DNA of 64,000 bases from positions 30,143 through 94,142 of the IMG/VR virus record IMGVR_UViG_3300025864_000012; one strand, 5' to 3'. The notes beneath the pieces were generated by a model that was not told where the DNA came from, ran no database searches, and saw only the letters and a program-made list of their open reading frames with translations. The position numbers were made by a program, and so were the translations under genes. Source of the stretch: a virus. Position 1 is the stretch's first letter. Every line of letters begins with the position of its first letter. Positions 1 to 64,000 of the stretch are shown here, piece by piece.

Positions 1-53
1 ACGATCAAGAAGGCGCTGACGCCCACGGTAATATCCTCGGTTGATCGCTTCAT
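1..53 (-). CDS. Start of an unidentified gene, cut by the window edge
   Basis: Only the first 17 codons are inside the window (MKRSTEDITVGVSAFLI). The ATG overlaps the TGA of the upstream gene as ATGA, the coupling arrangement seen at many junctions here, so a real start is likely. Nothing can be said about function. Confidence 0.5.
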   Translation of the reverse strand, partial: MKRSTEDITVGVSAFLI

Positions 54-268
54 ACCCGCTTCACCCCGTCCTGGACCTCGTTCCACGGATTCACGCCTGG
101 GTCAACGACCGTTCCGTTGTTGTGAATGTTGGCCCATGACCAGCCCTCGGCCCCATCCACTTGCAGGTGGAACCGGATCTCGCCCTCAGGAAGCTCGGGG
201 TGTCCGGTCTCGCGCAGGATGGCCTGCACCTTGTCTGCGATCTCACGCTTCTGTCTGACTGAGAACAT
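50..268 (-). CDS. Small hypothetical protein
   Basis: A 72-residue soluble protein with no motif I recognise. It starts two bases after the stop of the CCA-adding enzyme gene and overlaps the following gene by ATGA, so it sits in the same transcription unit. The N-terminal half is basic and helical and the C-terminal half is Trp/Asn-rich. Function unknown. Confidence 0.6.
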   Translation of the reverse strand: MFSVRQKREIADKVQAILRETGHPELPEGEIRFHLQVDGAEGWSWANIHNNGTVVDPGVNPWNEVQDGVKRV

Positions 269-269
269 G

Positions 270-1316
270 TTACCTCGCTTTCGAGTCGTACTCCCTCAAT
301 GGGGAGTCTTCATTGAGATGATTGAGAACCAGGTTGTAGACAACATCTCCCCGCAGTTTGCTCCAGTGCAGCCGCACCGCGATGCCTTGCACTATCTCCG
401 CTCCCACGATAGCGTGGTCGATGTAGTTCTTCTGCATGACCTCGACACCATCCCGCAGAAACGTCTTGTTTTTTTCGCGGGCTACGAAGGGCTTGCCGAC
501 GTCATGGAGCAGGGCTGCCCATCTCAGCTCCGGAGATCCGTGAGTGGCCGCCGCCTCCACCACCGCCATGGTGTGCCCCCACAGCGTCTTGCTGTGATAC
601 GGAGTTTGCTGATCGTACCCAGCCTGAATCGAGACCTCGGGCAGGATGAACTTGAGAATACCGATGGACTGCGCCATCATCAGGCCGATGCTCGGTTGAT
701 CGCACATCAGAATGGCGTCAAGCTCGGGCACCCAGCGGTTGCGACTCACGTTGACGATGCTTGGCGCGCAACGCGCCGCTGCCGCTGTCGTCTCACCGTG
801 GACGTTGAAGTCCAGCTTGGCAGCGAAGCGACAAAGCCGCAACAGCCGCAACGGATCCTCCTTGAACCGCTGGCGCGCATTGCCTACCGCCCGAAGCACC
901 CCGTCCATGAGGTCGTCAATTCCACCCTGGGGGTCATGCACGGCCAGCGTGTCGGCGTCCATCGCCATCGCGTTGATGGTGAAGTCACGACGCGCAAGAT
1001 CGTCCTCGAGGGTCGCTGCAAAGCTCACCTCTGGATGACGTGAACCCGGGGTATACTTCTCGGTCCGAAAGGTGGTGATCTCTACCTGCTGGCCATCAAC
1101 GCGCATACCCAACGTACCATGCTTGTCGCCGACATGATACACCTTTCGGCCAGCGGACTCAATGAGCGCCTCCACCTCAGGGGGGAGCAGTGGCGTACAG
1201 AAGTCATAGTCCTTCGGGGTGACCCCCTGCGTGATGTCGCGCACGGCACCACCGACCAGATAGGACGGGTAGATCACCGACCTGACTTCCTTTACGATTT
1301 CAACCCAGTCAGCCAT
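270..1316 (-). CDS. cca: CCA-adding tRNA nucleotidyltransferase with HD domain
   Basis: Adds or restores the 3' CCA of tRNAs from CTP and ATP. The nucleotidyltransferase head shows GGAVRD at residues 22-27 and the metal-binding DYDF at 36-39, followed by RRDFTINAMA near 110 and the neck motif RNRW-ELDAIL near 190. A C-terminal HD-type phosphohydrolase region follows (H-T-M-AVVEA, LLHDVGKP), as in class II bacterial enzymes. At 348 residues it is slightly short but looks complete. All tRNA-like genes in this window already encode CCA, which points to end repair rather than primary maturation. It lies 6 bases after the RlaP-like gene, so the two RNA end-processing enzymes are probably co-transcribed. 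Confidence 0.92.
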   Translation of the reverse strand: MADWVEIVKEVRSVIYPSYLVGGAVRDITQGVTPKDYDFCTPLLPPEVEALIESAGRKVYHVGDKHGTLGMRVDGQQVEITTFRTEKYTPGSRHPEVSFAATLEDDLARRDFTINAMAMDADTLAVHDPQGGIDDLMDGVLRAVGNARQRFKEDPLRLLRLCRFAAKLDFNVHGETTAAAARCAPSIVNVSRNRWVPELDAILMCDQPSIGLMMAQSIGILKFILPEVSIQAGYDQQTPYHSKTLWGHTMAVVEAAATHGSPELRWAALLHDVGKPFVAREKNKTFLRDGVEVMQKNYIDHAIVGAEIVQGIAVRLHWSKLRGDVVYNLVLNHLNEDSPLREYDSKAR

Positions 1317-1322
1317 GCCTTC

Positions 1323-1985
1323 TCAGTTCATTCTCCGAATCGCCAACAAAACGCTGTTGATGGTATCGTAGTCCGGTTCGTCCGGCAGAGAAGTCTTACA
1401 ACTATCAATCCTGCGAATATGCCGGTCTACGTAGCTCTCGATGAATTCTAACTCTTCATGGCCCATGTTGTAAATAGCATCTTTCTCACTTTCCGGCACA
1501 ACGGGGTCAAGCACGCCAGTCGTCAAGAGCTGCTCGCACTGAAACAGCAGGCGAACAATGTGCCGGGCGTGCTTCATGTAGCGGTTCTTTACTTTCGACT
1601 CGAAGTAGTCGCCTTCGTGCGATCGAAGCTTGCGAATCTGCTGGTGAACATAGCCGCCGTAAGTCTGGCGCACACGCGTCGAGAGGAAGGCGTCTCGCGC
1701 CTCAAGAATCATGACCCCCTCTAGCGTCAATGTCCCGTACTTTGGAATGAACAGCAACTCCAAGATACTCGGGTTAGCCTGCGCGGCGAGCCGCATGTAT
1801 TTTTCCACCTCGTAGGTGGTACCCTCCTTGTTGCCCTCAGACCAGACGATTTGCTCCTTGGGCTTCTTCAATGAAAGAACCTGAGCGGTGGGGGCCACGT
1901 AAACCCCCTTGTAGTCGAAATCGCTCGCATCCGTGGCGAACCCATATAGCCTACTCCCCACGAGGCCGTTGAGGATCACGCGCAT
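1323..1985 (-). CDS. RlaP-like nucleotidyltransferase (DNA polymerase beta superfamily)
   Basis: A 220-residue protein with the minimal nucleotidyltransferase signature GSRLYGFATDASDFDYKG at residues 10-27, with metal-binding aspartates D22 and D24. This is the pattern of the predicted nucleotidyltransferase family (PF10127) that includes RlaP, proposed by comparative genomics to act in RNA repair with ligases. It is common in large phages. The substrate is not known; terminal nucleotide addition or nucleotide transfer to RNA is an inference. It precedes the CCA-adding enzyme in transcription order, and its start overlaps by 10 bases the end of an HNH endonuclease gene. Confidence 0.8.
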   Translation of the reverse strand: MRVILNGLVGSRLYGFATDASDFDYKGVYVAPTAQVLSLKKPKEQIVWSEGNKEGTTYEVEKYMRLAAQANPSILELLFIPKYGTLTLEGVMILEARDAFLSTRVRQTYGGYVHQQIRKLRSHEGDYFESKVKNRYMKHARHIVRLLFQCEQLLTTGVLDPVVPESEKDAIYNMGHEELEFIESYVDRHIRRIDSCKTSLPDEPDYDTINSVLLAIRRMN

Positions 1986-2401
1986 AGCCGCCTGCCCTCC
2001 CCAATAGCATCTACCTCCGCTGCCAAGTCCCAGTCCCCGCGCCTCAGAGCGCTCTCAAGAACTGCATGCTCTGAAGTTGTCAGGGCAATAAGGTTCTCCG
2101 GGGAGTCATTATGCTTGTTGCCGTCCCTGTGGTGAATGTTGTACTTGCGGCCACTCTCCTCAATCGGAACCTGACCCCAAGCAGCTTCGTAGACCCTGGC
2201 GCAATAGCGTTGGTTGGCGCGCCAGTCCGGGCCGTGCAGTTTTTCCCTCGTCTCCGGACTGAGTTTCCTTCCAAGGCTGGCGGTACTTATCTTCGCCCGC
2301 ATCTCCTGGCTCAGCTCGCGCCCAAGGCAATTCTGATTACCCGTCATAGCGACACGCAGTTTCGCCCGAGACGCATCCGTGTGGTGACTGCCCTTCCTCA
2401 C
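1976..2401 (-). CDS. HNH homing endonuclease with NUMOD3-like repeats (copy 1)
   Basis: A 141-residue free-standing endonuclease. The N-terminal half holds short DNA-binding repeats of the type SPETREKL/SQEMRAKI (NUMOD3-like). The C-terminal half has the HNH core YNIHHRDGNKHND-PENLIALT-SEH, with the HH pair as metal/catalytic residues. Clear paralogues lie at 3990-4463 and 11212-11691, sharing the MRxGSHHT start and a DWDLA-EVDAIGE tail. The gene is wedged between others and overlaps the RlaP-like gene by 10 bases, typical of an intergenic homing gene that exploits existing coupling. Confidence 0.88.
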   Translation of the reverse strand: MRKGSHHTDASRAKLRVAMTGNQNCLGRELSQEMRAKISTASLGRKLSPETREKLHGPDWRANQRYCARVYEAAWGQVPIEESGRKYNIHHRDGNKHNDSPENLIALTTSEHAVLESALRRGDWDLAAEVDAIGEGRRLCA

Positions 2402-2444
2402 AGAGACCTCGAGACCATGAACATCTCATCCACCATGATGGCCC

Positions 2445-2687
2445 TCACCCTGCGGAACCGCACATACAATCGGCCGCCCATACCATTAGTTCGTCGTCAA
2501 GTCCAAGGCGCTGGGCCAAAGCGAACGCTCCTGCCTCGATGAACACGACGCCCTGCATACCCTCTGCAAACCCCAGACCACGCACAGTTACGAATCGAAC
2601 CCGCCCCATGTCAAGCCCGGCGGTTGTCAGCTGCCGCTTCCTGTAATCTGCTCGTTCTCGCGTGAGGCAAACAAAGATGATGTCCAT
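2445..2687 (-). CDS. Small hypothetical protein
   Basis: An 80-residue protein beginning MDIIFVCLTRERADYRKRQL. It starts directly after the radical SAM gene with no gap (2687/2688), suggesting co-translation. Apart from a hydrophobic beta-like start and a mention-worthy pair of cysteines near the C-terminus (CMC), no motif is recognised. It might be an accessory to the radical SAM enzyme, but nothing in the sequence shows this. Confidence 0.55.
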   Translation of the reverse strand: MDIIFVCLTRERADYRKRQLTTAGLDMGRVRFVTVRGLGFAEGMQGVVFIEAGAFALAQRLGLDDELMVWAADCMCGSAG

Positions 2688-3533
2688 TTATCTCGCTCCC
2701 ATTGCCCTCGCGGCCCCAAACATCTCCTCCACCGTGCCCTGTATCGGGATGCGTATGGGGCTGGTGCTGGAGGGGCCGAATTGATACTGTACCAGGTCAA
2801 TATACATAGAGTACTGCCCGTCAGCACCCATATACATCTCACCCCAGTTCTCGGCGCTGAAGAAGCGCCGCACATCGAGCTGTTCTAGCGCGAGGTTGTC
2901 GAACGCGATGGTGGTGCGGCTGACGTACTTCCCTATGCACATCTCCCATTCGCGCAGCCGGAACTCGACGTCCTTGCTGTAGTGCGCCAGACCGCGCCCC
3001 TTCTTCTTGTATCCCATCACCAAGAGGCGAGGGAAATCCAGACAACGCTCCATGTCATCAAGGCTATGCACCCCGGCGATCAGATGGACGACACAGTTGT
3101 CGCGCTTCTCCATGAAGCTCCGGATCTCATCGTGCAACTCCGGCACATAGGAGATTCCGATGGCGGTGGGCCGAAGGTAGTCGGGGAAGTCAGGCAGATG
3201 CCGTGCGTTCACAGTCAGATTGCAGATGAGGTGCGGTAGCAATGCGGAAAGGTCGCTCAACTCCCGAGAGACCAGGAGGGGGTTGCCACCGCCGATGGCA
3301 AGCTCCACGCCGGGCGGTAGCTCACGGAACAGTACGATAGCATCCCTAAGGCGAAACGATGCTCCGTCTGGATGCGAATCCTCGTGGCAGAAGGGACAAG
3401 CGGCGTCACAGGCGTTCGTCACCTTGACGTCAATGCTCTCGGGGTACTGCGGAACGAACACATCACCGAAGCGATGCTTGGTGCCATCGTCCTCAATCAG
3501 AACCTCGTATGTGCCATTCTGATAGCACCACAT
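2688..3533 (-). CDS. Radical SAM enzyme of unknown substrate
   Basis: The open frame extends upstream, but the ATG at 3533, one base after the stop of the preceding gene, gives a 281-residue protein that begins MWCYQNGTYEV. It has the radical SAM cluster motif CDAACPFC (Cx3Cx2C) near residue 40, which binds the 4Fe-4S cluster that cleaves S-adenosylmethionine, and a GGGNPLL loop matching the SAM-binding GGE region. It does not look like QueE, the usual phage radical SAM protein, and no SPASM-type C-terminal cysteines are seen. The partner may be the small NSSSSHS protein encoded just upstream. Reaction unknown. Confidence 0.75.
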   Translation of the reverse strand: MWCYQNGTYEVLIEDDGTKHRFGDVFVPQYPESIDVKVTNACDAACPFCHEDSHPDGASFRLRDAIVLFRELPPGVELAIGGGNPLLVSRELSDLSALLPHLICNLTVNARHLPDFPDYLRPTAIGISYVPELHDEIRSFMEKRDNCVVHLIAGVHSLDDMERCLDFPRLLVMGYKKKGRGLAHYSKDVEFRLREWEMCIGKYVSRTTIAFDNLALEQLDVRRFFSAENWGEMYMGADGQYSMYIDLVQYQFGPSSTSPIRIPIQGTVEEMFGAARAMGAR

Positions 3534-3534
3534 T

Positions 3535-3963
3535 TCAGTGGTTGTCGTTGTCGATGATGACGAAGTTCCCGCGTCCGAAGATGAACGCCTTGAGGTTCTC
3601 TTTGCTGTCGAAGACGTCCGCGTCGGTGATGACCCCCACCGACTGATGGTCGATGTACCCCGCCTTGTCCCACCCAGACACCTCGACAACGAACCGCACA
3701 GGCACCTTGGTGTACTCCTCGATGACCTTGCGGAGCATCTCAAGCTGCCAATCTTGCCCGTAGTTGGCGGCGTGCGTGTAGGCATACGACGCCTTCTCGC
3801 CCCACGAGTGCAGCTCTTCGTAGCCCCAGCCGTATTCACCCGGCTCAATGGCGATTTCTGTGCCAGGTTGAACAGCCACCGGCTCGAAGTCGGTCGTTGA
3901 CCCAGTGATAACCGAGTGCGACGACGATGAGTTGGTCTCAAACATGCTCCTTCGAATGGGCAT
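3535..3963 (-). CDS. Conserved phage protein with N-terminal FETNSSSSHS motif
   Basis: The ATG at 3963 is preceded by AGGAGG at a good distance, so I prefer it to the upstream in-frame starts. The 142-residue product opens with MPIRRSMFETNSSSSHS, a signature I recognise from many phage hypothetical proteins of unknown function. The rest is acidic and aromatic with predicted beta strands at the C-terminus. It is followed after one base by the radical SAM gene, an arrangement that could mean enzyme and substrate or two co-expressed host-takeover proteins; this is inference. Confidence 0.75.
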   Translation of the reverse strand: MPIRRSMFETNSSSSHSVITGSTTDFEPVAVQPGTEIAIEPGEYGWGYEELHSWGEKASYAYTHAANYGQDWQLEMLRKVIEEYTKVPVRFVVEVSGWDKAGYIDHQSVGVITDADVFDSKENLKAFIFGRGNFVIIDNDNH

Positions 3964-3989
3964 CGCGATCCTCCTGTGGTGGTATTTTG

Positions 3990-4463
3990 TCATGAGCTTC
4001 CTCTCGCTGCAAGCGCGCACGGTTGGCGCCTGCTCTCACCGACGGCATCCACCTCAGAAGCCAAGTCCCAGTCTCCGTGCTCCAAAGCGCGCCCAAGTAT
4101 GGCGTGCTCTGAACGGGTCAAGGCGATGAGATTCCCTGGATCATCGTTTTGACGATCCCCGTCGCGGTGATGTATGTCGTACACACGACCGCTGTCCTCG
4201 AGCGGTATCTGACCCCAGGCACCTTCGTATGCCCCAGCGTAGTGGCACCTATGAGTGTGGTAGTCCGGACCCCTATTGGCGGCACTTATTTTCGCCCGCG
4301 CCTCCGAACCGAGCTCGTGCCCGAGGGCATTCTGGTTCCCCATTCGGGCGGCGCGCAGATTCGCCCTTGTCTCCTCCGTTGGGTTAGCAGCGTTCTGATT
4401 GCCCATCCGGGCGATGCTCATCTTCGCCCGCGTCTCGGCCGTATGGTGACTACCCTGCTTCAC
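3990..4463 (-). CDS. HNH homing endonuclease with NUMOD3-like repeats (copy 2)
   Basis: A 157-residue paralogue of the genes at 1976 and 11212. The N-terminus has three tandem GNQN/TRAK-type NUMOD3-like segments and the C-terminal HNH core reads YDIHHRDGDRQND-PGNLIALTRSEH. The start is GTG at 4463, overlapping the upstream TAG by one base. It ends 26 bases before the NSSSSHS gene. The divergence from its paralogues suggests old, independent residence rather than a recent duplication. Confidence 0.88.
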   Translation of the reverse strand: MKQGSHHTAETRAKMSIARMGNQNAANPTEETRANLRAARMGNQNALGHELGSEARAKISAANRGPDYHTHRCHYAGAYEGAWGQIPLEDSGRVYDIHHRDGDRQNDDPGNLIALTRSEHAILGRALEHGDWDLASEVDAVGESRRQPCALAARGSS

Positions 4464-4762
4464 TACCGCAGCACCCGCCTGAGCTCGTCGACATAGCGCA
4501 TCATCTTCCGCTCGGGCTCGCCTTCGGGCCAGGGCTCGGTCGTCAACACCAACTTGTCAGGGTCGTCCCCGGCGAAATAGCGCGTCACGAGCTCAGTGGT
4601 GACGCAGTCCATCGCGAAGCCCCACTCCTCCTCCGTCGCTCCCGTGGGGAAGGGATAGCAGATGGTGTGCCGAAAGAACGACTCGGCCAGCGCCCGGTGC
4701 CGCAAGTTCAGCTTGGCAATCTTTTCACGCAATTCACGCACGACCTCGTCCTGGTCTGCCAC
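4463..4762 (-). CDS. Hypothetical helical protein
   Basis: A 99-residue protein starting at the GTG that overlaps the preceding stop as TAGTG. The start is MADQDEVVRELREKI, a charged helix likely to form a coiled coil, followed by a Trp/Phe-containing middle and a C-terminal RYVDELRRVLR helix. No family is recognised. The gene is coupled on both sides (TAGTG at each end). Confidence 0.6.
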   Translation of the reverse strand: MADQDEVVRELREKIAKLNLRHRALAESFFRHTICYPFPTGATEEEWGFAMDCVTTELVTRYFAGDDPDKLVLTTEPWPEGEPERKMMRYVDELRRVLR

Positions 4763-4914
4763 TACTTCGCTCCCTTCTTCTTCCTTCTCTTCTCGCGGCT
4801 GATGACGAGCTTCAAGACCTCGTTGAGTGTTTCCTCCCACGGTTTACGATTGTGAAACGAGAGCCGCTCCGCCAACGCCTTGGCAACCTCTTGCCACTTT
4901 TCGGCCTCAGTCAT
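4762..4914 (-). CDS. Small basic helical protein
   Basis: A 50-residue frame read directly from the minus strand, beginning MTEAEKWQEVAKALAERL and ending in a lysine/arginine-rich tail. It fills the gap between two supported genes: its ATG lies within 8 bases of the upstream stop and its TAG overlaps the next GTG by one base. Position and codon pattern make it likely real. Function unknown; the basic tail could contact nucleic acid. Confidence 0.55.
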   Translation of the reverse strand: MTEAEKWQEVAKALAERLSFHNRKPWEETLNEVLKLVISREKRRKKKGAK

Positions 4915-5323
4915 CGAAACCCCGCCTCCAGAGGTGACCGCAGTGCTTGAGGGCCCTCATTATCGCAATCACTCTCTTAGGCCAGCCCGGCAGGGGTTCC
5001 GCGAGCACGTCCTCGGCGCGGGCGCGGTAGTCGTTGAGTGCGTTGGCCGCGTCTCGAATACCGCGACGGTATGCGTCCCGTTCCCGTTCCCGCTCCCGCC
5101 CCTCCGGCGTAGCCTCGGCCTGCCTAAGTGAAGCCTCCAGCTCCTCGATGCGAGCGAGGAGCTCCTGGACTACGCCCAACCCGAGAAGGAGCCACGACTC
5201 GCGCTTCTTCTCGTACCATGCTTGGTGGTTGCCGCAGGCCATACCGCCCCGCCATGTTATGCGGTTGATAAGGAACGCAGTGCGCTCCAGCCCCATCTCC
5301 TGCAACTCCTCAGGCTTCTTCAC
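4907..5323 (-). CDS. Hypothetical coiled-coil protein
   Basis: A 138-residue protein. Residues 50-100 are rich in Glu/Arg/Ala heptads (ELLARIEELEASLRQAEA), predicting a coiled coil; the N-terminus has a His/Cys pair. This coiled-coil style recurs in several neighbours (5599, 6583, 6981), suggesting a family of related small early proteins. It overlaps the upstream gene by 14 bases. Confidence 0.6.
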   Translation of the reverse strand: MKKPEELQEMGLERTAFLINRITWRGGMACGNHQAWYEKKRESWLLLGLGVVQELLARIEELEASLRQAEATPEGRERERERDAYRRGIRDAANALNDYRARAEDVLAEPLPGWPKRVIAIMRALKHCGHLWRRGFDD

Positions 5324-5606
5324 AAAAAACCTCCACGACCCGACACATAGCGTTGGGAGAATTGGTGTGCTCGTTCACTTCTGGTCCGAGAATCGCGGCC
5401 TTGCGCCACACCGACTTGTATGGATCGCCCCAATCGTCTTCCGTATATTCCCACTCAAAGCGCACGGCATCGGCTGGCGCGAAGTCAACGTGCGCCTCGC
5501 ACCAGACCATGAACTCACTGCGCCGATAGGCGAAGTCGGCTATGTGAAACGGGACACCGTCGCCGCAGCCCGCGATACAACAAGGATGGTTGTAGCAGTC
5601 ACACAT
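5310..5606 (-). CDS. Cysteine-rich small protein
   Basis: A 98-residue protein with the N-terminal cluster CDCYNHPCCIAGCGDG (six cysteines and a histidine), likely a zinc-binding module, followed by a Trp/acidic region. It is one of a long series of zinc-type small proteins between 5310 and 10109. It overlaps genes on both sides (8 and 14 bases). No specific function can be assigned. Confidence 0.6.
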   Translation of the reverse strand: MCDCYNHPCCIAGCGDGVPFHIADFAYRRSEFMVWCEAHVDFAPADAVRFEWEYTEDDWGDPYKSVWRKAAILGPEVNEHTNSPNAMCRVVEVFCEEA

Positions 5607-6003
5607 GTTTCATCTCCTTGCCCCCTTCCTCGGTCTCAACCAGTTCGTTGATAATCCGAAGAACGGCCGTGAGGCATTCATATTCGCGCTCGTTGTTGTA
5701 AAGAGCAGCCTCATGTTTGTGGTGGACGACGGATTGGCGGATGCGCTCGATGGTGGCCTCGGCCTGCTCGGCGCGGTGTAGCGCATCTCCCGCCTCCAGC
5801 AGTGGGCCGAGCGCCTTGACCGCCTCAGCTTCCGTCTCAGTCAGTGGTGCGACTACGTGATTTAGCTCCTCAATCCGTGCCGTCAGCTCGGCGATGGCGG
5901 CGTCGGCCTTGTCTTGACATCGCTCCGTTCCTCTTCTGTACGCCGCAGACCTAAACTGTGCGGGAGACTCCGTGAACCGCCGGTACTCCTCAACTGCGCT
6001 CAC
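5599..6003 (-). CDS. Hypothetical coiled-coil protein
   Basis: The GTG at 6003 overlaps the upstream TGA as GTGA and is preferred to the longer open frame. The 134-residue product has an alpha-helical, Glu/Ala-rich core (AAIAELTARIEELNHVV) that should form a coiled coil and a C-terminal amphipathic helix. No catalytic motif is visible. Confidence 0.6.
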   Translation of the reverse strand: MSAVEEYRRFTESPAQFRSAAYRRGTERCQDKADAAIAELTARIEELNHVVAPLTETEAEAVKALGPLLEAGDALHRAEQAEATIERIRQSVVHHKHEAALYNNEREYECLTAVLRIINELVETEEGGKEMKHV

Positions 6004-6347
6004 GGCGTGCTCCTCTCGGCAACGGGGGCCGTCGTGGTGGTGAGTATGTAGCTTGGTGGCGGGAACGCCGCCGTAACCGCGAAGTACGCACGACAGTTGG
6101 CGCAGTAGTAGGAGTCGGCAATGACCGACTCTTGGGCAATGCCAATTGTCCGGGCTCCGCAAAGTGGACAGCAGACGGCAACGGCCTTCTGACTGACTTG
6201 GTACATCACTTCTCCTCCGTCGTGATATTCTGTGTCAATGTCCACCCCCAGCGCCTCGGCGATCTCCCGCGCCGCCTCGCCCGAGCGAATCATTTCGAGA
6301 CTGGCGCGGCGGCTAGGCTCGGTGGAGTGTGTCACAAAGTGTGTCAC
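6000..6347 (-). CDS. Zinc-ribbon protein
   Basis: A 115-residue protein starting at a GTG in a GTGA overlap. The middle carries a zinc ribbon, CCPLCGA about 60 residues in and YYCANC about 20 residues later. The N-terminal segment SGEAAREIAEALGVD resembles a helix-turn-helix turn, so DNA or RNA binding is possible. Function unknown. Confidence 0.62.
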   Translation of the reverse strand: MTHFVTHSTEPSRRASLEMIRSGEAAREIAEALGVDIDTEYHDGGEVMYQVSQKAVAVCCPLCGARTIGIAQESVIADSYYCANCRAYFAVTAAFPPPSYILTTTTAPVAERSTP

Positions 6348-6586
6348 GGCTTCTTTCCGTTGTTGTGCTTCTCCCAGAACTCACGCGAAGGCACGCCGTC
6401 GATGTAGCCCGTGTGCTTGCGCTTGTAATCTCCGCACCAGCAGTACATCGCCGTCTGCGGGAACCTGTGCTTGTGCTTGGTGGCGTCCGGGGCATAGCGG
6501 CGGCACTGGCCTTGGTTGGCGTGCCAGAACTGACACGTCTTGCAGTAGCCTCGCAGGGTGACCGCGTTCCTGTGCCCGGCGGTCAC
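6344..6586 (-). CDS. Small cysteine-rich phage protein (CKTC-CRR-CWCGD type)
   Basis: An 80-residue protein starting at the GTG of a GTGA overlap. It shows CKTCQFW, then GQCRRYAP, then YCWCGDY, a spacing typical of a small zinc-binding family often found in phage genomes. The protein at 9738-10109 has the same order (CKTCPWW, GECRRNAP, DWCGEH), so the two are paralogues. Function unknown. Confidence 0.65.
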   Translation of the reverse strand: MTAGHRNAVTLRGYCKTCQFWHANQGQCRRYAPDATKHKHRFPQTAMYCWCGDYKRKHTGYIDGVPSREFWEKHNNGKKP

Positions 6587-6984
6587 AACGTCCCCATCCC
6601 GTCCTTGAGGCAGTTGCGGGTTTCGGCCAACCACAATGCGAACTTGCCCTCAACCTCTTCCACGCCCGCCACTCCGATTGATGTGTCCCAAACCCACCTC
6701 AGCATCGCCTGTGTGGTGGCAAGTTCGGCCTCCAGCTTGGCGATGGTTTTCCTCTGCCCCCCCAGCACCAGTTCTGACATTCGCTCATCCGCCTCCAGTT
6801 TGGCGATACGCTCTTTCTGTTCCTCCAGCCCCTCGCTGTATGCGTAGATTTGTTCGCCTAGTTCTACGATGCGGACGGCCTGGAGGTCTTCCACCACCAC
6901 TGTATCTGGGTGACGGAACTGCCAGCAGGTACAGCTATGTCCGGTCCACGCACCGCAACTTGTCAGGTGTTCGCTTAGGCTCAC
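6583..6984 (-). CDS. Hypothetical protein with N-terminal cysteines and coiled coil
   Basis: The GTG at 6984 gives a GTGA overlap and a 133-residue product. It begins with a cysteine cluster (SCGAWTGHSCTCWQF), followed by a long Glu/Lys/Leu heptad region (LEEQKERIAKLEADERM) and a C-terminal Trp-containing helix. It resembles its upstream neighbour at 6981 in layout, consistent with tandem duplication and divergence. Confidence 0.6.
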   Translation of the reverse strand: MSLSEHLTSCGAWTGHSCTCWQFRHPDTVVVEDLQAVRIVELGEQIYAYSEGLEEQKERIAKLEADERMSELVLGGQRKTIAKLEAELATTQAMLRWVWDTSIGVAGVEEVEGKFALWLAETRNCLKDGMGTL

Positions 6985-7358
6985 GACGTGGTCCTCTCGG
7001 CCCAGCAGGACGGGGTGAAGTGACAGGGAGAATGCATGTGGCACGGCGACAGGTCGAGGCAGCAGTCCTGCTTGTATCCGTTGAAGTTGGCGCAGTTGCA
7101 TCCCCGCTTCAGCCGCTCGTTCTCCGCCCCCAGCTCGGCGATGCGCCTCATCAACTCGTTCTCCGGTCGCTTCTCGCACCCTTTGGCGTGCTCCAACATA
7201 ACGTTGAGGTCCTTGTCCATCGTCGTTCCACAGAAAATGCAGATGGACGTATTTCGTTCGGCCTCCAGCGCGGCGATGCGAGCACAGCAGGCATCTACCA
7301 TCTGCTGCGTTGGATGCGCGTCGAAGCGCATCTCCTGATAGTTAGTCTTGTCGCTCAC
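6981..7358 (-). CDS. Hypothetical zinc-finger coiled-coil protein
   Basis: A 125-residue product from the GTG at 7358, 4 bases after the upstream stop. It has a C2H2-like finger (ICIFCG followed by LEHAKGC), a heptad segment (MRRIAELGAENERLKRG) and a terminal cluster of Cys/His (CNCANF, QDCCLDLSPCHMHSPC). Metal binding is likely; the role is unknown. Confidence 0.6.
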   Translation of the reverse strand: MSDKTNYQEMRFDAHPTQQMVDACCARIAALEAERNTSICIFCGTTMDKDLNVMLEHAKGCEKRPENELMRRIAELGAENERLKRGCNCANFNGYKQDCCLDLSPCHMHSPCHFTPSCWAERTTS

Positions 7359-7362
7359 GCCG

Positions 7363-7602
7363 TCACTTTTCCTTCGTTTCCTCGCAGATGACCTCGCGAA
7401 CGGCTGTCGCGCCCATCGTGTCTGCGTCGACCGTGACCATGCACCCGCAGTCATAGCGCGCAACCTCTATCCGCATCGGGGATACGGTCATCTCAACGAC
7501 CGAGTACCAAATGGGCAACGCGCCGTGCTCCGGGCAACGATCCCGCAGGACGCGCATCCCGCGGACGATCCTTGACCCTCGGCAGGTCCATTGGTTCATC
7601 AT
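7363..7602 (-). CDS. Small cysteine-containing hypothetical protein
   Basis: A 79-residue protein with scattered cysteines (CPEHG, DCGC) compatible with a single zinc site and otherwise beta-strand character. It starts at an ATGA overlap with the membrane protein gene upstream. No family recognised. Confidence 0.6.
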   Translation of the reverse strand: MMNQWTCRGSRIVRGMRVLRDRCPEHGALPIWYSVVEMTVSPMRIEVARYDCGCMVTVDADTMGATAVREVICEETKEK

Positions 7603-7877
7603 GCCCCCTTTCGGTGGTCTTCATTATGGCACTGCGGTTCGCGAGGGCAGATGGTGTCATACTCGTACTGGTAACAACGACCGCCCTTGAACACATACTC
7701 GTCACAGTCGACAGTCAGATAGGGGCCAGGAGGAGCCGGTGGCGCCGGCCATGGCTGCTCGGGCTCGATCTTGCCCTTGAACTTCGGCGCTCGCATATCG
7801 GCAACGGGGATGAAGATGACAAACCACACGACGAGGCCGACGATGACGATTGCTGCGAGGGTCAGGAAGGCAGTCAT
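7599..7877 (-). CDS. Small single-pass membrane protein
   Basis: The start at 7877 gives a 92-residue protein. The first 30 residues are a transmembrane helix (MTAFLTLAAIVIVGLVVW...), followed by a proline-rich stretch (EPEQPWPAPPAPP) and a C-terminal segment with several cysteines. The layout suggests a membrane-anchored, externally or internally exposed small domain. It follows the ClpP-like protease gene after 2 bases. Confidence 0.65.
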   Translation of the reverse strand: MTAFLTLAAIVIVGLVVWFVIFIPVADMRAPKFKGKIEPEQPWPAPPAPPGPYLTVDCDEYVFKGGRCYQYEYDTICPREPQCHNEDHRKGA

Positions 7878-7879
7878 GG

Positions 7880-8626
7880 TCAACGCACTTCGTCCACGAC
7901 TCCGAGGCGGAGACTTTCGTCCGAGTCTAGCCACCAGTCCTTGCGGCGCCACCTGTTCGCGAACTGCCTGACGGTCAAACCGGTCTTGGGCTGGGCCTCC
8001 AGTGACCTCTTACTGAAGATGTTGAGAACGCGATCCTGGATTTTTCTGACGAAGGCTACCTCGTCCTCCACCTCGCCGATCTTGCCGCCCGCACCGAAGC
8101 TAACTTCATGGATCAGGACGTAAGCCTCGCGTCCCATCACGCGCGTGTCGCCGGCTTGCAGCAGTATCCCGGCCATGCTCGCCGCGTAGCCGATAGCGAC
8201 CGTCGTGATCTTGTGGCCCTTGCCACGCAGGAACATCAGGTAATCGAACAGCGCCATGCCCGCGATGACCTCGCCGCCGGGGCTATTTAGGATGATCTCG
8301 ATGTCGCACTTCGGCGCGTCTCTGTTCCAAAACGACAGCTCCCTGACGCATGTCGCAACGGACGACTCGCTGACCCTGCCGAGGAACTGATAGACATGGT
8401 GGTAGCTGTCCTCGGCCAACTCGCGCTTGTGCAACTCCCGTAACCGCTGCACGTGGATGGCTTCACACTGGGCGTCATACTCGGCCTTCAGCGCCTCGGC
8501 TGACATCTTGCGCGCCTCGGCATCGTTCTTCGCCGCCGCAGAAAGTGCCGCAACGGCCTCAGCCTGCGCCTTGGCAACGTTGGCCTCGATTTCTTCGGGG
8601 CTGAGCTCCCTTTCTTTGTCTGCCAT
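7880..8626 (-). CDS. ClpP-like serine protease (copy 1)
   Basis: A 248-residue peptidase of the ClpP/S14 fold. Residues 1-85 form an Ala/Glu-rich helical extension not found in cellular ClpP. The protease domain shows NSPGGE (114-119), the nucleophile Ser150 in GYAASMAG, His173 in LIHEVSFG, and Asp230 followed by the family tail DSDESLRLGVVDEV. The triad is therefore complete. No ClpX/ClpA ATPase is encoded, so it either recruits host unfoldases or works alone. Its gene neighbours are small early proteins, not the capsid module, arguing against a prohead protease role. A paralogue lies at 23838-24593. Confidence 0.88.
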   Translation of the reverse strand: MADKERELSPEEIEANVAKAQAEAVAALSAAAKNDAEARKMSAEALKAEYDAQCEAIHVQRLRELHKRELAEDSYHHVYQFLGRVSESSVATCVRELSFWNRDAPKCDIEIILNSPGGEVIAGMALFDYLMFLRGKGHKITTVAIGYAASMAGILLQAGDTRVMGREAYVLIHEVSFGAGGKIGEVEDEVAFVRKIQDRVLNIFSKRSLEAQPKTGLTVRQFANRWRRKDWWLDSDESLRLGVVDEVR

Positions 8627-8629
8627 GTG

Positions 8630-8851
8630 TCATTCCTCCGGTTTGGGTGAAAAGGTCAGCGCAGCCAGGTGCGCGAGTGCCTCGTCGGCCTGCGTGATGC
8701 GCTTTTGCCAGTAGATGTACTGGCCGGCGTCGGACGGCCCATACTTGGTGAGCATGTGCGCCCGGTGCCCTCGCTCCTCTATGACGAACTTGGCCACGAT
8801 GGCGAGGCGTTCGCTGGGCGTCGGTGGGAAGAGGGCATTGTCGGCCATCAC
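8630..8851 (-). CDS. Small hypothetical protein
   Basis: A 73-residue helical protein (SERLAIVAKFVIEERG...ITQADEALAHLAALT) ending 3 bases before the ClpP-like gene start, so it is probably co-translated with the protease. The start overlaps the upstream gene by 4 bases. Nothing identifies its function. Confidence 0.6.
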   Translation of the reverse strand: MMADNALFPPTPSERLAIVAKFVIEERGHRAHMLTKYGPSDAGQYIYWQKRITQADEALAHLAALTFSPKPEE

Positions 8852-9030
8852 AAACCCCCCTCTCCGGCGTCAGCGCCCTGTCGCGCCCACACTGCATGCT
8901 GCAGCTCGTAGAGCAGGTCGTTCGCCTCGTCGGGCGTGAGGACGTGCACGACGCCCTTGTGGGAGCCGGGCAACGCGAGCTCAAAGCAATCGCGCCCGCG
9001 TTGGTAGACGCAGCAAGCCGGAAGCTTCAT
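8848..9030 (-). CDS. Small hypothetical protein
   Basis: A 60-residue protein with cysteines near the start (PACCVYQRGRDCFEL), a short beta hairpin-like middle and a helix (DEANDLLYELQHAV). It is coupled to both neighbours by 1-4 base overlaps. Function unknown. Confidence 0.58.
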   Translation of the reverse strand: MKLPACCVYQRGRDCFELALPGSHKGVVHVLTPDEANDLLYELQHAVWARQGADAGEGGL

Positions 9031-9272
9031 CAGGAGCCGCCCTTCGGCAGCACGCTCAGCGCGAGGGCGTAGTAGTTCATCGCGGCAACGATGTGGTACC
9101 GGATGTCAGGATCGTCTCCCCTGCCGTAGCGAACGGATGCGGCGTGGCATTCGGCCGCGTCGAGACATACGTCAAATGTCCAGCCGTCCATCGTCTTTGT
9201 GTCGTCGTGCCTCGCAGCCTGTGCCTTCATCTGCGACACAGCTGCGTCGATCTCTGGGTTGATGGTGGTCAT
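9030..9272 (-). CDS. Small hypothetical protein
   Basis: An 80-residue, mainly helical protein beginning MTTINPEIDAAVSQMKAQA. Its stop overlaps the next ATG by one base. No known motif. Confidence 0.58.
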   Translation of the reverse strand: MTTINPEIDAAVSQMKAQAARHDDTKTMDGWTFDVCLDAAECHAASVRYGRGDDPDIRYHIVAAMNYYALALSVLPKGGS

Positions 9273-9469
9273 GGCGTCACCCCCCGCGCCGATTCACGCG
9301 CTGCATCCGGGCGGCAGTACGGGCACGGCAACTCGCCCTCTTCGTGCCGGATGGTGCCGGCGTCGTGGCAGGCGCGGCAGTGGCAGGCGGCGTCCAATGC
9401 GCGCCACCTCGCGAGGGCGGCGTTGAAGCGAACGCGATTCTCATGGCGCTTGCGGATAACGTCGGTCAT
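9269..9469 (-). CDS. Small zinc-finger protein
   Basis: A 66-residue protein with a basic N-terminal helix and a four-cysteine zinc module: CHCRACHDAG and, after about 15 residues, CPYC. This CxxC...CxxC pattern resembles DnaJ-type or treble-clef zinc fingers of small phage proteins. Coupled by ATGA overlaps on both sides. Confidence 0.62.
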   Translation of the reverse strand: MTDVIRKRHENRVRFNAALARWRALDAACHCRACHDAGTIRHEEGELPCPYCRPDAARESARGVTP

Positions 9470-9741
9470 GGGAGCATCGCCAAAAGTTCAAAGAGCGGGT
9501 TCGTCTTCGCATCCAGGAGATTGTCCTCAGGGTTGTCAGAGAACCCGTCGCACGTCAGGAGCCACGTCGGATCGAAGTTGAGCGGCCACCTGAACCAACC
9601 GTTGCGAATCCCGTGCTCGTTGCCTGTGACGTGAGCCGCCTTCATGTTGTTGCAACGCGTGTGACAGTCACCAGGAATCATCCGGCGATGGACACACTTG
9701 TAGCAGTTTGGTTTGGTTACGTCAGTCGTGACGGTCTTCAT
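9466..9741 (-). CDS. Small cysteine-rich hypothetical protein
   Basis: The ATG at 9741 overlaps the upstream TGA (ATGA) and gives a 91-residue protein. Residues 12-32 carry CYKCVHRRMIPGDCHTRC, a likely zinc site, followed by a Trp/Pro segment (WFRWPLNFDPTW) that recurs in small phage proteins of this kind. Function unknown. Confidence 0.62.
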   Translation of the reverse strand: MKTVTTDVTKPNCYKCVHRRMIPGDCHTRCNNMKAAHVTGNEHGIRNGWFRWPLNFDPTWLLTCDGFSDNPEDNLLDAKTNPLFELLAMLP

Positions 9742-10109
9742 AGCGCGCACTGGTCGGCTGCCGTGGGGAAACCCACGATGGTTACCATCGCGTACTCGGG
9801 TCGCGGCTGGCGGTCGGGATGCTCGCCGCACCAGTCCCCGGAGTAAGTTACAGGCCACCACGAGGATGAGTCCTCTGGCGACGGTATCGGAGCATTCCTC
9901 CGGCATTCGCCCTTGTCGTGCTTCACGTAGAATGTCGCCTGTGCGAGAATCTCCACTGTCTGTACCCACCACGGACACGTCTTGCAGGTTGCGTCGCTCC
10001 TGTTACACGGGTCACGCCACTCCCCTTCGTCGTAAAACGCGCCGCACGAACACATGTTGCTATACCCGTGGTTCCTGAGCGGGTCGCGGCTATGTTTGTG
10101 GTCAGTCAT
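9738..10109 (-). CDS. Cysteine-rich phage protein (CKTC-CRR-WCGE type)
   Basis: A 123-residue paralogue of the protein at 6344-6586. The N-terminus has CSCGAFYDEGEWRDPC; then CKTCPWW, GECRRNAP and DWCGEH follow in order. The paired clusters suggest two zinc sites. It ends the run of small cysteine-rich genes that follows the DUF932 gene. Function unknown. Confidence 0.64.
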   Translation of the reverse strand: MTDHKHSRDPLRNHGYSNMCSCGAFYDEGEWRDPCNRSDATCKTCPWWVQTVEILAQATFYVKHDKGECRRNAPIPSPEDSSSWWPVTYSGDWCGEHPDRQPRPEYAMVTIVGFPTAADQCAL

Positions 10110-10138
10110 CGGCCTAGCTCCTCAAAGCAACTCATGCC

Positions 10139-11128
10139 TCACGCCTCCAGCAGAAGCTGCACGGCGCGAGTTTTGATGGCAGCCGGCATGGAGGCCCGCT
10201 CGAAGGCGGCGTTCTCCAGGCTCCGGTTGGGCGTCTTGCGTATTGTGGTGTGGTGGTCGTGGAAGGCGCAGACGGCCTGCAGGGCACCCCAGCGCGTGTT
10301 GCGGATGTTCTCGAGGTTGTCTGTCGTCCTCCAGACATCGGTGAGCTTCTCGCGCCGGTTGTGCGCCATGGTCAGCGCCCGGCCACCCTTGCTCTCGTCC
10401 TCCACCGCGTAGTTCGGCAGCGGGATGAGGCGCTCCAGGAATCGCTCCCAGTAGTGATCGTCAACGCGCATCGTCACGAGCTTGTCTCCGATCTCGGGGA
10501 GCCGCTTGTAGTAGTGAGTGATGAGGTTCACGGACTTGCTGATGTCGGCGATCTTGTCCTGGATACCGGAGGTGTGCCGCACCTTCCAAGCGTAGGTGTA
10601 GTCGGCGACCGGCACGCGCATGCCGTTGACACACACGAACCGCAGAGGCGTCACCTCGACGACAACCGAGAGGCCGCCGTCGTGCCCCTGGCGGAACTGC
10701 ACCAGCGGCCAGATCTCCTCATCCTTGTCGCCGCCGATTTTGATCTCCTTGTCCAGTTCCATCAGGGCATGGACCGACCTGCCGTTGCGCCCAAGGCCAA
10801 GCCCGACCCAGTTCATGTCGCCCGCCTTGATGAGTTGGTTCGCCAGTTCGACGTGCTGCTCGTTCTGCACGGGGGTCCAGCTATTCCCGGTGATGCCGAG
10901 AACTTCCCCTGTATCAGACCGCACGTTGGCCTTGAAGTCCTCTGCCTCGACCGTGCTGCCGTCCGACTGCGGGACAAGAACAGGGCGACGTTCCACCTTC
11001 CAGTTGAGGCCCGCATCCCGCAACGCTTGGTCGATATCGACGCCATCGCCGCCCACCGGAGTGAACGCCGTGCCCCACCGCTTCTGGAGCTCCACGTAGT
11101 TGCGCTTCGTGCTTTCCCTGTTCGCCAT
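10139..11128 (-). CDS. DUF932 / TIGR03299-type phage protein
   Basis: A 329-residue protein of the family found in phages and plasmids (DUF932). Recognisable parts are LGITGNSWTPVQNEQ near residue 90, RFVCVNGM near 170 and a conserved C-terminal region with HNRREKLTDVW and NTRWGALQAVCAFHDH. The biochemical role of the family is unknown; it often sits near replication and recombination genes. ATG 11128 has a GGGGAGA ribosome site and is preferred, although an in-frame ATG at 11215 overlaps the HNH gene stop. Arrival of the HNH gene upstream may have created this leader. Confidence 0.8.
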   Translation of the reverse strand: MANRESTKRNYVELQKRWGTAFTPVGGDGVDIDQALRDAGLNWKVERRPVLVPQSDGSTVEAEDFKANVRSDTGEVLGITGNSWTPVQNEQHVELANQLIKAGDMNWVGLGLGRNGRSVHALMELDKEIKIGGDKDEEIWPLVQFRQGHDGGLSVVVEVTPLRFVCVNGMRVPVADYTYAWKVRHTSGIQDKIADISKSVNLITHYYKRLPEIGDKLVTMRVDDHYWERFLERLIPLPNYAVEDESKGGRALTMAHNRREKLTDVWRTTDNLENIRNTRWGALQAVCAFHDHHTTIRKTPNRSLENAAFERASMPAAIKTRAVQLLLEA

Positions 11129-11211
11129 TTCTCTCCCCTTGTGCCAAAGTACGTTTCCTAGCAGATTGCGCACGTCAATCTTACGCCCTAATGCCCCAAT
11201 AGTAAAGGTCC

Positions 11212-11691
11212 TCATGTTTGGCGCCTACTCTCCCCAATAGCGTCTATCTCAGACGCCAGGTCCCAGTCCCCGCGCCTCAGTGCGCGCTCAAGCTTGGAAT
11301 GCTCGGAATTGGTCAAAGCGATGAGGTTCTCCGGATCATCGTTCTGGCGGTTACCGTCACGGTGGTGGATGTTGTACCCATGCCCGTTTTCCTCGCGTGG
11401 TATCTGGCCCCAGGCGTTTTCATAGACCTTGGCGCAGTAGCGTTTATTGGCGCGGTAGTTCGGGCCTCTCCTGGCGGTGCGTATTTTCGCGCGCGTCTCC
11501 GGGCTATGCTCGTGTCCAAGGCTGTTCGTATTCCCCATCAGCGCGGCGCTCGTTTTCGCCCGCGCCTCCGAGCTGGGTTTCCTTCCGAGGCTGGCGGCGC
11601 TCATCTTCGCCAGCGTCTCGGGGCTGGGATCCTTTTTAGCGGCGCTTATTTTCGCCTTGGTCTCAGCCGTGTGGTGGCTACCTATTCTCAT
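11212..11691 (-). CDS. HNH homing endonuclease with NUMOD3-like repeats (copy 3)
   Basis: A 159-residue protein with four short NUMOD3-like repeats (TRAKI/SAA units spaced by about 20 residues) and an HNH core YNIHHRDGNRQND-PENLIALTNSEH. The start ATG at 11691 overlaps the stop of the cREC gene (ATGA). It is the largest of the three paralogues and separates the cREC gene from the DUF932 gene. Confidence 0.88.
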   Translation of the reverse strand: MRIGSHHTAETKAKISAAKKDPSPETLAKMSAASLGRKPSSEARAKTSAALMGNTNSLGHEHSPETRAKIRTARRGPNYRANKRYCAKVYENAWGQIPREENGHGYNIHHRDGNRQNDDPENLIALTNSEHSKLERALRRGDWDLASEIDAIGESRRQT

Positions 11692-12014
11692 GGCTGGCCA
11701 GACGCGGTGTGGACCCTTACCCCCGGTGGGGAATAGCGCCGCAGAAGCTCCACAATGTTCTGCCACCCTACCGGGTTCCTACTGTGGACATAGATGTCTT
11801 TCGGCCAATTCGGCATTGGCGGCGGACCGTCCGGAAGAATACCGACCATCCACTTCGCAATGTCGTACCCACTCTGTCCTTCTCCAAGGTCGTGATCGAG
11901 AGACAGGACATCGACGTCACCTCCATACAACCAAAGAGTGGCCTCGAAGAAACACGTGGCTAGCACCCACGTGTCGTCAGGTTTCGGGCGCATGTCATCG
12001 ACCCACAGCTTCAC
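11688..12014 (-). CDS. cREC: cyclic-phosphate-processing receiver-like domain protein
   Basis: The GTG at 12014 overlaps the upstream TGA (GTGA) and yields a compact 108-residue protein. It begins MKLWVDDMRPKPDD, has VDVLSLDHDLGE-GYDIAKW in the middle and YVHSRNPVGWQNI near the end. This combination of DD near the N-terminus, SLDHD and HSxNPVG matches the receiver-like cREC family (PF20274), predicted from gene neighbourhoods to process 2',3'-cyclic phosphate RNA ends in RNA repair. That activity is a published prediction; I infer that here it would prepare cleaved RNA for RtcB or the other ligase encoded elsewhere in the genome. Confidence 0.8.
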   Translation of the reverse strand: MKLWVDDMRPKPDDTWVLATCFFEATLWLYGGDVDVLSLDHDLGEGQSGYDIAKWMVGILPDGPPPMPNWPKDIYVHSRNPVGWQNIVELLRRYSPPGVRVHTASGQP

Positions 12015-12439
12015 CCTGCCTCCAATACTCTCACTATTTCCCTCGCCGCTTCCCCGGATTGTATCACGGACGATGGGTAGCGCAGGACTTTCCATCCAAG
12101 AATTGCGGCCCGATTGTACTTCGCGCAGTCTTCAGAGAATCCCGAAGGCGTCAAATGACGACTCTTGCGCACCTTGCCGTCCCCTCCCCGCTGCCCATGC
12201 CCCTCAGTGCCGCCCTCGCACTCTACGGCCAACATGCGGTCTGGCCACGAGAAGTCAAATCTCCACTGACGGTCCGGCGTGGCGAATCTGTGCTCACGGA
12301 TGGGCATGGGGCACCCCCACCCCGCTAAGTCGCCGGCAAGTTTGTTCTCCAGCTTCTCACGCTTCGCCTTCGCTACGGCTCGCTTGACTTGTTCCGGGGT
12401 CAGGGGCGCTTGCTTACAAGAGCGCAAGCGACCTGTCAT
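12011..12439 (-). CDS. PD-(D/E)XK-type endonuclease-like protein
   Basis: A 142-residue protein with EHRFATPDRQWRFDFSWPDRMLAVECEGG in the middle, where the FDF and VECEG segments match the D...ExE core of small restriction-fold (Vsr/DUF559-like) nucleases frequently seen in phages. A C-terminal strand GWKVLRYPSSVI fits the same fold. Possible roles are DNA branch resolution or nicking. ATG 12439 is chosen; an in-frame TTG at 12451 abutting the upstream stop is an alternative. It is coupled by GTGA to the cREC gene, a position that would also allow an RNA-end role. Confidence 0.72.
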   Translation of the reverse strand: MTGRLRSCKQAPLTPEQVKRAVAKAKREKLENKLAGDLAGWGCPMPIREHRFATPDRQWRFDFSWPDRMLAVECEGGTEGHGQRGGDGKVRKSRHLTPSGFSEDCAKYNRAAILGWKVLRYPSSVIQSGEAAREIVRVLEAG

Positions 12440-12451
12440 CTTACCCGCCAA

Positions 12452-12814
12452 TCACTTCTTCTTCAGAAGCTTGACGCACCTGGGGCCGATCCGAACCTTA
12501 GCCCCGGGAGTGACCGCCATCTTCTTGTCGGGCTCGAAGGTCACTGTCGTGCCACAGGCATACTCGCCCGTAGCACGCTCGACCCAAACGCCCGTCTTGA
12601 GATCGCGCTCCCGCTCAGAGCCCTCCTTGACCAGCGGCGCGAAACATAGGTGACAACGTGATGCAACCAACTTGTGCTCCATTCCGGGGACCAAATACCC
12701 CCTGAAGTCGACTTCCGGGTATGAACCAACGCCAACGCTCATGTTCACCTCACGCAGAGATACGACCATGTTATCAATACCACCGAACAACAGGCCGTTT
12801 GTGTCAAGGATCAA
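12452..12814 (-). CDS. Hypothetical protein
   Basis: A 120-residue beta-rich protein with one CxxC pair (CHLC) in the middle and a basic C-terminus (CVKLLKKK). The start is probably the TTG at 12814, which overlaps the vWA gene stop (TTGA) and has AGGA upstream; ATG 12769 is the alternative. Function unknown. Confidence 0.55.
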   Translation of the reverse strand: MILDTNGLLFGGIDNMVVSLREVNMSVGVGSYPEVDFRGYLVPGMEHKLVASRCHLCFAPLVKEGSERERDLKTGVWVERATGEYACGTTVTFEPDKKMAVTPGAKVRIGPRCVKLLKKK

Positions 12815-13497
12815 GTCTGATCCTGGTCTTTGTCGACAACAGCCCCGACGTCGGTCAAGTTGGTGACGTTCTGATCCGTCCAGTCCGCACCAGTCTGGCG
12901 AGCCGCGACCGTCGACACAGAGACAGCCCCATAGGACTGGCCATACGTAGTGCCTTGCGTGTTGAAGGCTATAGTGCCAAGCTGACTGCCCTGCTGCATG
13001 GCCTCCTCAGCGGCGGCCAGGAAGATGAACTCCCAGCCTTCTAGTTTGCGCTCGGCGATAAGCGACTTGGTGCGAGCGAGATCCCACTCGCGGGAAGAGT
13101 TCTCGAAGCCGTCCGTGACGATGGCGACCACCGTCTTGCCCTTGTAGCTCTGCTTCTTCTGCCGCTCTGAGACGGTCGTGACCGTCTTACCGATCGCGTC
13201 ATAGAGGGCCGTCATGCCACGGGGGACAAGGGTGTAGCTGGGCACCGTCTTGACATCAATGCCATCGTGGATGAGGTCGTACTCGCTGTCGAACTGCGCC
13301 AGTGTGATGGTGCCCGAGGCCTCAACCTTGCGCTGCTCTTTGAGAAAGGTGTTGAGGCCACCCTCGGCATCATCCCTGCAGGAGCCCATCGACCCAGAGC
13401 GGTCTACAATCACCACAATCTCGATTGGCTCGACTGTCTCCTTCTTGGACTTCGCCTTCTTTTTCATCTTCCCCTCCGGATTGCTTTTGATCATCAT
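12811..13497 (-). CDS. von Willebrand factor A domain protein
   Basis: A 228-residue protein from the ATG at 13497, preceded by a GA-rich ribosome site. After a lysine-rich lead it has the MIDAS metal site DRSGSMGS at residues 32-39, then a T in GMTALYDA and D in VTDGFENSS, completing the metal-coordinating set. vWA domains mediate metal-dependent protein contacts, often with MoxR-type AAA ATPases or in ternary complexes; none of these partners is visible. It follows the primase-helicase gene by about 230 bases, suggesting its own transcript. Confidence 0.82.
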   Translation of the reverse strand: MMIKSNPEGKMKKKAKSKKETVEPIEIVVIVDRSGSMGSCRDDAEGGLNTFLKEQRKVEASGTITLAQFDSEYDLIHDGIDVKTVPSYTLVPRGMTALYDAIGKTVTTVSERQKKQSYKGKTVVAIVTDGFENSSREWDLARTKSLIAERKLEGWEFIFLAAAEEAMQQGSQLGTIAFNTQGTTYGQSYGAVSVSTVAARQTGADWTDQNVTNLTDVGAVVDKDQDQT

Positions 13498-13633
13498 TTC
13501 CCCTCTTCCCTCCCTTTCCAGATTCTTGACCATATAAGGCCAAGAACCCCCGTCAACGGGTAACCGCTCGCGCCGCCGCCCATAGGACCGACAATAGCCA
13601 GCATGGGACGTGACGCAGCCCTTGGGCCCATCG

Positions 13634-13720
13634 TCACCTATCCGCCCACCATATCAGTACTTCGACGAACGTCATCAGGAGCACAGCTACCCCCAGAATG
13701 ACTGGTATAATGAAGTACAC
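13634..13720 (-). CDS. Possible 28-residue membrane peptide
   Basis: A GTG at 13720 opens a short frame reading mostly hydrophobic residues (YFIIPVILGVAVLLMTFV) and ending WWADR. It begins 6 bases after the helicase stop with AGGAG/AAAGG sequence just upstream. It resembles other tiny membrane peptides in this genome (37867, 25113). Evidence is position and hydrophobicity only. Confidence 0.4.
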   Translation of the reverse strand: MYFIIPVILGVAVLLMTFVEVLIWWADR

Positions 13721-13725
13721 GTCTC

Positions 13726-15435
13726 CTACCTTTCGTCTGTCAGCTCGATCACTTGCATCTGATCGCCTTTGAACAACACTGGAATGATGCGGCCCGAAGG
13801 GCCGTCGGCGTTCTTGGCTATGATGAATGAACCCTCCTTCATTGGATGGGTGGCAATGGTTCGCCCAGTATCGTCCTTCTTGGTCTCCCACTTGCGGTGC
13901 ATCAACACAAGGTTGGTAGCCCGCTCCTCAACAGCGCCCGAGCCCCGCGTGTCAGAGGCAGAGGGAATGAGATGCTCCTTACCCGGTATGGGCCGCCGCA
14001 GTTGTGAGACGAGAATGAGCGGCACGTTGAGGTCGATGACGATATCTTGCACTTCGTTGACGATGCGCGTGATGGCAGCGTACTCGTTCTCGGTCTCATA
14101 CGCCAACCGCTGTAGGTAATCGATGATGATACAGTCCGGCTCCACGATCTCCGCTTCACGGCAGATCTCCTTGACGTTGCGGCTCTCGAAGTCGTACCAG
14201 ACGTCCCAGTGTGACTGCCGCTCCACGTACTTTCCGATAGCCTGCTGGTCAGACGCTTCCACATCGCCCCTACGGAGTCTCGCCATGTCGCCACCCTCAC
14301 GTACAACGTGCCGCCGCCCCAGCCGTTCGGCCGTCAGCTCCCGGGTCACGAAAAGAACACGGTAGCCCTTGTCACCGAGATGTGCCTGCAATTGCTGGGC
14401 GAACAGGGTCTTTCCTACGGATGGGCGAGCCGCAATAATGGTGAATGAACCAGACTCAATCGGGCCAAGGTCATGCGCCAGCTGCCCCCACTCTCTCGGC
14501 CACGGCAAGCCCTTGACCTCACCACGCGCCCGGCGATCGATGTCAGCAAGAACACGCTGCGTCAGTTCGGCCGAGGAAAGACTGTGAGGCTTGGGCTTAT
14601 CAGCATCTAGCAACACCTGCACTTCGTCCGTCAACGCCTTGCAGATAACCTCGGCGGAGGAATTCTTGAACCCTGCGTCAATGACGTCTGAGATATCGCT
14701 CTTCTCGGGCATCCCCCGCAGCTCCAGAATGTAGCACTTGATGTCCGCCGCCTTCAGCGCCTCCTGCGCCTTCTCCATGTGTTTGCGCCCAGGGAGGTCG
14801 TTGTCGGGGATGCAGACAACAACCGCGCCCTTGAGCGCCTCCGTGTACTGCGGCAACCACTTCGCCGCCGCACCGCCAGGGGTGGAGGTAGCGAGGCAGC
14901 CGATCTTATCGAGGGAGTGGACGTCCTTCTCGCCCTCCACCAGGAAGACGAGTTTGCCCGCATTAGCGGCCGGCAGCACCTTGTCCAGCCAGTACAACAC
15001 CCGCTCCGTCTTGCCCAAGCTCCAGTGTTCCGTTACCGGGTTCCAGACGGGGAAGTTCTTATCCTCGGTGCGGCAGACGACGTAGAGCGGCTTGCCCTTG
15101 GCGTCCACATAGGCGTACCGCTCTGTGACAAGGTGACGCTGCCGCTTGTCGCCGTCCACCCAGTAGTCAGGCGTTGGCGCAAGGGGCTTGACCTTCGTCG
15201 GGAGGGGCTCTTCCTTCGACGGGAAGAGATCGTTCACGGTGAGTCCTAGAGCAGCCACAACGTCACTGGTCTCGCAGTTGGCAAGACACTTCAGCAACGC
15301 CCGGTCCCCCTCACCGATTGATACCATCAACGATTGATGCTTGTCGTCGTGAGCAGGGCAACGGGCGATCCACTGATGGTCGCCACCGTTGCGCACGCCC
15401 TCGAGCTTCTCGAGAATCAGGTCTATTGGCTGCAA
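13726..15435 (-). CDS. Bifunctional primase-helicase (TOPRIM plus DnaB/RecA-like)
   Basis: Opens and primes the replication fork. A zinc site CxxH...CxxxC (C26, H29, C50, C54) is followed by a TOPRIM domain with catalytic Glu168 in LVEGEKD and D211-N-D213. The C-terminal helicase domain has Walker A ARPSVGKT (336-343), Walker B IIIDY (436-440) and SQLRRP sensor motif. At 569 residues it matches T7 gp4-type single-chain primase-helicases. Upstream (in transcription) is the initiator-like gene, which overlaps it by 13 bases, so origin recognition and fork enzymes are co-expressed. Confidence 0.92.
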   Translation of the reverse strand: MQPIDLILEKLEGVRNGGDHQWIARCPAHDDKHQSLMVSIGEGDRALLKCLANCETSDVVAALGLTVNDLFPSKEEPLPTKVKPLAPTPDYWVDGDKRQRHLVTERYAYVDAKGKPLYVVCRTEDKNFPVWNPVTEHWSLGKTERVLYWLDKVLPAANAGKLVFLVEGEKDVHSLDKIGCLATSTPGGAAAKWLPQYTEALKGAVVVCIPDNDLPGRKHMEKAQEALKAADIKCYILELRGMPEKSDISDVIDAGFKNSSAEVICKALTDEVQVLLDADKPKPHSLSSAELTQRVLADIDRRARGEVKGLPWPREWGQLAHDLGPIESGSFTIIAARPSVGKTLFAQQLQAHLGDKGYRVLFVTRELTAERLGRRHVVREGGDMARLRRGDVEASDQQAIGKYVERQSHWDVWYDFESRNVKEICREAEIVEPDCIIIDYLQRLAYETENEYAAITRIVNEVQDIVIDLNVPLILVSQLRRPIPGKEHLIPSASDTRGSGAVEERATNLVLMHRKWETKKDDTGRTIATHPMKEGSFIIAKNADGPSGRIIPVLFKGDQMQVIELTDER

Positions 15436-16406
15436 GGATGCCTCCCGGCGATAACGTCAGCACGACTCAAGCGGCCTTCTTCAACAGCGTCCCTCAGACC
15501 CTTGTCCTCTTCTTCGGTCATCCCGCGACACCATTGCGCATGCCAGCCGCCTTCATCAAACCATGCCAGGCAGTAACGTTGCCAGGGCTTCAAGTCCGAC
15601 TCCGCCTTGAGGTCAAGCGCAGACTTGATTGGGGCACTGCCGCGCTTGTACCAATTGCTACCAGCAGGCGGCGGGCCATCGGCCCACTCTTCGTAATAGG
15701 ACTTCTGGCCGCCGATGAAGTTCTCAGCGCGGACCGTGAAGTTCAACACCCCTCCAGAGTCAGCGGTTATGTAGTGTTTTTCTGCCGTTAGGATTCTTTG
15801 CCTCTCCTTGGCTGACGCCGCTAAGAAGCGCTGCCTGGCAAGCTTCTTGGCACCGCTAGTGGGCCACTGGGGCCAAAAGACCTCTTCGAAAACTGCCGCT
15901 GCGGAATGCTTACTAGCGCTAACGTGCACCTTTTCTACATCTGTGCTGGACTCCGGTCCAGCCAAAGCACTTAAAGAAGGTGAAAGAGAAAGAGAAAGAG
16001 AAGCGGCGTTTCGCGGCGTTTCGCGGCGTTTAGCGGCGTTTCGCGGCGTTTCGCGCTGCTCTTGAAAATGAGCGCTATTATCGACGCGCTTAGCCTCCTG
16101 GATGTATGATTGATGGCGGTAGAAGGATTGGCTGTCGAAGTAGACTATCTCTCCATCCCAAGCAATTAGCCCAAGATTATCCATGCCACGAAGTGCATCT
16201 ACAACATCGCCCTCTGTGCGGTGCCTCATGCCTGGGCAGACCATCATGAGCAATTCTTCTGGATCACCCGTCAGAAATGCTGCATCATCTGCGTGGGGAA
16301 TCATCCACGTGTAGAGAAGTGCTGCAAAATCCCCATATTCTCGAGCGAGTTGGTTGATGATCTTGTCCGTCGATATAGTTGTGGAAATGTAACGGCGGCG
16401 ACTCAT
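15423..16406 (-). CDS. Replication initiator / replisome organiser-like protein
   Basis: A 327-residue protein beginning MSRRRYISTTISTDKIINQL-EYGDFAALLYTWMIPHADD, the winged-helix N-terminus typical of phage DnaD/O-like replication proteins. The centre carries a low-complexity repeat (RETPRNAAKRRETPRNAA, then SLSLSLSPSLS). The C-terminal half (FWPQWP, AKKLARQRFLAAS, YYEEWADG) resembles helicase-loader regions of similar proteins. The low-complexity segment is encoded by 10-bp iterons, so the gene probably contains the replication origin, as lambda O does. It sits directly before the primase-helicase. Start ATG 16406 is chosen by homology sense. Confidence 0.8.
   Translation of the reverse strand: MSRRRYISTTISTDKIINQLAREYGDFAALLYTWMIPHADDAAFLTGDPEELLMMVCPGMRHRTEGDVVDALRGMDNLGLIAWDGEIVYFDSQSFYRHQSYIQEAKRVDNSAHFQEQRETPRNAAKRRETPRNAASLSLSLSPSLSALAGPESSTDVEKVHVSASKHSAAAVFEEVFWPQWPTSGAKKLARQRFLAASAKERQRILTAEKHYITADSGGVLNFTVRAENFIGGQKSYYEEWADGPPPAGSNWYKRGSAPIKSALDLKAESDLKPWQRYCLAWFDEGGWHAQWCRGMTEEEDKGLRDAVEEGRLSRADVIAGRHPCSQ
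16002..16060. repeat. 10-bp iteron array inside the initiator gene, candidate origin
   Basis: Five tandem copies of TCGCGGCGTT (first and fourth start AG instead of CG) plus a degenerate sixth. The 10-bp period equals one helical turn and is not a multiple of three, so the encoded peptide only repeats every 30 bp. A purine run (GAAAGAGAAAGAGAA) borders it at 15980-16001. This arrangement, iterons within the initiator gene next to a homopurine tract, matches the organisation of lambdoid origins. Confidence 0.6.
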
Positions 16407-16533
16407 GAGAGCCGCCTTATCTGCAACAGGCTGGTACAGCAACAAAGCCCCTTAGCCAAAAGTCCACCTACAGCGCAATTCAACGTAGCCCCACACTGAC
16501 CGAACCCGGCGCAGCAACCGCGCCGTTGCGCCA

Positions 16534-16911
16534 TTACGCCTCCTGTTTAGGTGCGGGCGGGTACAACCCTGAGGTGTCTTCCGGCGGCTCGGGGGGGTAC
16601 GGCTCGCAACCATACTTGGCAAGAGCTCCCTCGATGATCTCCATCTTCAATTCGCTCAGATCGCCGCGTTCCTGGCCCCACTTCTTGAGGTACGCACGCT
16701 GGCCTGCTTCCTTCGGGATGCTCTCGTCGAGGATACGGTTGTCACGTCCGATGACGTAGGCGGTCTCGAACGCCATGCAGGGATCATGCTCAGCCAGTGT
16801 CTCCCAGAACTCCACCTCATTGATGCCCAAATCACGGCATGTCTCATGAGGTGGGTAGTCAAGTGCCATCAGGTGGATCACCGCTCCGAGCTGTTGGGGG
16901 GTAAGTGTCAT
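16534..16911 (-). CDS. Hypothetical protein with possible helix-turn-helix
   Basis: A 125-residue protein. Residues 15-45 (MALDYPPHETCRDLGINEVEFWETLAEHD) look like a helix-turn-helix. The C-terminus is proline-rich (YPPEPPEDTSGLYPPAP). It lies between RtcB and the replication initiator, with 13 bases to RtcB and a 127-base gap after it. It could be a regulator of the replication operon; no direct evidence. Confidence 0.6.
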   Translation of the reverse strand: MTLTPQQLGAVIHLMALDYPPHETCRDLGINEVEFWETLAEHDPCMAFETAYVIGRDNRILDESIPKEAGQRAYLKKWGQERGDLSELKMEIIEGALAKYGCEPYPPEPPEDTSGLYPPAPKQEA

Positions 16912-16924
16912 GCGTTCTCCTTCT

Positions 16925-18076
16925 CTACGCCTTGATTACAGCTAGCGGCCGCAGCCGCTTCTCTATCGCAACGAGGTCCGACTGGTTAGCCATGACCTCA
17001 TCAATGTCCTTGTAGGCCTGCCGGCATTCCTCCGCCACATCCCCTCGCTTCGTCTTGAACAACGAGATGTCAGCAGCCTTCATCTCCGCCACCACCTGCT
17101 CGGCCGGGATGGTGCGCTGCGCCGCCTTTCGTCCCATAGTACGCCCCGCGCCATGGGAGCATGACATGAACGACTCGCGATTGCCTAGCCCCACGCCGAT
17201 GTAGCTGGCGCTGCCCATACTGCCGGGGATGATGACCGTCTCGCCCTCACGCGCCCTGACGGCTCCCTTTCTGTGCACCATCACGTTCTTGCCGAAGTGG
17301 TTTTCCATGACGGCATAATTGTGGTGGATGTCGATCTCGTCGCCCCAGCCGATGCCCTCTCTGTGCAGGATACTCTGGATGGCGTGCATCATGTGCTCGC
17401 GGTTGAGGTAGGCGAAGTGCAGGCATGCGCTCATCTCGGCGAGATAGGTTTGCCCCTCGTCCGATTCAAGCGGCAGGAACGCCAACTCGTGCTCTTTCGG
17501 TACCGACGAATGCCAGCGATCATTCATCGCAATGGCGAGCGCGTTGTAGTGCTTGGCCACCTGAAAGCCGACGTTTCGGCTGCCGGAATGGAGCATGAAC
17601 CACGCCATGCCGTCTTCGTCGGCCTGCGCCTCGATGAAGTGGTTGCCGCCGCCGAGAGTGCCGATCTGGGTAAGGGACTTCTGGTATTCGCGGTCCAGGA
17701 CCGGAGTATCGTTCGAGGGGTCGAACCAGTCCGGCTGCTTCTCTTTGTGGTGATTGAACCCGGTCGGAATCACTCGCTGGATATCGTGCATGATGGCTTC
17801 GCGCTTCGCCATGAACTCGTCGCGGGTACATTCAAGCGGCCAGGCACGCATTCCGCAGCCAATGTCAAAGCCCACGGCGTGAGGGATGACGACGCCTTGC
17901 GTGGCTAGCACACCCCCGATGGGCATGCCGTAGCCCTGGTGGCAATCGGGCATGATGGCAACGTGCCGGAACGCGAACGGCAAGATGGCAAGGTTGGCGG
18001 CCTGCGCTAACGCGCCGTCCTCTGCGGTGTCTGTCCAGATCTTGAGCGGTACACGCCCCTCACTGATGACCTTCAT
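16925..18076 (-). CDS. rtcB: RtcB RNA ligase (2',3'-cyclic phosphate / 5'-OH)
   Basis: Joins RNA 2',3'-cyclic or 3'-phosphate ends to 5'-OH ends using GTP and Mn2+. All signature motifs are present: MPDCHQGYG (42-50), GFDIGCGM (69-76) with metal-binding Cys74, LGGGNHFIE (141-149), HSGSRNVG (163-170), IHHNYA (250-255), PGSMGS (284-289) and SHGAGR with His308, the residue expected to form the GMP adduct. At 383 residues it is near normal length, so it should be active. It would reseal RNAs cut by endonucleases such as anticodon nucleases. It ends 4 bases into the next coupled gene and belongs to the replication-side operon. Confidence 0.95.
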   Translation of the reverse strand: MKVISEGRVPLKIWTDTAEDGALAQAANLAILPFAFRHVAIMPDCHQGYGMPIGGVLATQGVVIPHAVGFDIGCGMRAWPLECTRDEFMAKREAIMHDIQRVIPTGFNHHKEKQPDWFDPSNDTPVLDREYQKSLTQIGTLGGGNHFIEAQADEDGMAWFMLHSGSRNVGFQVAKHYNALAIAMNDRWHSSVPKEHELAFLPLESDEGQTYLAEMSACLHFAYLNREHMMHAIQSILHREGIGWGDEIDIHHNYAVMENHFGKNVMVHRKGAVRAREGETVIIPGSMGSASYIGVGLGNRESFMSCSHGAGRTMGRKAAQRTIPAEQVVAEMKAADISLFKTKRGDVAEECRQAYKDIDEVMANQSDLVAIEKRLRPLAVIKA

Positions 18077-18477
18077 GTATCCCTATCCTCTATCTCTTCC
18101 GTTGGGGGAGCCAAACGAGCATGGTGTTCGCTGATGCCCCACTCGTACATGGAGTAGCCATAACTGCTGGCGATTTCACGCGCCATCTCGATGAACTCCG
18201 CGCTACCGCTCACGCTGAACCCTTGCCCCGCCGCGCACTTCTCCGCAATACTCTCGCACCAGGAGGGGTCGAACAGCCAGGGGTGGTCTTTCTTCATAGC
18301 GATGTTGTACTCCTCCTCGACATCACAGAGAATCTCGAGCACGTCCTCACGCGTAAAGACTTCTATGGGACTGTGGTGTTCCGCAGTGGCCTTGCAGCTG
18401 CATGCGGTATGCATACGTAGCGGCTTGCGGCAACTCAGTGCGGCCAGCCGATCGCTGATCGTATCAAAAACGTTCAT
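18073..18477 (-). CDS. Hypothetical protein
   Basis: A 134-residue protein directly upstream of RtcB with a 4-base overlap. The start at 18477 (MNVFDTISDRL) has GAGG nearby. It is acidic and helical with Cys-x-Cys near residue 26 and an aromatic C-terminal region. A link with RtcB is suggested by coupling only. Confidence 0.58.
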   Translation of the reverse strand: MNVFDTISDRLAALSCRKPLRMHTACSCKATAEHHSPIEVFTREDVLEILCDVEEEYNIAMKKDHPWLFDPSWCESIAEKCAAGQGFSVSGSAEFIEMAREIASSYGYSMYEWGISEHHARLAPPTEEIEDRDT

Positions 18478-18519
18478 TCCTCTACCCCCAGTAGCGTTTG
18501 ACGCGGTTGCCAAGCGCGC

Positions 18520-18879
18520 TCATGGCGCCACCTCATCCGGCGTCGGCATCATGTAGCCCTCAGCGTGGCAGCGGGTGACGGCGAAAGCGCCCGGTTCGTC
18601 GCGCTTGGCGATGCGCCAGCAGTCCCGCTCCGGGGCGTCGACGAAGTAGACCCACTGGACCTCCGCGGCGGTGATGGTGTAGGCTTCCGGGTAGCACATC
18701 ATGCGGGTAACCCTAGTCGCGTTGAAGGCGAACCACTCCTTGTCCAAGTGTCCGAGGCCGAAGTACACCTCGCCGTCCTCATCGCACATGAACTCGTTGT
18801 CGGCGTTCCAATCGTAACCGTTGTGTTCGTTGCCGTGGCGGTCGGTCCACGGGTGTCTCTGAAAGCCGACGATCCTCAC
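18520..18879 (-). CDS. Hypothetical protein
   Basis: A 119-residue protein from the GTG in a GTGA overlap. Aromatic and charged (HPWTDRHGNEHNGYDW), with features of a small beta protein; the C-terminus has RCHAEGYMM. No family recognised. Confidence 0.58.
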   Translation of the reverse strand: MRIVGFQRHPWTDRHGNEHNGYDWNADNEFMCDEDGEVYFGLGHLDKEWFAFNATRVTRMMCYPEAYTITAAEVQWVYFVDAPERDCWRIAKRDEPGAFAVTRCHAEGYMMPTPDEVAP

Positions 18880-19250
18880 GATACCACCTCTGAGGACATG
18901 CCGGAACAACCGAAGAACTGGTTGTGCTTTTCTTGCGCCTCGACGGGGAATGTGTAGGAGTGCACGACACAGACGACGTCGCGGCCGCACTTCTCACAGA
19001 CGATGGGGAACGTGAACTCCCAGAGGTCTTGCTCACGGAGCTTGCCCACCTGGAGCTGGTCGATATCCTCGACAAAGTCCCCGTCGTCCTCGCACTCGTC
19101 CGGCTCGGCGACGTGCTGCCGTGCTGCCTCTTCTGGCAACCACTTCCGATAGCAGGGGCCGCACAGGTAGCCGTCGTCCGTGGACCAGAGATGCACCTTC
19201 TCTTGCCGCTCGCGAATCTCGCGGTCGATGCGTTCCATGATGTCGCTCAC
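18876..19250 (-). CDS. Zinc-ribbon hypothetical protein
   Basis: A 124-residue protein starting at GTG in a GTGA overlap. Two CxxC pairs, CGPC (near residue 30) and CEKCG (near 85), make a likely zinc ribbon separated by an acidic linker. The N-terminal 20 residues form a charged helix. Function unknown. Confidence 0.62.
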   Translation of the reverse strand: MSDIMERIDREIRERQEKVHLWSTDDGYLCGPCYRKWLPEEAARQHVAEPDECEDDGDFVEDIDQLQVGKLREQDLWEFTFPIVCEKCGRDVVCVVHSYTFPVEAQEKHNQFFGCSGMSSEVVS

Positions 19251-19558
19251 AGCTCCTCCTCGTGGTAGTGGGCCTGCGGGTGCCAGCGCGGCTGCACGAA
19301 TATCTCAAACGTCATGTAAGCTTTGCGTGGATACTGGCTGTTCATCGGCTCGGTCTCGGGCTTGGGCATGTTCAGGCCGTTCTCCATGAACCAGAGCTGG
19401 CCATTATGGAAGCCCAGCATGATAGCCCTGCCATAGGCATCCGCATGCCAACCGTCCGGACGGTACTTGCCGCTCGAAGCCTTGCAGCGGCAATAGCGCC
19501 TGCGGCCTGGGTGAATGGCCAGCATGTCTTTGCACTCGGGACAATAGATGAGTTTCAT
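19247..19558 (-). CDS. Small zinc-binding hypothetical protein
   Basis: A 103-residue protein beginning MKLIYCPECKDM, with a second pair YCRC about 15 residues later, a compact zinc knuckle. The rest is aromatic (GFHNGQLWFMENG) and ends HYHEEEL. The start has an AAGGCGG ribosome site. Confidence 0.62.
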   Translation of the reverse strand: MKLIYCPECKDMLAIHPGRRRYCRCKASSGKYRPDGWHADAYGRAIMLGFHNGQLWFMENGLNMPKPETEPMNSQYPRKAYMTFEIFVQPRWHPQAHYHEEEL

Positions 19559-19565
19559 GGCCGCC

Positions 19566-19829
19566 TTACATATCATCTTCGTTAGCGGCACGCACTATGA
19601 ACGCTATGATGCGGTCAAACCGTTCTTGAGACTCGCGGATAATGACCGCGAGGGTCTCGAGTTGGCGCGACAACTCCTTTACCTGCCCCGCGAGCTTAGC
19701 CATGGCCACGGCGTAGTTATCTTCCGGCGGCGGCTCTATTGACTCCGCGCTATCTGCGAAAATGCAGGTTCCCCGCTCTGGACACTCGTCGCACTCCATG
19801 TCGTAGCACCTTGCGTATGGTTTCTTCAT
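19566..19829 (-). CDS. Small protein with N-terminal cysteine motif and coiled coil
   Basis: An 87-residue protein. CYDMECDECPERGTC near the N-terminus is probably a zinc or iron-sulphur site, followed by a helical coiled coil (AKLAGQVKELSRQLETLAVIIRE). Coupled to the HTH protein gene by ATGA. Confidence 0.6.
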   Translation of the reverse strand: MKKPYARCYDMECDECPERGTCIFADSAESIEPPPEDNYAVAMAKLAGQVKELSRQLETLAVIIRESQERFDRIIAFIVRAANEDDM

Positions 19830-20467
19830 AACCTCATACCCTCCAAAAGCCGGGCCAACGGAGCGTTAGGCACCCGACCCTCTCGAGCTAGTAGACCGTA
19901 CAGCACAACAATCTTTCGGAACGAGCGTCCAAAGATGTGCTTACGCCGCTTCCGCACGCCCCAGAGCCAGTTCGGATCTTTGTGCCCCAGTGTGTTCGCA
20001 ATCTGCCTCCACGTCATGCCGGCATCGTCATGCATGGCATCCAACAGCGGCAAGACGTGCCCTACCGCTACGTAGGGAGCCGTCATCACTGTGGCGTCGA
20101 CTCCCAGGATGGCCTCGAGAGTCTCGGGCTTGATGCGCTTTCTCTGCCCGTCGGCAACCTTGCGCACCGTGCCAGCGTTGACACCACTGCGCCGAGCGAT
20201 CTCCGGACACGTGAGGCCCACTCTCTTCGTGACGTATTTGATGGATAGCCGCGCTTCACGCGCATTCACGGTGTTGCAAGACCCATCTCGGCGTTTGGTG
20301 CGCATCCATTCGCGGTTATAGCGACGTCTCCCTTCCACGCAACGTTCACAACGGCATCCCTTGCTATAGCCAGAAGGGCCAAGGGCATAGCCGTATGGAT
20401 GCTCCTGAGCGGCCACTGGGGATACGACAGCGTCCGCCGGGGGTGCTTCTGGTGTAACCGCCCTCAC
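19826..20467 (-). CDS. DNA-binding protein with GYSKGCRCERC motif and HTH
   Basis: A 213-residue protein. Residues 32-60 carry GYSKGCRCERC-RRRYNREW, a cysteine motif common in actinobacteria and actinophages. A helix-turn-helix follows (TCPEIARRSGVNAGTVRKVADG), then a second DNA-binding-like region (MTWRQIANTLGHKDPNW). Two recognition helices suggest a transcription regulator, perhaps of the early genes. It is the best single clue in this window to an actinobacterial host. Overlaps the next gene by 4 bases. Confidence 0.72.
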   Translation of the reverse strand: MRAVTPEAPPADAVVSPVAAQEHPYGYALGPSGYSKGCRCERCVEGRRRYNREWMRTKRRDGSCNTVNAREARLSIKYVTKRVGLTCPEIARRSGVNAGTVRKVADGQRKRIKPETLEAILGVDATVMTAPYVAVGHVLPLLDAMHDDAGMTWRQIANTLGHKDPNWLWGVRKRRKHIFGRSFRKIVVLYGLLAREGRVPNAPLARLLEGMRL

Positions 20468-20997
20468 TCGCCTTCGGTTCTCGTCAGCGGTTCCGCATCT
20501 TCTGGGGCCTCGCTGACCGGATCGTGCTCCGGCGGGGCGGCAGCGATAGCTTCCTGGACACGGTTCTCGGAGGGTTGCGTCTTCTTGATGATGCGCGTCT
20601 TGTTCTGCGGCTGGTTCACCTTGGTGTCTTTAGCCAAATCGGGTGAACCGATGAACAGGATCTTCTTGCCGCTGCGAGACTTGCCGCTTGGGTCGGGCAC
20701 GGGGGCAATTGTGATCTGATGGCTAACCCATCCGCCGGACTTCTTGCCCCACAACTCTCTCAACACCATGGCGTTAGTCTTGTTCAACACATACTCACGT
20801 TTCGTCTTCTCGAAGGAGAGGATGCCGCACCGATCGTTGGAACCATCCGGCAAGCGCAGCACCTCCTCATAGGCGGCGGAAATCGTGAGTGTCACGTTCA
20901 TCCCCGCCAGATCCTCGGCGTGAAGCCACCGCTCCGGGAAGAGATCGTCGTAGTTGAACTCAGGCTTCTCGTCAGGCTCACGCTTTTCGTCAGGCAT
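20464..20997 (-). CDS. Conserved phage protein of unknown function
   Basis: A 177-residue protein with the pattern FPERWLHAEDLAGMNVTLTI, then KREYVLNKTNAMVLRELWG and GGWVSHQITI, a set I recognise from many phage hypothetical proteins encoded near recombination and nuclease genes. A likely single-strand DNA or recombination accessory, but the family has no proven activity known to me. The C-terminal 60 residues are acidic and disordered. Starts in a one-base TGATG overlap. Confidence 0.68.
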   Translation of the reverse strand: MPDEKREPDEKPEFNYDDLFPERWLHAEDLAGMNVTLTISAAYEEVLRLPDGSNDRCGILSFEKTKREYVLNKTNAMVLRELWGKKSGGWVSHQITIAPVPDPSGKSRSGKKILFIGSPDLAKDTKVNQPQNKTRIIKKTQPSENRVQEAIAAAPPEHDPVSEAPEDAEPLTRTEGE

Positions 20998-21380
20998 CAG
21001 CCCTCCGGTCGCAGGATGGTCTCGGGGCATGTCCACTCGTACACCGGCTCCTCGACCTCGATGGTCGGTACCTGCTTGAGCGCCTCAGGGTCGGGCTTCT
21101 CCACGGTCTTAGTGCCGGTCTGCACGCGCTCGCAGAATGTGTTGCGCGAGATGCTGAGATCTACTTGGTGCGGCCCGAAGCGACGGCTCATGGTGTACCA
21201 GCCATCCGACGCGACCTTCTTGGATGTGCCCAACAGGCGCGTCTTCTCGGCCATCTCTTCGGAGGTATAGGCGAAGATGTTGAAGGTCTCGCCACAGTGC
21301 TTGTCGAACAATTCCGGATGTTGCCCTGCAAAGTCGGCCAGTTCGTGTAGGCCCTTCGCATATTCCTGTCCGTCCCTCAT
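20997..21380 (-). CDS. Conserved hypothetical protein
   Basis: A 127-residue protein with a conserved block KKVASDGWYTMSRRFGPHQVDLSISRNTFCERVQTGTK read across residues 54-93 and a C-terminal EEPVYEWTCPE. I recognise this pattern from phage hypothetical proteins; the Cys residues could bind metal. Function unknown. It is coupled to the neighbouring conserved phage protein. Confidence 0.62.
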   Translation of the reverse strand: MRDGQEYAKGLHELADFAGQHPELFDKHCGETFNIFAYTSEEMAEKTRLLGTSKKVASDGWYTMSRRFGPHQVDLSISRNTFCERVQTGTKTVEKPDPEALKQVPTIEVEEPVYEWTCPETILRPEG

Positions 21381-21973
21381 TGTCCCTCCACCTTGAGCTT
21401 GATGGTCGGCTGCGTGCCTTCGACGCGTTCCCAGCGGATCGTACCGTCGGGCATCTTCACTTCACGCACCGGGAACGGGAACGCCGTCACGCGCAATTCT
21501 GAGTAGATGGGCGACAACGTACCGTCAGGGTTGGCCGCCATGATAATAGTAGCATTCGTGGTCTTGCTCGTGAACAGGCCGTTCGGTTCAGGCTGATCCA
21601 CCGTTCCAGCCGCGCCATTGCTGCCCCACGATACCTGCGACGGATTGGTGAGCTCCGTATCCATCGGGATCGGGTAGCCCTGACTCGGGGTTGAAAAGCG
21701 GATGACACCGAAGTCGTCGGTGATGTAGGACCACGTAGACACGGCCGAATTCTGCGCCTTGTAGAACTGCGTCCACAGGTCTCGGGCAAGCGAGTAGTTG
21801 AAGAACGGGGCAGGTTGGTTCTTGTTGTACACGCTCTGCTGCTGGTCCACGACTTTCTGCTCGTTACGCACGGACTGGGTGTTATCGCCGCACCCAGAAG
21901 ACCCCATGCTGATCTGCGCCGCGCCGATCAGAATGATGAGAAGGACGACTGCACTCAGTATACGCTTCTTCAT
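21377..21973 (-). CDS. Secreted or lipid-anchored protein
   Basis: A 198-residue protein with a classical signal peptide (MKKRILSAVVLLIILIGAAQ) followed by GSSGCGDN, where the cysteine could be a lipobox-like anchor, though the preceding residues are not ideal. The exported part is beta-rich and Asn/Thr/Pro-rich. A surface role such as superinfection exclusion is possible but unsupported. It pairs with the membrane protein encoded just upstream. Confidence 0.65.
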   Translation of the reverse strand: MKKRILSAVVLLIILIGAAQISMGSSGCGDNTQSVRNEQKVVDQQQSVYNKNQPAPFFNYSLARDLWTQFYKAQNSAVSTWSYITDDFGVIRFSTPSQGYPIPMDTELTNPSQVSWGSNGAAGTVDQPEPNGLFTSKTTNATIIMAANPDGTLSPIYSELRVTAFPFPVREVKMPDGTIRWERVEGTQPTIKLKVEGQ

Positions 21974-21985
21974 GAAACCCCCCCT

Positions 21986-22333
21986 TTACTGTTGCCCCGC
22001 GATGAGCGCGGAGACTTCTGGTGGCACATACTGCGCGTCGATGGTGCGGGCGATGGTAGCCATCTGCCGCACGAGGACGGCCTTCTGCGCCTTGTACCCC
22101 TCTGTGATAGCGGGGTCATCTGTGGCCATGGCCTTGGTGTCAAGATCCAGCCATGCTTGGTACTTCTCGGACAGCTTGTCTTGCATCGTGATGACGTACT
22201 GGTTCGAGTTGTGAATCGCCCGGGTCTGCAGGTTCTGCCACGGAAGCTGAAGCCACCCGACCCAAAACACAAGACCTGTGACGATGACGAGCGCGGCAAT
22301 GCCTGCCACGATCCATAGAAGGACTATCTTCAC
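21986..22333 (-). CDS. Single-pass membrane protein with coiled-coil tail
   Basis: A 115-residue protein with a strong N-terminal transmembrane helix (WIVAGIAALVIVTGLVFWVGWL), then a helical region with heptads (YVITMQDKLSEKYQAWLDLDTKA). LemA-like in general style, but not clearly that family. It lies between the exonuclease-like gene and the secreted protein gene. Confidence 0.65.
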   Translation of the reverse strand: MKIVLLWIVAGIAALVIVTGLVFWVGWLQLPWQNLQTRAIHNSNQYVITMQDKLSEKYQAWLDLDTKAMATDDPAITEGYKAQKAVLVRQMATIARTIDAQYVPPEVSALIAGQQ

Positions 22334-22336
22334 TCG

Positions 22337-23140
22337 CTACTCCTCAAATGCTATGTCGAGCTCTGTCAGATCGCTCTCTGACGGCAGCGCCCAGCTAGGT
22401 AGCCAGAGCTCCTCTTCCTCCGGGAAACGACCCGGCCATTCGTTCTTGTCGCGGCACTCTACAAGCTGCCGAAGTAGACGACGCACTTGGTCCTCGCCCA
22501 CGGTGAGCATGTCCTCCGTGATGTCGAACACGCCGACGTCATAGGGCAGGGTCTTCTCGACGGCAAGCAGTTTCACGGGCCGGGCGTAATCCAGGGCTAT
22601 CAGCCCCATGTTGTAAAACGCCAGCTGGCAGTGGTACTGGTAGCGTGCCACTGCGTTCCGGAAGTTGCGATAATCGAGGTCCGCTGTCGACTTGAGGTCC
22701 TGCAGGATCTCCGGTGTGAGCCAGTCCAGTCGGGCCTTGCAGCTCAATCCCGTCTCGGTATCTACCCACATGATGACCTGCTCGGCCTTGCCCTCGCTGA
22801 GATACTGCTTCGCCACGGGGTGGCGGTGCACGGCGTCGCGCATGGCCAATGCCTGCTCGTACTCAGGCGTCTTCAGAATGGTCTTGTCCGCATTTGCCTG
22901 CTTGAACGCCTTGAACGAGTTGGTGTTGCGGTTTTCGTCGTTGAGCACGTAGTCGACCATGAAGCGATCCGGCTCGAAGATGGCCGTATGGATAGCACGC
23001 CCCATCGCGAACACCGCGCTGTCGGTGCGCTCCGCCGTCAGTCTGTAGAGGTAGTGCGCTGGGGAGCGGCCCATTTCCTTGAGGGTGCTCCAGTTGACTG
23101 CCGGAATCTCACAGTAGTCGGCGAAAGGTACAGTTGTCAC
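22337..23140 (-). CDS. PD-(D/E)XK exonuclease, RecB/RecE-like
   Basis: Starts at the GTG in a GTGA overlap, giving 267 residues beginning MTTVPFADYCEIPAVNWSTLKEMGRSPAHYLY, typical of phage exonucleases of the RecB-fold (DUF3799-like). The active site is seen as ARLDWLT followed by LQDLKST (D...DxK) and the Q-motif YHCQLAFYNMGL. It would resect double-stranded ends for recombination or replication. An annealing protein of the RecT/Erf type was not recognised nearby; the conserved protein at 20464 is a candidate partner. Confidence 0.82.
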   Translation of the reverse strand: MTTVPFADYCEIPAVNWSTLKEMGRSPAHYLYRLTAERTDSAVFAMGRAIHTAIFEPDRFMVDYVLNDENRNTNSFKAFKQANADKTILKTPEYEQALAMRDAVHRHPVAKQYLSEGKAEQVIMWVDTETGLSCKARLDWLTPEILQDLKSTADLDYRNFRNAVARYQYHCQLAFYNMGLIALDYARPVKLLAVEKTLPYDVGVFDITEDMLTVGEDQVRRLLRQLVECRDKNEWPGRFPEEEELWLPSWALPSESDLTELDIAFEE

Positions 23141-23625
23141 CCTTCGTCGTCCTCGTCCTTCAGTGAAGCCCAGCAGACGCCGCATAGCGGCACGCCCTCG
23201 TTGTCGTAGTGAATCGTGTCGGTGGTCCACTCTCCGCAGCCGCCCTCACAGGTCTCGGTGTCGAGGACGGCAATGTGCTCGCACAGTTCGTCGACGCGGC
23301 CCCCGAAGGCGTGCTCCAGAAGGGCGTCGAACGCCGCGAACGCATCGCCCTTGCACATCTTCAGCAGCGTGCGTGTGGCGAACTCTTCTTTGTTGAGGCG
23401 GTTGCTCTCTCCGCGCGCCGCTGACAACAGGTACTCCAGATGCTCAGCACGACGCTCCAGGCCCTTGATAGCGGTCCTGCGGTGCGTGGCCTTGAGATGG
23501 GCGTGCGCGGAGTCTACCCTGAGAGCCTCGACCCTCTCCTCCAACTCAAAGATGTATGTCTTGTCGGCGTTGAGAACCTGCCTGACTTGCGGGTCGTCCA
23601 GTACAGAAGTCATGATGGATGCCAT
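23137..23625 (-). CDS. Coiled-coil protein with C-terminal zinc ribbon
   Basis: A 162-residue protein: a helical N-terminal half with heptads (TYIFELEERVEALRVD), and a C-terminal zinc ribbon CEGGCGEW...CGVCW. An AGGAGG ribosome site lies 9 bases before the ATG. Coupled to the exonuclease gene by GTGA, so a nuclease accessory role is possible. Confidence 0.64.
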   Translation of the reverse strand: MASIMTSVLDDPQVRQVLNADKTYIFELEERVEALRVDSAHAHLKATHRRTAIKGLERRAEHLEYLLSAARGESNRLNKEEFATRTLLKMCKGDAFAAFDALLEHAFGGRVDELCEHIAVLDTETCEGGCGEWTTDTIHYDNEGVPLCGVCWASLKDEDDEG

Positions 23626-23631
23626 TTCTAT

Positions 23632-23823
23632 CTACCTCCTGATGCCGCAATCCTTAGTAATGAACTCGCACTTCTTGCGCCGCTGGAGCATGAGGCGCAT
23701 ATGCTCTGGTGCCTGTTCGATGGCCGCTTCTATGGCCCCCTTCCGATCATAGGCTTGGACTTGTTGGTTGAGAAGTCCCTTGACGATGACCTCCCATTCA
23801 TGTATGGCGCGACGACGTGACAT
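23632..23823 (-). CDS. Small basic hypothetical protein
   Basis: A 63-residue basic, helical protein (MSRRRAIHEWEVIVKGLLNQQ). No motif. Lies between the second ClpP-like protease and the coiled-coil zinc protein. Confidence 0.55.
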   Translation of the reverse strand: MSRRRAIHEWEVIVKGLLNQQVQAYDRKGAIEAAIEQAPEHMRLMLQRRKKCEFITKDCGIRR

Positions 23824-23837
23824 GCCAGGGCCCTCCT

Positions 23838-24593
23838 CTACCTGATCTCGTCCACGAGACCGTACTTCAGCGCCGTCTCGGAGTCAATCCACCAATCCTT
23901 GCGTTTCCAGTTCTTGATGAAGGAGGCCCTGGTGATCTTGCCTCTAGAGCGGTTGACAAAGATATCGGTGATGTGCTTCTGGATTTGCTCCACCCAAGCC
24001 ACGGTATCTTTGACGTCGCCCATCTTACCCTCTGTTTCGAAGCTTGCTTCATGAATCAAAAGCGAGGCCTGCCGCCCCATGACCCGCGTGGAGCCCGCCT
24101 GCAAAAGAATGGCCGCCATCGAGGCAGCCCAGCCGCGTGCTACGGTCGTGACCTCATGCCCGTTGTCAACGAGCGAGCTGACGTAGTCGTACAGAGCCAT
24201 GCCGGCCACAATGTGGCCACCACCGCTCATGATCTCCAGTTCTATGTCGCATCCCGGGTCAGAACGCGACCACAATGTCAACATGGCAACACATTGCTCC
24301 ACGGATTCGTCAGTGACATTACCCATGAAGCGGTAGACTTTGAAGTGGTGGTCTGAGAAGGTGAATGCCTTGTGACACTCCTCGTACTCGGCTAGCCCCA
24401 TCTCAGCCTGACGGGCGGTGCAGCGGGCCGTCCGGGCATTCGCTTTTGCCTCTGCGCCCTCAGCAGCCAGCTTGCGAGCCAACACCCTCTCCCTTAGGGC
24501 CTCAGCGCGACTCTTCTCCGCTTTGGCCATCTTCGTCTGGAATTCGGCTTCGATCAAGCGCGGGTCGGTCGGGGTGACTGGAACATCAGACAA
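23838..24593 (-). CDS. ClpP-like serine protease (copy 2)
   Basis: A 251-residue paralogue of the protease at 7880. The start is TTG at 24593, supported by AGGAGG seven bases upstream. The first 85 residues are a charged helical extension. The triad is Ser158 (GWAASMAA), His181 (LIHEASF) and Asp233 (RKDWW), with family tail DSETALKYGLVDEI; the oxyanion region reads SGGGH instead of NSPGGE in copy 1. This difference may change substrate choice. It is the first gene after the promoter at 24807-24835. Confidence 0.88.
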   Translation of the reverse strand: MSDVPVTPTDPRLIEAEFQTKMAKAEKSRAEALRERVLARKLAAEGAEAKANARTARCTARQAEMGLAEYEECHKAFTFSDHHFKVYRFMGNVTDESVEQCVAMLTLWSRSDPGCDIELEIMSGGGHIVAGMALYDYVSSLVDNGHEVTTVARGWAASMAAILLQAGSTRVMGRQASLLIHEASFETEGKMGDVKDTVAWVEQIQKHITDIFVNRSRGKITRASFIKNWKRKDWWIDSETALKYGLVDEIR

Positions 24594-24848
24594 TATGGCC
24601 CTCCTTGAGTTGTGGTCATGCTAACGCCAAGCGCAAAGCCGAACAACTGATGGATCCCCGTGAACCACAGGGCAACCGTGGCCCCCACTGGGCCGCCGGT
24701 CACATCCATAATGTTACTCCCACCGACGGTCTGTGTAAAGGGGCAATTCTCACCATCCTCTGTGAAACCTCCTAGTTCCCGTTCTAGAAGCGCGGTGCTG
24801 TGGTTCATCTTACACCATTGTCGTCCCAATGTAAATGGCCCGGACACG
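24594..24848. other. Intergenic leader between terminator and ClpP-like gene
   Basis: About 250 bases containing the promoter at 24807-24835 and the ribosome site of the protease gene. A frame from the ATG at 24808 (MNHSTALLERELGGF..., with a hydrophobic stretch) crosses it but overlaps the protease start by 40 bases and has its ATG inside the -10 box, so I do not call it a gene. Confidence 0.5.
24807..24835 (-). promoter_or_regulatory. Sigma-70-type promoter upstream of the second ClpP-like gene
   Basis: On the minus strand TTTACA (-35), a 17-bp spacer and TAAGAT (-10). It lies just downstream of a strong terminator and about 215 bases before the TTG start of the protease gene, in a stretch without a convincing gene, so it is well placed to start the 24593-to-low-coordinate operon. 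Confidence 0.6.
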
Positions 24849-24892
24849 AAAAACGGGCCGGACCAACCAAAAGGTCAGTCCGGCCCGTTTCA
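24849..24892 (-). terminator. Rho-independent terminator
   Basis: A 13-bp perfect stem (AAACGGGCCGGAC with GTCCGGCCCGTTT) around a loop of about 14 bases, followed on the minus strand by a T run (GTTTTTCG). It lies after the small membrane protein gene at 24910 and should end the transcript that carries the RNA genes and RNA ligase. Confidence 0.85.
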
Positions 24893-24909
24893 ATGATCAG
24901 GCAGTTATG

Positions 24910-25110
24910 TTAGAACTTGGTGTCTGGCCAGATGGCCTTCTTGATACCATAGAGCACGCCGCCGCCGATCAAGGCGATGGTCGCGTTCTCCACGCCGACG
25001 CTCTCGAGATTGCCGGGGTTCGCCAACCAAGCTACGCCTGCCCCGATGAGGGGAAAGACGATCGTCCAAAAGGCGCGGATGAGTGCAGCCTGAAGGAGTT
25101 TCCAGTTCAT
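24910..25110 (-). CDS. Small holin-like membrane protein
   Basis: A 66-residue protein from the ATG at 25110, which has AGGAGG at ideal spacing. Two hydrophobic helices (ALIRAFWTIVFPLIGAGVAWL and TIALIGGGVLYGIKKAI) with a basic N-terminus and short tail give a class II holin-like layout. It is the last gene before a terminator, and next to another tiny membrane protein. The endolysin lies far away at 39449, so the holin role is tentative. Confidence 0.66.
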   Translation of the reverse strand: MNWKLLQAALIRAFWTIVFPLIGAGVAWLANPGNLESVGVENATIALIGGGVLYGIKKAIWPDTKF

Positions 25111-25112
25111 TG

Positions 25113-25238
25113 TCACCTCCTTCTACGGTTACGAATAAACAGGACGCCGTAGAACACAAGGCCCACGCCGATGACGAATGGAGCGACTATGAGGGCGTTC
25201 TGTGTCTCTTGCCACCAGAGGTTGAAGTCGAAGCTCAT
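25113..25238 (-). CDS. 41-residue membrane protein
   Basis: Read directly from the minus strand: MSFDFNLWWQETQNALIV followed by a transmembrane segment (PFVIGVGLVFYGVLFI) and the basic end RNRRRR. The ATG overlaps the RNA ligase stop (ATGA) and the gene encodes the ribosome site of the next gene in its last codons. Likely a membrane partner of the holin-like protein. Too short for most gene finders. Confidence 0.66.
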   Translation of the reverse strand: MSFDFNLWWQETQNALIVAPFVIGVGLVFYGVLFIRNRRRR

Positions 25239-26140
25239 TGTGCCCCTGATTCGAACGCTTGCTCCGCGAGCTTCTCCTTGTACCATTCCGGCAGGCCAAA
25301 CGTCGCACGGCGCATCAGCTCAGGGCTGAACTCTTGCCAGAGGAACTTGAGGATCGCGTCACGCTCTTCCTCAGCGATGTCACGCTTGGCCTCGGCTATG
25401 AGCTTACCAATGTCCCTTGGTGAATTCTCGAGCTCCCCGTTGTCCCTGAGGTGCTGGACCGCCTTCTCGAAGCGGGCATCAGTGCGGAATCCATCTTTGA
25501 AAGCGTCCCACTTCCCCTTGGAAGTGTTCTCCTTGCTCCAGCCGCTGATGTGCTTTTCCTTGAACGCCTCACTGACAAACTTGCCGCACATGAGGGGGAT
25601 AGGCTGGCCACCTAGGAGGAAGGGGCGAGCATAGTTCTTGACGACTACGCCCTCTACCTTCGTCCCACCAAGGTAGCTGTCAGTCTCGAGCATGGCCTTC
25701 AGCTCATCGGCTGACTTTATCAGCCCCTGATAAATCAGAGGTACAGCCTCAAGGTCGATACTGCCGGCCAGTTCCGCAAGCTCCTCGTACTCCGAAACGA
25801 AGGTGTCACCGGGCGTGGAGGCACCGAAGATGACGATGTGGTTCCGGGGGATGCGCTGGTAGCAGAGCGTGTTGTGCTTGGGCTTCCTCAGGTACTCGCC
25901 GTAGAACAAGATGTCGTTAGGCAGGTCGACGCTGTGGACATAGTCCCAGGCATCCATGAACATTTTATCAACAGCACCCTCGTACTGCTCCTTGCCCTTG
26001 GAGCGACACTTCGCTTCGCCGTTCACGCGGCCAAACACGAATTGGCTTCCGTCAATTTTCTCGGTGATTTCTACTTCGTCCAGAAACAAATCGGCGATAT
26101 AGTCTTGGCCCACTGCAAATATTTTAGGAAAGGCGTGCAT
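25235..26140 (-). CDS. RNA ligase of the nucleotidyltransferase superfamily (Rnl2-like)
   Basis: An ATP-dependent ligase that seals 3'-OH to 5'-phosphate RNA ends. Motif I is EKIDGS with the adenylated lysine at 28 (K-x-D-G), motif III is FYGEYL (79-84), motif IV is EGVVVKN (163-169) and motif V is GKFVSEAFKEK (186-196). At 301 residues it lacks room for a DNA ligase OB fold and fits PF09414-type RNA ligases. It uses a chemistry different from RtcB, so the phage has two sealing routes. It lies close to the tRNA cluster. Confidence 0.85.
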   Translation of the reverse strand: MHAFPKIFAVGQDYIADLFLDEVEITEKIDGSQFVFGRVNGEAKCRSKGKEQYEGAVDKMFMDAWDYVHSVDLPNDILFYGEYLRKPKHNTLCYQRIPRNHIVIFGASTPGDTFVSEYEELAELAGSIDLEAVPLIYQGLIKSADELKAMLETDSYLGGTKVEGVVVKNYARPFLLGGQPIPLMCGKFVSEAFKEKHISGWSKENTSKGKWDAFKDGFRTDARFEKAVQHLRDNGELENSPRDIGKLIAEAKRDIAEEERDAILKFLWQEFSPELMRRATFGLPEWYKEKLAEQAFESGAQ

Positions 26141-26143
26141 GAT

Positions 26144-26761
26144 TCAGTCCCAGAGGCTGCCGTAGTTGTTGATGAAGAGCAGGAAGCCGTCATGGTGCAT
26201 ACGCTCAAGCTCGCGTTCTGCTTCACTCTCCCCGTGCCAGCCATACTCGTTGAGCAGCGCCCACGCCGCAAACCCATCGGCCATGCGATTCAGCGCGTCA
26301 CGCCACGCCACCATACCGTCTCCGCCCTCCTCTGTCTCTTCGGAAGTCTCAGGGTCGTAGTCCATCGAGTAAATGGCCCTGCCATCGGGTCCGAGAATCT
26401 GAGCGGGATGGCCATGCTCCTTCTCGGCAAGGTGACGCAACGCGTCTGGAAGCCACCCGGCAAGATAATGATCCAGGCCCCACCAATCCTGCTGACCCCA
26501 ACCATGGAGGCCACGAAGGTAGAAGTTCTTCAGCGCACCCCACCAATAGAGATGAACGACCTGATCGCGCACAAATCGATAGACAGTCCAATACCTGTCG
26601 TGAAGCCAATCATACCAATGCTTCTCATCGTTGTCGGCAAAGATTCGGTCAAGGCCATCCGACCTTCCCGCCGCAATGCGCGCACGAGACTCATCGCGCC
26701 ACTTGAGATGGCGCTCGTCCCATTCCTTCATTAGCTGTTCGGATGCTTCTTGAAGATTCAC
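26144..26761 (-). CDS. Conserved phage hypothetical protein
   Basis: A 205-residue, Trp-rich and His-rich protein (WYDWLHDRYWTVYRFVRDQVVHLYWWG, WWGLDHYLAGWLPDALRHL). The composition and the motif WWGLD-LAGWLPDALRHL are reminiscent of phage proteins of unknown role. The GTG start overlaps the upstream stop (GTGA), and the gene precedes the RNA ligase by 3 bases, so involvement in RNA repair can be considered but is not shown. Confidence 0.66.
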   Translation of the reverse strand: MNLQEASEQLMKEWDERHLKWRDESRARIAAGRSDGLDRIFADNDEKHWYDWLHDRYWTVYRFVRDQVVHLYWWGALKNFYLRGLHGWGQQDWWGLDHYLAGWLPDALRHLAEKEHGHPAQILGPDGRAIYSMDYDPETSEETEEGGDGMVAWRDALNRMADGFAAWALLNEYGWHGESEAERELERMHHDGFLLFINNYGSLWD

Positions 26762-27021
26762 GAATTCCCCCCACTAGCTAAAGAAGTGACCACGACAACA
26801 AGGTTACCCAGAGTCACACTCGAAGTATACGCTAAATGTTGGTAGATGTAAAGACTTCCGGCAGGACTCTCAGTCCCTGCATCACTTTCGTACGCGGTGC
26901 TCCGACAGATGACCAACTGTCCCGGTTTGGTTGTCCCTACTGAGGGCTGGTGGCGGTCGTTGCCGCCACAGTCGTTTTGTTCTGAGCACATGCGGTACGT
27001 GGTCGAAGAGAGCTTCTCCAC
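26758..27021 (-). CDS. Hypothetical protein next to the tRNA cluster
   Basis: An 87-residue frame ending in a GTGA overlap with the next gene, which supports its reality. The C-terminus is hydrophobic (LGNLVVVVTSLASG). Start choice is uncertain: GTG 27021 or ATG 26991, neither with a clear ribosome site. No similarity recognised. Confidence 0.45.
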   Translation of the reverse strand: MEKLSSTTYRMCSEQNDCGGNDRHQPSVGTTKPGQLVICRSTAYESDAGTESPAGSLYIYQHLAYTSSVTLGNLVVVVTSLASGGNS

Positions 27022-27044
27022 CTCGGATGCCTATCTTCACGGCT

Positions 27045-27120
27045 TGGCTGGCGCGGCAGGCATCGAACCTGCGACCGCTCCGGTAACAGCGGAGTGCTCT
27101 ACCTGCTGAGCTACGCGCCA
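27045..27120 (-). tRNA. tRNA-Asn (anticodon GTT), CCA encoded
   Basis: Cloverleaf on the minus strand: acceptor TGGCGCG/CGCGCCA, D stem GCTC/GAGC, anticodon stem CTCCG/CGGAG around CTGTTAC, T stem GCAGG/CCTGC around TTCGATG, discriminator G and CCA. All helices are fully paired. Confidence 0.93.
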
Positions 27121-27122
27121 AT

Positions 27123-27212
27123 TGGCGGATGAGGTAGGATTCGAACCCACGGAGCTGTTACGCTCGGCTGTTTTCAAGACAGCTGCCTTCAACCAGACTC
27201 GGCCACTCATCC
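27123..27212 (-). tRNA. tRNA-Ser (anticodon TGA), CCA encoded
   Basis: Acceptor GGATGAG/CTCATCC, anticodon stem GCTGT/ACAGC with loop CTTGAAA, a long variable arm (GAGC/GCTC) typical of serine tRNAs, T stem GTGGG/CCTAC, G discriminator and CCA. Only two bases separate it from the tRNA-Asn gene. Confidence 0.92.
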
Positions 27213-27213
27213 T

Positions 27214-27299
27214 TGGCGGATGGAGCAGGATTCGAACCTGCGACGGTGTGACCCGTTGCGGCTTAGCAAGCCGGTGCCTTACCTCTCGGCCATCCATCC
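27214..27299 (-). tRNA. tRNA-Ser (anticodon GCT), CCA encoded
   Basis: Acceptor GGATGGA/TCCATCC, D arm GCC...GGC, anticodon loop TTGCTAA, long variable arm, T stem GCAGG/CCTGC, G discriminator and CCA. The anticodon stem has one C-C mismatch at its outer pair (27-43). Confidence 0.9.
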
Positions 27300-27303
27300 T
27301 TAG

Positions 27304-27392
27304 TGGTGAGCAGGGTAGGATTCGAACCTACAGGAGACCCAGTCTCAACGAGGTTACAGCCCGCCGCGACGCACCGTCTTCGCCGCCCGCTC
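27304..27392 (-). tRNA. tRNA-Tyr (anticodon GTA), CCA encoded
   Basis: Acceptor GAGCGGG/CCTGCTC, D stem GCGA/TCGC, anticodon loop CTGTAAC, long variable arm (GAGAC/GTCTC) as in bacterial tRNA-Tyr, T stem GTAGG/CCTAC, A discriminator and CCA. Position 8 is C instead of the usual U. Confidence 0.88.
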
Positions 27393-27395
27393 AAT

Positions 27396-27476
27396 TGGTG
27401 GAGGCGGCCGGAATCGAACCGGCGTCCTCGGGTTGCCCATCAGGCCCTAGCCCAAGTCGATACCATTATCGCCCCC
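27396..27476 (-). ncRNA. Miniature tmRNA-like RNA: tRNA-like domain without tag body
   Basis: Eighty-one bases including CCA. The ends pair as an acceptor (GGGGGCG/CGCCTCC), with T arm GCCGG-TTCGATT-CCGGC, A discriminator and CCA. After the acceptor comes GATAATGGTATCGAC, close to the conserved tmRNA D-domain GATTCTGGATTCGAC (11 of 15), not a normal D arm. No 5+7 anticodon arm can be drawn. Instead CTTGGG pairs with CCCGAG in the place of tmRNA helix P2, capped by a short hairpin (GCC/GGC). Tag reading frame and pseudoknots are absent. It starts the RNA cluster, 3 bases before tRNA-Tyr. A degenerate tRNA is the alternative. Confidence 0.62.
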
Positions 27477-27666
27477 ATTTGGCAGCGGCCCCCGATTCTT
27501 CCTGCCGCTACCGTGCGAACCCCTGAATCGTCTCGACCCTGCTGGGGGTCAGGTCCGCGCCCGTCCCGAGACTTCAAGCCAAGCCAAAGGCCGCAGCCGA
27601 CGACTTGGCGCCCGGGGGCCGACTCACGTTGCGACGGTACCAGCTACGCCGTCGTGGTCGGCAGGT
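27477..27666. other. GC-rich structured non-coding segment before the RNA cluster
   Basis: No supported gene. On the minus strand there is a 9-bp hairpin GGTAGCGGC/GCCGCTGCC (with one G-T pair) ending just before the mini tmRNA-like gene, and a second hairpin GACCC/GGGTC further upstream. It may be the transcribed leader of the RNA cluster, a processing signal, or a further RNA gene. Confidence 0.5.
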
Positions 27667-28002
27667 TCAAGGCATCATGGCATCCTTACTGCACTTGGGG
27701 CAGAGGAGATGCCCGAGCCATTCACAGATAATGTCACTCGACAGTTCGTCGCCGCCATACATGGCCCCGAGAACGTTTAGGCATTCCTCTTCGTCATCCT
27801 CGGCGAACAGAACCCCGCAGTTAGGGCACATCACGGTGTAGTCAACGAATCCCGGATGATCGTCCGCGAACACCCGCAGCGCCGCCACGAAGTTTCCGCC
27901 AAGGTGCCGGAGCGGCCCCATGTCGTTGCACATCTCCAGCATCCGCAGTTCCAGCGGCTTCAGCACGTGGTCGTCGGGTACGGCGCGGATGTCAGTCACC
28001 AT
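27667..28002 (-). CDS. Zinc-ribbon hypothetical protein
   Basis: A 111-residue protein starting ATG-GTG at 28002 (or GTG 27999, which forms a GTGA overlap with the small membrane gene). It has CPNCG near residue 70 and CPKCSKD near the end, forming a zinc ribbon, and a helical N-terminal half (LKPLELRMLEMCNDMG). It is the last gene before the RNA cluster. Confidence 0.62.
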   Translation of the reverse strand: MVTDIRAVPDDHVLKPLELRMLEMCNDMGPLRHLGGNFVAALRVFADDHPGFVDYTVMCPNCGVLFAEDDEEECLNVLGAMYGGDELSSDIICEWLGHLLCPKCSKDAMMP

Positions 28003-28127
28003 GCGACGAAACCGGCCCACGCCGCCGCGCATGCCCATCCCGCAGCCGCATCGAGGTTGTGCCGCCACAGACTCAAGGCGGCGTTCAGTGCGAAGACGAC
28101 TACGGCGATGGTGGCGATGGTAGTCAT
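27996..28127 (-). CDS. 43-residue membrane protein
   Basis: Read from the minus strand: MTTIATIAVVVFALNAALSL, then a short polar link and a second hydrophobic helix (WACAAAWAGFVAW). The ATG overlaps the upstream stop (ATGA) and the stop overlaps the next start, so it fits exactly between two genes. Function unknown. Confidence 0.62.
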   Translation of the reverse strand: MTTIATIAVVVFALNAALSLWRHNLDAAAGWACAAAWAGFVAW

Positions 28128-28585
28128 TCGAGACTCCCGGAGGTCGGGTACACGACGGCACTGGCCAGCCCCTGCAACGTCTCCTCAAACCGACGCTCCG
28201 GCGACCACGAGTACATCTCTGAGCCGTGGTCGACGTACCCCCTGTGGAACCTGGCCCGCGCCGTCTTCAGAATTATGCCGTAGTGGTCGTCGATGAGGTT
28301 GTGCAGGTTGTCCAGTGCCTGTTCGGCCAGCGACTCGAATAGGAACTCCTGCACCGGGAACGGGACGCTAAAGCTTTGGAGTGCGTCCAAAGTCGGGTCC
28401 AAAGTGTCCAGTGTTTTGTCCACCTCGCCGTAGTCAATGTCCGTGACCGCGCCGCACTCGGGGCACTGATCACGGTCGTCCGGGCTGTCATTCTGTTCGC
28501 GCAACACGTCAGAATCAGATAGGTTGTGCGAATGAATTGACGTGGGCGCTTCGCACTCAGACAGCCAATGCAGGAATCCCACCAC
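28124..28585 (-). CDS. Hypothetical protein with CxxC
   Basis: A 153-residue acidic protein with one CPECG pair near residue 41 and a helical C-terminal domain (EFLFESLAEQALDNLHNLIDDHYG). Starts with GTG. Coupled to the small membrane protein by ATGA. Function unknown. Confidence 0.58.
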   Translation of the reverse strand: MVGFLHWLSECEAPTSIHSHNLSDSDVLREQNDSPDDRDQCPECGAVTDIDYGEVDKTLDTLDPTLDALQSFSVPFPVQEFLFESLAEQALDNLHNLIDDHYGIILKTARARFHRGYVDHGSEMYSWSPERRFEETLQGLASAVVYPTSGSLE

Positions 28586-28618
28586 ACCCCCAGTGGATAG
28601 CGTTTGGGGCAGACACCA

Positions 28619-29296
28619 TCAGTACGCCGTTTGTGCCCACGGTCCCCAGCCCTCTTTGAGCCAGAGCTTGCAGGCTTCCCGTAGGTTGTACTCGGCGGTG
28701 TAGAGCAGGCCCCAGAAGCGAAAGGCAACATGCTCGCGCCACATCTGCATCAGGCCTCTGAAGAAGCCGCCGTTCTCCTCTCCAGCACGCTCACGTCCAC
28801 TCGACTCGCGCATAATGACCTGGCTCAGCTTCGACCACGACGATGCCGGCCACCCAACCCAGCGGGCCAGCGGCAGCCACCGGATACCGTTCGAGGTGCC
28901 ACCCGGGTGCAGCATCTTATCTCGGCCAGCATGGGACTTCTTCTGCCAATCCTTCGCCTGGGAGCGCCACGTCCTTAGCGCCTTTTCCCAAGTCGCTTTG
29001 AGATGAGCACCACGAGGGACCGCCCGCACTTGTGTTGGCATGAGGGCGCGGAAGCACGCCCGGACGCGGCAGAGGCTGCGCCTCGCGCGGTGCGCAGCCC
29101 CCTTCGCCTTGAGGGCCCTGACCATCAGCTCAGAGCTGGCGAGCTCAGGGTTCGGCGTCACGGTGGGACTCGCGCTTGGCGACCCAGATGGCAACGGCTC
29201 CGAGGAACCCGCCGCGTTGGGGCCTATCACGATAATCACCATGACGAGGAACAACAGGACGAGAACGAGGACAACGCCAATTAGTCGAACCTTCAC
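28619..29296 (-). CDS. Membrane-anchored lytic transglycosylase-like protein
   Basis: A 225-residue protein from GTG 29296 with a GGGAGG ribosome site. It has an N-terminal signal or anchor helix (LIGVVLVLVLLFLVMVIIVI), a Pro/Ser/Thr linker (SGSPSASPTVTPNPE), a basic helical region, and an SLT-like domain: SQVIMRESSGRE, where the Glu would be catalytic, then FRGLMQMW and ending EGWGPWAQTAY. It would cleave peptidoglycan glycan strands from the outer face of the membrane, in lysis or in cell-wall remodelling. Confidence 0.7.
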   Translation of the reverse strand: MKVRLIGVVLVLVLLFLVMVIIVIGPNAAGSSEPLPSGSPSASPTVTPNPELASSELMVRALKAKGAAHRARRSLCRVRACFRALMPTQVRAVPRGAHLKATWEKALRTWRSQAKDWQKKSHAGRDKMLHPGGTSNGIRWLPLARWVGWPASSWSKLSQVIMRESSGRERAGEENGGFFRGLMQMWREHVAFRFWGLLYTAEYNLREACKLWLKEGWGPWAQTAY

Positions 29297-29337
29297 CTTG
29301 GACCTCCCTGGTCTTTTGCTGAATGCTCTATGTTACC

Positions 29338-29859
29338 TTATTTTGCGCCTCTTGTATAGGCCCCGCACCTTTCTTCTATCTGCTCAATAGACACGGGGTA
29401 GTATTTGCGTCCGTCCCACTCGGTGTCCACCCCTACATCAAACCGCATGCGCAGGCGTGAATCGAGGTGTTCTGGCAGCGGCTTACCGTGCGAGTGGCCA
29501 TGCAGCATCACGGTGTTCGGCCGCCAGGAAAGCCACGGATAGTGACAAACATAGTAGTGGCACTTATTGTGCCGAAAGTCTAGCGCCAGCGGATCGTGCC
29601 TCACCTTCGGATCGTGATTCCCCTTCACCCAGTGCACCGTACATGCGCTTTCCAGCGCAGCGGCGTATGCCCTGAACGTCTCTGGACGGAAGGCGAAGTC
29701 TCCTAGAACATACAGCTCGTCCGAAGGCCGAACCGTCTCTAGGGCATTCGCCAGAAGCGTACTGTTCATCTCGCCGACAGAATGGAACTCGTGGCGCTGC
29801 TTCTGCAGCCATTCGGCCCAGTGGTCGAGGTGGAAGTCTGCGATAAGCAGGATGGTCAC
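29338..29859 (-). CDS. Calcineurin-like metallophosphoesterase
   Basis: A 173-residue enzyme starting at GTG 29859 in a GTGA overlap. Metal motifs appear in order: LIADFHLDH (D-x-H), VLGDFAF (GD), VKGNHD (GNHD), CHYP and MLHGHSHG (GHxH). Length and motif set match small phage phosphoesterases similar to YfcE/MJ0936-type folds. Substrate may be a nucleotide or a phosphate on nucleic acid ends; removal of cyclic phosphates from RNA ends is possible given the repair genes here, but this is speculation. Confidence 0.82.
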   Translation of the reverse strand: MTILLIADFHLDHWAEWLQKQRHEFHSVGEMNSTLLANALETVRPSDELYVLGDFAFRPETFRAYAAALESACTVHWVKGNHDPKVRHDPLALDFRHNKCHYYVCHYPWLSWRPNTVMLHGHSHGKPLPEHLDSRLRMRFDVGVDTEWDGRKYYPVSIEQIEERCGAYTRGAK

Positions 29860-30011
29860 TTCTTGCTCCTCGGCACACCACCCATACCGTACAACATTAC
29901 CGCAAGCTGAACTCTCCAACTCTCAGGGCGATCACTCTGCGCTAGCTCCTTCACTCGCAGCCTGCCGTCGGCGATCTCTGCAAGAATCCTGATGTGCATC
30001 TCCGTGACCAT
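29856..30011 (-). CDS. 51-residue hypothetical protein
   Basis: Starts MVTEMHIRILAEIADGRLRVKELAQSD with a GGGAGA ribosome site and ends PRSKK, overlapping the phosphoesterase start by GTGA. The middle resembles a short helix-turn-helix. It overlaps the previous gene by 61 bases in another frame, which is unusual here. Confidence 0.5.
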   Translation of the reverse strand: MVTEMHIRILAEIADGRLRVKELAQSDRPESWRVQLAVMLYGMGGVPRSKK

Positions 30012-30496
30012 GTTTCTCCCTTACTGTCCGTACACATTGTGAGACATATGTCACACCAACGCTCACCGCTGTCGGTGGTGTGCAAGAGCCCCTCGCGTCC
30101 ACAACTCTCGCAACATCCAGGGCGGCATAACCACAAGTCGTAGGCCCGCTGCACCTCTTTGCGTGTGCGGCAGATACGAACGTTGCCTTCTTCAGCCACG
30201 GTGAGCTCGTAGGCTACACCACTCGAGAGATGACCTTGGCTGTTCTGCTCCCCCAGGATGCGGATGGCCCAGCAGGCCCGGATGTAGGCGGCATCAACCT
30301 CCAGGATCTCCCCCTGCGTCCATTTACGCGTAGATCGGTAGAACAACAGAAAGTCGTTCCCTGGGATGATCGGCGCCCAACCCTGCTCGAAGAGATACTC
30401 CGCTTCCACGTTCATGTCTGCTACGCGCTGAATGTAGTCGCCAGGAAACGGCTCCGTGAGAGGGCCTGCAACGTAGATCAGTGGCCGGTCCTTCAT
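29951..30496 (-). CDS. Nucleoside 2-deoxyribosyltransferase-like protein with zinc finger
   Basis: A 181-residue protein. Residues 1-110 match the nucleoside deoxyribosyltransferase/DUF4406 fold: PLIYVAGPLTEPF at the start, a middle DAAYIRACWAIRILG and SSGVAYELTVAEE with the typical acidic residue. A C-terminal zinc module follows (CESCGREG, CDICLTMC). The enzyme class moves or removes nucleobases from deoxynucleosides, suggesting nucleotide salvage or base hypermodification. The last 20 codons overlap a small downstream gene. Confidence 0.68.
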   Translation of the reverse strand: MKDRPLIYVAGPLTEPFPGDYIQRVADMNVEAEYLFEQGWAPIIPGNDFLLFYRSTRKWTQGEILEVDAAYIRACWAIRILGEQNSQGHLSSGVAYELTVAEEGNVRICRTRKEVQRAYDLWLCRPGCCESCGREGLLHTTDSGERWCDICLTMCTDSKGETWSRRCTSGFLQRSPTAGCE

Positions 30497-30960
30497 GGGG
30501 CACACTCCTGGTAGACGCCCATCCATCCTATGATGTCGACCATCGAGTCGTGATGTCCTGGCTGGCCGGCAAGACGGCTGACCTTCACCAGCTCAAGTAG
30601 CATGGGCACGTCGAACGGCTGAAGGAACTGATCTTCCGGCAGCAGGCCGCGCTTGTGCAGGTAGCCGTTCATCATCTCGGCGGTGGCCGCCATATCGAAG
30701 CGTGGGTCGCCGTAGTCCTTGTTGCGCACCCCGCAGACGGCGTTGACCGCCTCTTCTGCCAAGGCTTCAACGCGGGACCTCAGTGTGGTATTGGACCACT
30801 CGTCGGGGTACTGCACCTCGTCACAGATCTCATTCGCCGTCAGCCTTGACGCTGTATCGGCATTCGGCGACGGAAGCACGTAGTTCCCGCTCTCGTCGTA
30901 GTAGCTCACTAGCTGCTTGTCAACGAGAGCTGTTCGCACTCCTCTTGGTTCTCCTCCCAC
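30493..30960 (-). CDS. DUF6378-like protein
   Basis: A 155-residue protein from GTG 30960, with GGGAGG at good spacing. The C-terminal 90 residues match the phage family pattern KDYGDP...MLLELVKVSRLAGQPGHHDSMVDIIGWM (DUF6378), an all-helical domain that resembles nucleotide pyrophosphohydrolases but has no proven activity known to me. Coupled to the deoxyribosyltransferase-like gene by ATGA, favouring a nucleotide-pool role. Confidence 0.7.
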   Translation of the reverse strand: MGGEPRGVRTALVDKQLVSYYDESGNYVLPSPNADTASRLTANEICDEVQYPDEWSNTTLRSRVEALAEEAVNAVCGVRNKDYGDPRFDMAATAEMMNGYLHKRGLLPEDQFLQPFDVPMLLELVKVSRLAGQPGHHDSMVDIIGWMGVYQECAP

Positions 30961-31141
30961 TGTTTCCTCCCTGTAGAGATTGTCCTTTGTGCTTTCTTAC
31001 GACCCCGAGCGCGGACGCCCCCGGGGGGTGGTGGAAAGTCCGTTCCCCAGCGTTTGTTCCAGCGACCCCAGTCATAAAGGGGCATCCACACATGGTCGGG
31101 GTATGAAGCTGCGGGCACTTAGCTCTTCTCCGAGGCTTCCA

Positions 31142-31477
31142 TTACCCCGCCACGACCCTAATCGTTCCGAGCGCACGCAGCAGCGGGGTTTCCATGCCGC
31201 CCGCTGTCTTCGTGAGGCGCGTGAGGATGCGGTACTTGCCGATCGCCACCGGGTCAACCAGATCAGCGAGCCTCGCCTTGCCGTAGTTCTGGCCGTCGAC
31301 GGCGGTCAGCGCAGCGGTGACGAAGGACTCCGACTCGTCGACTAACACCGTGCCGAGCGCTACCATCGCGGCCTGTGCCGTCCATTCGGAGGGCACGTAG
31401 GTGAAGCCCGGCGTTTCGCATTCGATTTGCCAGATGACGTACTCGTCGGTGCCCAAGATGTAGGTCGCGTCACTCAT
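31142..31477 (-). CDS. Hypothetical protein at the end of the fibre module
   Basis: A 111-residue beta-rich protein (VIWQIECETPGFTYVPSEW, YRILTRLTKTAGG), probably a small structural or fibre-associated protein. It overlaps the 941-residue fibre gene by 4 bases and is the last gene of the late module, followed by about 180 bases without a convincing gene. Confidence 0.58.
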   Translation of the reverse strand: MSDATYILGTDEYVIWQIECETPGFTYVPSEWTAQAAMVALGTVLVDESESFVTAALTAVDGQNYGKARLADLVDPVAIGKYRILTRLTKTAGGMETPLLRALGTIRVVAG

Positions 31478-34299
31478 GATTCGGTTCTCCTGACTGCGGC
31501 CTGCCAGCCGCTCGGGTTCATGTCTGCTTGCCAGCCGCTCACGCGCAGCCGCGCGTGCCAGCCGCTGGGCATGAGGGTGATGACAAAGGCAAGGTCCTGG
31601 CCGATGAGGGCCATCTTGGTGCCGGTGACGCTAACGGCGGAGATGCCATCGGTTGTGAGCGAACCCTCCCAAACGGCTTGCGTGACGAACGCGACAGCCG
31701 CTACGGCGCTAATCGCCTCGCAGGCGAACGAGCCTTCCCAGACGGCTTCCGTCTTCGATGCTGCGATAGTGACCGCCGAGACGCCTGCGCATGAGAGGGC
31801 GGCCTCCCATGTGGCCTGCGTGGCGGTCCCCACGACGGCAACGGCCGAGCCCCCCGCGCAGGTGAAAGCGCCTTCCCAGGTGGCCTGTGTGGAGGCACCG
31901 ACGACGGCAACGGCGGAGCTTCCCCCGCAGGTGAACGCGCCTTCCCATACCGCTTGCGTCGACGTTGCGACAACCGTGATCGCACTCACGCCCAGGCAGG
32001 TGAACGCCCCCTCATAGGTGACAGGTGCGCCGGTCTTCCTGCCGACAGCGGCAACGGCACTGATACCTCCGCACGAGAAGCTTGCTTCCCAGATGGCCTG
32101 CGTAGCGCCTGCCGCAACGGCGGCGGCGCTGATCGCCCCACACGTGAAGCTTGCTTCCCAGATTGCCTCTGTCTTCGCGCCGACAACGGCGACCGAACTG
32201 ACGGCCCCGCAAGCGAAACTCGCCTCCCACACGGCCTGCGCTGGAGTGGCAGCGACAGCGACAGCGCTGATAGCCGCCACCGTGAATGAGGCTTCCCACG
32301 TGGCCTGTGTGGCGATACCGACAACAACGGTTGTCGATACGCCCTCGACCGCAAACGCGCCATCCCACACAGCGTGTGTGACGGTAGCGGCAGCAGCTAC
32401 GGCGCTGACTGCCTCGCAAGAGAATGAACCGTCCCACGTGTTGACGCCGATCTTGCCGCCGACAATGGCTACTGCCGTAATCCCCAAACAGGTGAAGGCA
32501 CCCTCCCACGTTGCCTGCGTGGGCGTGGGTACAATCGTGACCGCTGAAACAGCTTCGCACGAGAGCGAACCCTCCCAGATGGCATGCGTGAGCCCACCAA
32601 CGACGCTGACGGCAGAGACGCCTTCCGTTGTGAGAGACCCTTCCCAAACGGCCGATGTCACCGCTCCTGTGGCGGCAACGGACGACACGCCCCCACAAGC
32701 GAACGAACCCTCCCACGTTACAACGCCGATCTTGCCGCCAATGACCGCTGCTGCGGTGATGCATTCAACCGCGAACGATCCCTCCCACACGGCCTGCGCG
32801 GGCGTAGCCACGACAGCAACGGCACTCACGCCTGCGCAAGTGAACGCGCCTTCCCAAACGGCCTGGGATGGAGTAGCAGAGACCGCGACGGCGGAAATAG
32901 CCCCTACCGTGAGGGATGCCTCCCAAGCGGCATGCGTGACGATGGCGGTAGCAGCGACGGCGCTGACACCGGCAACCGTGAACACACCTTCCCACACGGC
33001 TTGCAGTGGTGTAGCGACAGCGGCTACTGCACTTATCGCCCCACATGCCAGGGAGCCTTCCCAAACTGCCTGCGTGGGCGTCGGCGCAACCGCGACAGTA
33101 GTCACGCCCTCGCAAGTGAACGAGCCCTCCCTGATGCCTATGTCTGCGGCGTGAGAGAAGAGTAGGGAGAGTGCGCCCTTGAATGCGGATACGGCTGTCT
33201 TAGTTCCGACAACGACGGCGGCACTGCTGGCCTCGCATGAGAAGGAGCCCTCCCAGACGGCATGGAGGGGGCTCGCGGTAGCGGCCACAGCACTGACGCC
33301 GTCGCAGGCGAAGCTACCTTCCCAGATGGCGTGGGCCAGACCAGCCGTGACAGCGGTGGAAGTCGTACCCTCAACGCTGAAGCTCGCTTCCCAGACTGCT
33401 TGGGCAGCAGTTCCTACGGCAGCGACGGCAGAGATTCCCGCGCAGGTGAATGAACCCTCCCACGTCGTAGCTCCCGCCGCCGATGTGAAGTCGACCTCGT
33501 CGCCGTATGTCGTCCCGTCGGAGGTGGTCGCGTATGACCTGACGTGGTAGTCGGTGCCCGCGCTAAGGCCCGTCAGGTCGCTGGGGTAAGTGACGGTAGG
33601 CAGGACCGCCGCCGCGCTGACGCCGTCGCAGGAGAAGGAGCCTTCCCACGTCATAATCTCGGTGATCGCGAGAACGACGTGCGCCAGGTCGTCGTTGCCG
33701 GACGTGCAGCCTCTGGCGCGGGAGCCGGTGGTCGGCGTCGTCTCGTAAGCCGTTCCGAAGGCGTAGGCATAGCTGCCAGAGAGTGTCTGCGCCAGCGTCA
33801 TGCCAGTGCTGGCCGCCGGGGCCGTGCTGGAGCCGGTATAGAGTCCCGCGAGGACGATGGCGGTGGCCGCGCCGGGGTTGATGGTCTGCGCGGCCCCGGC
33901 GGCGTTCTCTTGCTGCAGGACCGGAGTTACCGCGTTCCGCAGGTCGTAGTCGCCGCCGAGCAGGAAGCCGACCGCGTACATCGGGTTCGCGTTGTTCGTG
34001 CGCGTGACGACGACGCTCTGCGCGCCAGAGGGGACCGACGCGCCGAGAAGCCACGCCGTGACGCGGCCCGGCTCGGTCACGGTATCGGCAGCGGAGCCAC
34101 CCGTGATCTTCGTCAGCGTCTGGCCGCCGTAGGTGACGGCCGTAGCCTGCTCCGTCGCCGACACGCTCTGCATCGTGAACACGACAACGCCCTTGGGGGC
34201 GTCGCCCGCGATGCCGAGGGCGAACGTGAACGACGCCTGGCTGACGCTGCCGGTCGTGCCGGTGTGCGACTCAGCCGAGCGAATGAGGCTAACGGTCAT
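31474..34299 (-). CDS. Large repetitive tail fibre / adhesin-like protein
   Basis: 941 residues. Residues 1-210 form a beta-sandwich-like domain (SLIRSAESHTGTTGSVSQASFTF...) related in style to the neighbour at 34303. One repeat then comes, then the second half of an Fn3-like domain (DLTGLSAGTDYHVRSYATTSDG), then 26 more repeats of about 23 residues, consensus AVWEGSFTCxGxSAVAVVxTxTQ. An odd helical insert (SAFKGALSLLFSHAADIG) breaks the array. The C-terminus (SGWHARLRVSGWQADMNPSGWQAAV) has three SGWQA units. It probably forms an elongated fibre. N-terminal attachment to the tail and C-terminal receptor contact are inferred. Confidence 0.75.
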   Translation of the reverse strand: MTVSLIRSAESHTGTTGSVSQASFTFALGIAGDAPKGVVVFTMQSVSATEQATAVTYGGQTLTKITGGSAADTVTEPGRVTAWLLGASVPSGAQSVVVTRTNNANPMYAVGFLLGGDYDLRNAVTPVLQQENAAGAAQTINPGAATAIVLAGLYTGSSTAPAASTGMTLAQTLSGSYAYAFGTAYETTPTTGSRARGCTSGNDDLAHVVLAITEIMTWEGSFSCDGVSAAAVLPTVTYPSDLTGLSAGTDYHVRSYATTSDGTTYGDEVDFTSAAGATTWEGSFTCAGISAVAAVGTAAQAVWEASFSVEGTTSTAVTAGLAHAIWEGSFACDGVSAVAATASPLHAVWEGSFSCEASSAAVVVGTKTAVSAFKGALSLLFSHAADIGIREGSFTCEGVTTVAVAPTPTQAVWEGSLACGAISAVAAVATPLQAVWEGVFTVAGVSAVAATAIVTHAAWEASLTVGAISAVAVSATPSQAVWEGAFTCAGVSAVAVVATPAQAVWEGSFAVECITAAAVIGGKIGVVTWEGSFACGGVSSVAATGAVTSAVWEGSLTTEGVSAVSVVGGLTHAIWEGSLSCEAVSAVTIVPTPTQATWEGAFTCLGITAVAIVGGKIGVNTWDGSFSCEAVSAVAAAATVTHAVWDGAFAVEGVSTTVVVGIATQATWEASFTVAAISAVAVAATPAQAVWEASFACGAVSSVAVVGAKTEAIWEASFTCGAISAAAVAAGATQAIWEASFSCGGISAVAAVGRKTGAPVTYEGAFTCLGVSAITVVATSTQAVWEGAFTCGGSSAVAVVGASTQATWEGAFTCAGGSAVAVVGTATQATWEAALSCAGVSAVTIAASKTEAVWEGSFACEAISAVAAVAFVTQAVWEGSLTTDGISAVSVTGTKMALIGQDLAFVITLMPSGWHARLRVSGWQADMNPSGWQAAVRRTES
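31610..33475 (-). repeat. Tandem array of about 69-bp coding repeats
   Basis: Twenty-six consecutive units of roughly 69 bp, plus an isolated first unit near 33650, each encoding W-E-[GA]-[SA]-[FL]-[TAS]-[CVT]-x-[GA]-[VI]-[ST]-[AS]-V-A. Units differ at many wobble positions and by some residues, so the array is old or kept diverse. The motif is absent from the rest of the genome. Confidence 0.85.
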
Positions 34300-34302
34300 A
34301 GC

Positions 34303-35067
34303 TTAGTCGTTCGTGTGTGAGTCGGCGATGGTCGGCGCGCCGCCGGTGTTCCAGCAGACGCCGCGGTCAATGATGTCCAGGCCGCTGGCGTTCTCGAGGG
34401 TGCCGCCGCTCGAAGCCGTGGTGGTAGTGATGGCGGTGATGGCCGTGGTGGCGAGGGTGGGGCCAGATGACGGCGGCGCGATAGCGACAACGGCGAACGC
34501 CTGCTCCGTCGTAGCCTTCGTCGACGTGATAGCCCCGGTCGCGCCTGTCGCATAGGTGGCATGTGCCGACTGGTAGTACCAATAGGAGTTAGCCGACTGG
34601 TCTCCGATCCACGTCGGGTTACCGTTCGTGGCTGAGAAAGTGACCGGGCCTGACCCGGCCTCGGTGCAGACCAGTAGGAGGTCGCCCGTCACTGCCGGGG
34701 TGAATCCCGCCACGGAGACGTAGTTGCTGGTGGTGGGAACATAGGCCGACGCGACGTACTCGACGGCCCCCGGAGTACTGACCGCGTAGAGCACTCCGGC
34801 GAGATTCAGCGCCGCCGAGTTTCCTACCGTGAAGGCGGAGGCTGCAACGTCGGCTGCGTCGGCTGTCTTCGTGTAGGTCTTGATGCGCTTGGCCGTGGTC
34901 CCCGAAGAGTCAATCAGCGTGAAGCCGCTAGGCGTCCCGCTCGGATCAGACGCCTCGGACATGACGAAGAACACCATCAAATCGCCAACGGCCAGACCGG
35001 ACGGTTTCGCGAGGCTCAGCGGATTGGCGGTCCCGAAGTTGTAGGTGAAGGAACGGTAGGCGCTCAT
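34303..35067 (-). CDS. Fibre-related protein ending in half an Fn3-like domain
   Basis: 254 residues. The first 190 form a jelly-roll-like beta domain (SFTYNFGTANPLSLAKPSGLAVGDLMVFFV) found in phage fibre proteins. The last 45 residues (AITAITTTTASSGG...IIDRGVCWNTGGAPTIADSHTND) are the first half of an Fn3-like repeat that stops abruptly; the second half is found in the next gene (31474). Coupled to the beta-helix protein by ATGA. Confidence 0.68.
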   Translation of the reverse strand: MSAYRSFTYNFGTANPLSLAKPSGLAVGDLMVFFVMSEASDPSGTPSGFTLIDSSGTTAKRIKTYTKTADAADVAASAFTVGNSAALNLAGVLYAVSTPGAVEYVASAYVPTTSNYVSVAGFTPAVTGDLLLVCTEAGSGPVTFSATNGNPTWIGDQSANSYWYYQSAHATYATGATGAITSTKATTEQAFAVVAIAPPSSGPTLATTAITAITTTTASSGGTLENASGLDIIDRGVCWNTGGAPTIADSHTND

Positions 35068-36575
35068 GGACTGTAGGGGGAACCGTTGATGGTGATGCCG
35101 CTGAACGTATGCGGCCCGCTCAAGTTGGAGGGATTGACGAGGACGCTGTTCGCGGTCCCGGTCGGGTCGGTGATCGTGTAGCCATCCACGGTGAAACCCT
35201 CGACCGTGTTAGCGCTCCAGAAGTCGAGCGCCGAGTGCGTGTTCTGGGTGCCCGCGCCAGACTCTACCGTGAAGGTACAGTTCAGCACATCGTAGCTGCC
35301 CAGCGGGTTGCCGCCGAGCAACTCCTCAAGGACGATGCCGAAGCCGTCATGATTGCCCGATGCATTCAGAATGGTGGTCAGGTTCTCAAACTTGCAGTAG
35401 CCGCCGCCGCCGCCCAGTGGCAGGGCGAAGTTGGTGATGTAGCCAGCCGCGTCATAGGGGTTGTAGATGGTGCAGTCCTTTACGAGGCCGTTGGCGGGCT
35501 GGTCGACTTCAATGCCAACGTCCCATGAGTTGTAACCGACGCAGTTGGTGACCTCGCATGCCCCGAGGTGCCCTGCCTGCCCGAGGTGGTAGTTCTCCTG
35601 CACGTCGAAGGTAGTCGGGGCGGCGTTCAGGGTGTCGTGGTAGCAGCCACGGACGTACACACGGTCGATGTTTACGTTAGACCCGGTTGGTGCCCAGATG
35701 GCAAAGCCGGAGACGCCGCCGTAAGCACGACAGTTCTCAATCAGCACATCGCTGATGTGCGCGGTGCCGGAAGCCGCAACGCTGAAGTCGAAGACGTGCG
35801 CCTGCGTGTAGACCGGAACGTTGCTGAGGATGCAGTCCTTGATCGTCAGGTTCTCAATACTGCAACCGGAGTTTGGATCGGAAAGGAAGCACGAGAAATT
35901 AGTGCTGCCGAGATTCTGGGCATCCACCGCGAAGCCCTGCACTGTCGTCATCCGGTAAGTGACGCCGGAGCCTGATGCCCACGTCAGGAAGCGCGGCGTG
36001 GAGTTAGTCAGCTTGATGTTCGCGCCAGAACCTAGGAGGGTGAGCGGGCTCAGGTTGCCGGATGGCAGGGCGATGGGGCTGGCCATGGCATATGTGGCGG
36101 CGGGGAAGTAGACGGTGCCGCCGCCAGTGGCGGTGACGGCATCTACGGCCGCTTGTATGTGGGAGGAGTCATCGGTTGTACCGTCTGCGTGCGCCCCAAA
36201 CTCCATCACGCTCCTGCCCAGCGACCCCTTGCCGCCAACGACAGAAAATCGGTTTAGTGCGCGGCCTATGTCAATCACCGTGCCCACCTCCGTATGTGTG
36301 TAGGCGGAGGCAGCACTGACGGCCGCCTGAATCGCAGGACTGTCGTTGGTCACGCCGTCGCCCTTCGCCCCGTAGTCCTTGACGTTGAAAACCGAAGCGG
36401 GTAACGTCGGGGTAGGGGTAGGCGTTGGTGTTGGCGCAGGAGTGGGCGTTGCCGTAGGCTGCGGGTTCGGATGCGGCTGCTTGGGTTTGCGTCCGGCCAT
36501 AGAGGTAGCGGAAAACACGACCAAGAGAGTCGCAACCACCAGCCATATGATTGTGAAGAGACATCGTTTGTTCAC
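35064..36575 (-). CDS. Beta-helix (pectate-lyase-like) spike with signal peptide
   Basis: 503 residues from GTG 36575. A signal peptide-like start (LFTIIWLVVATLLVVFSATSMA) is followed by a proline-threonine linker (PTPTPTPT). A first entry motif VKDYGAKGDGVTNDSPAIQAAV is followed, after about 45 residues, by a second one (MEFGAHADGTTDDSSHIQAAVDAV), then the right-handed beta-helix. Parallel beta-helix spikes usually bind or degrade surface polysaccharide. It is a clear paralogue of 43372-45288 (CEVTNCVGYNSWDVGIEVDQ versus AEITNCYGNRSGDVGIEMDQ). The signal peptide is unusual for a virion spike and might direct export or membrane anchoring. Confidence 0.75.
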   Translation of the reverse strand: MNKRCLFTIIWLVVATLLVVFSATSMAGRKPKQPHPNPQPTATPTPAPTPTPTPTPTLPASVFNVKDYGAKGDGVTNDSPAIQAAVSAASAYTHTEVGTVIDIGRALNRFSVVGGKGSLGRSVMEFGAHADGTTDDSSHIQAAVDAVTATGGGTVYFPAATYAMASPIALPSGNLSPLTLLGSGANIKLTNSTPRFLTWASGSGVTYRMTTVQGFAVDAQNLGSTNFSCFLSDPNSGCSIENLTIKDCILSNVPVYTQAHVFDFSVAASGTAHISDVLIENCRAYGGVSGFAIWAPTGSNVNIDRVYVRGCYHDTLNAAPTTFDVQENYHLGQAGHLGACEVTNCVGYNSWDVGIEVDQPANGLVKDCTIYNPYDAAGYITNFALPLGGGGGYCKFENLTTILNASGNHDGFGIVLEELLGGNPLGSYDVLNCTFTVESGAGTQNTHSALDFWSANTVEGFTVDGYTITDPTGTANSVLVNPSNLSGPHTFSGITINGSPYSP

Positions 36576-36578
36576 GAG

Positions 36579-36986
36579 TCAATCTGACATCGAGGTGAAG
36601 CGAACGACGGCCCCCGCTGTAGCACTCTGGACGTGCGCCTTGTCGTCGGCAGTCGTGCCGGTGACGGTCACGGGGAACGTGGTAGGAGTCCCCGCCCCGA
36701 CGTAGACGCCTACGGTAGACGAGGTTGCCTCGCCCATGGACACAATGCAGGCCGATGAACAGTAGACCACGAGATACTTGGTCCCCGAGGCCATGGCGCT
36801 CGCCATCGGATAGTCGGTGTTGGCGGCCGTGCAGGTGACCTGTTCCGCGACCGTCTTCGTCTTGAGCAACCGGCAGGCGCTGACGCCCCCCAACTTCATC
36901 ACCTGCCGGTGTATGTTGGTAGTTACCTCTTCGGTCTCGCTGTACTTGCCCGAGTTGCCCTCATCGAGCTGGACGTTTGCAGCCAT
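36579..36986 (-). CDS. Hypothetical structural protein
   Basis: A 135-residue Thr/Ala/Val-rich protein with beta character (YLVVYCSSACIVSMGEATSSTVGVYVGAG). The style matches small phage structural proteins and the 55343 gene product. One-base overlap with the upstream gene. Confidence 0.58.
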   Translation of the reverse strand: MAANVQLDEGNSGKYSETEEVTTNIHRQVMKLGGVSACRLLKTKTVAEQVTCTAANTDYPMASAMASGTKYLVVYCSSACIVSMGEATSSTVGVYVGAGTPTTFPVTVTGTTADDKAHVQSATAGAVVRFTSMSD

Positions 36987-37834
36987 CAGGCCACGCTTAC
37001 GTCAAAGTCACCAGCCGCGATCTTGTAGGTGTCGCCGTTGCCGATGGCGACGCCGGTATGAGTGTTTCCCGCGAAGTAATCGAAGGCTCCCGAGGCGGTC
37101 GAGACCAAGCCAGCGGCCACGATGGTGCCCCAGCTCGACGAGGCCGCCGAGAAGGCGATCTCCGCCGTGTTGTCGACGTTGCCAGCCGCGTCGGCAGTGT
37201 CCCATGCGGCGTTCATCGTAATGGCCTTGCGGGCGTAGTCGCCAGCCGCGCACTCCGTACCACCGACACCCGACTGGTGGTTGGGGGCAGTCGTGAAGGC
37301 TGCCATGTAGGCGGTCGCCGGAGCCGCGTAGGAGCGGTCGGTGCAACAGAAGTGGTCGAGTATTTTGGCCTTCCAGAAGTCGGAGATGCCAGCATCCGCC
37401 GCCTGGTCGAGAGCCAGCTTGAGGGCCGCCGCACTGAATCGGAAGGTATCGCCGTTGCCCACAGTTCTGGAGTTGTCGAGCGCCTTGCCCCACATTATTG
37501 CGTCGCTGGCGTTCTGGAGAGACGCCCCGACAATGGGAGCCGACCAGTCGTTAGCGGTAGCCGTCCACGTGGGCACGTAGATGTTGCTCACCATCTTGCC
37601 GTAGGGCGAGCCGTCTACGGCAGCGTTCCACGAGGCCAGGGCCATCGTGATAGACGCACCGCCAGCGGTGTAGCCGGTGCCAGTGAGCTGCGTGCCGCCG
37701 GTGCCAGCGTCGTAGTCTGGACTGGTAGTCCAGAGCTTGACTTTCCACGGGCCGGTGAGCGTGTAAGCGCCCGCCGAGCCGCGCATCAGGTGGTTGACCA
37801 TGGCCGCAGCCATGAGATTGCTTGGTCCAGCCAT
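36986..37834 (-). CDS. Tail fibre-type protein with duplicated domain
   Basis: 282 residues made of two copies of a phage domain: N-terminal copy has VNHLMRG...WKVKLWTTSPDYDAGTGG and IGNGDT-like end TVGNGDTFRFSA; C-terminal copy has LDHFCC...YMAAFTTAPNHQSGVGGTEC, GDYARKAI, SSSWGTIVAAGLVS and AIGNGDTYKIAAG. The second copy matches the Gp80-like family of tail fibre proteins known from actinophages. Probably a virion component near the tail tip. Confidence 0.7.
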   Translation of the reverse strand: MAGPSNLMAAAMVNHLMRGSAGAYTLTGPWKVKLWTTSPDYDAGTGGTQLTGTGYTAGGASITMALASWNAAVDGSPYGKMVSNIYVPTWTATANDWSAPIVGASLQNASDAIMWGKALDNSRTVGNGDTFRFSAAALKLALDQAADAGISDFWKAKILDHFCCTDRSYAAPATAYMAAFTTAPNHQSGVGGTECAAGDYARKAITMNAAWDTADAAGNVDNTAEIAFSAASSSWGTIVAAGLVSTASGAFDYFAGNTHTGVAIGNGDTYKIAAGDFDVSVA

Positions 37835-37866
37835 TTCAGTCTCCTATCTTTTGAGTTGATGCCCTC

Positions 37867-37941
37867 CTAGAGCAGTTTGGTGGCGACGTAGACCAACACG
37901 ATCGCGAGAATCACAATGACGATAAGACGTTCGATGGACAT
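37867..37941 (-). CDS. 24-residue membrane peptide
   Basis: MSIERLIVIVILAIVLVYVATKLL, a single transmembrane helix with a GGGAG ribosome site five bases before the ATG. It overlaps the last 31 bases of the upstream phosphoesterase-like gene. Such micro-proteins can act as holin modulators; role unproven. Confidence 0.5.
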   Translation of the reverse strand: MSIERLIVIVILAIVLVYVATKLL

Positions 37942-39215
37942 GGTACTCCCTTCTTCTCTTTCGTTTGTGAATCCACGACTGTCTCCGCGGGCCTGCTGAG
38001 GTCGATGTAACTCACTTCGTCGACACCACGCTCGCGGCTGACGAAGTACAAGCACTGCTCAGGGCTGGATGCCGGGTTCTTGAGGTTCGGTGTGAGGTTG
38101 TTCGCGCCGACCACGTCCCCGTTGCAGAACGCCGCTCCATCGCCGTAGGTGAGGCGCGTCGTCTGGTGCCAGTGGTGGAACAGCCAGTAGCGGAACTCGT
38201 TGCCGCGCCCCAGCTCCGACGTGTGCTTGGCCCACATGCGGTAGACGCCGTACCACGGAATCCCCATCGCTCCCATGATTTCGTTCCCGTGCGTCGAGAT
38301 GAACGGCTGCCCGGCGACCTCGAAGCGGATGCGACCGTGCGTGGCGATCTCGCTGTCTTTGATCGGGAGGTTCTGCCCGTAGGCGAGTAGGTAGTGCCAG
38401 AAGAGCCACTCCCAGTTGAACGTCGACTCCTGAGCCCCCGACGACTTGCCGCCGACCTTGCCGTGGTTGCCCAGCACCTTGCGCCGTCGCCACACCTTGA
38501 TTTCCGGCAGAGCCTCGATAATGGCCCGCTCTATGCCAATGAACATCTGAGCGCCAAACACAGTCTGCTCGGCGGCGTTGAGGCAGAGTTGCACGTCCTG
38601 ACCGGCGAAGATTCCCCAGCCCTCTCCCTCGTCCCCCCCGTAGTTGAACCATCCGACAGTGATTCGGTATGAGCGCATGAGGTTGCGGATGGATGCCACC
38701 ACGGCACGCACGTATTCCCTTGCGCACCACTGCTCGGCAATCTCGCGGTTATAGATGTTCCCGCCGGTGTCCTTGGCCTGCACCTTCTGTCCGTACTGCC
38801 AGTCCGACAGGTCGAAGATGACCTCGCGCTCGGGCAGATGCTTGTTCTGACGCTCGGGGGCGCGATAGTCTGGTGCGGGGAATGGCAAGGCCGCAGCGGC
38901 CACCGTCTCCGCCAGCATGTCCTCCAGCCCGGAGGATTTGGCGCGAGCCGCCTTGTAGAGGGCATCAAGCGCCTTGGCCTTCGCCTCGAGCTTCATTTCC
39001 TTCGTCTCGCGCTCTAGGCGTCCATCGGTTGTCTCGGGCGGAGCCACATCCGGCGTGTGCTTGCGCCCCCAGTGCTCCGCCGGGTACTGCAGGTTGTGTT
39101 CAGAACAGAGCCTTTCTACAGCATCGATGTGGTTGTTGCAGATCTTCACGCCTCGGTGTCGTAACTGCTTGCAGAGATCCCTGGCCGATTTGGCAGCGTT
39201 GTACGCCTCGACCAT
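37911..39215 (-). CDS. Metallophosphoesterase-like phage protein with N-terminal helical domain
   Basis: 434 residues. An N-terminal basic helical domain (AAKSARDLCKQLRHRGVKICNNHIDAVERLCSEH) resembles a DNA-binding fold, followed by a calcineurin-like domain: VIFDLSDWQYGQ (D-x-Q instead of D-x-H), YGGDEGEGWG, VLGNHGKVG (GNH-G) and ISTHGNEIMG. The same domain order occurs in phage proteins of unknown role. Altered metal ligands mean activity is uncertain. Its promoter lies at 39378-39406, so it may begin a separate late transcript. Confidence 0.72.
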   Translation of the reverse strand: MVEAYNAAKSARDLCKQLRHRGVKICNNHIDAVERLCSEHNLQYPAEHWGRKHTPDVAPPETTDGRLERETKEMKLEAKAKALDALYKAARAKSSGLEDMLAETVAAAALPFPAPDYRAPERQNKHLPEREVIFDLSDWQYGQKVQAKDTGGNIYNREIAEQWCAREYVRAVVASIRNLMRSYRITVGWFNYGGDEGEGWGIFAGQDVQLCLNAAEQTVFGAQMFIGIERAIIEALPEIKVWRRRKVLGNHGKVGGKSSGAQESTFNWEWLFWHYLLAYGQNLPIKDSEIATHGRIRFEVAGQPFISTHGNEIMGAMGIPWYGVYRMWAKHTSELGRGNEFRYWLFHHWHQTTRLTYGDGAAFCNGDVVGANNLTPNLKNPASSPEQCLYFVSRERGVDEVSYIDLSRPAETVVDSQTKEKKGVPCPSNVLSSL

Positions 39216-39448
39216 TGTCCCACGCTCAGTGGTTATCCGTCTGTACAGAATCTACCTCCCTGTATCATGCCCTATTCGACGTTGTGGGTTTGCTGAGAAG
39301 CCCGAAGAAATCGCAGGAGAAGAGAATCAGAGAAATGCTGGGGGAAGGGGATAGACCCCGAATTACACACACGCCTCAGTATAGGTGATGTCTACGAAAA
39401 AGTAAAGAGTTCCGTCACACTCATTCCCCGTTCCTCCTTACGGGGCGG
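39216..39448. other. Intergenic control region after the endolysin gene
   Basis: 233 bases without a gene. On the minus strand it holds a hairpin CCCCGT/ACGGGG directly after the endolysin stop (no clear T run), the promoter at 39378-39406, and then a leader of about 160 bases with a purine-rich stretch. It probably separates two transcription units of the late region. Confidence 0.55.
39378..39406 (-). promoter_or_regulatory. Sigma-70-type promoter
   Basis: TTTACT, 17-bp spacer, TATACT on the minus strand, in a gene-free AT-richer stretch upstream of the gene starting at 39215. The shared TTTAC -35 core and 17-bp spacing with the promoter at 24807 support recognition by the same sigma factor. 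Confidence 0.58.
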
Positions 39449-40177
39449 TCACGCGTAGCGCCTTGCCGCCTCCAGAAGCTCCTTGTAAGGGAACCCGGTG
39501 CCGGGATCGGTGTGCCCTCCGGCGATGTGGAAGACGCGGCTGCACTGCCGGTGCGTGGTGATGCCCCTCTCGTTGGCGTGGAGTTGCTCGTCGGTTAGGG
39601 CGCGGATCGGGATCCCGAGCTTCTTTGACTTCCGCGCAATCACCCAGGCCGTCCGGTCGAGCGTGCCAGCAGCCAACCTCTTCCACTCAGCCTCGGTCCA
39701 GTTTGCCTTGCCCATCTGCTCGATGTGCTCGCCGGACGTGTTCACGTAGGGTGCTCCCCACGGAACCTCATCGTCGTCGAGGTAGCTTTGGATCGAGTTG
39801 TTGTCGACACCGAGGTTCGTGCTCCCGCCGGACTGCTGCATCTCGAAGTAGCGGCCCACGTCCTCGGCGGCGGTGAGGAAGGCAGCCACCTCCATGTCGT
39901 GCAGGACGATCTGGTGAACCACCGAGAGCTGGCGAGTCCCACTGTGATGTATGGCATCGTAGTCGTGCCGAATGGCGTACTTGGGCGCGGGGTTGAACAT
40001 CGCCCAGAGGGCGTTCTTCTCGGTAGTGCCGTGCCCGGTCTTGTGCTTAGAGACGCGGTAGGCGAGGGTCTTGGCGTTGCCGCCCCAGGTCGCATTCCTC
40101 CAGGTGACCGGCGGGATGTCGAGCTTTTCCCTGACAGCGTAGACGCGCATGTCGGCTTTCAGAACGATGATATTCAT
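39449..40177 (-). CDS. Endolysin: N-acetylmuramoyl-L-alanine amidase (Amidase_2 type)
   Basis: 242 residues from ATG 40177 with AGGAGG just upstream. The region VVHQIVLHDMEVAA, then WGAPYVNTSGEHIEQMGKANWTEAEW and finally HIAGGHTDPGTGFPYKELLE match the zinc amidase fold, with His in VLHD and H-x-D in GGHTDPG as probable ligands. It cuts the amide bond between MurNAc and the stem peptide. No separate wall-binding domain is obvious; the N-terminal 60 residues may serve this. It is preceded by a papain-like protease and a holin-like gene, forming a lysis group. Confidence 0.78.
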   Translation of the reverse strand: MNIIVLKADMRVYAVREKLDIPPVTWRNATWGGNAKTLAYRVSKHKTGHGTTEKNALWAMFNPAPKYAIRHDYDAIHHSGTRQLSVVHQIVLHDMEVAAFLTAAEDVGRYFEMQQSGGSTNLGVDNNSIQSYLDDDEVPWGAPYVNTSGEHIEQMGKANWTEAEWKRLAAGTLDRTAWVIARKSKKLGIPIRALTDEQLHANERGITTHRQCSRVFHIAGGHTDPGTGFPYKELLEAARRYA

Positions 40178-40185
40178 AGTGCCTC

Positions 40186-40962
40186 CTACAGACTTGAGAT
40201 GAGCTTTTCCAGGGCTGTCACGGCCGTTCTGAGCGTCGCGAGGATGGCCCGCAGTGCAGCCTTGAGCCCGGTCGGGGCGGGCGTCGGTGTGGGGGTCGGT
40301 GTCGGAGTGGGCACCGGAACAGGCGCAGCCTGCACCACCGCCCACGCCTCGAAGTCGCCGTTCTGGATACGGGCGAAGCTGGCGTCGGTCATGTAGAAGT
40401 GGCCCTTGTCTCCATACTCAACAGTCCACGAGTTGACCCAATCAATGCCGCCCACATCGCCGTTGCCATAGACGCAGTGGCCTCCGCGGACGGTGCCGTC
40501 GATGAGAACGAAACCCCCAGAATCCGGGTTGTCCATGCTGGAGTACCAGTCCATCCCCGCGACGATGGGACCGTGATGCTCGATCCAGTCCTTGATCTGT
40601 GCTGAGCTCGTAAGTCGCGAATACGCCGTGATGTAACCGGCCTTCTGCGCCGCCTTCAGCCCCTCGCGGACTTCAGCGCCGCCGTTGGGCAGGTCGCCGT
40701 GACCGGCAATCTTCAGGAAGAACGGTACGATGTCGGCGTTGGTGAAACCGGGATCGGTGTGCGTCTCGTCGTCGCAGTCGAGCGCACCCAGCGTGCCAGC
40801 CGCGACGCAGGTGCCGTTGTCGCCTTGGTCTAGGATGCGCGGCACCGACCACTTGAGCGGTACGGCCACGCCTTCGGTGATGAGTTGCTCGAGGCGGAAC
40901 ATCGGCCAATCGCGCTTGTCTTTGACGAACGGCTTGCGGCCAAGGCTATGGGCGTTGGACAT
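40186..40962 (-). CDS. Papain-like (C1 family) cysteine protease
   Basis: 258 residues with AGGAGG before the ATG. Gln and Cys of the active site are in RILDQGDNGTCVAAGTLGAL, His in GGHCVYGNG and Asn in DWVNSWTVEYGDKGHFYM, so the full C1 set is present. The C-terminus has a PTPTPTPT linker and an amphipathic helix (LRAILATLRTAVTALEKLISSL). Papain-like proteases are uncommon in phage lysis or tail modules; the enzyme may cut peptide cross-links or surface proteins during entry or lysis. No propeptide is seen. Confidence 0.78.
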   Translation of the reverse strand: MSNAHSLGRKPFVKDKRDWPMFRLEQLITEGVAVPLKWSVPRILDQGDNGTCVAAGTLGALDCDDETHTDPGFTNADIVPFFLKIAGHGDLPNGGAEVREGLKAAQKAGYITAYSRLTSSAQIKDWIEHHGPIVAGMDWYSSMDNPDSGGFVLIDGTVRGGHCVYGNGDVGGIDWVNSWTVEYGDKGHFYMTDASFARIQNGDFEAWAVVQAAPVPVPTPTPTPTPTPAPTGLKAALRAILATLRTAVTALEKLISSL

Positions 40963-40970
40963 GGTACCTC

Positions 40971-41495
40971 CTACTTGCCGAGCTGAATGATGATCGAGGC
41001 GACGGCGACGATAGTCATGACGATCGAGATGACCCACGGCTGTATCTTGTCTGTGGCCTTCTCCTTCTCCGACCCCGCCGCCGTGTGCGTGGCCAAGCTC
41101 TGCTCTGTCGAAGCCTCACGTTCCTTGAGGTCGCTGAGAGACCGAAGGAGGCCCTCGATGACCGTATCGAACTTCTCGCCCAACTGCCGCAACTGGTCGT
41201 TCGTGGCGTTTTCTGACTTATCGATCCGCTTCTCGAACGACGTTGTGTTCGCTCCGACGGCCTCCTTGGCCGCAGAGAGAGCCGCCGCGAGGCTGTCCAA
41301 CGAATCCTGTTTCTGCTCGACTCGACTGTTCTCGACGAGGTGCATCTCGCGCTTTATGGCGGTGATCTTCTCATCCACCAGTTCCTTGAGGTGCCCGATC
41401 TCACGTGCCAGCGCCACGTTGGTAAGTGCGGTCGGATCTGGCACAGGCTTGCTGTCGCCCAGCGGGCCAACTGTCATACGTCCGTCGTCAGACAT
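40971..41495 (-). CDS. Holin-like coiled-coil protein with C-terminal membrane helix
   Basis: 174 residues. A long coiled coil (KELVDEKITAIKREMHLVENSRVEQKQDSL onward, residues 30-140) is followed by a single C-terminal transmembrane helix (WVISIVMTIVAVASIIIQLG). This layout is seen in phage lysis accessory and XhlA-like proteins. It sits next to the papain-like protease and amidase, so a lysis role is plausible. Confidence 0.66.
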   Translation of the reverse strand: MSDDGRMTVGPLGDSKPVPDPTALTNVALAREIGHLKELVDEKITAIKREMHLVENSRVEQKQDSLDSLAAALSAAKEAVGANTTSFEKRIDKSENATNDQLRQLGEKFDTVIEGLLRSLSDLKEREASTEQSLATHTAAGSEKEKATDKIQPWVISIVMTIVAVASIIIQLGK

Positions 41496-41506
41496 TCCTC
41501 ATCTCC

Positions 41507-43375
41507 TCATAGCCAATTCCTCCACGGGTCCGGGTTGCTTGGGTTTAGGTTCGGATCCACGAACGGTGCCGGGGCGACGCCCGACAGCGGCGTCCCGCCG
41601 GTGATCGCCCACGGGTAGCCGACCGTCGCCGTGCCCGTCAGGGTCGTCCAGTTCCAACTCACTTCGGTCACGTACAGGTCATTGGCGCCGTCGAGGCTGG
41701 GCACGCTCAGCCGGTCGCCCGGCAGCACCTGCCAACCGCCACGCTCGCGGCCGTTCGTGTCTGTCATGGTGGAGGGAACGGGCAGGCTGCCGCTCCACTC
41801 GCTGGCGACGATGCGCGCATGCACGCGCTGCGCGACGCTGGCGGCATGGGCATCGGTGAACATCTGGCCGGCAAACTCGGTGATGACCCCCACGGACGCG
41901 CTGTAGTCGGTCGGCGGCGTGGCCGGGTACCAGACGTCACGCGGCGTCCCATTGGGGATCAAGGCATTGCCGTCCGACAGGTAGGTCATGCGAATCCAGT
42001 CGGGGCACGCCTCGGGGTCGTGGTCGAGGCCCGCCACCGACTCGCCGGCTGCGTCGCCGTAGCTCCAGCAGGAGTTGCGCGCCGGGTCTGCCGCCAGCGG
42101 CTTCTTGTAGTAGTTGAAGCGGTCGTCGCCATCCTCGTCGAGGTCGAACCAGTACTCGAGTTCGCCAGAGTACAGACCCGCGAGGTCGGTCATGCCGCTG
42201 CGAATGCCGGTCATCGATCGCACGACCAGCTGATTGTTGCCGTCGCCGAGAGAGATGACCTCGCCAGCGGTCACGGTGGCGAGGCCCGGCTTCGTCGCCA
42301 TTTCGCAGAGTACGTCGGAGAGGTACACCGTGCGGTCGACGGTCACGCCGTCCACGCGGCAGCGCACAATGACGGACCCCACCCAGACCCAGGGGTCGCT
42401 GACCACCTCGTTGATAGGGCCAGCCACAGCGTTGTGCCAGAGACGCATGCTGATGGTGGTATAGGTGTAGGGTCCGGGCGGAATGTTGCCGGGCGGAATG
42501 TCGAAAAACGCATTGTGCCAGGACGTTTGGGTGGTCGTCTCTCCGGGTGAGTTCAGATGGAAAGCAAGACTCTCCCATGGTGACTCCAGAGCGAAGAACT
42601 CCAAGACCCACGGGCCGGGCGCGCCGTTTGCCGTCAGCACGGGCAGATTGCACATGTACGTGACATCGAGCCCGACGATCTTGCATCCCGTATTGAGGCC
42701 GCCGAGCAGCCAGTAATTGAGGTTGAAGCTCGATCCTGATGCAAAGGCCTCGTTGTTGTTGGCGAGGATGAAGAGGCGGCCCTCCGTGTCGGACGTGTAC
42801 TTGGCCGCTTCTGCGTCCGACGCGATAAGCTCGGCAGAACCCTCTTCGTACACCTGCGCAGTAGTACTCCACTGTGCCGTGTCGGAGTCGTTCCACACCC
42901 AAGCGAAGGCCCCGTACCGGTCACTCCACGCCCAGAGACCCGAGCACTCGACGGTAATCGCGTCTTTGACCGGAGAGAGCACGCCGCCGAAGGGGTCGCT
43001 GCAGATGCGCCCGCCGAAGTCGGGAGCGCCGTTCGCCGTGAGCTTCACGCGCGCCTTGTGCTGGAGCTGGTTACGAGCCTTCGCCGCCACGTCGGGTGGC
43101 ACCGTGAACGAGAGGCTGCCGTCACCGCCGGGCATCCCCTTGGTGCGCTCGCCGATGACGGCGCTGCCCGCGAGGTCTGCCCAGCCGAGGGCGTCGGAGC
43201 CGACCAGGAGGGAAAGGGTGGGCACGTTATCAGTCATGGTGCGTCCCTCCGTTGTGAAGTCCCGCTCGGCCCCGTAAACGGTCCCTACGTCGGTGGTCGT
43301 GTAGGCGCGGACGTGATAGACGGTGTCAGAGCGCAGGTCGGTCAGGGTCGACGTGAACCTTCTCAAGTCGGTCAT
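41507..43375 (-). CDS. Minor tail protein (tail tip), with half Fn3-like domain at the N-terminus
   Basis: 622 residues from the ATG in an ATGA overlap. Residues 1-40 are the second half of an Fn3-like domain (RFTSTLTDLRSDTVYHVRAYTTTDVGTVYGAERDFTT). The body begins LSLLVGSDALGWADLAG and has features of siphovirus tail-tip proteins of the Gp37 type (LSFTVPPDVAAKAR, DFGGRICSDPFGG, VEGVTVDRTVYLSD, and a late PGDRLSVPSLDG). It probably sits at the distal end of the tail next to Dit. Confidence 0.7.
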   Translation of the reverse strand: MTDLRRFTSTLTDLRSDTVYHVRAYTTTDVGTVYGAERDFTTEGRTMTDNVPTLSLLVGSDALGWADLAGSAVIGERTKGMPGGDGSLSFTVPPDVAAKARNQLQHKARVKLTANGAPDFGGRICSDPFGGVLSPVKDAITVECSGLWAWSDRYGAFAWVWNDSDTAQWSTTAQVYEEGSAELIASDAEAAKYTSDTEGRLFILANNNEAFASGSSFNLNYWLLGGLNTGCKIVGLDVTYMCNLPVLTANGAPGPWVLEFFALESPWESLAFHLNSPGETTTQTSWHNAFFDIPPGNIPPGPYTYTTISMRLWHNAVAGPINEVVSDPWVWVGSVIVRCRVDGVTVDRTVYLSDVLCEMATKPGLATVTAGEVISLGDGNNQLVVRSMTGIRSGMTDLAGLYSGELEYWFDLDEDGDDRFNYYKKPLAADPARNSCWSYGDAAGESVAGLDHDPEACPDWIRMTYLSDGNALIPNGTPRDVWYPATPPTDYSASVGVITEFAGQMFTDAHAASVAQRVHARIVASEWSGSLPVPSTMTDTNGRERGGWQVLPGDRLSVPSLDGANDLYVTEVSWNWTTLTGTATVGYPWAITGGTPLSGVAPAPFVDPNLNPSNPDPWRNWL

Positions 43376-45288
43376 GATGGCGTATACGTCCCCGTGATGC
43401 AGTAGGCAAAGGTACGTTGGTTCATAACTCCCCAAGTTGCACTTGGTCCATCGGCGTAGACATCGTCGTTCCAGTTGCCTTCACCTGAGCCTGTGGGGCC
43501 ACGATATGCGTGGAGCGTCTCTAGCCCGGGGGTAGCGACGTCACAGATGAAACCCAACCAGTAGAACCCTTGGGCGAGATGCACTGGCTCCGCGAAGGGC
43601 AAGTCGAACCACGCCCCCACTGCTTGCCCACCTGGGATGGCAACCTCGATACCTGTGGCCAGCAGATCAACGGGCTCGGCCCAGTGGTCGGAGTAGATCA
43701 CAGCCTTGACATTGCTCCCGAGCACGTTAGTACTGAGGAAGGCGCTGAGCTTGGTAACGTCCCCCCCATAGTGCTCACGGACCGGGAACCTGCCGCACAT
43801 CTTCCCGTCCGTCCACGTGCCATAGAGGATTCGTTCTTCACCAAAGTAGCCAAATGGCCCATCCCACGGCGAGAGAAAAGGAACGCCATTGATGGTTACG
43901 TTGGTCATGTTCACGATGGAGTCCTGCGTTTCATTTAGAACTATGATCACGCCTACAGACTCGTAGGTATGGTCAATGATCTCATAGTTGAGGATATTGA
44001 TGGTGCCAGCGGTTACGGTAGAAGGGATGTTGACTGCATGACGGTATAATCCCTCGACGTTTTCAATAGTGTATTTCATGTCCTCAAAGTTGACAGTTGT
44101 AAGTTGTGGCCCACCCTGATCGCCTACGACCTCAAACATCGACTGACCACCATTGCTGATCTGAGCGATATTCGATATACTTGAGCTTCTGCGAAAAGTC
44201 ATATAGGGGTTTGCCGGGCGCAGAGGTGCAACGAAATTCGTATAGAAGTAGGCGTTCCAATTCGGGTTGTTCATGATACAATTGTCGACGAGACCTTCAG
44301 AACACTGGTCCATCTCAATGCCCACGTCACCGGAGCGGTTGCCGTAGCAGTTGGTGATCTCGGCTCTACCGACACGCGCGTACTGGCCAATTTGGTAGTT
44401 GGAGCTCGACCCCACGTTGGTCATGGTGACCATAGTGTCGTGCCAGCATTCACGGATGTAGACACGGTCCATGGTTATCGACGAGTTGGCATTACCACTA
44501 CCCCAAATCCTTATGCCGGCAGTTCCGCCCTCACAACGGCAGTTCTGCACGAGTACGTCCTCGATGTGGTTCCACACGCTATCGACTTCAAGGCGACCGG
44601 CCTCGTGCCCGACGTAGACATTGATAGGACTCTGATTCCATGCCCGCTCCGGGTCTGTGAGCATGTTGATCACGCGGACATCCCTGATTGTAAGATTCTC
44701 GATGTTGATGTAGTGCGTCCATTTGTGTAGGCCCGCAGCATACATATCGAACCCGAAGACGGACTCCAGACCACTTTCCGAGTGATTGTTTTGGGCATCG
44801 ACGGTGAAACCCTTGAAGAAAAAGTTCTTGAAGGTGAGTGGGTTCGTATAAATGTCCCAGGCCATGGGCTTGTTCCAACTGAAGAAGCGCGGTCGCGTGT
44901 TCGAGAGCTTTATAATCGTGTTGTAGCCAGAGAAGGTCATCGTACGAACGTTTTCTGCCGGCAACTTTATGGATTCGTCGATCAAGTAGGTGCCCGACTC
45001 TGGAAAATACACGGTTCCGCCCCCTGCGGCAAAACATGCGTCGACGGCACCTTGAACCGCCGCCGAGGACTCGATGACGCCGATAGGGTCAGCGCCATAG
45101 TCGACAACGTTGAAAACGTATGTATCAACAGTGTGGCTGTCGGCAATCGTCGGTGACGACGAGGTTGACCAGCAAACGCCGCACGCGATGATTTCCCTGT
45201 CAGGAGCGTCGGGGGCTATGAGACCTCCGCTGCGCGCCGAGTGTGCCTGGATTTTGGTGATGGCCGTGGTCGTGACAGAGGATGTCAT
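43372..45288 (-). CDS. Beta-helix tail spike with N-terminal half Fn3-like domain
   Basis: 638 residues. Residues 1-57 (TTTAITKIQAHSARSGG...IIACGVCWSTSSSPTIADSHTVD) are the first half of an Fn3-like domain. The beta-helix starts with VFNVVDYGADPIGVIESSAAVQGAV and GGGTVYFPESGTYLI and continues to about 480. The C-terminus (VKAVIYSDHWAEPVDLLATG...CITGTYTPS) is a jelly-roll-like, sugar-binding style domain. Probably the host-surface polysaccharide binding or degrading spike. Paralogue of 35064-36575. Confidence 0.75.
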   Translation of the reverse strand: MTSSVTTTAITKIQAHSARSGGLIAPDAPDREIIACGVCWSTSSSPTIADSHTVDTYVFNVVDYGADPIGVIESSAAVQGAVDACFAAGGGTVYFPESGTYLIDESIKLPAENVRTMTFSGYNTIIKLSNTRPRFFSWNKPMAWDIYTNPLTFKNFFFKGFTVDAQNNHSESGLESVFGFDMYAAGLHKWTHYINIENLTIRDVRVINMLTDPERAWNQSPINVYVGHEAGRLEVDSVWNHIEDVLVQNCRCEGGTAGIRIWGSGNANSSITMDRVYIRECWHDTMVTMTNVGSSSNYQIGQYARVGRAEITNCYGNRSGDVGIEMDQCSEGLVDNCIMNNPNWNAYFYTNFVAPLRPANPYMTFRRSSSISNIAQISNGGQSMFEVVGDQGGPQLTTVNFEDMKYTIENVEGLYRHAVNIPSTVTAGTINILNYEIIDHTYESVGVIIVLNETQDSIVNMTNVTINGVPFLSPWDGPFGYFGEERILYGTWTDGKMCGRFPVREHYGGDVTKLSAFLSTNVLGSNVKAVIYSDHWAEPVDLLATGIEVAIPGGQAVGAWFDLPFAEPVHLAQGFYWLGFICDVATPGLETLHAYRGPTGSGEGNWNDDVYADGPSATWGVMNQRTFAYCITGTYTPS

Positions 45289-45295
45289 GGCTACC

Positions 45296-46534
45296 TCACT
45301 CGCTCGGGAACTGTTCCCAGCGCGGCGTGGCGCTGTCGGTTACACGCAGGTACGTGGTTGGCTCCGAAGTCGCCTGTTCGGCAAGCACGACAAGTTTGCC
45401 CCTGAGAACGCGCAGCGGCGCAGTACCGCCATAGGCTTCGTTCAGCTTCGCCACGTCCTCGACGTACATCGCGCCGTCTGCCCAAAGCACCCTATGCGCG
45501 TGACCGCTCGTCACCTGCCAGCCGATCAGTCCGTGCGAGACGGGCAGGAAGGCGACGTAGTTGACGGCCGCGTACTGGCCCACGCCGCCGCCCGTGATGG
45601 TGACGCGCAGCAGGTCGGCCCCGGCCCCGCGCACAACCCGATTCGGCAGGGAAATGACGCCGAGTGGCAGCAGATGCAGGGCCGTGGTCGGAATCAAGAC
45701 GGGGCCGCTGAAAGGGGTCTGAATGGTGTCGACGTTGGCGGTCGTACCCGCACAGTTGGCGAGCACGAGGTATTCTCCGGGGGCGAGATCAGTCACATCA
45801 ACGTTGGTGTACGCGGCGGCGGTGTGGGACCAGATGGTGTTGCCCGCGCCCGCTGGATAGCCCTCCGCGGAGGCGAACGCCGCGCCCGCAGACCACGTCG
45901 CGGCCACGAGCGGCTTCACGAAGTCGCCGATGACAGCCATCTCGTCGTCGGTATGACCGACGTAGCAGGCGGACAGTCCAAGCGCGCCCGCGTCCAGCAG
46001 CAGGTCCAGCGGCGTGGCGAACTGGCCAGTCTGGGAGGTGAGGGGGATCAAGCCTGGAGCGTAGAGGCCAGCAGCGGAGTGCAGCGTCTCGACGGCACCG
46101 TAGACATAGGGGTCGCAGACGAAGGTGAAGGTAACGAGTGTAGCAAAGCGGAGCTGCTCCATGGTCGTGAATGGCTTGCTCACAATGCCCTCTACGCGAT
46201 AAGCGATGAACATACCAGGTCTACTGGAGCCGTTGGGGCAGACCGTCACGGTAGACGTATTAGAATCATTAGGAAACACATCAATAAGGGCGGAAACGTA
46301 AGCAGCAAGCGCATCAGCACTGGAGGCTCGTACGAGTACCGTAAGAGGCCCCATAGAGCGCGGGGCTGACGACGATGGTCCAAACTGCGGCAAGTCGAGG
46401 ACTGGAGAAGTAGTAGTACTCCACGTCGACCCGCTACCACCAAGACTAAGTTCTTCGTCCTCCTTCAAACTATACGGTGCAGTCAGCAGGTCAACAGTCA
46501 ACATCCCCTTGGTGATTGAAAAGACAGTACTCAT
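45296..46534 (-). CDS. Distal tail (Dit)-like protein
   Basis: 412 residues, directly after the tape measure gene with a 4-base overlap. The N-terminal half has features of Dit/tail-tip proteins (GPLTVLVRASSADALAAYVSALIDVF, YRVEGIVSKPFTTMEQLRFATLVTFTFVCDPYVYG) and a C-terminal beta-sandwich with a galactose-binding-like style follows. Dit proteins form the hub joining tail tube and tip. Confidence 0.75.
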   Translation of the reverse strand: MSTVFSITKGMLTVDLLTAPYSLKEDEELSLGGSGSTWSTTTSPVLDLPQFGPSSSAPRSMGPLTVLVRASSADALAAYVSALIDVFPNDSNTSTVTVCPNGSSRPGMFIAYRVEGIVSKPFTTMEQLRFATLVTFTFVCDPYVYGAVETLHSAAGLYAPGLIPLTSQTGQFATPLDLLLDAGALGLSACYVGHTDDEMAVIGDFVKPLVAATWSAGAAFASAEGYPAGAGNTIWSHTAAAYTNVDVTDLAPGEYLVLANCAGTTANVDTIQTPFSGPVLIPTTALHLLPLGVISLPNRVVRGAGADLLRVTITGGGVGQYAAVNYVAFLPVSHGLIGWQVTSGHAHRVLWADGAMYVEDVAKLNEAYGGTAPLRVLRGKLVVLAEQATSEPTTYLRVTDSATPRWEQFPSE

Positions 46535-49500
46535 CGGGTCTTGCCCCCCCTGGTGCGATGATCGACACGATTTTGGTGCTGTTTCTGTATCTCTATTTGC
46601 GCAGCGATCTCAGTACTGTTGAGGTAGACCTTGACATAGGTATCGCCTGCTGCCGTCTCGCTGCCTCGTCCGTCACCGATGGCGACACTCCCTGCACTAG
46701 CTGTAGATTGGCTTACGCCCGCTATGGAGAGGTCGTTGCCGATACCAAGCGCACTAGCGGCGTTGACCATCCCGTTGGCAGCGCCTATTATGTTCGTCCA
46801 GCCCGCAGTTCCGAAGTTCCCAGCGTCGACTTCAGAGACACCTCGCATAACGTCAAGGACAGATAGGAGTGCGTCGGCGAGAAGCTTCAACCGGTCGATC
46901 GCAGTCATGACGGAGTCTGGAATAACGATACCACTAAGATCCGCAACAAACGTAGCAGCCATAGTCTTTATGATCGCCCCAAGCCTCGCAAAAGCTCCTG
47001 CCGGTGGCTCGAACAGACGAGGATCAACTTCAGTCATCGACTTCAGTAGATCAAGGGCGCTCCCGGCAACACCAAGCACCTCACCCAGCGGCCCAGCAGT
47101 TGCCGCAGTTGACGCAAGGCCCGTCTTTGATGCCTCGCTACTAAAGACCTTGTTGACTTCCTCTTGGACGATCTGTGCTATTTGTACGGCTGCTTGTGCA
47201 AGCGTTCGAGCCTTCTGAGCAACAGCAGCCGTCATCGCCGGGACCGCCGTGGTCGTGAGCATGGTCAGCGTATCGGAGATGCCGGTGATGAGCCCGAGCA
47301 TATCGGCGACCGGACCGGCCAGCGGCCCCGCATCTTCGAGTGCGGCAAGAGATTCGCCGCCAGCGGTTACCAAGGCCCACTTCGGCTTCTTCTTCGTACC
47401 CGTATTGACCTTCGTACTCGTAGCTTTAGGGAACGCCTTGATGAGCTCTTCGGAGACAGCCTTCGCAACATCAGCCGCCGCCTTGGCCATATCTCGCGCC
47501 TTGGTGAGCAGCTCGGGAGTCATAGCCACAGTTTGGGCCGTAATCGCGGTGAGCAGCTCGCTCATGTTCGTGACGACACCAAGAACATCCCCGATGGGAC
47601 CAGCCAATGCGCCAGCGCCCTCGAGATTGGCGGCCGCTTCGCCGCGCGCGGTAATCTTCTTCCACTTCGGCTTCCTCTTAGTGCCCTTGTTGACCCGCGT
47701 CGTTGTTGTCGCCGGGAAGACCTTGATGAGCTCTGCGGCTACGGCCTTCGCCATCTCTGCCGCCGCCTTCGCCAACGCCCGCGCTTTCGCCAGGGCGTCC
47801 GCAGACGCAGCTGGGATAACGGCCGTTGAGATCGTGGTGAGCAGTTCCGAGATGCCGCTCACGAAGTCGAGCAAGTCTCCGATGGGGCCACCCGCCTCGC
47901 CCGCCTGTGAGAGCTTGGTCCCCTTCTTGCCCATCTTCGGGTCGACCGCCTCTTGCTTCTTCGTCTTCGGACGGCCCTTTGTCCACGGGAACGCCTTGTT
48001 GATTTCCTGGGCGATGACGATGGCGACCTTGGCGGCCTGGCGCACGATTGCCTTGATCTTGGCTTTCCATTGACTGGAAAGCGCGGGCACCGTGACCTTG
48101 TCCAAATTGTTCAGCGCCTCGCCGATGCTGCTGATGAAGTCGATGAGCGTCTGGATGGAGCCGCTGGCATCAGCCGCATTCGAGAGCCTAGCGAGCTTCT
48201 TCTTTCCGAGGCCGCCGGTGGCCTTGCCAATAGCTCCCGCCACAGAATTGGCGGCTTTGGTAGCGACAGCAACGGTCTTGCCAACAGGATTGGCGTTGGT
48301 CGTCCTACCAGTGGCATCATCAGCGGAGAGTCCTGCCTGCCGCATGATCTGGGCGGCGCGGACAGGATGGTCCAGCGGGATGACGGCCTCGGGACCTTCT
48401 TCGGCGATCTGGGCGACGTGAGGCGTCCTGAAGACGCCGCCCAAGGCGTGCTTCGCCCGGACTATGGTCTCCCGTGTCGTAAGCGTGATCGTCTTGCTCT
48501 GGACACCCCGAAGCGAGGCGATGACCTGATTGATGGCCGCCTGTGCCTGACTCGTGTTGGCGGTGATCTTGGGGTTGGCTTTCTCACCGTTCAACTTCAC
48601 CAGGAGCGCATGTGCCTTCTTGATCGCCGCCTCAAGGAGTTGCTTCTGCGCCTCGATCTTCGGCGAGGTCTTTTTGTTGTTGAGCTTGGTCAGGTCCCCC
48701 CTAAGCGTTTTGAGATTGCTCTGCGCGGCCTGGATCTTTGCCTCAAGGAGAATCTTCCAGTTCTTGCCCGTCAAGGTCTTGAGGGCCGCCTTCATATCGG
48801 CGATCTTCTTCTCGAGTCCCAGCTCTTGATGGATGATCACCGACGTCTGGTGCGGCTTCTTCGTGAGTGCGTCGAGTTGCGTCTGCGCCTTCTTCACACC
48901 AGTCTGCAGGTCGGATATCTGCGCCTTGACCATGATGACGTGATCGTGATGCACGAGCTTGTCGAGCGAGCCGCTCAGCTTGTCGATGACACCCGCCGCC
49001 TGGTCCGCCGCAGCGCGGGCTGCCTCGGCAGTGTCGGCGGCGGCGTTGGCGATCGCCGGTGTCTTGTTGGCGGCCATGCGCGCGTTCTGCTCGGCGAACT
49101 TGGCCTTGTTGTCCAACTCGTCGAAACGGATCTTGGCGGCCGCGATCAGGTCCTCCTGCGCCTCCTCCGCCTTCGCGGCGCGCAGCTTCGCCGCCGCAGC
49201 GTGGACGGCCGCGACAATCGTCTCGGAACTGACGTCAACGTTCTTCGGCTGCCAGACGAGCGTTCCGGCCTTCACTACGTAATGACCGCCGAGCGCCTTG
49301 TCCATCTGTGCCTGGAACGCGGAGGCGTCCGGACTCTTGAGACGCGCGGTCACACCCTTGTAGTCAGCGGCGCTGGACTTGGCGCCGCTGAAGGCTTTGC
49401 TCAGGCGATACAGACTGTAGATCGCCAGTCCTATGCCAGCGATAGCCGCAATGGTGATGCCAATTGGCCCTAGGATGCCGAGTATGGCCGATCCAACGGC

Positions 49501-51051
49501 GGCAAAGCCGGCACGTGCCCCGCCCGCTGCGCGGCTGACCCTGTTCAGCGCTCCCTCTGTCTTTGAGAGACCAGCTATGGCAGCTGTCTCACCGGCTACC
49601 TCGGTGGCTCCCATTGTCGGTATGAGTGCCCTTGTCGGAAGACCCGAGGCAGCCGTAGCAGCGGCCACCGAAGCCAGACTTTGCGGTGCAAAGGCGGCTC
49701 CACCTATGAACGCTGCTTTGATAGCGCCGGAAGCGACGGCAAAGGTCTTCATCGCCAGACCGGCCTTGCTAAGTGCTATGGCCAATGTGCCAATCGAGCT
49801 CACCAGAGTTCCAAGCACCCAAATGGCTGGACCAACAATAGCCGCTATGAGGCCCATTTTGACAAGAAAGCTCTTCTGCGGGCCGGAAAGACTGGAGAAG
49901 GCTTTCCCGATGCCTGCCAGCTTCTGCATAATCGCCGTAACACCTGGCAGAAGTATGGTACCCAAATCCTTCAGACCGACAAGAAATGCGGCCCAAGCCA
50001 TCTGTAGCTTACCAACATCAGTCGCGGCCCAGATCTTGAAGGTGCCCGCAGCTTCACCTGAGGAGTTTTTTACCTCGTCAAAGGTCTTCTTCAGCCGTGC
50101 GCCGGTACCACCCAATAGCCCCCAAACGGCACGCAGGGACCGGATGTTCGGAATGATTGTCTTCAGTATCTCATCGGCCTTCTTGGGGCCAGCTTTGTCT
50201 GAAAGACGGACGATCTCCTTGAGGGCGGGTACGATACCCTGGCTCGCGAGAATCTTACGCAGATCGTAGTAGGAGCTACCCATAGACGCCAGATAGTCGG
50301 CTCCCGCCTTCGTGCCCTTCGTCAGACCGAGCATGAGGTTGTTGATGGACGTCACCGCTTCCGGCGTCTTGATGCCCTTGGCGGTCATGACGGCGATGGA
50401 GGCAGCGACATCAGCGAACTCGACGCCCAGATGGGCGGCGTTGGCGGCAACGTCACCAATGCGCGCAGCGAACTCGGCAGGCTCTGCCTTACCAGTGCGG
50501 ATGGCTGCCGTCAGGATGTCCATAGCGCGGGCGGCAGTAAGCCCCGTGCCCTCGTAGGCTGCCAGGGCTGTGGTCAGGCTGTCGGCAACGACCTGCGTCT
50601 CGCCCATGCCCATGGCCGCGCCCTTAGCAGACGCCTGGAGGATCTTCATGGCGCCCGCGCCCTTGAAGCCCGTCGACGTCACGAAGTAGAGAGCGTCCGC
50701 AAGCTCTGCGGGTCCCCGACCTGTAGTTTGCGCCAGGGAGTCCATCCCCTTACGGTAGATGGCCATATCCTTGGTGCTCTGCCGGTTGATACCGGCGACC
50801 TTCATCATGCTACTCTCGTACTTGTAGGCATAGATGACGGACGCCGCCCCTGCTGCGATGAGAGGAAGGCTGACCCAGCGCGTCAGCGAACCACCGATAC
50901 TCTGCATGGTACGGCCCGCGCGTTGCCAAGAGCGACCCTGCGAGTCAAGGGCCTTTGACAATCGGCTGGCATTGCCGGCGGCGCTGTTCAGCGCCGCGCT
51001 GAGGGACTTATCACGTCCGACAAGTATGACATCTACAGTGTTCTGTGCCAA
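46531..51051 (-). CDS. Tape measure protein
   Basis: 1506 residues, the longest gene. The N-terminus has the TP901-type region (RAGRTMQSIGGSLTRWVSLPLIAAGAASVIYAYKYESSMMKVAGI). Hydrophobic segments near 390-430 and 530-560 (GLIAAIVGPAIWVLGTLVSSIG, ILGILGPIGITIAAIAGIGL) would cross the membrane during DNA entry, and long coiled coils follow at 700-860. The C-terminal third holds four or five divergent repeats of about 105 residues (AGPIGDVLGVVTNMSELLTAI-AKAAADVAKAVSEELIKAFP). Tail length is set by this protein. Confidence 0.93.
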   Translation of the reverse strand: MAQNTVDVILVGRDKSLSAALNSAAGNASRLSKALDSQGRSWQRAGRTMQSIGGSLTRWVSLPLIAAGAASVIYAYKYESSMMKVAGINRQSTKDMAIYRKGMDSLAQTTGRGPAELADALYFVTSTGFKGAGAMKILQASAKGAAMGMGETQVVADSLTTALAAYEGTGLTAARAMDILTAAIRTGKAEPAEFAARIGDVAANAAHLGVEFADVAASIAVMTAKGIKTPEAVTSINNLMLGLTKGTKAGADYLASMGSSYYDLRKILASQGIVPALKEIVRLSDKAGPKKADEILKTIIPNIRSLRAVWGLLGGTGARLKKTFDEVKNSSGEAAGTFKIWAATDVGKLQMAWAAFLVGLKDLGTILLPGVTAIMQKLAGIGKAFSSLSGPQKSFLVKMGLIAAIVGPAIWVLGTLVSSIGTLAIALSKAGLAMKTFAVASGAIKAAFIGGAAFAPQSLASVAAATAASGLPTRALIPTMGATEVAGETAAIAGLSKTEGALNRVSRAAGGARAGFAAVGSAILGILGPIGITIAAIAGIGLAIYSLYRLSKAFSGAKSSAADYKGVTARLKSPDASAFQAQMDKALGGHYVVKAGTLVWQPKNVDVSSETIVAAVHAAAAKLRAAKAEEAQEDLIAAAKIRFDELDNKAKFAEQNARMAANKTPAIANAAADTAEAARAAADQAAGVIDKLSGSLDKLVHHDHVIMVKAQISDLQTGVKKAQTQLDALTKKPHQTSVIIHQELGLEKKIADMKAALKTLTGKNWKILLEAKIQAAQSNLKTLRGDLTKLNNKKTSPKIEAQKQLLEAAIKKAHALLVKLNGEKANPKITANTSQAQAAINQVIASLRGVQSKTITLTTRETIVRAKHALGGVFRTPHVAQIAEEGPEAVIPLDHPVRAAQIMRQAGLSADDATGRTTNANPVGKTVAVATKAANSVAGAIGKATGGLGKKKLARLSNAADASGSIQTLIDFISSIGEALNNLDKVTVPALSSQWKAKIKAIVRQAAKVAIVIAQEINKAFPWTKGRPKTKKQEAVDPKMGKKGTKLSQAGEAGGPIGDLLDFVSGISELLTTISTAVIPAASADALAKARALAKAAAEMAKAVAAELIKVFPATTTTRVNKGTKRKPKWKKITARGEAAANLEGAGALAGPIGDVLGVVTNMSELLTAITAQTVAMTPELLTKARDMAKAAADVAKAVSEELIKAFPKATSTKVNTGTKKKPKWALVTAGGESLAALEDAGPLAGPVADMLGLITGISDTLTMLTTTAVPAMTAAVAQKARTLAQAAVQIAQIVQEEVNKVFSSEASKTGLASTAATAGPLGEVLGVAGSALDLLKSMTEVDPRLFEPPAGAFARLGAIIKTMAATFVADLSGIVIPDSVMTAIDRLKLLADALLSVLDVMRGVSEVDAGNFGTAGWTNIIGAANGMVNAASALGIGNDLSIAGVSQSTASAGSVAIGDGRGSETAAGDTYVKVYLNSTEIAAQIEIQKQHQNRVDHRTRGGKTR

Positions 51052-51068
51052 GGCAGACCGTTACTCCC

Positions 51069-51263
51069 TTACTTTGTCTGTTTAGCTCGTTTGTCCATGT
51101 ACCTGACGATACCCAGCCAATCGTTCGGACTCAGATCAAGTATGTCGGGAAGCCTCCATCCGAAGGATTCGCAGACTGCGAGTCGATCGTCGAAGGGAGG
51201 GAGGATGGGGTCGTCGGGTCCGCACTCTTTGATTCCGGCGTGCTTTCGTCTACCTCTCCTAAA
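51069..51263 (-). CDS. Frameshift extension of the tail assembly chaperone (G-T product)
   Basis: In the -1 frame relative to the chaperone gene, 64 codons run without a stop from the slippery site to the TAA at 51069, ending in RLAVCESFGWRLPDILDLSPNDWLGIVRYMDKRAKQTK. This matches the T-type domain of siphophage chaperones in position and style. It has no start codon of its own in a sensible place, so it is expected as a fusion of about 187 residues. Confidence 0.8.
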   Translation of the reverse strand, partial: FRRGRRKHAGIKECGPDDPILPPFDDRLAVCESFGWRLPDILDLSPNDWLGIVRYMDKRAKQTK

Positions 51264-51631
51264 GGGTGCTTCTCCGCTTCAGCCGCCTCCTCTTCTGCAG
51301 CCGCCTTCTCAAGCGCCTCCACCAACACCTTCTCCACAGCCACAACAAGATTGTCGTAGGTGTCGGGTTCGGTGCACTCCTCCAGGAGGGTGACGAACTT
51401 GAGGCCCGGGCGGCGCTTGCGTTCTGCCATCCACACAAACCCTAGAATCCACCGAGGGTCGATGTTGAGCAGACCAGTCGGAATGTCATCGGGGCCGTCA
51501 ACAGCCTCCGAGATGGTCTTTAGGATCTCCGTGAGGGCGTACTGGGGATTGACCTTGACCGCGTCGCGGAACGCAAGTTGCCATGCGAACGGCCAATCGC
51601 CAATCTGGATGTCCATTCTGATTTCAGTCAT
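51131..51631 (-). CDS. Tail assembly chaperone (G-type)
   Basis: 166 residues, between the tail tube genes and the tape measure as in lambda-like phages. It begins MTEIRMDIQIGDWPFAWQLAF, has a helical core and an acidic Ala/Glu-rich C-terminal part where the frameshift occurs (after residue 123). Chaperones of this type coat the tape measure during tail assembly. Confidence 0.82.
   Translation of the reverse strand: MTEIRMDIQIGDWPFAWQLAFRDAVKVNPQYALTEILKTISEAVDGPDDIPTGLLNIDPRWILGFVWMAERKRRPGLKFVTLLEECTEPDTYDNLVVAVEKVLVEALEKAAAEEEAAEAEKHPLGEVDESTPESKSADPTTPSSLPSTIDSQSANPSDGGFPTYLI
51260..51266 (-). promoter_or_regulatory. Programmed -1 frameshift site CCCTTTA
   Basis: The minus strand reads CAC-CCT-TTA in the chaperone frame, so C-CCT-TTA fits the X-XXY-YYZ rule (XXX = CCC, YYY = TTT, Z = A). 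A GGAG lies a few bases upstream and a GAGGAGG further upstream, which could act as an internal Shine-Dalgarno stimulator. Confidence 0.75.
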
Positions 51632-51669
51632 GTGATGTCCTCCCTGTGCTTGGTAGATTAGATCGTATG

Positions 51670-52368
51670 CTAACGGTAGCCACCCGTAAGGATCTTCTTG
51701 GTACGGTGGATCTTCCTGCCGCCACCGAAGCCGCCGCCGCCGCGCTTAGCAACGGCGCGACCACCAACGAACGGTGGCGCGGACTCGATGCCCAACTCTG
51801 TGCTGGTGACGTTGACAAGAATTCCGTGCTTCTCACACACATCGGCAATGCCTCGCGTCAGGGTGTCGCCGATGTAGCCACGAATATGGTATGCCACGTT
51901 CCAAATGAAGTAGCCGCGTGGCAGGCGGGGCTTGTAGTAGATTCTGTGCCCACGGAAGAGGGCACGGCCTGCCAGAAGGTATGGTGCCATGACCTGTACC
52001 TTCTTGTGGCCCGGGTTCAGGAAGCGCCCCATACCAGCACCGAGGCGGTGCCAGTAGGAGAGACCACCAAACTCCTGAATGTAGATGTGCGGGGTCATAG
52101 CGCCGCCTGCACCCACCCGGGCCGAGTTGTAGGTGGCCTTGTGCTTCACCGAAGCCTTGATGGCGCCGGGCGGTGGCTGCCCGGCGCCATCCTTCGAAGA
52201 TTGGTAAGGTCCCGGAGCGTGGGCGACCACATTGGTGTGCGCATAGGCGGCGATGTTCTCGTAGACTGCTCGCATGTCTTTGACACCCCCCGCACTTGCG
52301 CGGAGGGCTACTGCGAGCTGGTCAAGCGCCTCGCCATTGATACCAACGAAGTGGCCACCTACTGCCAT
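51670..52368 (-). CDS. Minor tail / tail completion-like protein
   Basis: 232 residues. The N-terminal part (INGEALDQLAVALRASAGGVKDMRAVYENIAAYAHTNVVAHAP, GAIKASVKHKATYNSARVGAGG) resembles HK97 gp10-type tail completion proteins. The C-terminus is Gly/Arg-rich (RAVAKRGGGGFGGGRKIHRTKK). It lies after the tail tube candidates rather than before them, unlike most HK97-type layouts, so the assignment is tentative. Confidence 0.55.
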   Translation of the reverse strand: MAVGGHFVGINGEALDQLAVALRASAGGVKDMRAVYENIAAYAHTNVVAHAPGPYQSSKDGAGQPPPGAIKASVKHKATYNSARVGAGGAMTPHIYIQEFGGLSYWHRLGAGMGRFLNPGHKKVQVMAPYLLAGRALFRGHRIYYKPRLPRGYFIWNVAYHIRGYIGDTLTRGIADVCEKHGILVNVTSTELGIESAPPFVGGRAVAKRGGGGFGGGRKIHRTKKILTGGYR

Positions 52369-52764
52369 TTACGCAGTCAGGTCGTAAGTAATGGTGCCGC
52401 TCGCCGTGAACTCGACGGACAGCTTGTTTTCGCCGTCGTTCGAGAGGCCCAACTCGAGGGTGCTCACGACGAAGTTGCCAGTGACACTGAGGCCAGTGGC
52501 GAACGTGATCGTTAGGGTCGAGCTGGTGCCCAGCGAGCACTTCGCGGCCGGGCCAGAGGCACCACCGTCGTGCATAAACTCGATGGTGACGTTATCATGC
52601 GTGCGCATGCCCGTATCGATGGGCGCAGGCCAGATGGATCCAGCCGCATGGAAATCCTGCATCTTGACGTTCTCTTTGACGCCAGAGACGCTCAGAACAA
52701 ACGCCTTGAGATCAGTACCGTTGAAGGTGATATCGACGATATCCTTCCAAGAGTAAAGAGCCAT
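52369..52764 (-). CDS. Tail tube-like protein (131 residues)
   Basis: Starts MALYSWKDIVDITFNGTDL and is all-beta, Thr/Ser-rich (STLTITFATGLSVTGNFVVSTLELGLSNDGENKLSVEF), a composition and length fitting major tail tube proteins. The start has an AAAGGA ribosome site. A 114-base gap upstream has no gene but a weak promoter-like TTGTCA/TACAAA pair. The product at 52879 shows the same opening pattern (LKDVTHVMFDGVNIADGI), so one is the tube and the other an accessory or paralogue. Confidence 0.6.
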   Translation of the reverse strand: MALYSWKDIVDITFNGTDLKAFVLSVSGVKENVKMQDFHAAGSIWPAPIDTGMRTHDNVTIEFMHDGGASGPAAKCSLGTSSTLTITFATGLSVTGNFVVSTLELGLSNDGENKLSVEFTASGTITYDLTA

Positions 52765-52878
52765 GTAAACATCCTTTCAGTGATTTTGTTTGTAACCGTC
52801 GAGTGCTGTTGACAAAAGGGCACCGCAGCAAGATGCCAGAAGCCGTCAGGCGCGGCCGGGAAACACGACGCGCCAGCC

Positions 52879-53637
52879 TCAGGAGAGCGGGGTGATAGTC
52901 GTCAGGTACGAGATGCTCGTGCCAGCGCCGCCGTTGTAGATCCAGGAGGTCGAGATGTAGCGGTTGACCAGCCCGGAGAGCGTGATGCACCGCCCGCTGA
53001 TTGCGGTCGTGTTGGCGAAGCTACCGCTCGCGTGCGCGACGAAGGTGATGTGGTCAGAGCTATGCCGCACTACGACAGTAGCCGAGGTGGCGCCACCAAG
53101 CACGATGGCACCAACCTGAAGGTAAGCACGCGCACCATCCGCTGAGGAAGCCCCAATATCGGCATAGGCCGCATCAGTGTTGCCAGCAGTCGTACGCGTA
53201 GCATACGGAGTAGTGATGTAGCCGGGATCCACAGCACCGCGTGACGTGATGCCGGGAGTCAGCTTGTGTACATCGTCGCTCGAGATACCGACTTCGATCT
53301 CTGAGACATTGGCAGCCTGGAACGACCAGCAGCGGTTGCTGACCACGTTGCCTTCCAGGAAGACAGTCACAACCTTGTCGGTAGTTGATAGGGCGTTGAC
53401 CCTGCTAAGGGCGATGTCGGCAAGAACGGGCGTGGTGGTCAGTGAATCCATCCAACCGCCCAAGGTCAACTCGCCCTTATACGAGCCGAGCCAGAAGTTG
53501 TAATCCCAGACCTGCCCACAGGCATGATGGACAGCCACATCAGCGGAGACCTTCATGCCGAGGGTGTCGATACCATCGGCGATGTTGACCCCATCGAACA
53601 TCACATGAGTTACGTCTTTCAGTGAAGAGAGGCCCAT
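52879..53637 (-). CDS. Tail tube-like protein (252 residues)
   Basis: N-terminal 120 residues resemble the 52369 product (SLKDVTHVMFDGVNIADGIDTLGMKV, MDSLTTTPVLADIALSRVNAL), and a C-terminal domain of 110 residues with VVVRHSSDHITFVAHASG-NTTAISGRCITL looks like an added Ig/jelly-roll decoration. Probably a virion tail protein; tube versus minor subunit cannot be decided by reading alone. Confidence 0.6.
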   Translation of the reverse strand: MGLSSLKDVTHVMFDGVNIADGIDTLGMKVSADVAVHHACGQVWDYNFWLGSYKGELTLGGWMDSLTTTPVLADIALSRVNALSTTDKVVTVFLEGNVVSNRCWSFQAANVSEIEVGISSDDVHKLTPGITSRGAVDPGYITTPYATRTTAGNTDAAYADIGASSADGARAYLQVGAIVLGGATSATVVVRHSSDHITFVAHASGSFANTTAISGRCITLSGLVNRYISTSWIYNGGAGTSISYLTTITPLS

Positions 53638-53910
53638 TTACTTTTCACCTCCTCGACTTACCTGGTCGTTACTTTTGCGAGGGGTCTTGACGGGCTCCGG
53701 AACAGGCGTGACCTCGTCCTCACCAATCTCCTCAATCCCGTTGGCAAGCCAGCTGGGGACAATATCGGGGTATGGAGGCGAAATCACCAGCTCCTCATCG
53801 CTGGGCTTGATCCAGTCGACCTCGTCCAGCTTCCCGGCCTTGGCATTGCGATAGCCCACGACGGTGGCCGGGTACACCGTGCCGGGGGGGATTCTGTACT
53901 GCTTAGCCAT
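53638..53910 (-). CDS. Small head-tail region protein
   Basis: 90 residues (MAKQYRIPPGTVYPATVVGYRNA), a basic start followed by an acidic, proline-rich C-terminus. The start at 53910 has AGAGG at good spacing. It precedes the tail tube-like gene immediately (stop and start adjoin). Function unknown. Confidence 0.58.
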   Translation of the reverse strand: MAKQYRIPPGTVYPATVVGYRNAKAGKLDEVDWIKPSDEELVISPPYPDIVPSWLANGIEEIGEDEVTPVPEPVKTPRKSNDQVSRGGEK

Positions 53911-53919
53911 ACGCACCTC

Positions 53920-54420
53920 TTAGTTGGCCGGGATGAAAGTCGCCTTGACGCGAATTGTGAAGCGGAGCTCACAGATGCGCGCGAAGGGTTCGTCGTTGAT
54001 GGTCTGGGTCATCTTCAGGCGGATGATGCGAGCATCTCCTACGCCTAGCTCCCCCTCTGTCACGAGCGTGGTGGTGTTAGACTCGCGCAGCTGGTCGTAG
54101 ATCTCCTCGAGAATGGCAAGCGTGCGGTCACGGACGATCTTGATGACTTCGGGCTCGGTTTTCGTGGGAGGGATTGCACCCGCAGAGATACAGTAGCAAT
54201 CAACTTGGTACAGCTCGTCGATGCGCTGTTGCGGTGTGCCCGTGAGGTATTGATACTCGTCGTCGATGGGCTCGACTCCGAGCACGATGTGCTCCGGGCC
54301 CAGCAGAGCAGCGTCAGCAATCGGTGCGGTGAAAACCGCGACACCCTGCAAACCTTGACGCTCCTGTAGCAGCTCCGAGAAGTTGTCCAGGAACGCGCCT
54401 ATTGTGCTGACACTACCCAT
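53920..54420 (-). CDS. Tail terminator / head-tail joining-like protein
   Basis: 166 residues, alpha/beta with a C-terminal strand set (LKMTQTINDEPFARICELRFTIRVKATFI) and a helix KIVRDRTLAILEEIYDQLRES, in the position of tail terminator proteins between connectors and tube. One-base overlap with the upstream gene. Confidence 0.58.
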   Translation of the reverse strand: MGSVSTIGAFLDNFSELLQERQGLQGVAVFTAPIADAALLGPEHIVLGVEPIDDEYQYLTGTPQQRIDELYQVDCYCISAGAIPPTKTEPEVIKIVRDRTLAILEEIYDQLRESNTTTLVTEGELGVGDARIIRLKMTQTINDEPFARICELRFTIRVKATFIPAN

Positions 54421-55340
54421 CAGGCAACTCCCATGCGGCGCTTGCCGTACATACGGATGATCTTCCGCACGTCAGGGATACGGTGCCAAGAGCCGCGGAA
54501 GCCGTCGCCGGCAGCGAACGAGAGAGTCACGTCGCCCATCTCTGTGCGTTCAGCGGTGTAGGGGCTCACCTGCTTGGGCAACTCTGTCACAAGGATCTCG
54601 AGCACTGCCTTGCGCACAAGCGCGGGCGTAACTCTGTAGCCATGCCAATAGCTGACCAGACAGTTCTTGACGCCCATACCCCAAACACCATTTCGTCGCT
54701 CCAGCAAACCGCTGTCAGACGGAGCCATGCCATTGGTGTAGTCAGTGGGACTGAGATCCGGGGCCGTGAGGGTCGTGTAGTCAATGCTGGCGGCCGTAAC
54801 CAGTAGCGGCAGGGGGTGCCGCAGTAGCAAGCTGTAGGTGTTGTCACCGTTATGCGCTTCGTTCTTTGCAAGGCGAGGGAAGAACGCCACGTTGCAGACC
54901 ATCGGGCTCTCTAGCCACTCGCGGATCTCAAACTCCGCGTCCAGGATATCTGAGCTCGGATATTCAGGTGCGCTTGCCATGAGTCCAGTGTTGTGGAAGG
55001 CCCGTGCGGTCGGAACGTCGAAGAGCCTGTCCACAAGCCCAATCTTGACCGTGTCCCCGGCAGTCGTCTGCGCCGGCAGGTCGATCTGCGTCACCGTGGC
55101 GAACGGCTGCCAGTAGTCGAAGATGGTCTCGTTCCCATCCAGCGCAATCGTAGCCGAACAGGCATCACCGTTATCATCGGTACCCGTCAGGACCACGTTC
55201 CCCGTGAGCGTCGCCCCAGCCTTGGTGCCAGTGACGGACAGGCAACGCGGGACAGCGGGGTTTGTGGTCGCCGTGGTGATGACCTGCGGCGCGGCCAGCA
55301 GGGTGATGGCAGCGTGTACGGAAGCGGACAGGTCATTCAT
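54420..55340 (-). CDS. Head-tail connector-like protein
   Basis: 306 residues. The N-terminal 90 residues are a beta domain (PRCLSVTGTKAGATLTGNVVLTGTDDNGD), followed by a connector-like region (RLFDVPTARAFHNTG, LDAEFEIREWLESPMVCNVAFFPRL) and a C-terminal part with RKIIRMYGKRRMG. Assigned mainly by its place between capsid and tail genes; no clear family match by eye. Confidence 0.55.
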   Translation of the reverse strand: MNDLSASVHAAITLLAAPQVITTATTNPAVPRCLSVTGTKAGATLTGNVVLTGTDDNGDACSATIALDGNETIFDYWQPFATVTQIDLPAQTTAGDTVKIGLVDRLFDVPTARAFHNTGLMASAPEYPSSDILDAEFEIREWLESPMVCNVAFFPRLAKNEAHNGDNTYSLLLRHPLPLLVTAASIDYTTLTAPDLSPTDYTNGMAPSDSGLLERRNGVWGMGVKNCLVSYWHGYRVTPALVRKAVLEILVTELPKQVSPYTAERTEMGDVTLSFAAGDGFRGSWHRIPDVRKIIRMYGKRRMGVA

Positions 55341-55342
55341 GA

Positions 55343-55672
55343 TTACGCCTCAACCGACCCTTCACACACGATGTTGGCGTGGTCAGCGGCGGTAGTGGTC
55401 GCAACCAGAGCCGTGTTGGCCGTCAGGCTTATGGGGCCGAGGGGTTTGTAGGTGAAGGTCTGGTTGGCACCGAGGTAGATGGGTCCAAGAATGGTACTTC
55501 CACCGGCCCCGTCTTTCAGGGTGAAGGAGTTGGCCGCCCCCTCGTTCGAGAAGATGACCTGTCGTATCATCAGCCGCTTGCCGGCACCCGGGGATGCTAG
55601 AACTGATTGGTCGGTGAGTGCAGCTGCTACACTTGCGGCGCTGCCACGGAACTTCGTCCATACGTCGCTCAT
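55343..55672 (-). CDS. Small structural protein
   Basis: 109 residues, beta-rich (LMIRQVIFSNEGAANSFTLKDGAGGSTILGPIYLGANQTFTYKPLGPISLTANTALVAT), of the type seen as small virion or fibre-associated proteins. It resembles the product at 36579 in composition. Two bases separate it from the next gene. Confidence 0.58.
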   Translation of the reverse strand: MSDVWTKFRGSAASVAAALTDQSVLASPGAGKRLMIRQVIFSNEGAANSFTLKDGAGGSTILGPIYLGANQTFTYKPLGPISLTANTALVATTTAADHANIVCEGSVEA

Positions 55673-55701
55673 TTAGCCCTCCTAGGGCGTGGCGGGTTTA
55701 C

Positions 55702-55995
55702 TTACTGATACTTGCGGGGCCGTCCGGGACCACGACGCGGCTCGAGCTTTTCTACGTGCTCGGCTGCGTTCTGGGGCGGGGCCGCTTCAGCGGTCTGGAC
55801 GCCGCTGCGGTCGATCTCAACCTCTTCGACCTTCTCCTCGACTACTTCTTCGACCTTCTCTTCTTCCACGGCCTCGGCGTAACCGTTCTTGATGTAGTCT
55901 CTTGCCGACGCATCGCCGACGTCGACGATTGCGTTGAAGCGTGTTTGCTGCCCGTCGCAGGTACCAGTGACAGTGCGGAGCATGCGGATCTTCAT
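55702..55995 (-). CDS. Small head-region protein with AT-hook-like tail
   Basis: 97 residues: a beta domain (MKIRMLRTVTGTCDGQQTRFNAIVDVGDASARDYIKNGYAEAV), a Glu/Val-rich linker with three EEVEEKVEEV-like units, and the C-terminal RRGPGRPRKYQ, which contains a GRPRK core like AT-hooks. Similar small proteins occur after the capsid gene in many siphophages. Confidence 0.62.
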   Translation of the reverse strand: MKIRMLRTVTGTCDGQQTRFNAIVDVGDASARDYIKNGYAEAVEEEKVEEVVEEKVEEVEIDRSGVQTAEAAPPQNAAEHVEKLEPRRGPGRPRKYQ

Positions 55996-56025
55996 TGAAT
56001 GGCCTCCCCTTCTTGGGATAAGAGA

Positions 56026-56056
56026 GCGGAGGTGGGCCAGAGTGACCCACCTCCGC
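56026..56056 (-). terminator. Strong hairpin after the small head gene
   Basis: Perfect 11-bp stem GCGGAGGTGGG/CCCACCTCCGC with a 9-base loop, in the gap between two genes, followed on the minus strand by TCTCTTATC. Likely an attenuating terminator or an RNA-stabilising end. Confidence 0.7.
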
Positions 56057-56071
56057 CAAGTCGACGAAATA

Positions 56072-56317
56072 TCAGAGCTTCTCGTCAGTCCAGACGTCGT
56101 TCATCTTGATGTACAGCTTGCCAGCGCCGTCGACGCAACTGACATACAGTGAGCCGTCGGCCCACAGCGTGTCTGCTCCAATGGCGGTCACGATCTCACC
56201 GTCGTTGGTTGCAGAACCAGCGGCGAGAATGCACGGAAGACCGTTGGCGTCCTCGCCGATGATGAGGTAGTTACCACCTTGGGCGCGCGCGATCTTGGAT
56301 TGATAACCTTTGGCCAT
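56072..56317 (-). CDS. Small capsid-associated protein, possible decoration protein
   Basis: 81 residues (NYLIIGEDANGLPCILAAGSATNDGEIVTAIGADTLWADGSLYVSCVDGAGKLYIKMNDVW), compact and all-beta. It lies right after the capsid gene and is bracketed by two 11-bp hairpins, which would set its expression separately. The last 35 residues resemble the C-terminal part of the Dit-like protein at 45296 (VLWADGAMYVEDVAKL), hinting at a shared small fold. Decoration role is inferred from position and size. Confidence 0.6.
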   Translation of the reverse strand: MAKGYQSKIARAQGGNYLIIGEDANGLPCILAAGSATNDGEIVTAIGADTLWADGSLYVSCVDGAGKLYIKMNDVWTDEKL

Positions 56318-56360
56318 AAGACTGCTAGCCTCCTTTCAGGGCTTGCAGGTTGAAACACAA

Positions 56361-56396
56361 GGGGGTCTGGGCCGGGAGGGGGAAACCCAGACCCCC
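56361..56396 (-). terminator. Strong hairpin after the capsid gene
   Basis: Perfect 11-bp stem GGGGGTCTGGG/CCCAGACCCCC with a 14-base loop, followed on the minus strand by TTGTGTTTC. It would terminate or slow part of the transcripts after the highly expressed capsid gene. Confidence 0.75.
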
Positions 56397-56448
56397 AGCT
56401 TGGCATGGCAACGCTAAAAGCGCCCCTCCACGCCAGGATCACGCAGTA

Positions 56449-57627
56449 TTAGGCGTGAAGCGTGATAGCCTTCACCTTCGCCGTGTCGAACAGATCAGCG
56501 TCGATGAACTGCGCGAAACGCACGGTCGTCTCGAACGAGGTGAAAGCGACAGAGTCGTCCCTCTCGATTCGGACGCCGCCAATGCGACGCACATAGTAAG
56601 AGCTGACGTCACCGAAGGTGACCGGCTTCAGGCCAGCGGTGCAGGCCGGATAAGCCGCGTCCTCGTACATCGCCTTACCGAGGATCGTGTCGGGGACACC
56701 AGCCGCTACGGCCGGGTTGAACAGGTAGTGACCCTCGCCGTCCTTCATCATGAAGACCTTAGCGAAGGCGGTGGAACCCAGGACCCACTTGCCGCGCATG
56801 CGGGCACCGGGCATCACCGACAGGTACAGGCCGATCAGCTCGTCAGCCGTGAAGTCGGTGGCAGAAGCAGCCGTGAGACCCGACGCTGCCCTGACGGGCA
56901 GGCCGTCCGGCATGGTCGTGCCGGTGCCGGCTGCGAGCTGAGTCGCGACCTTAGTGGCCAGAGCACGCGACGCGACCTCAGCGACGGCCATCCAGACGTT
57001 GATCTCGGAGTCGCGGATGAGCTCCTCGGTCAGCACCATGTAACCGTCCTGGCGGTACGAATCCAGCTGCGGCTGACTGAACACCGGGTTGGTGATCGTA
57101 GCCGGTGAACGCTCGGCCGTCTGAGTAGCGGACGCGTCAGTGACCAGCATCGGCCAGAGCAGCGTACGACCGTGGTTGGTGTCGATGTAGCTCGGACCCG
57201 CCGCGAGCACGCCAGACTCGGCATTCTCATGGAAGATCAGGTTGGTCATGAGCTGGCTGGTGTAGGTGTACCCAGCCTTGACCGTTGAGCCCGTGTCCTT
57301 GAACCACTCTTCGTTCGCGCGGACGAGCGGGATCTCGATGGAACGAGACTTCGGACCGTCCTGGGTGGGTGGCGCGGCCCACGCACGCATAGCTTCGAGC
57401 ATGGGGTTGTGCGGCTGAACGGCATGCATGATCTCGATGCCAGAACGGGCCTCTTCGACCTCGCGGTCGCGCTGGGCCTCGATGAGCGCACTATCGAGCT
57501 GCTCGCGCAGCGCGACTACGTCAGCGAGGGCATTGTCACGAGTCTCTTCAGGCTGAGACTCGTCGCGGGCCACATTGCCCGCCGCACGGTAAAGCTCGTG
57601 CAGTTTGGTGAGCTCGGAAGCAGTCAT
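56449..57627 (-). CDS. Major capsid protein, HK97 fold
   Basis: 392 residues from the ATG at 57627 with AGGAGG eight bases upstream. The first 100 residues are a helical, charged delta-like region (TKLHELYRAAGNVARDESQPEET, REQLDSALIEAQRDREVEEARSG) probably removed by the protease. The body has features of the HK97 fold (GYTYTSQLMTNLIFHENAESG, FSQPQLDSYRQDGYMVLTEELIRDSEINV, VMPGARMRGKWVLGSTAFAKVFMMKDGEGHYLF, ending VRFAQFIDADLFD). Position after the protease gene confirms the call. Confidence 0.92.
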   Translation of the reverse strand: MTASELTKLHELYRAAGNVARDESQPEETRDNALADVVALREQLDSALIEAQRDREVEEARSGIEIMHAVQPHNPMLEAMRAWAAPPTQDGPKSRSIEIPLVRANEEWFKDTGSTVKAGYTYTSQLMTNLIFHENAESGVLAAGPSYIDTNHGRTLLWPMLVTDASATQTAERSPATITNPVFSQPQLDSYRQDGYMVLTEELIRDSEINVWMAVAEVASRALATKVATQLAAGTGTTMPDGLPVRAASGLTAASATDFTADELIGLYLSVMPGARMRGKWVLGSTAFAKVFMMKDGEGHYLFNPAVAAGVPDTILGKAMYEDAAYPACTAGLKPVTFGDVSSYYVRRIGGVRIERDDSVAFTSFETTVRFAQFIDADLFDTAKVKAITLHA

Positions 57628-57664
57628 TGCTGCATCCTCCTTGTAGAATGTACTAGAATTGATC

Positions 57665-59008
57665 TCAGAACGTGGAAAGGGTCTTCCGAACCCGCGTCCG
57701 GCTGGCGAGTGGCTCCGCGTCATCGGCGGTCGGCTCGTCAGTGGTATCATCCGATTCGTTGAGTGTATCCGCACGCTCTTCAGCGGCGGGCGGCTCGTGG
57801 GTATCAGCAGCGTCGAGTGTCGGTTCATCGGCCAACGGCTCGGCGGGCTCATCGTGTGTAAGCTCAGGGAGCTGCTTGCGCAGCTGTTCCATGAGGGCAG
57901 TTGTAAGCGCCTCTGAGTCACAAAGAACCTCGGGCGTAACGCGTAGCACGAACTCTTGCAGTGTATTCACAATCGGATCCGCCTCGGAGCGTTCTTGCGA
58001 ATCCTCTGGATGCGCTTCAGAAAGTTCCGTGCAGGGGGTGGTGGTTCTCCCCTCGTCACCTTCGACGGCGACGTAGAAGGACTGTATCTCTACCTCGAAC
58101 GGAGTTCCAAGCGTGATGGAATCGTCATCCGCACGTTGGTAGGACAGTTGATAGAGGCGGTAATTCTCATCGTATGCCTCATAGACAGCCCAATCCAGTC
58201 CGCAATCCATGACCCAGTTCGAAAGACCGAGGTCGTTCTTGATGGCCTCAGAGACGGCATCACGCAGATCGTTGAACGAGGCCTGAGTTACAGCTGCTCC
58301 CGAGGGGTCAGCGGCGGGTGCGGCCCGTTCCGACCCGGTATCAACAGGAATACCGCCAGGCACCCAAAGCTGTCGCAACTTTGCGTCGCGTTCTGAATCA
58401 TCAGCGATCTGCTCGAGATACTTGTGCACCTCTGACACCGACCTTTGGCACCATTCCGCGAAGCGCGCGATCGCCACAGCATAGCCAATCGGGTCATCAG
58501 CGGAATTGACAGATACATCGGTGCTTTCGTAGGCAGGGTAGGTCACGGGAGATACGTCGAAGAGGCGTGCCTCCTTGATGTCGAAGAGCGGCAGCATCTC
58601 GCCAGCATCCTCATCCGGCTCGGTACGCGCCTCCTTGACGATCTTGAACGCGAAGGACGACTGGGTGACATCACCGCGCTCGATGGAGGTGTAGAGGTCC
58701 TTGGCAACCTGTGTATCTGGCAAGTCGATCTCGTAGGCAAGACCAGTCTCGTCCTCCGAGAGCCTCAGCGTGCCAGCCTTGTTGCGGCCCAGCACGAAGT
58801 TGGGTTCGTGGTTGAAGAGGGCTCGAACGTCAGATTCCTTGATGGTCTTCTTGAATGTTCCAGAGCTGATCTTTTCGCGGAACATTCCCATGATGATGGT
58901 CTCGACGTCGAAGACCGCAGCGTGACCGATCAGTGTCGCACCGCTCCCGGCGTCACCGCGCATTTCGAAACCAGTAGGCAGGGTGCGGCGTTGTACGTCT
59001 AGTCTCAC
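57665..59008 (-). CDS. Prohead protease with long C-terminal acidic extension
   Basis: 447 residues. The first 170 are an HK97-type (U35) prohead protease: LIGHAAVFDVETII, a likely catalytic His in ALFNHEPNFVLGR near 66 and Ser in VTQSSFAFKI near 117. The remaining 270 residues are helical, then very acidic and proline-rich (DEPAEPLADEPTLDAADTHEPPAAEERAD), a composition typical of scaffolding domains. A protease-scaffold fusion would explain why no separate scaffold gene is present. Confidence 0.85.
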   Translation of the reverse strand: MRLDVQRRTLPTGFEMRGDAGSGATLIGHAAVFDVETIIMGMFREKISSGTFKKTIKESDVRALFNHEPNFVLGRNKAGTLRLSEDETGLAYEIDLPDTQVAKDLYTSIERGDVTQSSFAFKIVKEARTEPDEDAGEMLPLFDIKEARLFDVSPVTYPAYESTDVSVNSADDPIGYAVAIARFAEWCQRSVSEVHKYLEQIADDSERDAKLRQLWVPGGIPVDTGSERAAPAADPSGAAVTQASFNDLRDAVSEAIKNDLGLSNWVMDCGLDWAVYEAYDENYRLYQLSYQRADDDSITLGTPFEVEIQSFYVAVEGDEGRTTTPCTELSEAHPEDSQERSEADPIVNTLQEFVLRVTPEVLCDSEALTTALMEQLRKQLPELTHDEPAEPLADEPTLDAADTHEPPAAEERADTLNESDDTTDEPTADDAEPLASRTRVRKTLSTF

Positions 59009-59043
59009 AGGGTCTCCTTTTCCTTTGTGATTCAGGGCCGGGC

Positions 59044-60309
59044 TTACGGCTGAGGTGTTTCTGGAGGAGCCTTCGGCGGTTCCGGAGGAACCTTCTCGGG
59101 CACCAGCAGCGAGCCGTCTGGCCCAATGGGGGCGTATGTGCTATTCATGTAGTGCTCGTTACCGCCGTCATACGGGTTGAGGTCCTCTCGTGCGCGGATC
59201 TCATTCGGGGAGAGCGCACCGTTGTTGAGTAGGGCTGTGTAGAGAGCAGAGCGGGCCGCGGAGTCGCCACGCTTCAGACCCTCGAGGCTGAACTTGACGC
59301 GCCAATCGAAGTTCGCGTCCCGAGCGTTCGACAGCGCCCACTCACGCACGAGCGGTCGTAATGCTGATTCGAGGCGGTTGACCCAAGGACTTAGGGTGAT
59401 GGTGGCAAACTGCATGTACTGTTGTTCGATGTTGCTGTAGGTGGCTTTGGAGAGATCGCCCAGAAGGTGCGGCGGAATGCGGAACCAGCGGGCAACCTCA
59501 GCAACGTTGAACTCTTTGGTCTGGAGGAACTGCGCGTCCTCATTACTCATGGTCAGTGTGGTCACGGTCTTCGCGCCGCCCAACACGGCGGTCTTGTGGG
59601 AATTCTGTCCGGAGTGCAGCTTGTCCATGCGGCTGGCAATGCTCTCGGCAACCGTGTCGTCAATGGGCTCGTCGGACGTCACAAGCACTCTGGGGGTAGC
59701 GGCGTTGGCCCACAGCAGATGGCCGTGCCTCTCCACAGCCAAAGCGCCGCCCAACATCTGGCGCGCATAGCTGACAACGGACATCCCTCTCATCTCACCG
59801 GGCAGGGTAAGGCCCTTGACCATCAGGAAGTCGTCGTTCGGGTATGTCTCGCTGCCCTTCGTGAACCAGCGCCTGCTTTTGGAATCCCGATCCACTTCTA
59901 CAGCGCGGGGATCCTGCAGCCACAGCTCTTGCGTGGTGCCCGCCTTATCACGAACCCGGTAGGCGAAGAGGTTACCTTCTAGAAGCAGACCCACCATGCC
60001 ACTACTGATGAAGGTCATCCAGTCATCCTCGGAGTTGACATCCTCGGTCCACTTCGGATTCGGGCGGGGGTAACGAGCGTTGGGGTAGCGGGCAATGGTG
60101 TAAACTGGCAGTGTGCCGAGCACCTCTGAAATAGTATTCACGGCGGCGAATACCGCCGAGACACCCAGAGCCGTCTCGTCACCGACAGCGACGCCCGCGT
60201 CTGTCATAGCGCCGCCACCCGACCAAAACATGCCGGGATCCTGCGCCGGATGCGAGTCCGCCGTCTTGAACCAGTTCAGCGTGGGCCATGCCCGCTTGAA
60301 CAGTGTCAA
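59044..60309 (-). CDS. Portal protein, HK97 family
   Basis: 421 residues. Typical features: GVSAVFAAVNTISEVLGTLPVYT near the start, LLLEGNLFAYRVRD, MRGMSVVSYARQMLGGALAVERHGHLLWANAATPRVLVTSD, and FNVAEVARWFRIPPHLLGDLSKATYSNIEQQ. The start is the TTG at 60309 overlapping the stop of the small membrane gene (TTGA). The C-terminus is proline-rich. Forms the 12-mer DNA entry ring of the head. Confidence 0.93.
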   Translation of the reverse strand: MTLFKRAWPTLNWFKTADSHPAQDPGMFWSGGGAMTDAGVAVGDETALGVSAVFAAVNTISEVLGTLPVYTIARYPNARYPRPNPKWTEDVNSEDDWMTFISSGMVGLLLEGNLFAYRVRDKAGTTQELWLQDPRAVEVDRDSKSRRWFTKGSETYPNDDFLMVKGLTLPGEMRGMSVVSYARQMLGGALAVERHGHLLWANAATPRVLVTSDEPIDDTVAESIASRMDKLHSGQNSHKTAVLGGAKTVTTLTMSNEDAQFLQTKEFNVAEVARWFRIPPHLLGDLSKATYSNIEQQYMQFATITLSPWVNRLESALRPLVREWALSNARDANFDWRVKFSLEGLKRGDSAARSALYTALLNNGALSPNEIRAREDLNPYDGGNEHYMNSTYAPIGPDGSLLVPEKVPPEPPKAPPETPQP

Positions 60310-60461
60310 CGCTTAGCCTCGATAAGCTGAGCGACGACCATAGCGGCCAGGCCGCCACCGATGTACGCAGCTGGTAGGCCAAGCAGGTACATGCCGTAGC
60401 AGAGAGCCGCAATTCCCGCGACCTCCACTACGTATGCCACAATGTTACGAAGCCTCTGCAT
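60306..60461 (-). CDS. 51-residue membrane protein between terminase and portal
   Basis: Read from the minus strand: MQRLRNIVAYVVEVAGIAALCYGMYLLG, then PAAYIGGGLAAMVVAQL and EAKR, giving two membrane helices. GAGG lies before the ATG at 60461. It overlaps the large terminase end by 17 bases and the portal start by 4, so it is tightly embedded. Such small proteins occur here in other siphophages; role unknown. Confidence 0.62.
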   Translation of the reverse strand: MQRLRNIVAYVVEVAGIAALCYGMYLLGLPAAYIGGGLAAMVVAQLIEAKR

Positions 60462-62082
60462 TCGCATCCTCGCCTGGTATGTAAAGGGTCATGCCACCCT
60501 TCTTTGGCACATCTTCTGTGAACGTGGCCCGTTCCAGCGCCACAACAGCTGCCACGATGCCGTCCATCTTGTCCTCGGCCTTGGACTTATCCGGTCGGAT
60601 ATTCCCCGAGGCGTCCGTCCGCACGATAGCGTTGTCCGCCATCCACGCTAACACCGGATGGCCGCCGTGGTTGATCTTGGATTCGGCAAGCAACCGCTCG
60701 AAAAGCTTGGAGGGCTCGCTCATGGTCTGCGGGCTCTGGCGGCAGACACTCACCATGACCCCCTCATCCTCTAGCTGGCCGGACATCTGCTTCATGCGCC
60801 AGGGGTCGTAACCGAGATCCTTCATATCGAAGTACTCGTTGTCATCCAGGATGTCCTGTTTGATCTTTTCGTGGCTGGTGATGTCGCCCGGGTGCACCTC
60901 GATGAAGTCCTGATCTGCCCAGCGCCGGAACTGCGCCTCGGACTTCGGCCGCTTCCCCAGTGCCGCTTCCGGCAGGTAGAGCTTGACGACGAGGTCGTAA
61001 CCATTGCCACGCGGGTCATCCGGGAGCCACGGGAACAGCTTGGCATAGGCGGCGAAGTCGTCTGACTCGCCGAGGTCCACGCCCGCGTAGCACTCACGGC
61101 CCGCGAACTCCTTGCGCAGGGCCTCCTCCGTGAGCGGCAACATGCCACCGCACTGCTTCCAGTGCAGCATGTTGATCCACTTCCGCTCCCCGGCAACCCA
61201 TTGATTGAGTCGCAGGCGGCGGAAGTTCAGCTCGGCGCTGGGGATACCCTTGGCCTTGGCCGCACTGGACCGGAACTTCTCGATGTCGATGACGCCGGTA
61301 CGGAGGGCGGGGTTAGCGTCAATCCAAACTTGCTCGTCCCAGATGTTGGCTTCATCGGCAGCAGCATAGATGGTGGCGTGGAAGCTCGCAATGGCGTCCG
61401 TGCCATCGATGATACGCCGCGCCTGCTCATGCCACTCCCAGCAGACCCCCATACGAGAGCCGCCCGCCGTGGTGATGATGCACAGCAAGGGTTGGTCGCG
61501 GGTCGCCATACCTTCGTCAATGACCGCCAGCAAATCACCATTCCGATGACGGTGAAGCTCGTCGACAACGGCGGCCGAGGGGTTGATGCCATCGTTGTAG
61601 TTGGCGTCAGCAGAGAGGGCTTGGAAGAAGGACTCGGTGCTGGGCACGTAGATACGCCTGTCGCGGTCGTACAGATATTCCTTGCCGCGCTTATCCGTCA
61701 CCATCTTCAGCAGACGCGGCGACTTACGAATCATGCTGGAGAGAATGCGGTAGGTCATGGCGGCCTGCTCGCGTGTAGCGGCTGCAGAGTAGACCTCCGC
61801 GCCATACTCGCCCTCGTCGAAGAGCATCTTGGCGAGTACACCAGCAATCATTGTCGTCTTACCGTTCTTCTTGGGCACCTCGAGATAGGTCGTGTTGTAC
61901 CGCCGCTTGCCGTCAGGACGCAACGTGCCGAAGACCTCTCGCAGCCATTTCTCCTGCCAGGGGTCGGGAACGAAGACTGCGTTGGCGTACACGCCGGCGA
62001 CATGATGCAGTCGGAGCCGGAAGAAGTTGACCGCTCGCTGCCCCGGGTCCACCTTACTCTGAGGCATCAAGGTCGGAGTCAT
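60445..62082 (-). CDS. Terminase large subunit
   Basis: 545 residues. The ATPase domain has FVPDPWQEKW, Walker A EVPKKNGKTT near 70 and Walker B AAVVDELHRH near 175, with coupling motif ITTAG. The nuclease domain shows YAGVDLGESDDFAA near 325 and a late acidic DKMDGIVAAV. It drives DNA packaging and cuts the concatemer. It overlaps the small subunit gene by 29 bases. The motif set is that of P27/HK97-type siphophages. Confidence 0.94.
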   Translation of the reverse strand: MTPTLMPQSKVDPGQRAVNFFRLRLHHVAGVYANAVFVPDPWQEKWLREVFGTLRPDGKRRYNTTYLEVPKKNGKTTMIAGVLAKMLFDEGEYGAEVYSAAATREQAAMTYRILSSMIRKSPRLLKMVTDKRGKEYLYDRDRRIYVPSTESFFQALSADANYNDGINPSAAVVDELHRHRNGDLLAVIDEGMATRDQPLLCIITTAGGSRMGVCWEWHEQARRIIDGTDAIASFHATIYAAADEANIWDEQVWIDANPALRTGVIDIEKFRSSAAKAKGIPSAELNFRRLRLNQWVAGERKWINMLHWKQCGGMLPLTEEALRKEFAGRECYAGVDLGESDDFAAYAKLFPWLPDDPRGNGYDLVVKLYLPEAALGKRPKSEAQFRRWADQDFIEVHPGDITSHEKIKQDILDDNEYFDMKDLGYDPWRMKQMSGQLEDEGVMVSVCRQSPQTMSEPSKLFERLLAESKINHGGHPVLAWMADNAIVRTDASGNIRPDKSKAEDKMDGIVAAVVALERATFTEDVPKKGGMTLYIPGEDANAEAS

Positions 62083-62539
62083 CGTCTGGCGCTTCGGGCT
62101 CTAGGAACCCGATACGCTTGCGCGTGCCGGGAGAGAGGCCGAACTCCATGCGATACCGCTGCATCTGAGCGCGGTATTGGTTGAGGGTGGCCGTCACCGG
62201 GTGTCTGACTTCCTGATCCTGTGCGCCCTTGATGGTGTATCCATCCCGGGAGATGATGCGCTCGCACTCGCGTAGGCGGGCGTGGCACATGCACATGTCG
62301 ATGGCTGCTGTGACGTCGCAACGCGAGAGCTCACCGCGATCGATGAGGTCCTCTACAGTCAGGAGCCACTCCTGGGCAGCGTCGAGTTGTATCTGATGAT
62401 CACCGCCTAGCAGCGCGCGCCAATCCGGTTCTTTTGGCCGGCACGGCGGCTGCTTCTGTTCCTTTGGAGCTTTCGTATCCACGTTATCACCGCGTACCAC
62501 GCTCAGTTTCGCGTTCGGAAGGGGACCTCTGGCTCCCAT
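62054..62539 (-). CDS. Terminase small subunit (P27 family)
   Basis: 161 residues. MGARGPLPNAKLSVVRGD is the typical start of P27-type small terminases, and HPVTATLNQYRAQMQRYRMEFGLSPGTRKRIG is the family C-terminal helix pair. It binds DNA and guides the large subunit to the packaging site. It has an AAGGAC ribosome site and is the first gene after the 1.4-kb non-coding region, so the packaging site could lie there. Confidence 0.88.
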   Translation of the reverse strand: MGARGPLPNAKLSVVRGDNVDTKAPKEQKQPPCRPKEPDWRALLGGDHQIQLDAAQEWLLTVEDLIDRGELSRCDVTAAIDMCMCHARLRECERIISRDGYTIKGAQDQEVRHPVTATLNQYRAQMQRYRMEFGLSPGTRKRIGFLEPEAPDDDSDLDASE

Positions 62540-62860
62540 AGCGTGTCCTTTCCACTCGTGACGTTCACAGTTTCGTACAGGTTTCTGGACGCCATTGGTA
62601 CTTCAGAATGTATCCGTTTGGAGGCACTTTCCGTAACCATAGCCTCGGGACGGTCCATTTCCGGAAACTTTGCGAACCGCAAATCACGGCCCCTGGCGCG
62701 GGCGCCAGCCCCCGGCTTTGTTGTGATTTAGTGCCCCCCCACACTCCAAACCCCTGTTTTGAGTGTTTGGAGCGGCGCAACACACCAAACCCCGCGCCGA
62801 GTTTGCACTCTTGCGAGCGTGCAAAGCCACAATACCCGGGGTTTGCACGCAAATTGTTGA

Positions 62861-62896
62861 TTTGCTTTCATTCCCTGTTTTGCTTTCATTCCCTGT
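62861..62896. repeat. Perfect 18-bp tandem repeat, two copies
   Basis: TTTGCTTTCATTCCCTGT occurs twice end to end, followed by a third partial copy (TTTGCTT). Located in the non-coding region before the terminase genes. Confidence 0.9.
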
Positions 62897-62910
62897 TTTG
62901 CTTACAAACC

Positions 62911-63008
62911 CGGGGGCAGGGGCAGGCACAAGGCAGGGGCACGAGGCAGGCACAAGGCAGGGGCAGGGGGCAGGGGGCAGGGGCAGGAGCAGGAGCAGGA
63001 GCAGGAGC
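62911..63008. repeat. G-rich low-complexity tract (GGCAGG / GCAGGA units)
   Basis: Imperfect units of GGGGCAGGCACAAGGCAG, then GGGGCA runs and five GCAGGA hexamers. The plus strand carries several G3-G5 runs spaced by 2-7 bases, a composition that can form G-quadruplexes. It ends at one of the CAAACCCCG motifs. Confidence 0.8.
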
Positions 63009-64000
63009 AAACCCCGGGAACATGCCCGCAAACGTATCGAATCGGGCGGCCCGGGCGGCCGCAAGTTCGAGCCTACAAACACAAAACACCTGCAAATATA
63101 CCCCTATTTGAAAACAGCCCGAAAAGTGGTCTATTTGCAGGGACAAAACACAAAGTACCTGCAAACAATACCTATAGGGGTATCCGGGCGGCCCGGTAGT
63201 CTCCAATCGGGCAGCCCACGCCTAGCAGCGCAAACAAGGGTTTACACACTCTAATGCTGATAAAGCGTATGCAGGACGCTAGCGGGGTAAAACGGCGCGC
63301 GTACCCCTCCAAGGTGTACCCCTATTCGACTCCGCTAGAATGGCCGCCCTGCCCCGTTTGTGTAGCTCCCACGGTGTGCGCAGGGGTATACAGTCTGCCG
63401 GGCTTCGTCGCGCCGAGCGAGGTCAGACCACAAAGCCTTGCGTGGTCAATCTGTCGACGCTATGCGATCAAAGCCCGGGCTGCCCAATTCGAGACTATGG
63501 CGCCGCTTTGTAAACGGGAGTTGACATAGCTTCCAAGGTGTGCGCTTAATGCTTTCAGCCGCCCCGTGGGGGCAGCCCGACTTGCAGGAGCGCGGAGTTT
63601 ACAGGATGACCAAAGCCCGTGGCGCGAAGGATTCGCGCCGCGCGGGAGTTTGCTTAGGCCCGCGCGTGAACCTACTCGAATCGGCAGTTCGAGACATAGA
63701 GTCTGTCACGCCGATAGCTCCGCTCGACTAAGCAAACCCCGAGCACACAAACGGCAAAGCCCGACGTTGTTACGTTCAGACACTCGGGGGCCGGGAGTAC
63801 AGAAGGGATTCAAGAAAAGTCGTGCGCCGTCGTGCCCGGGGTTCACTTGTGCCCGTGCACGTCGCAACGCACGACATAGCGCGCGCCTACCGTCACGGGC
63901 CGCGCGGCGGCCACTTGAAAACCCTTCCAAGTTGGCTACCGCGCAAACCCCGAACGGGGCCGCGCGCGACACTCGGGCTTCGGCAGTCCATACCCGCGAA

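What the first reader, a model, noticed from the sequence alone, without database searches (positions are those of the whole stretch)
31474..34299. A fibre built from 27 copies of a 23-residue WEGSF...SAVAV repeat
The unit (W-E-G-S-F-T-C-x-G-V-S-A-V-A-V...) is unlike collagen, Fn3, Ig-like or pectate-lyase repeats I can name. Alternation of small hydrophobic residues predicts short beta strands, perhaps a beta-solenoid or cross-beta fibre, with a near-invariant Trp-Glu in each rung and a frequent Cys. Extensive wobble differences show the array is old, yet the protein sequence is retained. Copy number could be tuned by recombination to set fibre length.
Basis: partly seen in the sequence, partly recalled or inferred. 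Interest (0 to 1): 0.68.

Follow-up and report, generated by a model that had tools for sequence, protein, structure and literature searches.

The report
Phage tail protein of 23-residue repeats
An uncultivated tailed phage carries a tail-region gene whose protein is about two-thirds a string of 27 similar 23-residue beta units, probably a stiff rod that holds out a host-binding part; the unit's sequence is new, but other phages also carry short-repeat proteins of this general kind.

Summary
ORF 31474..34299(-) (941 aa) is coding and carries 27 units (one at residue 218, 26 at 280-899) of a mostly 23-residue repeat. Identity at lag 23 is 42% against 12±1.4% in shuffles. It is not all repeat: residues 1-217 are a separate N-terminal region, about 245-279 are the C-terminal half of an Fn3 domain, and the end is a Trp mini-repeat. 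The array is old: synonymous sites are saturated, neighbouring units are no more alike than distant ones, and the longest exact DNA repeat is 19 nt. Copy-number tuning by recombination is therefore unsupported.

No Pfam, PHROG, NCBIfam, PDB or phage-record match was found, and scans of IMG/VR and GTDB found no relative. AlphaFold2 (pLDDT 65, low) gives a beta-solenoid-like model. All changes in unit length fall in one loop, as such a fold predicts. Other uncultivated phages have arrays of 20-24-residue beta units (L007-L020) with a similar layout; sequence homology to them is not shown.

Best reading: a solenoid shaft of a tail fibre or adhesin, a new variant of a known kind. A side finding may be more novel: two copies of one Fn3 domain are each split at the same loop between consecutive tail genes, once into this protein.

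The parts
31474..34299 (-). gene of the repeat protein, 941 aa
   Evidence: codon statistics
33649..34299 (-). N-terminal region, residues 1-217, probably a beta-sandwich (jelly-roll-like) head; about 25% identical in a pairwise alignment to the product of the upstream gene
   Evidence: pairwise alignment only; no family match; fold is inference
33589..33648 (-). first repeat unit (residues 218-237), cut short and followed by the Fn3 half
33463..33588 (-). C-terminal half of an Fn3-like domain plus linkers (residues 238-279); the matched half is 33481-33582
31603..33462 (-). continuous array of 26 units (residues 280-899)
31474..31602 (-). C-terminal tail with a Trp mini-repeat (MPSGWHARL / RVSGWQADM / NPSGWQAAV)
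   Evidence: read directly
34303..35067 (-). upstream gene (254 aa): N-terminal region plus the N-terminal half of the same Fn3 (34303-34455); ends TAA-GCT-ATG, in frame with the repeat gene
31142..31477 (-). downstream gene (111 aa, no family match) that overlaps the end of the repeat gene, so translation is probably coupled
35064..36575 (-). pectate-lyase-like tailspike gene upstream in the same run of genes
36986..37834 (-). fibre protein of the Gp80 family (PF23140) in the same run of genes

Best explanation
The gene encodes a late structural protein of a siphophage. It consists of an N-terminal beta domain, then half of an Fn3 domain, then a rod of 26 stacked 23-residue coils, then a short Trp-rich tail. 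Each coil is probably one rung of a beta-solenoid: strand 1 is about AVWEGSFTC, an arc is x-G-V-S, strand 2 is about AVAVV, and a variable second arc is T-x-T-Q-A. W1, F5 and C7 would form ladders along the rod. The rod would be about 12-13 nm long (26 x 0.48 nm) and act as a rigid spacer or adhesin shaft in the tail-fibre apparatus. Shown: the repeat, its coding strand, purifying selection between units, the location of length changes, and the gene order. Inferred: the solenoid fold, incorporation into the virion, and the spacer or adhesin role.
For: Coding and constrained. It lies downstream of the tape measure gene (PF10145), tail genes and the lysis genes, next to a tailspike and a Gp80-type fibre gene, in one run of minus-strand genes with touching or overlapping ends. 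Two AlphaFold2 runs on different blocks give all-beta models with 2-3 strands per unit (pLDDT 59.7, pTM 0.53; pLDDT 64.8, pTM 0.61). Most top Foldseek neighbours, all weak, are beta-solenoids: LpxA/LpxD/GlmU, tapirin, curli CsgA, ice-binding proteins, TpsA secretion domains. Every change in unit length (three of +1 or +2 residues and one of 18) lies after position 17 of the unit, never in positions 1-17, and the Fn3 half also interrupts unit 1 there. This is what a solenoid with one free loop predicts. Other phages encode proteins of a similar layout with other units of 20-24 residues.
Against: Both models are of low confidence, built from 3-5 internal rows with no outside homologues, and no Foldseek match reaches E 0.001. 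A trimeric fibre could not be modelled. There is no proteomic or microscopic evidence for a virion location.
Confidence: 0.6

Rival explanations
1. The repeats form a trimeric intertwined beta fibre (as in classical tail fibres) rather than a single-chain solenoid; the 23-residue unit is one turn of a three-chain shaft.
For: Many phage fibres are trimers (general knowledge); the gene has spike and fibre neighbours.
Against: Single-chain models already give solenoid-like stacks in two blocks, though monomer prediction cannot exclude a trimer.
Confidence: 0.2
2. The array is a passive, flexible or weakly structured Ala/Val/Ser/Gly-rich spacer, retained for length and not for fold.
For: Composition is simple (A, V, T, G and S are about 70% of residues); model confidence is low.
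Against: W1, E2, F5/L and S11 are nearly invariant while synonymous sites are saturated, and indels fall in one loop only; a loose spacer would not need this.
Confidence: 0.12
3. It is a secreted or host-surface adhesin or a curli-like self-assembling protein rather than a fixed virion part.
For: Curlin repeats are also 23 +/- 5 residues, strand-arc-strand (PMC10192328), and CsgA is the top, though weak, fold neighbour; the neighbouring spike 35064-36575 begins with a signal-peptide-like segment (read directly).
Against: No curlin family match; the Asn/Gln ladder of curlin repeats is absent; no signal peptide is evident at the start of this protein (read directly, not computed); the gene sits in the structural run.
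Confidence: 0.08

Closest known systems
Short-repeat proteins of uncultivated phages (L007-L020), e.g. L013 unit GVSATGAVGTVVVTGSARVLPT
   Same: Long arrays of 20-24-residue beta/Gly-rich units. In L007 the array follows an intact Fn3 of the same kind. Most of L009 and L011-L020 end in a Trp mini-repeat.
   Different: No W-E-G-S-F or Cys. Our unit HMM finds none of them. Profile comparison favours kinship for L007 (0 of 300 column permutations) but not for the larger set (5 of 300 reach the score, and the reversed control scores higher), so homology is not shown.
Curlin repeats (CsgA, functional amyloid; PMC10192328)
   Same: A 23-residue strand-arc-strand unit with an X-G-X-X first arc; weak fold neighbour.
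   Different: No Asn/Gln ladder, no Pfam curlin match, phage tail-gene context.
Left-handed beta-helix and other beta-solenoids (LpxA/LpxD/GlmU, ice-binding proteins, tapirin, TpsA)
   Same: Predicted fold class.
   Different: No sequence similarity found; different coil lengths and motifs; no fold match is significant.

Membership tests
Pfam / PHROG / NCBIfam repeat or fibre families | profile match above cut-off | tested here: not met
   no match to the array beyond noise at E up to 1-10
Beta-solenoid fold | one coil per repeat, strands stacked in register along an axis | tested here: inconclusive
   AF2 models agree with it but pLDDT is 60-65; Foldseek neighbours are mostly of this class but weak
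Beta-solenoid fold | length variation confined to inter-strand loops | tested here: met
   all four changes in unit length lie after position 17 of the unit; that this is a loop rests on the low-confidence models
Curlin / CsgA | N-x-psi-x-psi-x-Q motifs | tested here: not met
   unit columns show no conserved Asn and a single Gln position; no Pfam curlin match
GVxGTGAVGTV short-repeat phage proteins (L007-L020) | detectable sequence homology of the unit | tested here: inconclusive
   for; against
GVxGTGAVGTV short-repeat phage proteins (L007-L020) | array of 20-24-residue units ending in a Trp mini-repeat | tested here: met
   by reading of the sequences
Virion tail fibre | presence in the virion and a role in adsorption | not testable with these tools
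   gene position only

The most novel reading that the evidence does not exclude
The repeat protein is docked on the virion by a naturally split Fn3 domain. The product of the upstream gene ends with the first strands (about A to C') and the repeat protein supplies the last ones (about E to G), and the halves complement each other between two chains. The same trick, split at the same loop, would join the spike of gene 43372-45288 to the tail protein of gene 41507-43435. Spikes and shafts could then be swapped by inserting a cassette with its own stop and start into the Fn3 loop.
Probability: 0.12. Interest if true: 0.7.

Novelty: new variant of a known kind. Interest (0 to 1): 0.42.

Why it matters
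If right, the protein gives a naturally long, regular beta rod with a new Trp-Glu/Cys ladder, a possible scaffold and a case of how phages build fibre shafts from short units. It also points to a class of short-repeat phage proteins that the public family libraries barely cover. The split Fn3 arrangement next to it would, if functional, explain how spike and shaft modules are exchanged without breaking their attachment.

Tried and rejected
Copy-number tuning by recombination: rejected for lack of DNA repeats and of any neighbour effect. Translation of the plus strand: rejected by codon statistics. Homology with the GVxGTGAVGTV repeats: suggestive with L007, not upheld with the larger set, where the reversed control scored higher. 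Kinship of the N-terminal region with a visually similar stretch in L010: not supported. Relatives of the unit or of the whole protein: none in IMG/VR, GTDB species genomes or phage records (one search gave only the Fn3 half; nothing). The collection scans start from short peptide patterns and then tblastn, so distant or low-complexity relatives can be missed; the A5 profile does find this record's own array. Overlapping sliding windows made a useless alignment (A2). Relatives of the phage by TerL gave only two contigs of 6-7 kb, without the array. Searches for papers on phage short-repeat shafts and split Fn3 found nothing direct.

Full report
What is there. The ORF at 31474..34299 on the minus strand encodes 941 residues. 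A unit HMM finds 27 units in it and nothing comparable in any other frame of the window. The units start at residues 218, 280, 303, 326, 349, 390 and so on to 877. Twenty-two of them are 23 residues; the others differ (24, 24, 25 and 41 residues, and the first unit is interrupted). In residues 390-899, identity at lag 23 is 42%, against 11.9 +/- 1.4% in 2000 shuffles. The frame is coding by codon usage and by GC at the third position, like its neighbours. Units differ by a dN/dS of about 0.32.

Anatomy. Residues 1-217 are a non-repeated N-terminal region that matches no family and is 25% identical in a pairwise alignment to the product of the upstream gene; I take it for a beta-sandwich head (inference). 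Unit 1 (218) runs into the C-terminal half of an Fn3-like domain (residues 240-279 with linkers). Then come 26 units in a row (280-899), and a tail with a Trp mini-repeat, MPSGWHARL/RVSGWQADM/NPSGWQAAV. The consensus unit is W-E-G-S-F-T-C-x-G-V-S-A-V-A-V-V-G/A-T-x-T-Q-A-V. Trp-1 is kept in 24 of 26 units, Glu-2 in 24 (Asp in 2), and Cys-7 in 18. All departures from 23 residues lie after position 17. Positions 1-17 carry no insertion or deletion in any unit.

Age and copy number. At identical residues, codons agree in 45.8% of pairs, against 43.3% expected if codons were redrawn from the phage's usage. Neighbouring units are no more alike than distant ones (p = 0.49). The longest exact DNA repeat is 19 nt. 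The array is old and shows no sign of recent expansion or homogenisation, so recombination-driven length tuning has no support here.

Fold. AlphaFold2 was run on two blocks with internal rows as the alignment: six units (pLDDT 59.7, pTM 0.53) and twelve units (pLDDT 64.8, pTM 0.61). Both give all-beta models with two to three strands per unit. Foldseek has no significant match, but its weak neighbours in the PDB are mostly beta-solenoids, among them LpxA/LpxD/GlmU, tapirin, ice-binding proteins, TpsA domains and curli CsgA. Among predicted viral proteins several of the better-supported neighbours are uncharacterised or 'glycine-rich' phage proteins. Curlin repeats have the same average length of 23 residues and a strand-arc-strand plan (PMC10192328), but their Asn/Gln ladder is absent here. 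A beta-solenoid is the best guess. A trimeric fibre is not excluded.

Context. The window belongs to a 94,142-base virus record with portal, prohead protease, capsid and large terminase genes and a tape measure gene. The repeat gene lies beyond the lysis genes, after a Gp80-type fibre gene and a pectate-lyase-like spike. It is followed without a gap by a 111-aa gene. A tail-fibre or adhesin role is inferred from this position.

Relatives. No relative of the unit or of the protein was found in phage records beyond the Fn3 half, in IMG/VR or in GTDB species genomes. The joined Fn3 halves do find an intact Fn3 in L007, inside a 777-aa protein where it is followed by an array of about 20-residue units. 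Searching with those units gives 13 viral loci (including the L007 contig itself) with arrays of 20-24-residue GVxGTGAVGTV units, most ending in a Trp mini-repeat. The layout is similar. Sequence homology with our unit is undecided: the L007 profile beats all 300 column permutations, the larger family does not stand out, and its reversed control scores higher. I therefore call this a new variant of a known kind and not a member of that family.

Split Fn3. The Fn3 half in this protein is the missing half of one that ends the upstream gene. The junction is ...TIADSHTND-TAA-GCT-ATG, in the same frame. A second copy of the same domain is split at the same residue (...TIADSHTVD) between gene 43372-45288, which begins with the N-half and continues as a pectate-lyase spike, and gene 41507-43375, which begins with the C-half directly after an ATGA stop/start overlap. 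The two joined copies are 54% identical. No intact copy was found in the record's window and the first 40 kb searched with it, which together cover the record. Joined, the halves match intact Fn3 domains of other phages across the break. Both halves of both copies keep their motif residues; dN/dS between copies is about 0.45 for the N-halves and 0.63 for the C-halves, on short and divergent stretches, so this is weak evidence of constraint. Either cassettes were inserted into a permissive loop and left scars, or the halves still pair between two chains and hold the tail proteins together. I could not test the second.

Noticed in passing
34303-34455 with 33481-33582; 45124-45288 with 43250-43351 (all minus strand): Two copies of one Fn3-like domain, each split at the same residue between consecutive tail genes; no intact copy was found in the record.
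   Followed up: partly
35064-36575 (-): Tailspike-like gene whose product begins with a signal-peptide-like segment and a proline/threonine-rich linker, unusual for a virion protein.
   Followed up: no
39449-41037 (-): A papain-like peptidase gene (40186-41037) overlaps an endolysin ORF (39449-40345) by about 160 bases; the peptidase has a PT-repeat linker.
   Followed up: no
37911-39215 (-): Gene matching an exonuclease family (phrog_284) sits between lysis genes and fibre genes.
   Followed up: no
27045-27392 (-): Cluster of tRNA genes (Asn, Ser, Ser, Tyr); the plus-strand ORFs over it look like antisense artefacts, and ARAGORN's tmRNA call over it is doubtful.
   Followed up: no
L009, L011-L020: Family of proteins, most starting with a GWG...W motif, with GVxGTGAVGTV repeats and a Trp mini-repeat tail in uncultivated phages; almost unmatched in PHROGs.
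   Followed up: partly
L010:1310-5854: ORF of 1515 codons mixing short-repeat arrays with what look like LamG-like and jelly-roll-like domains.
   Followed up: no
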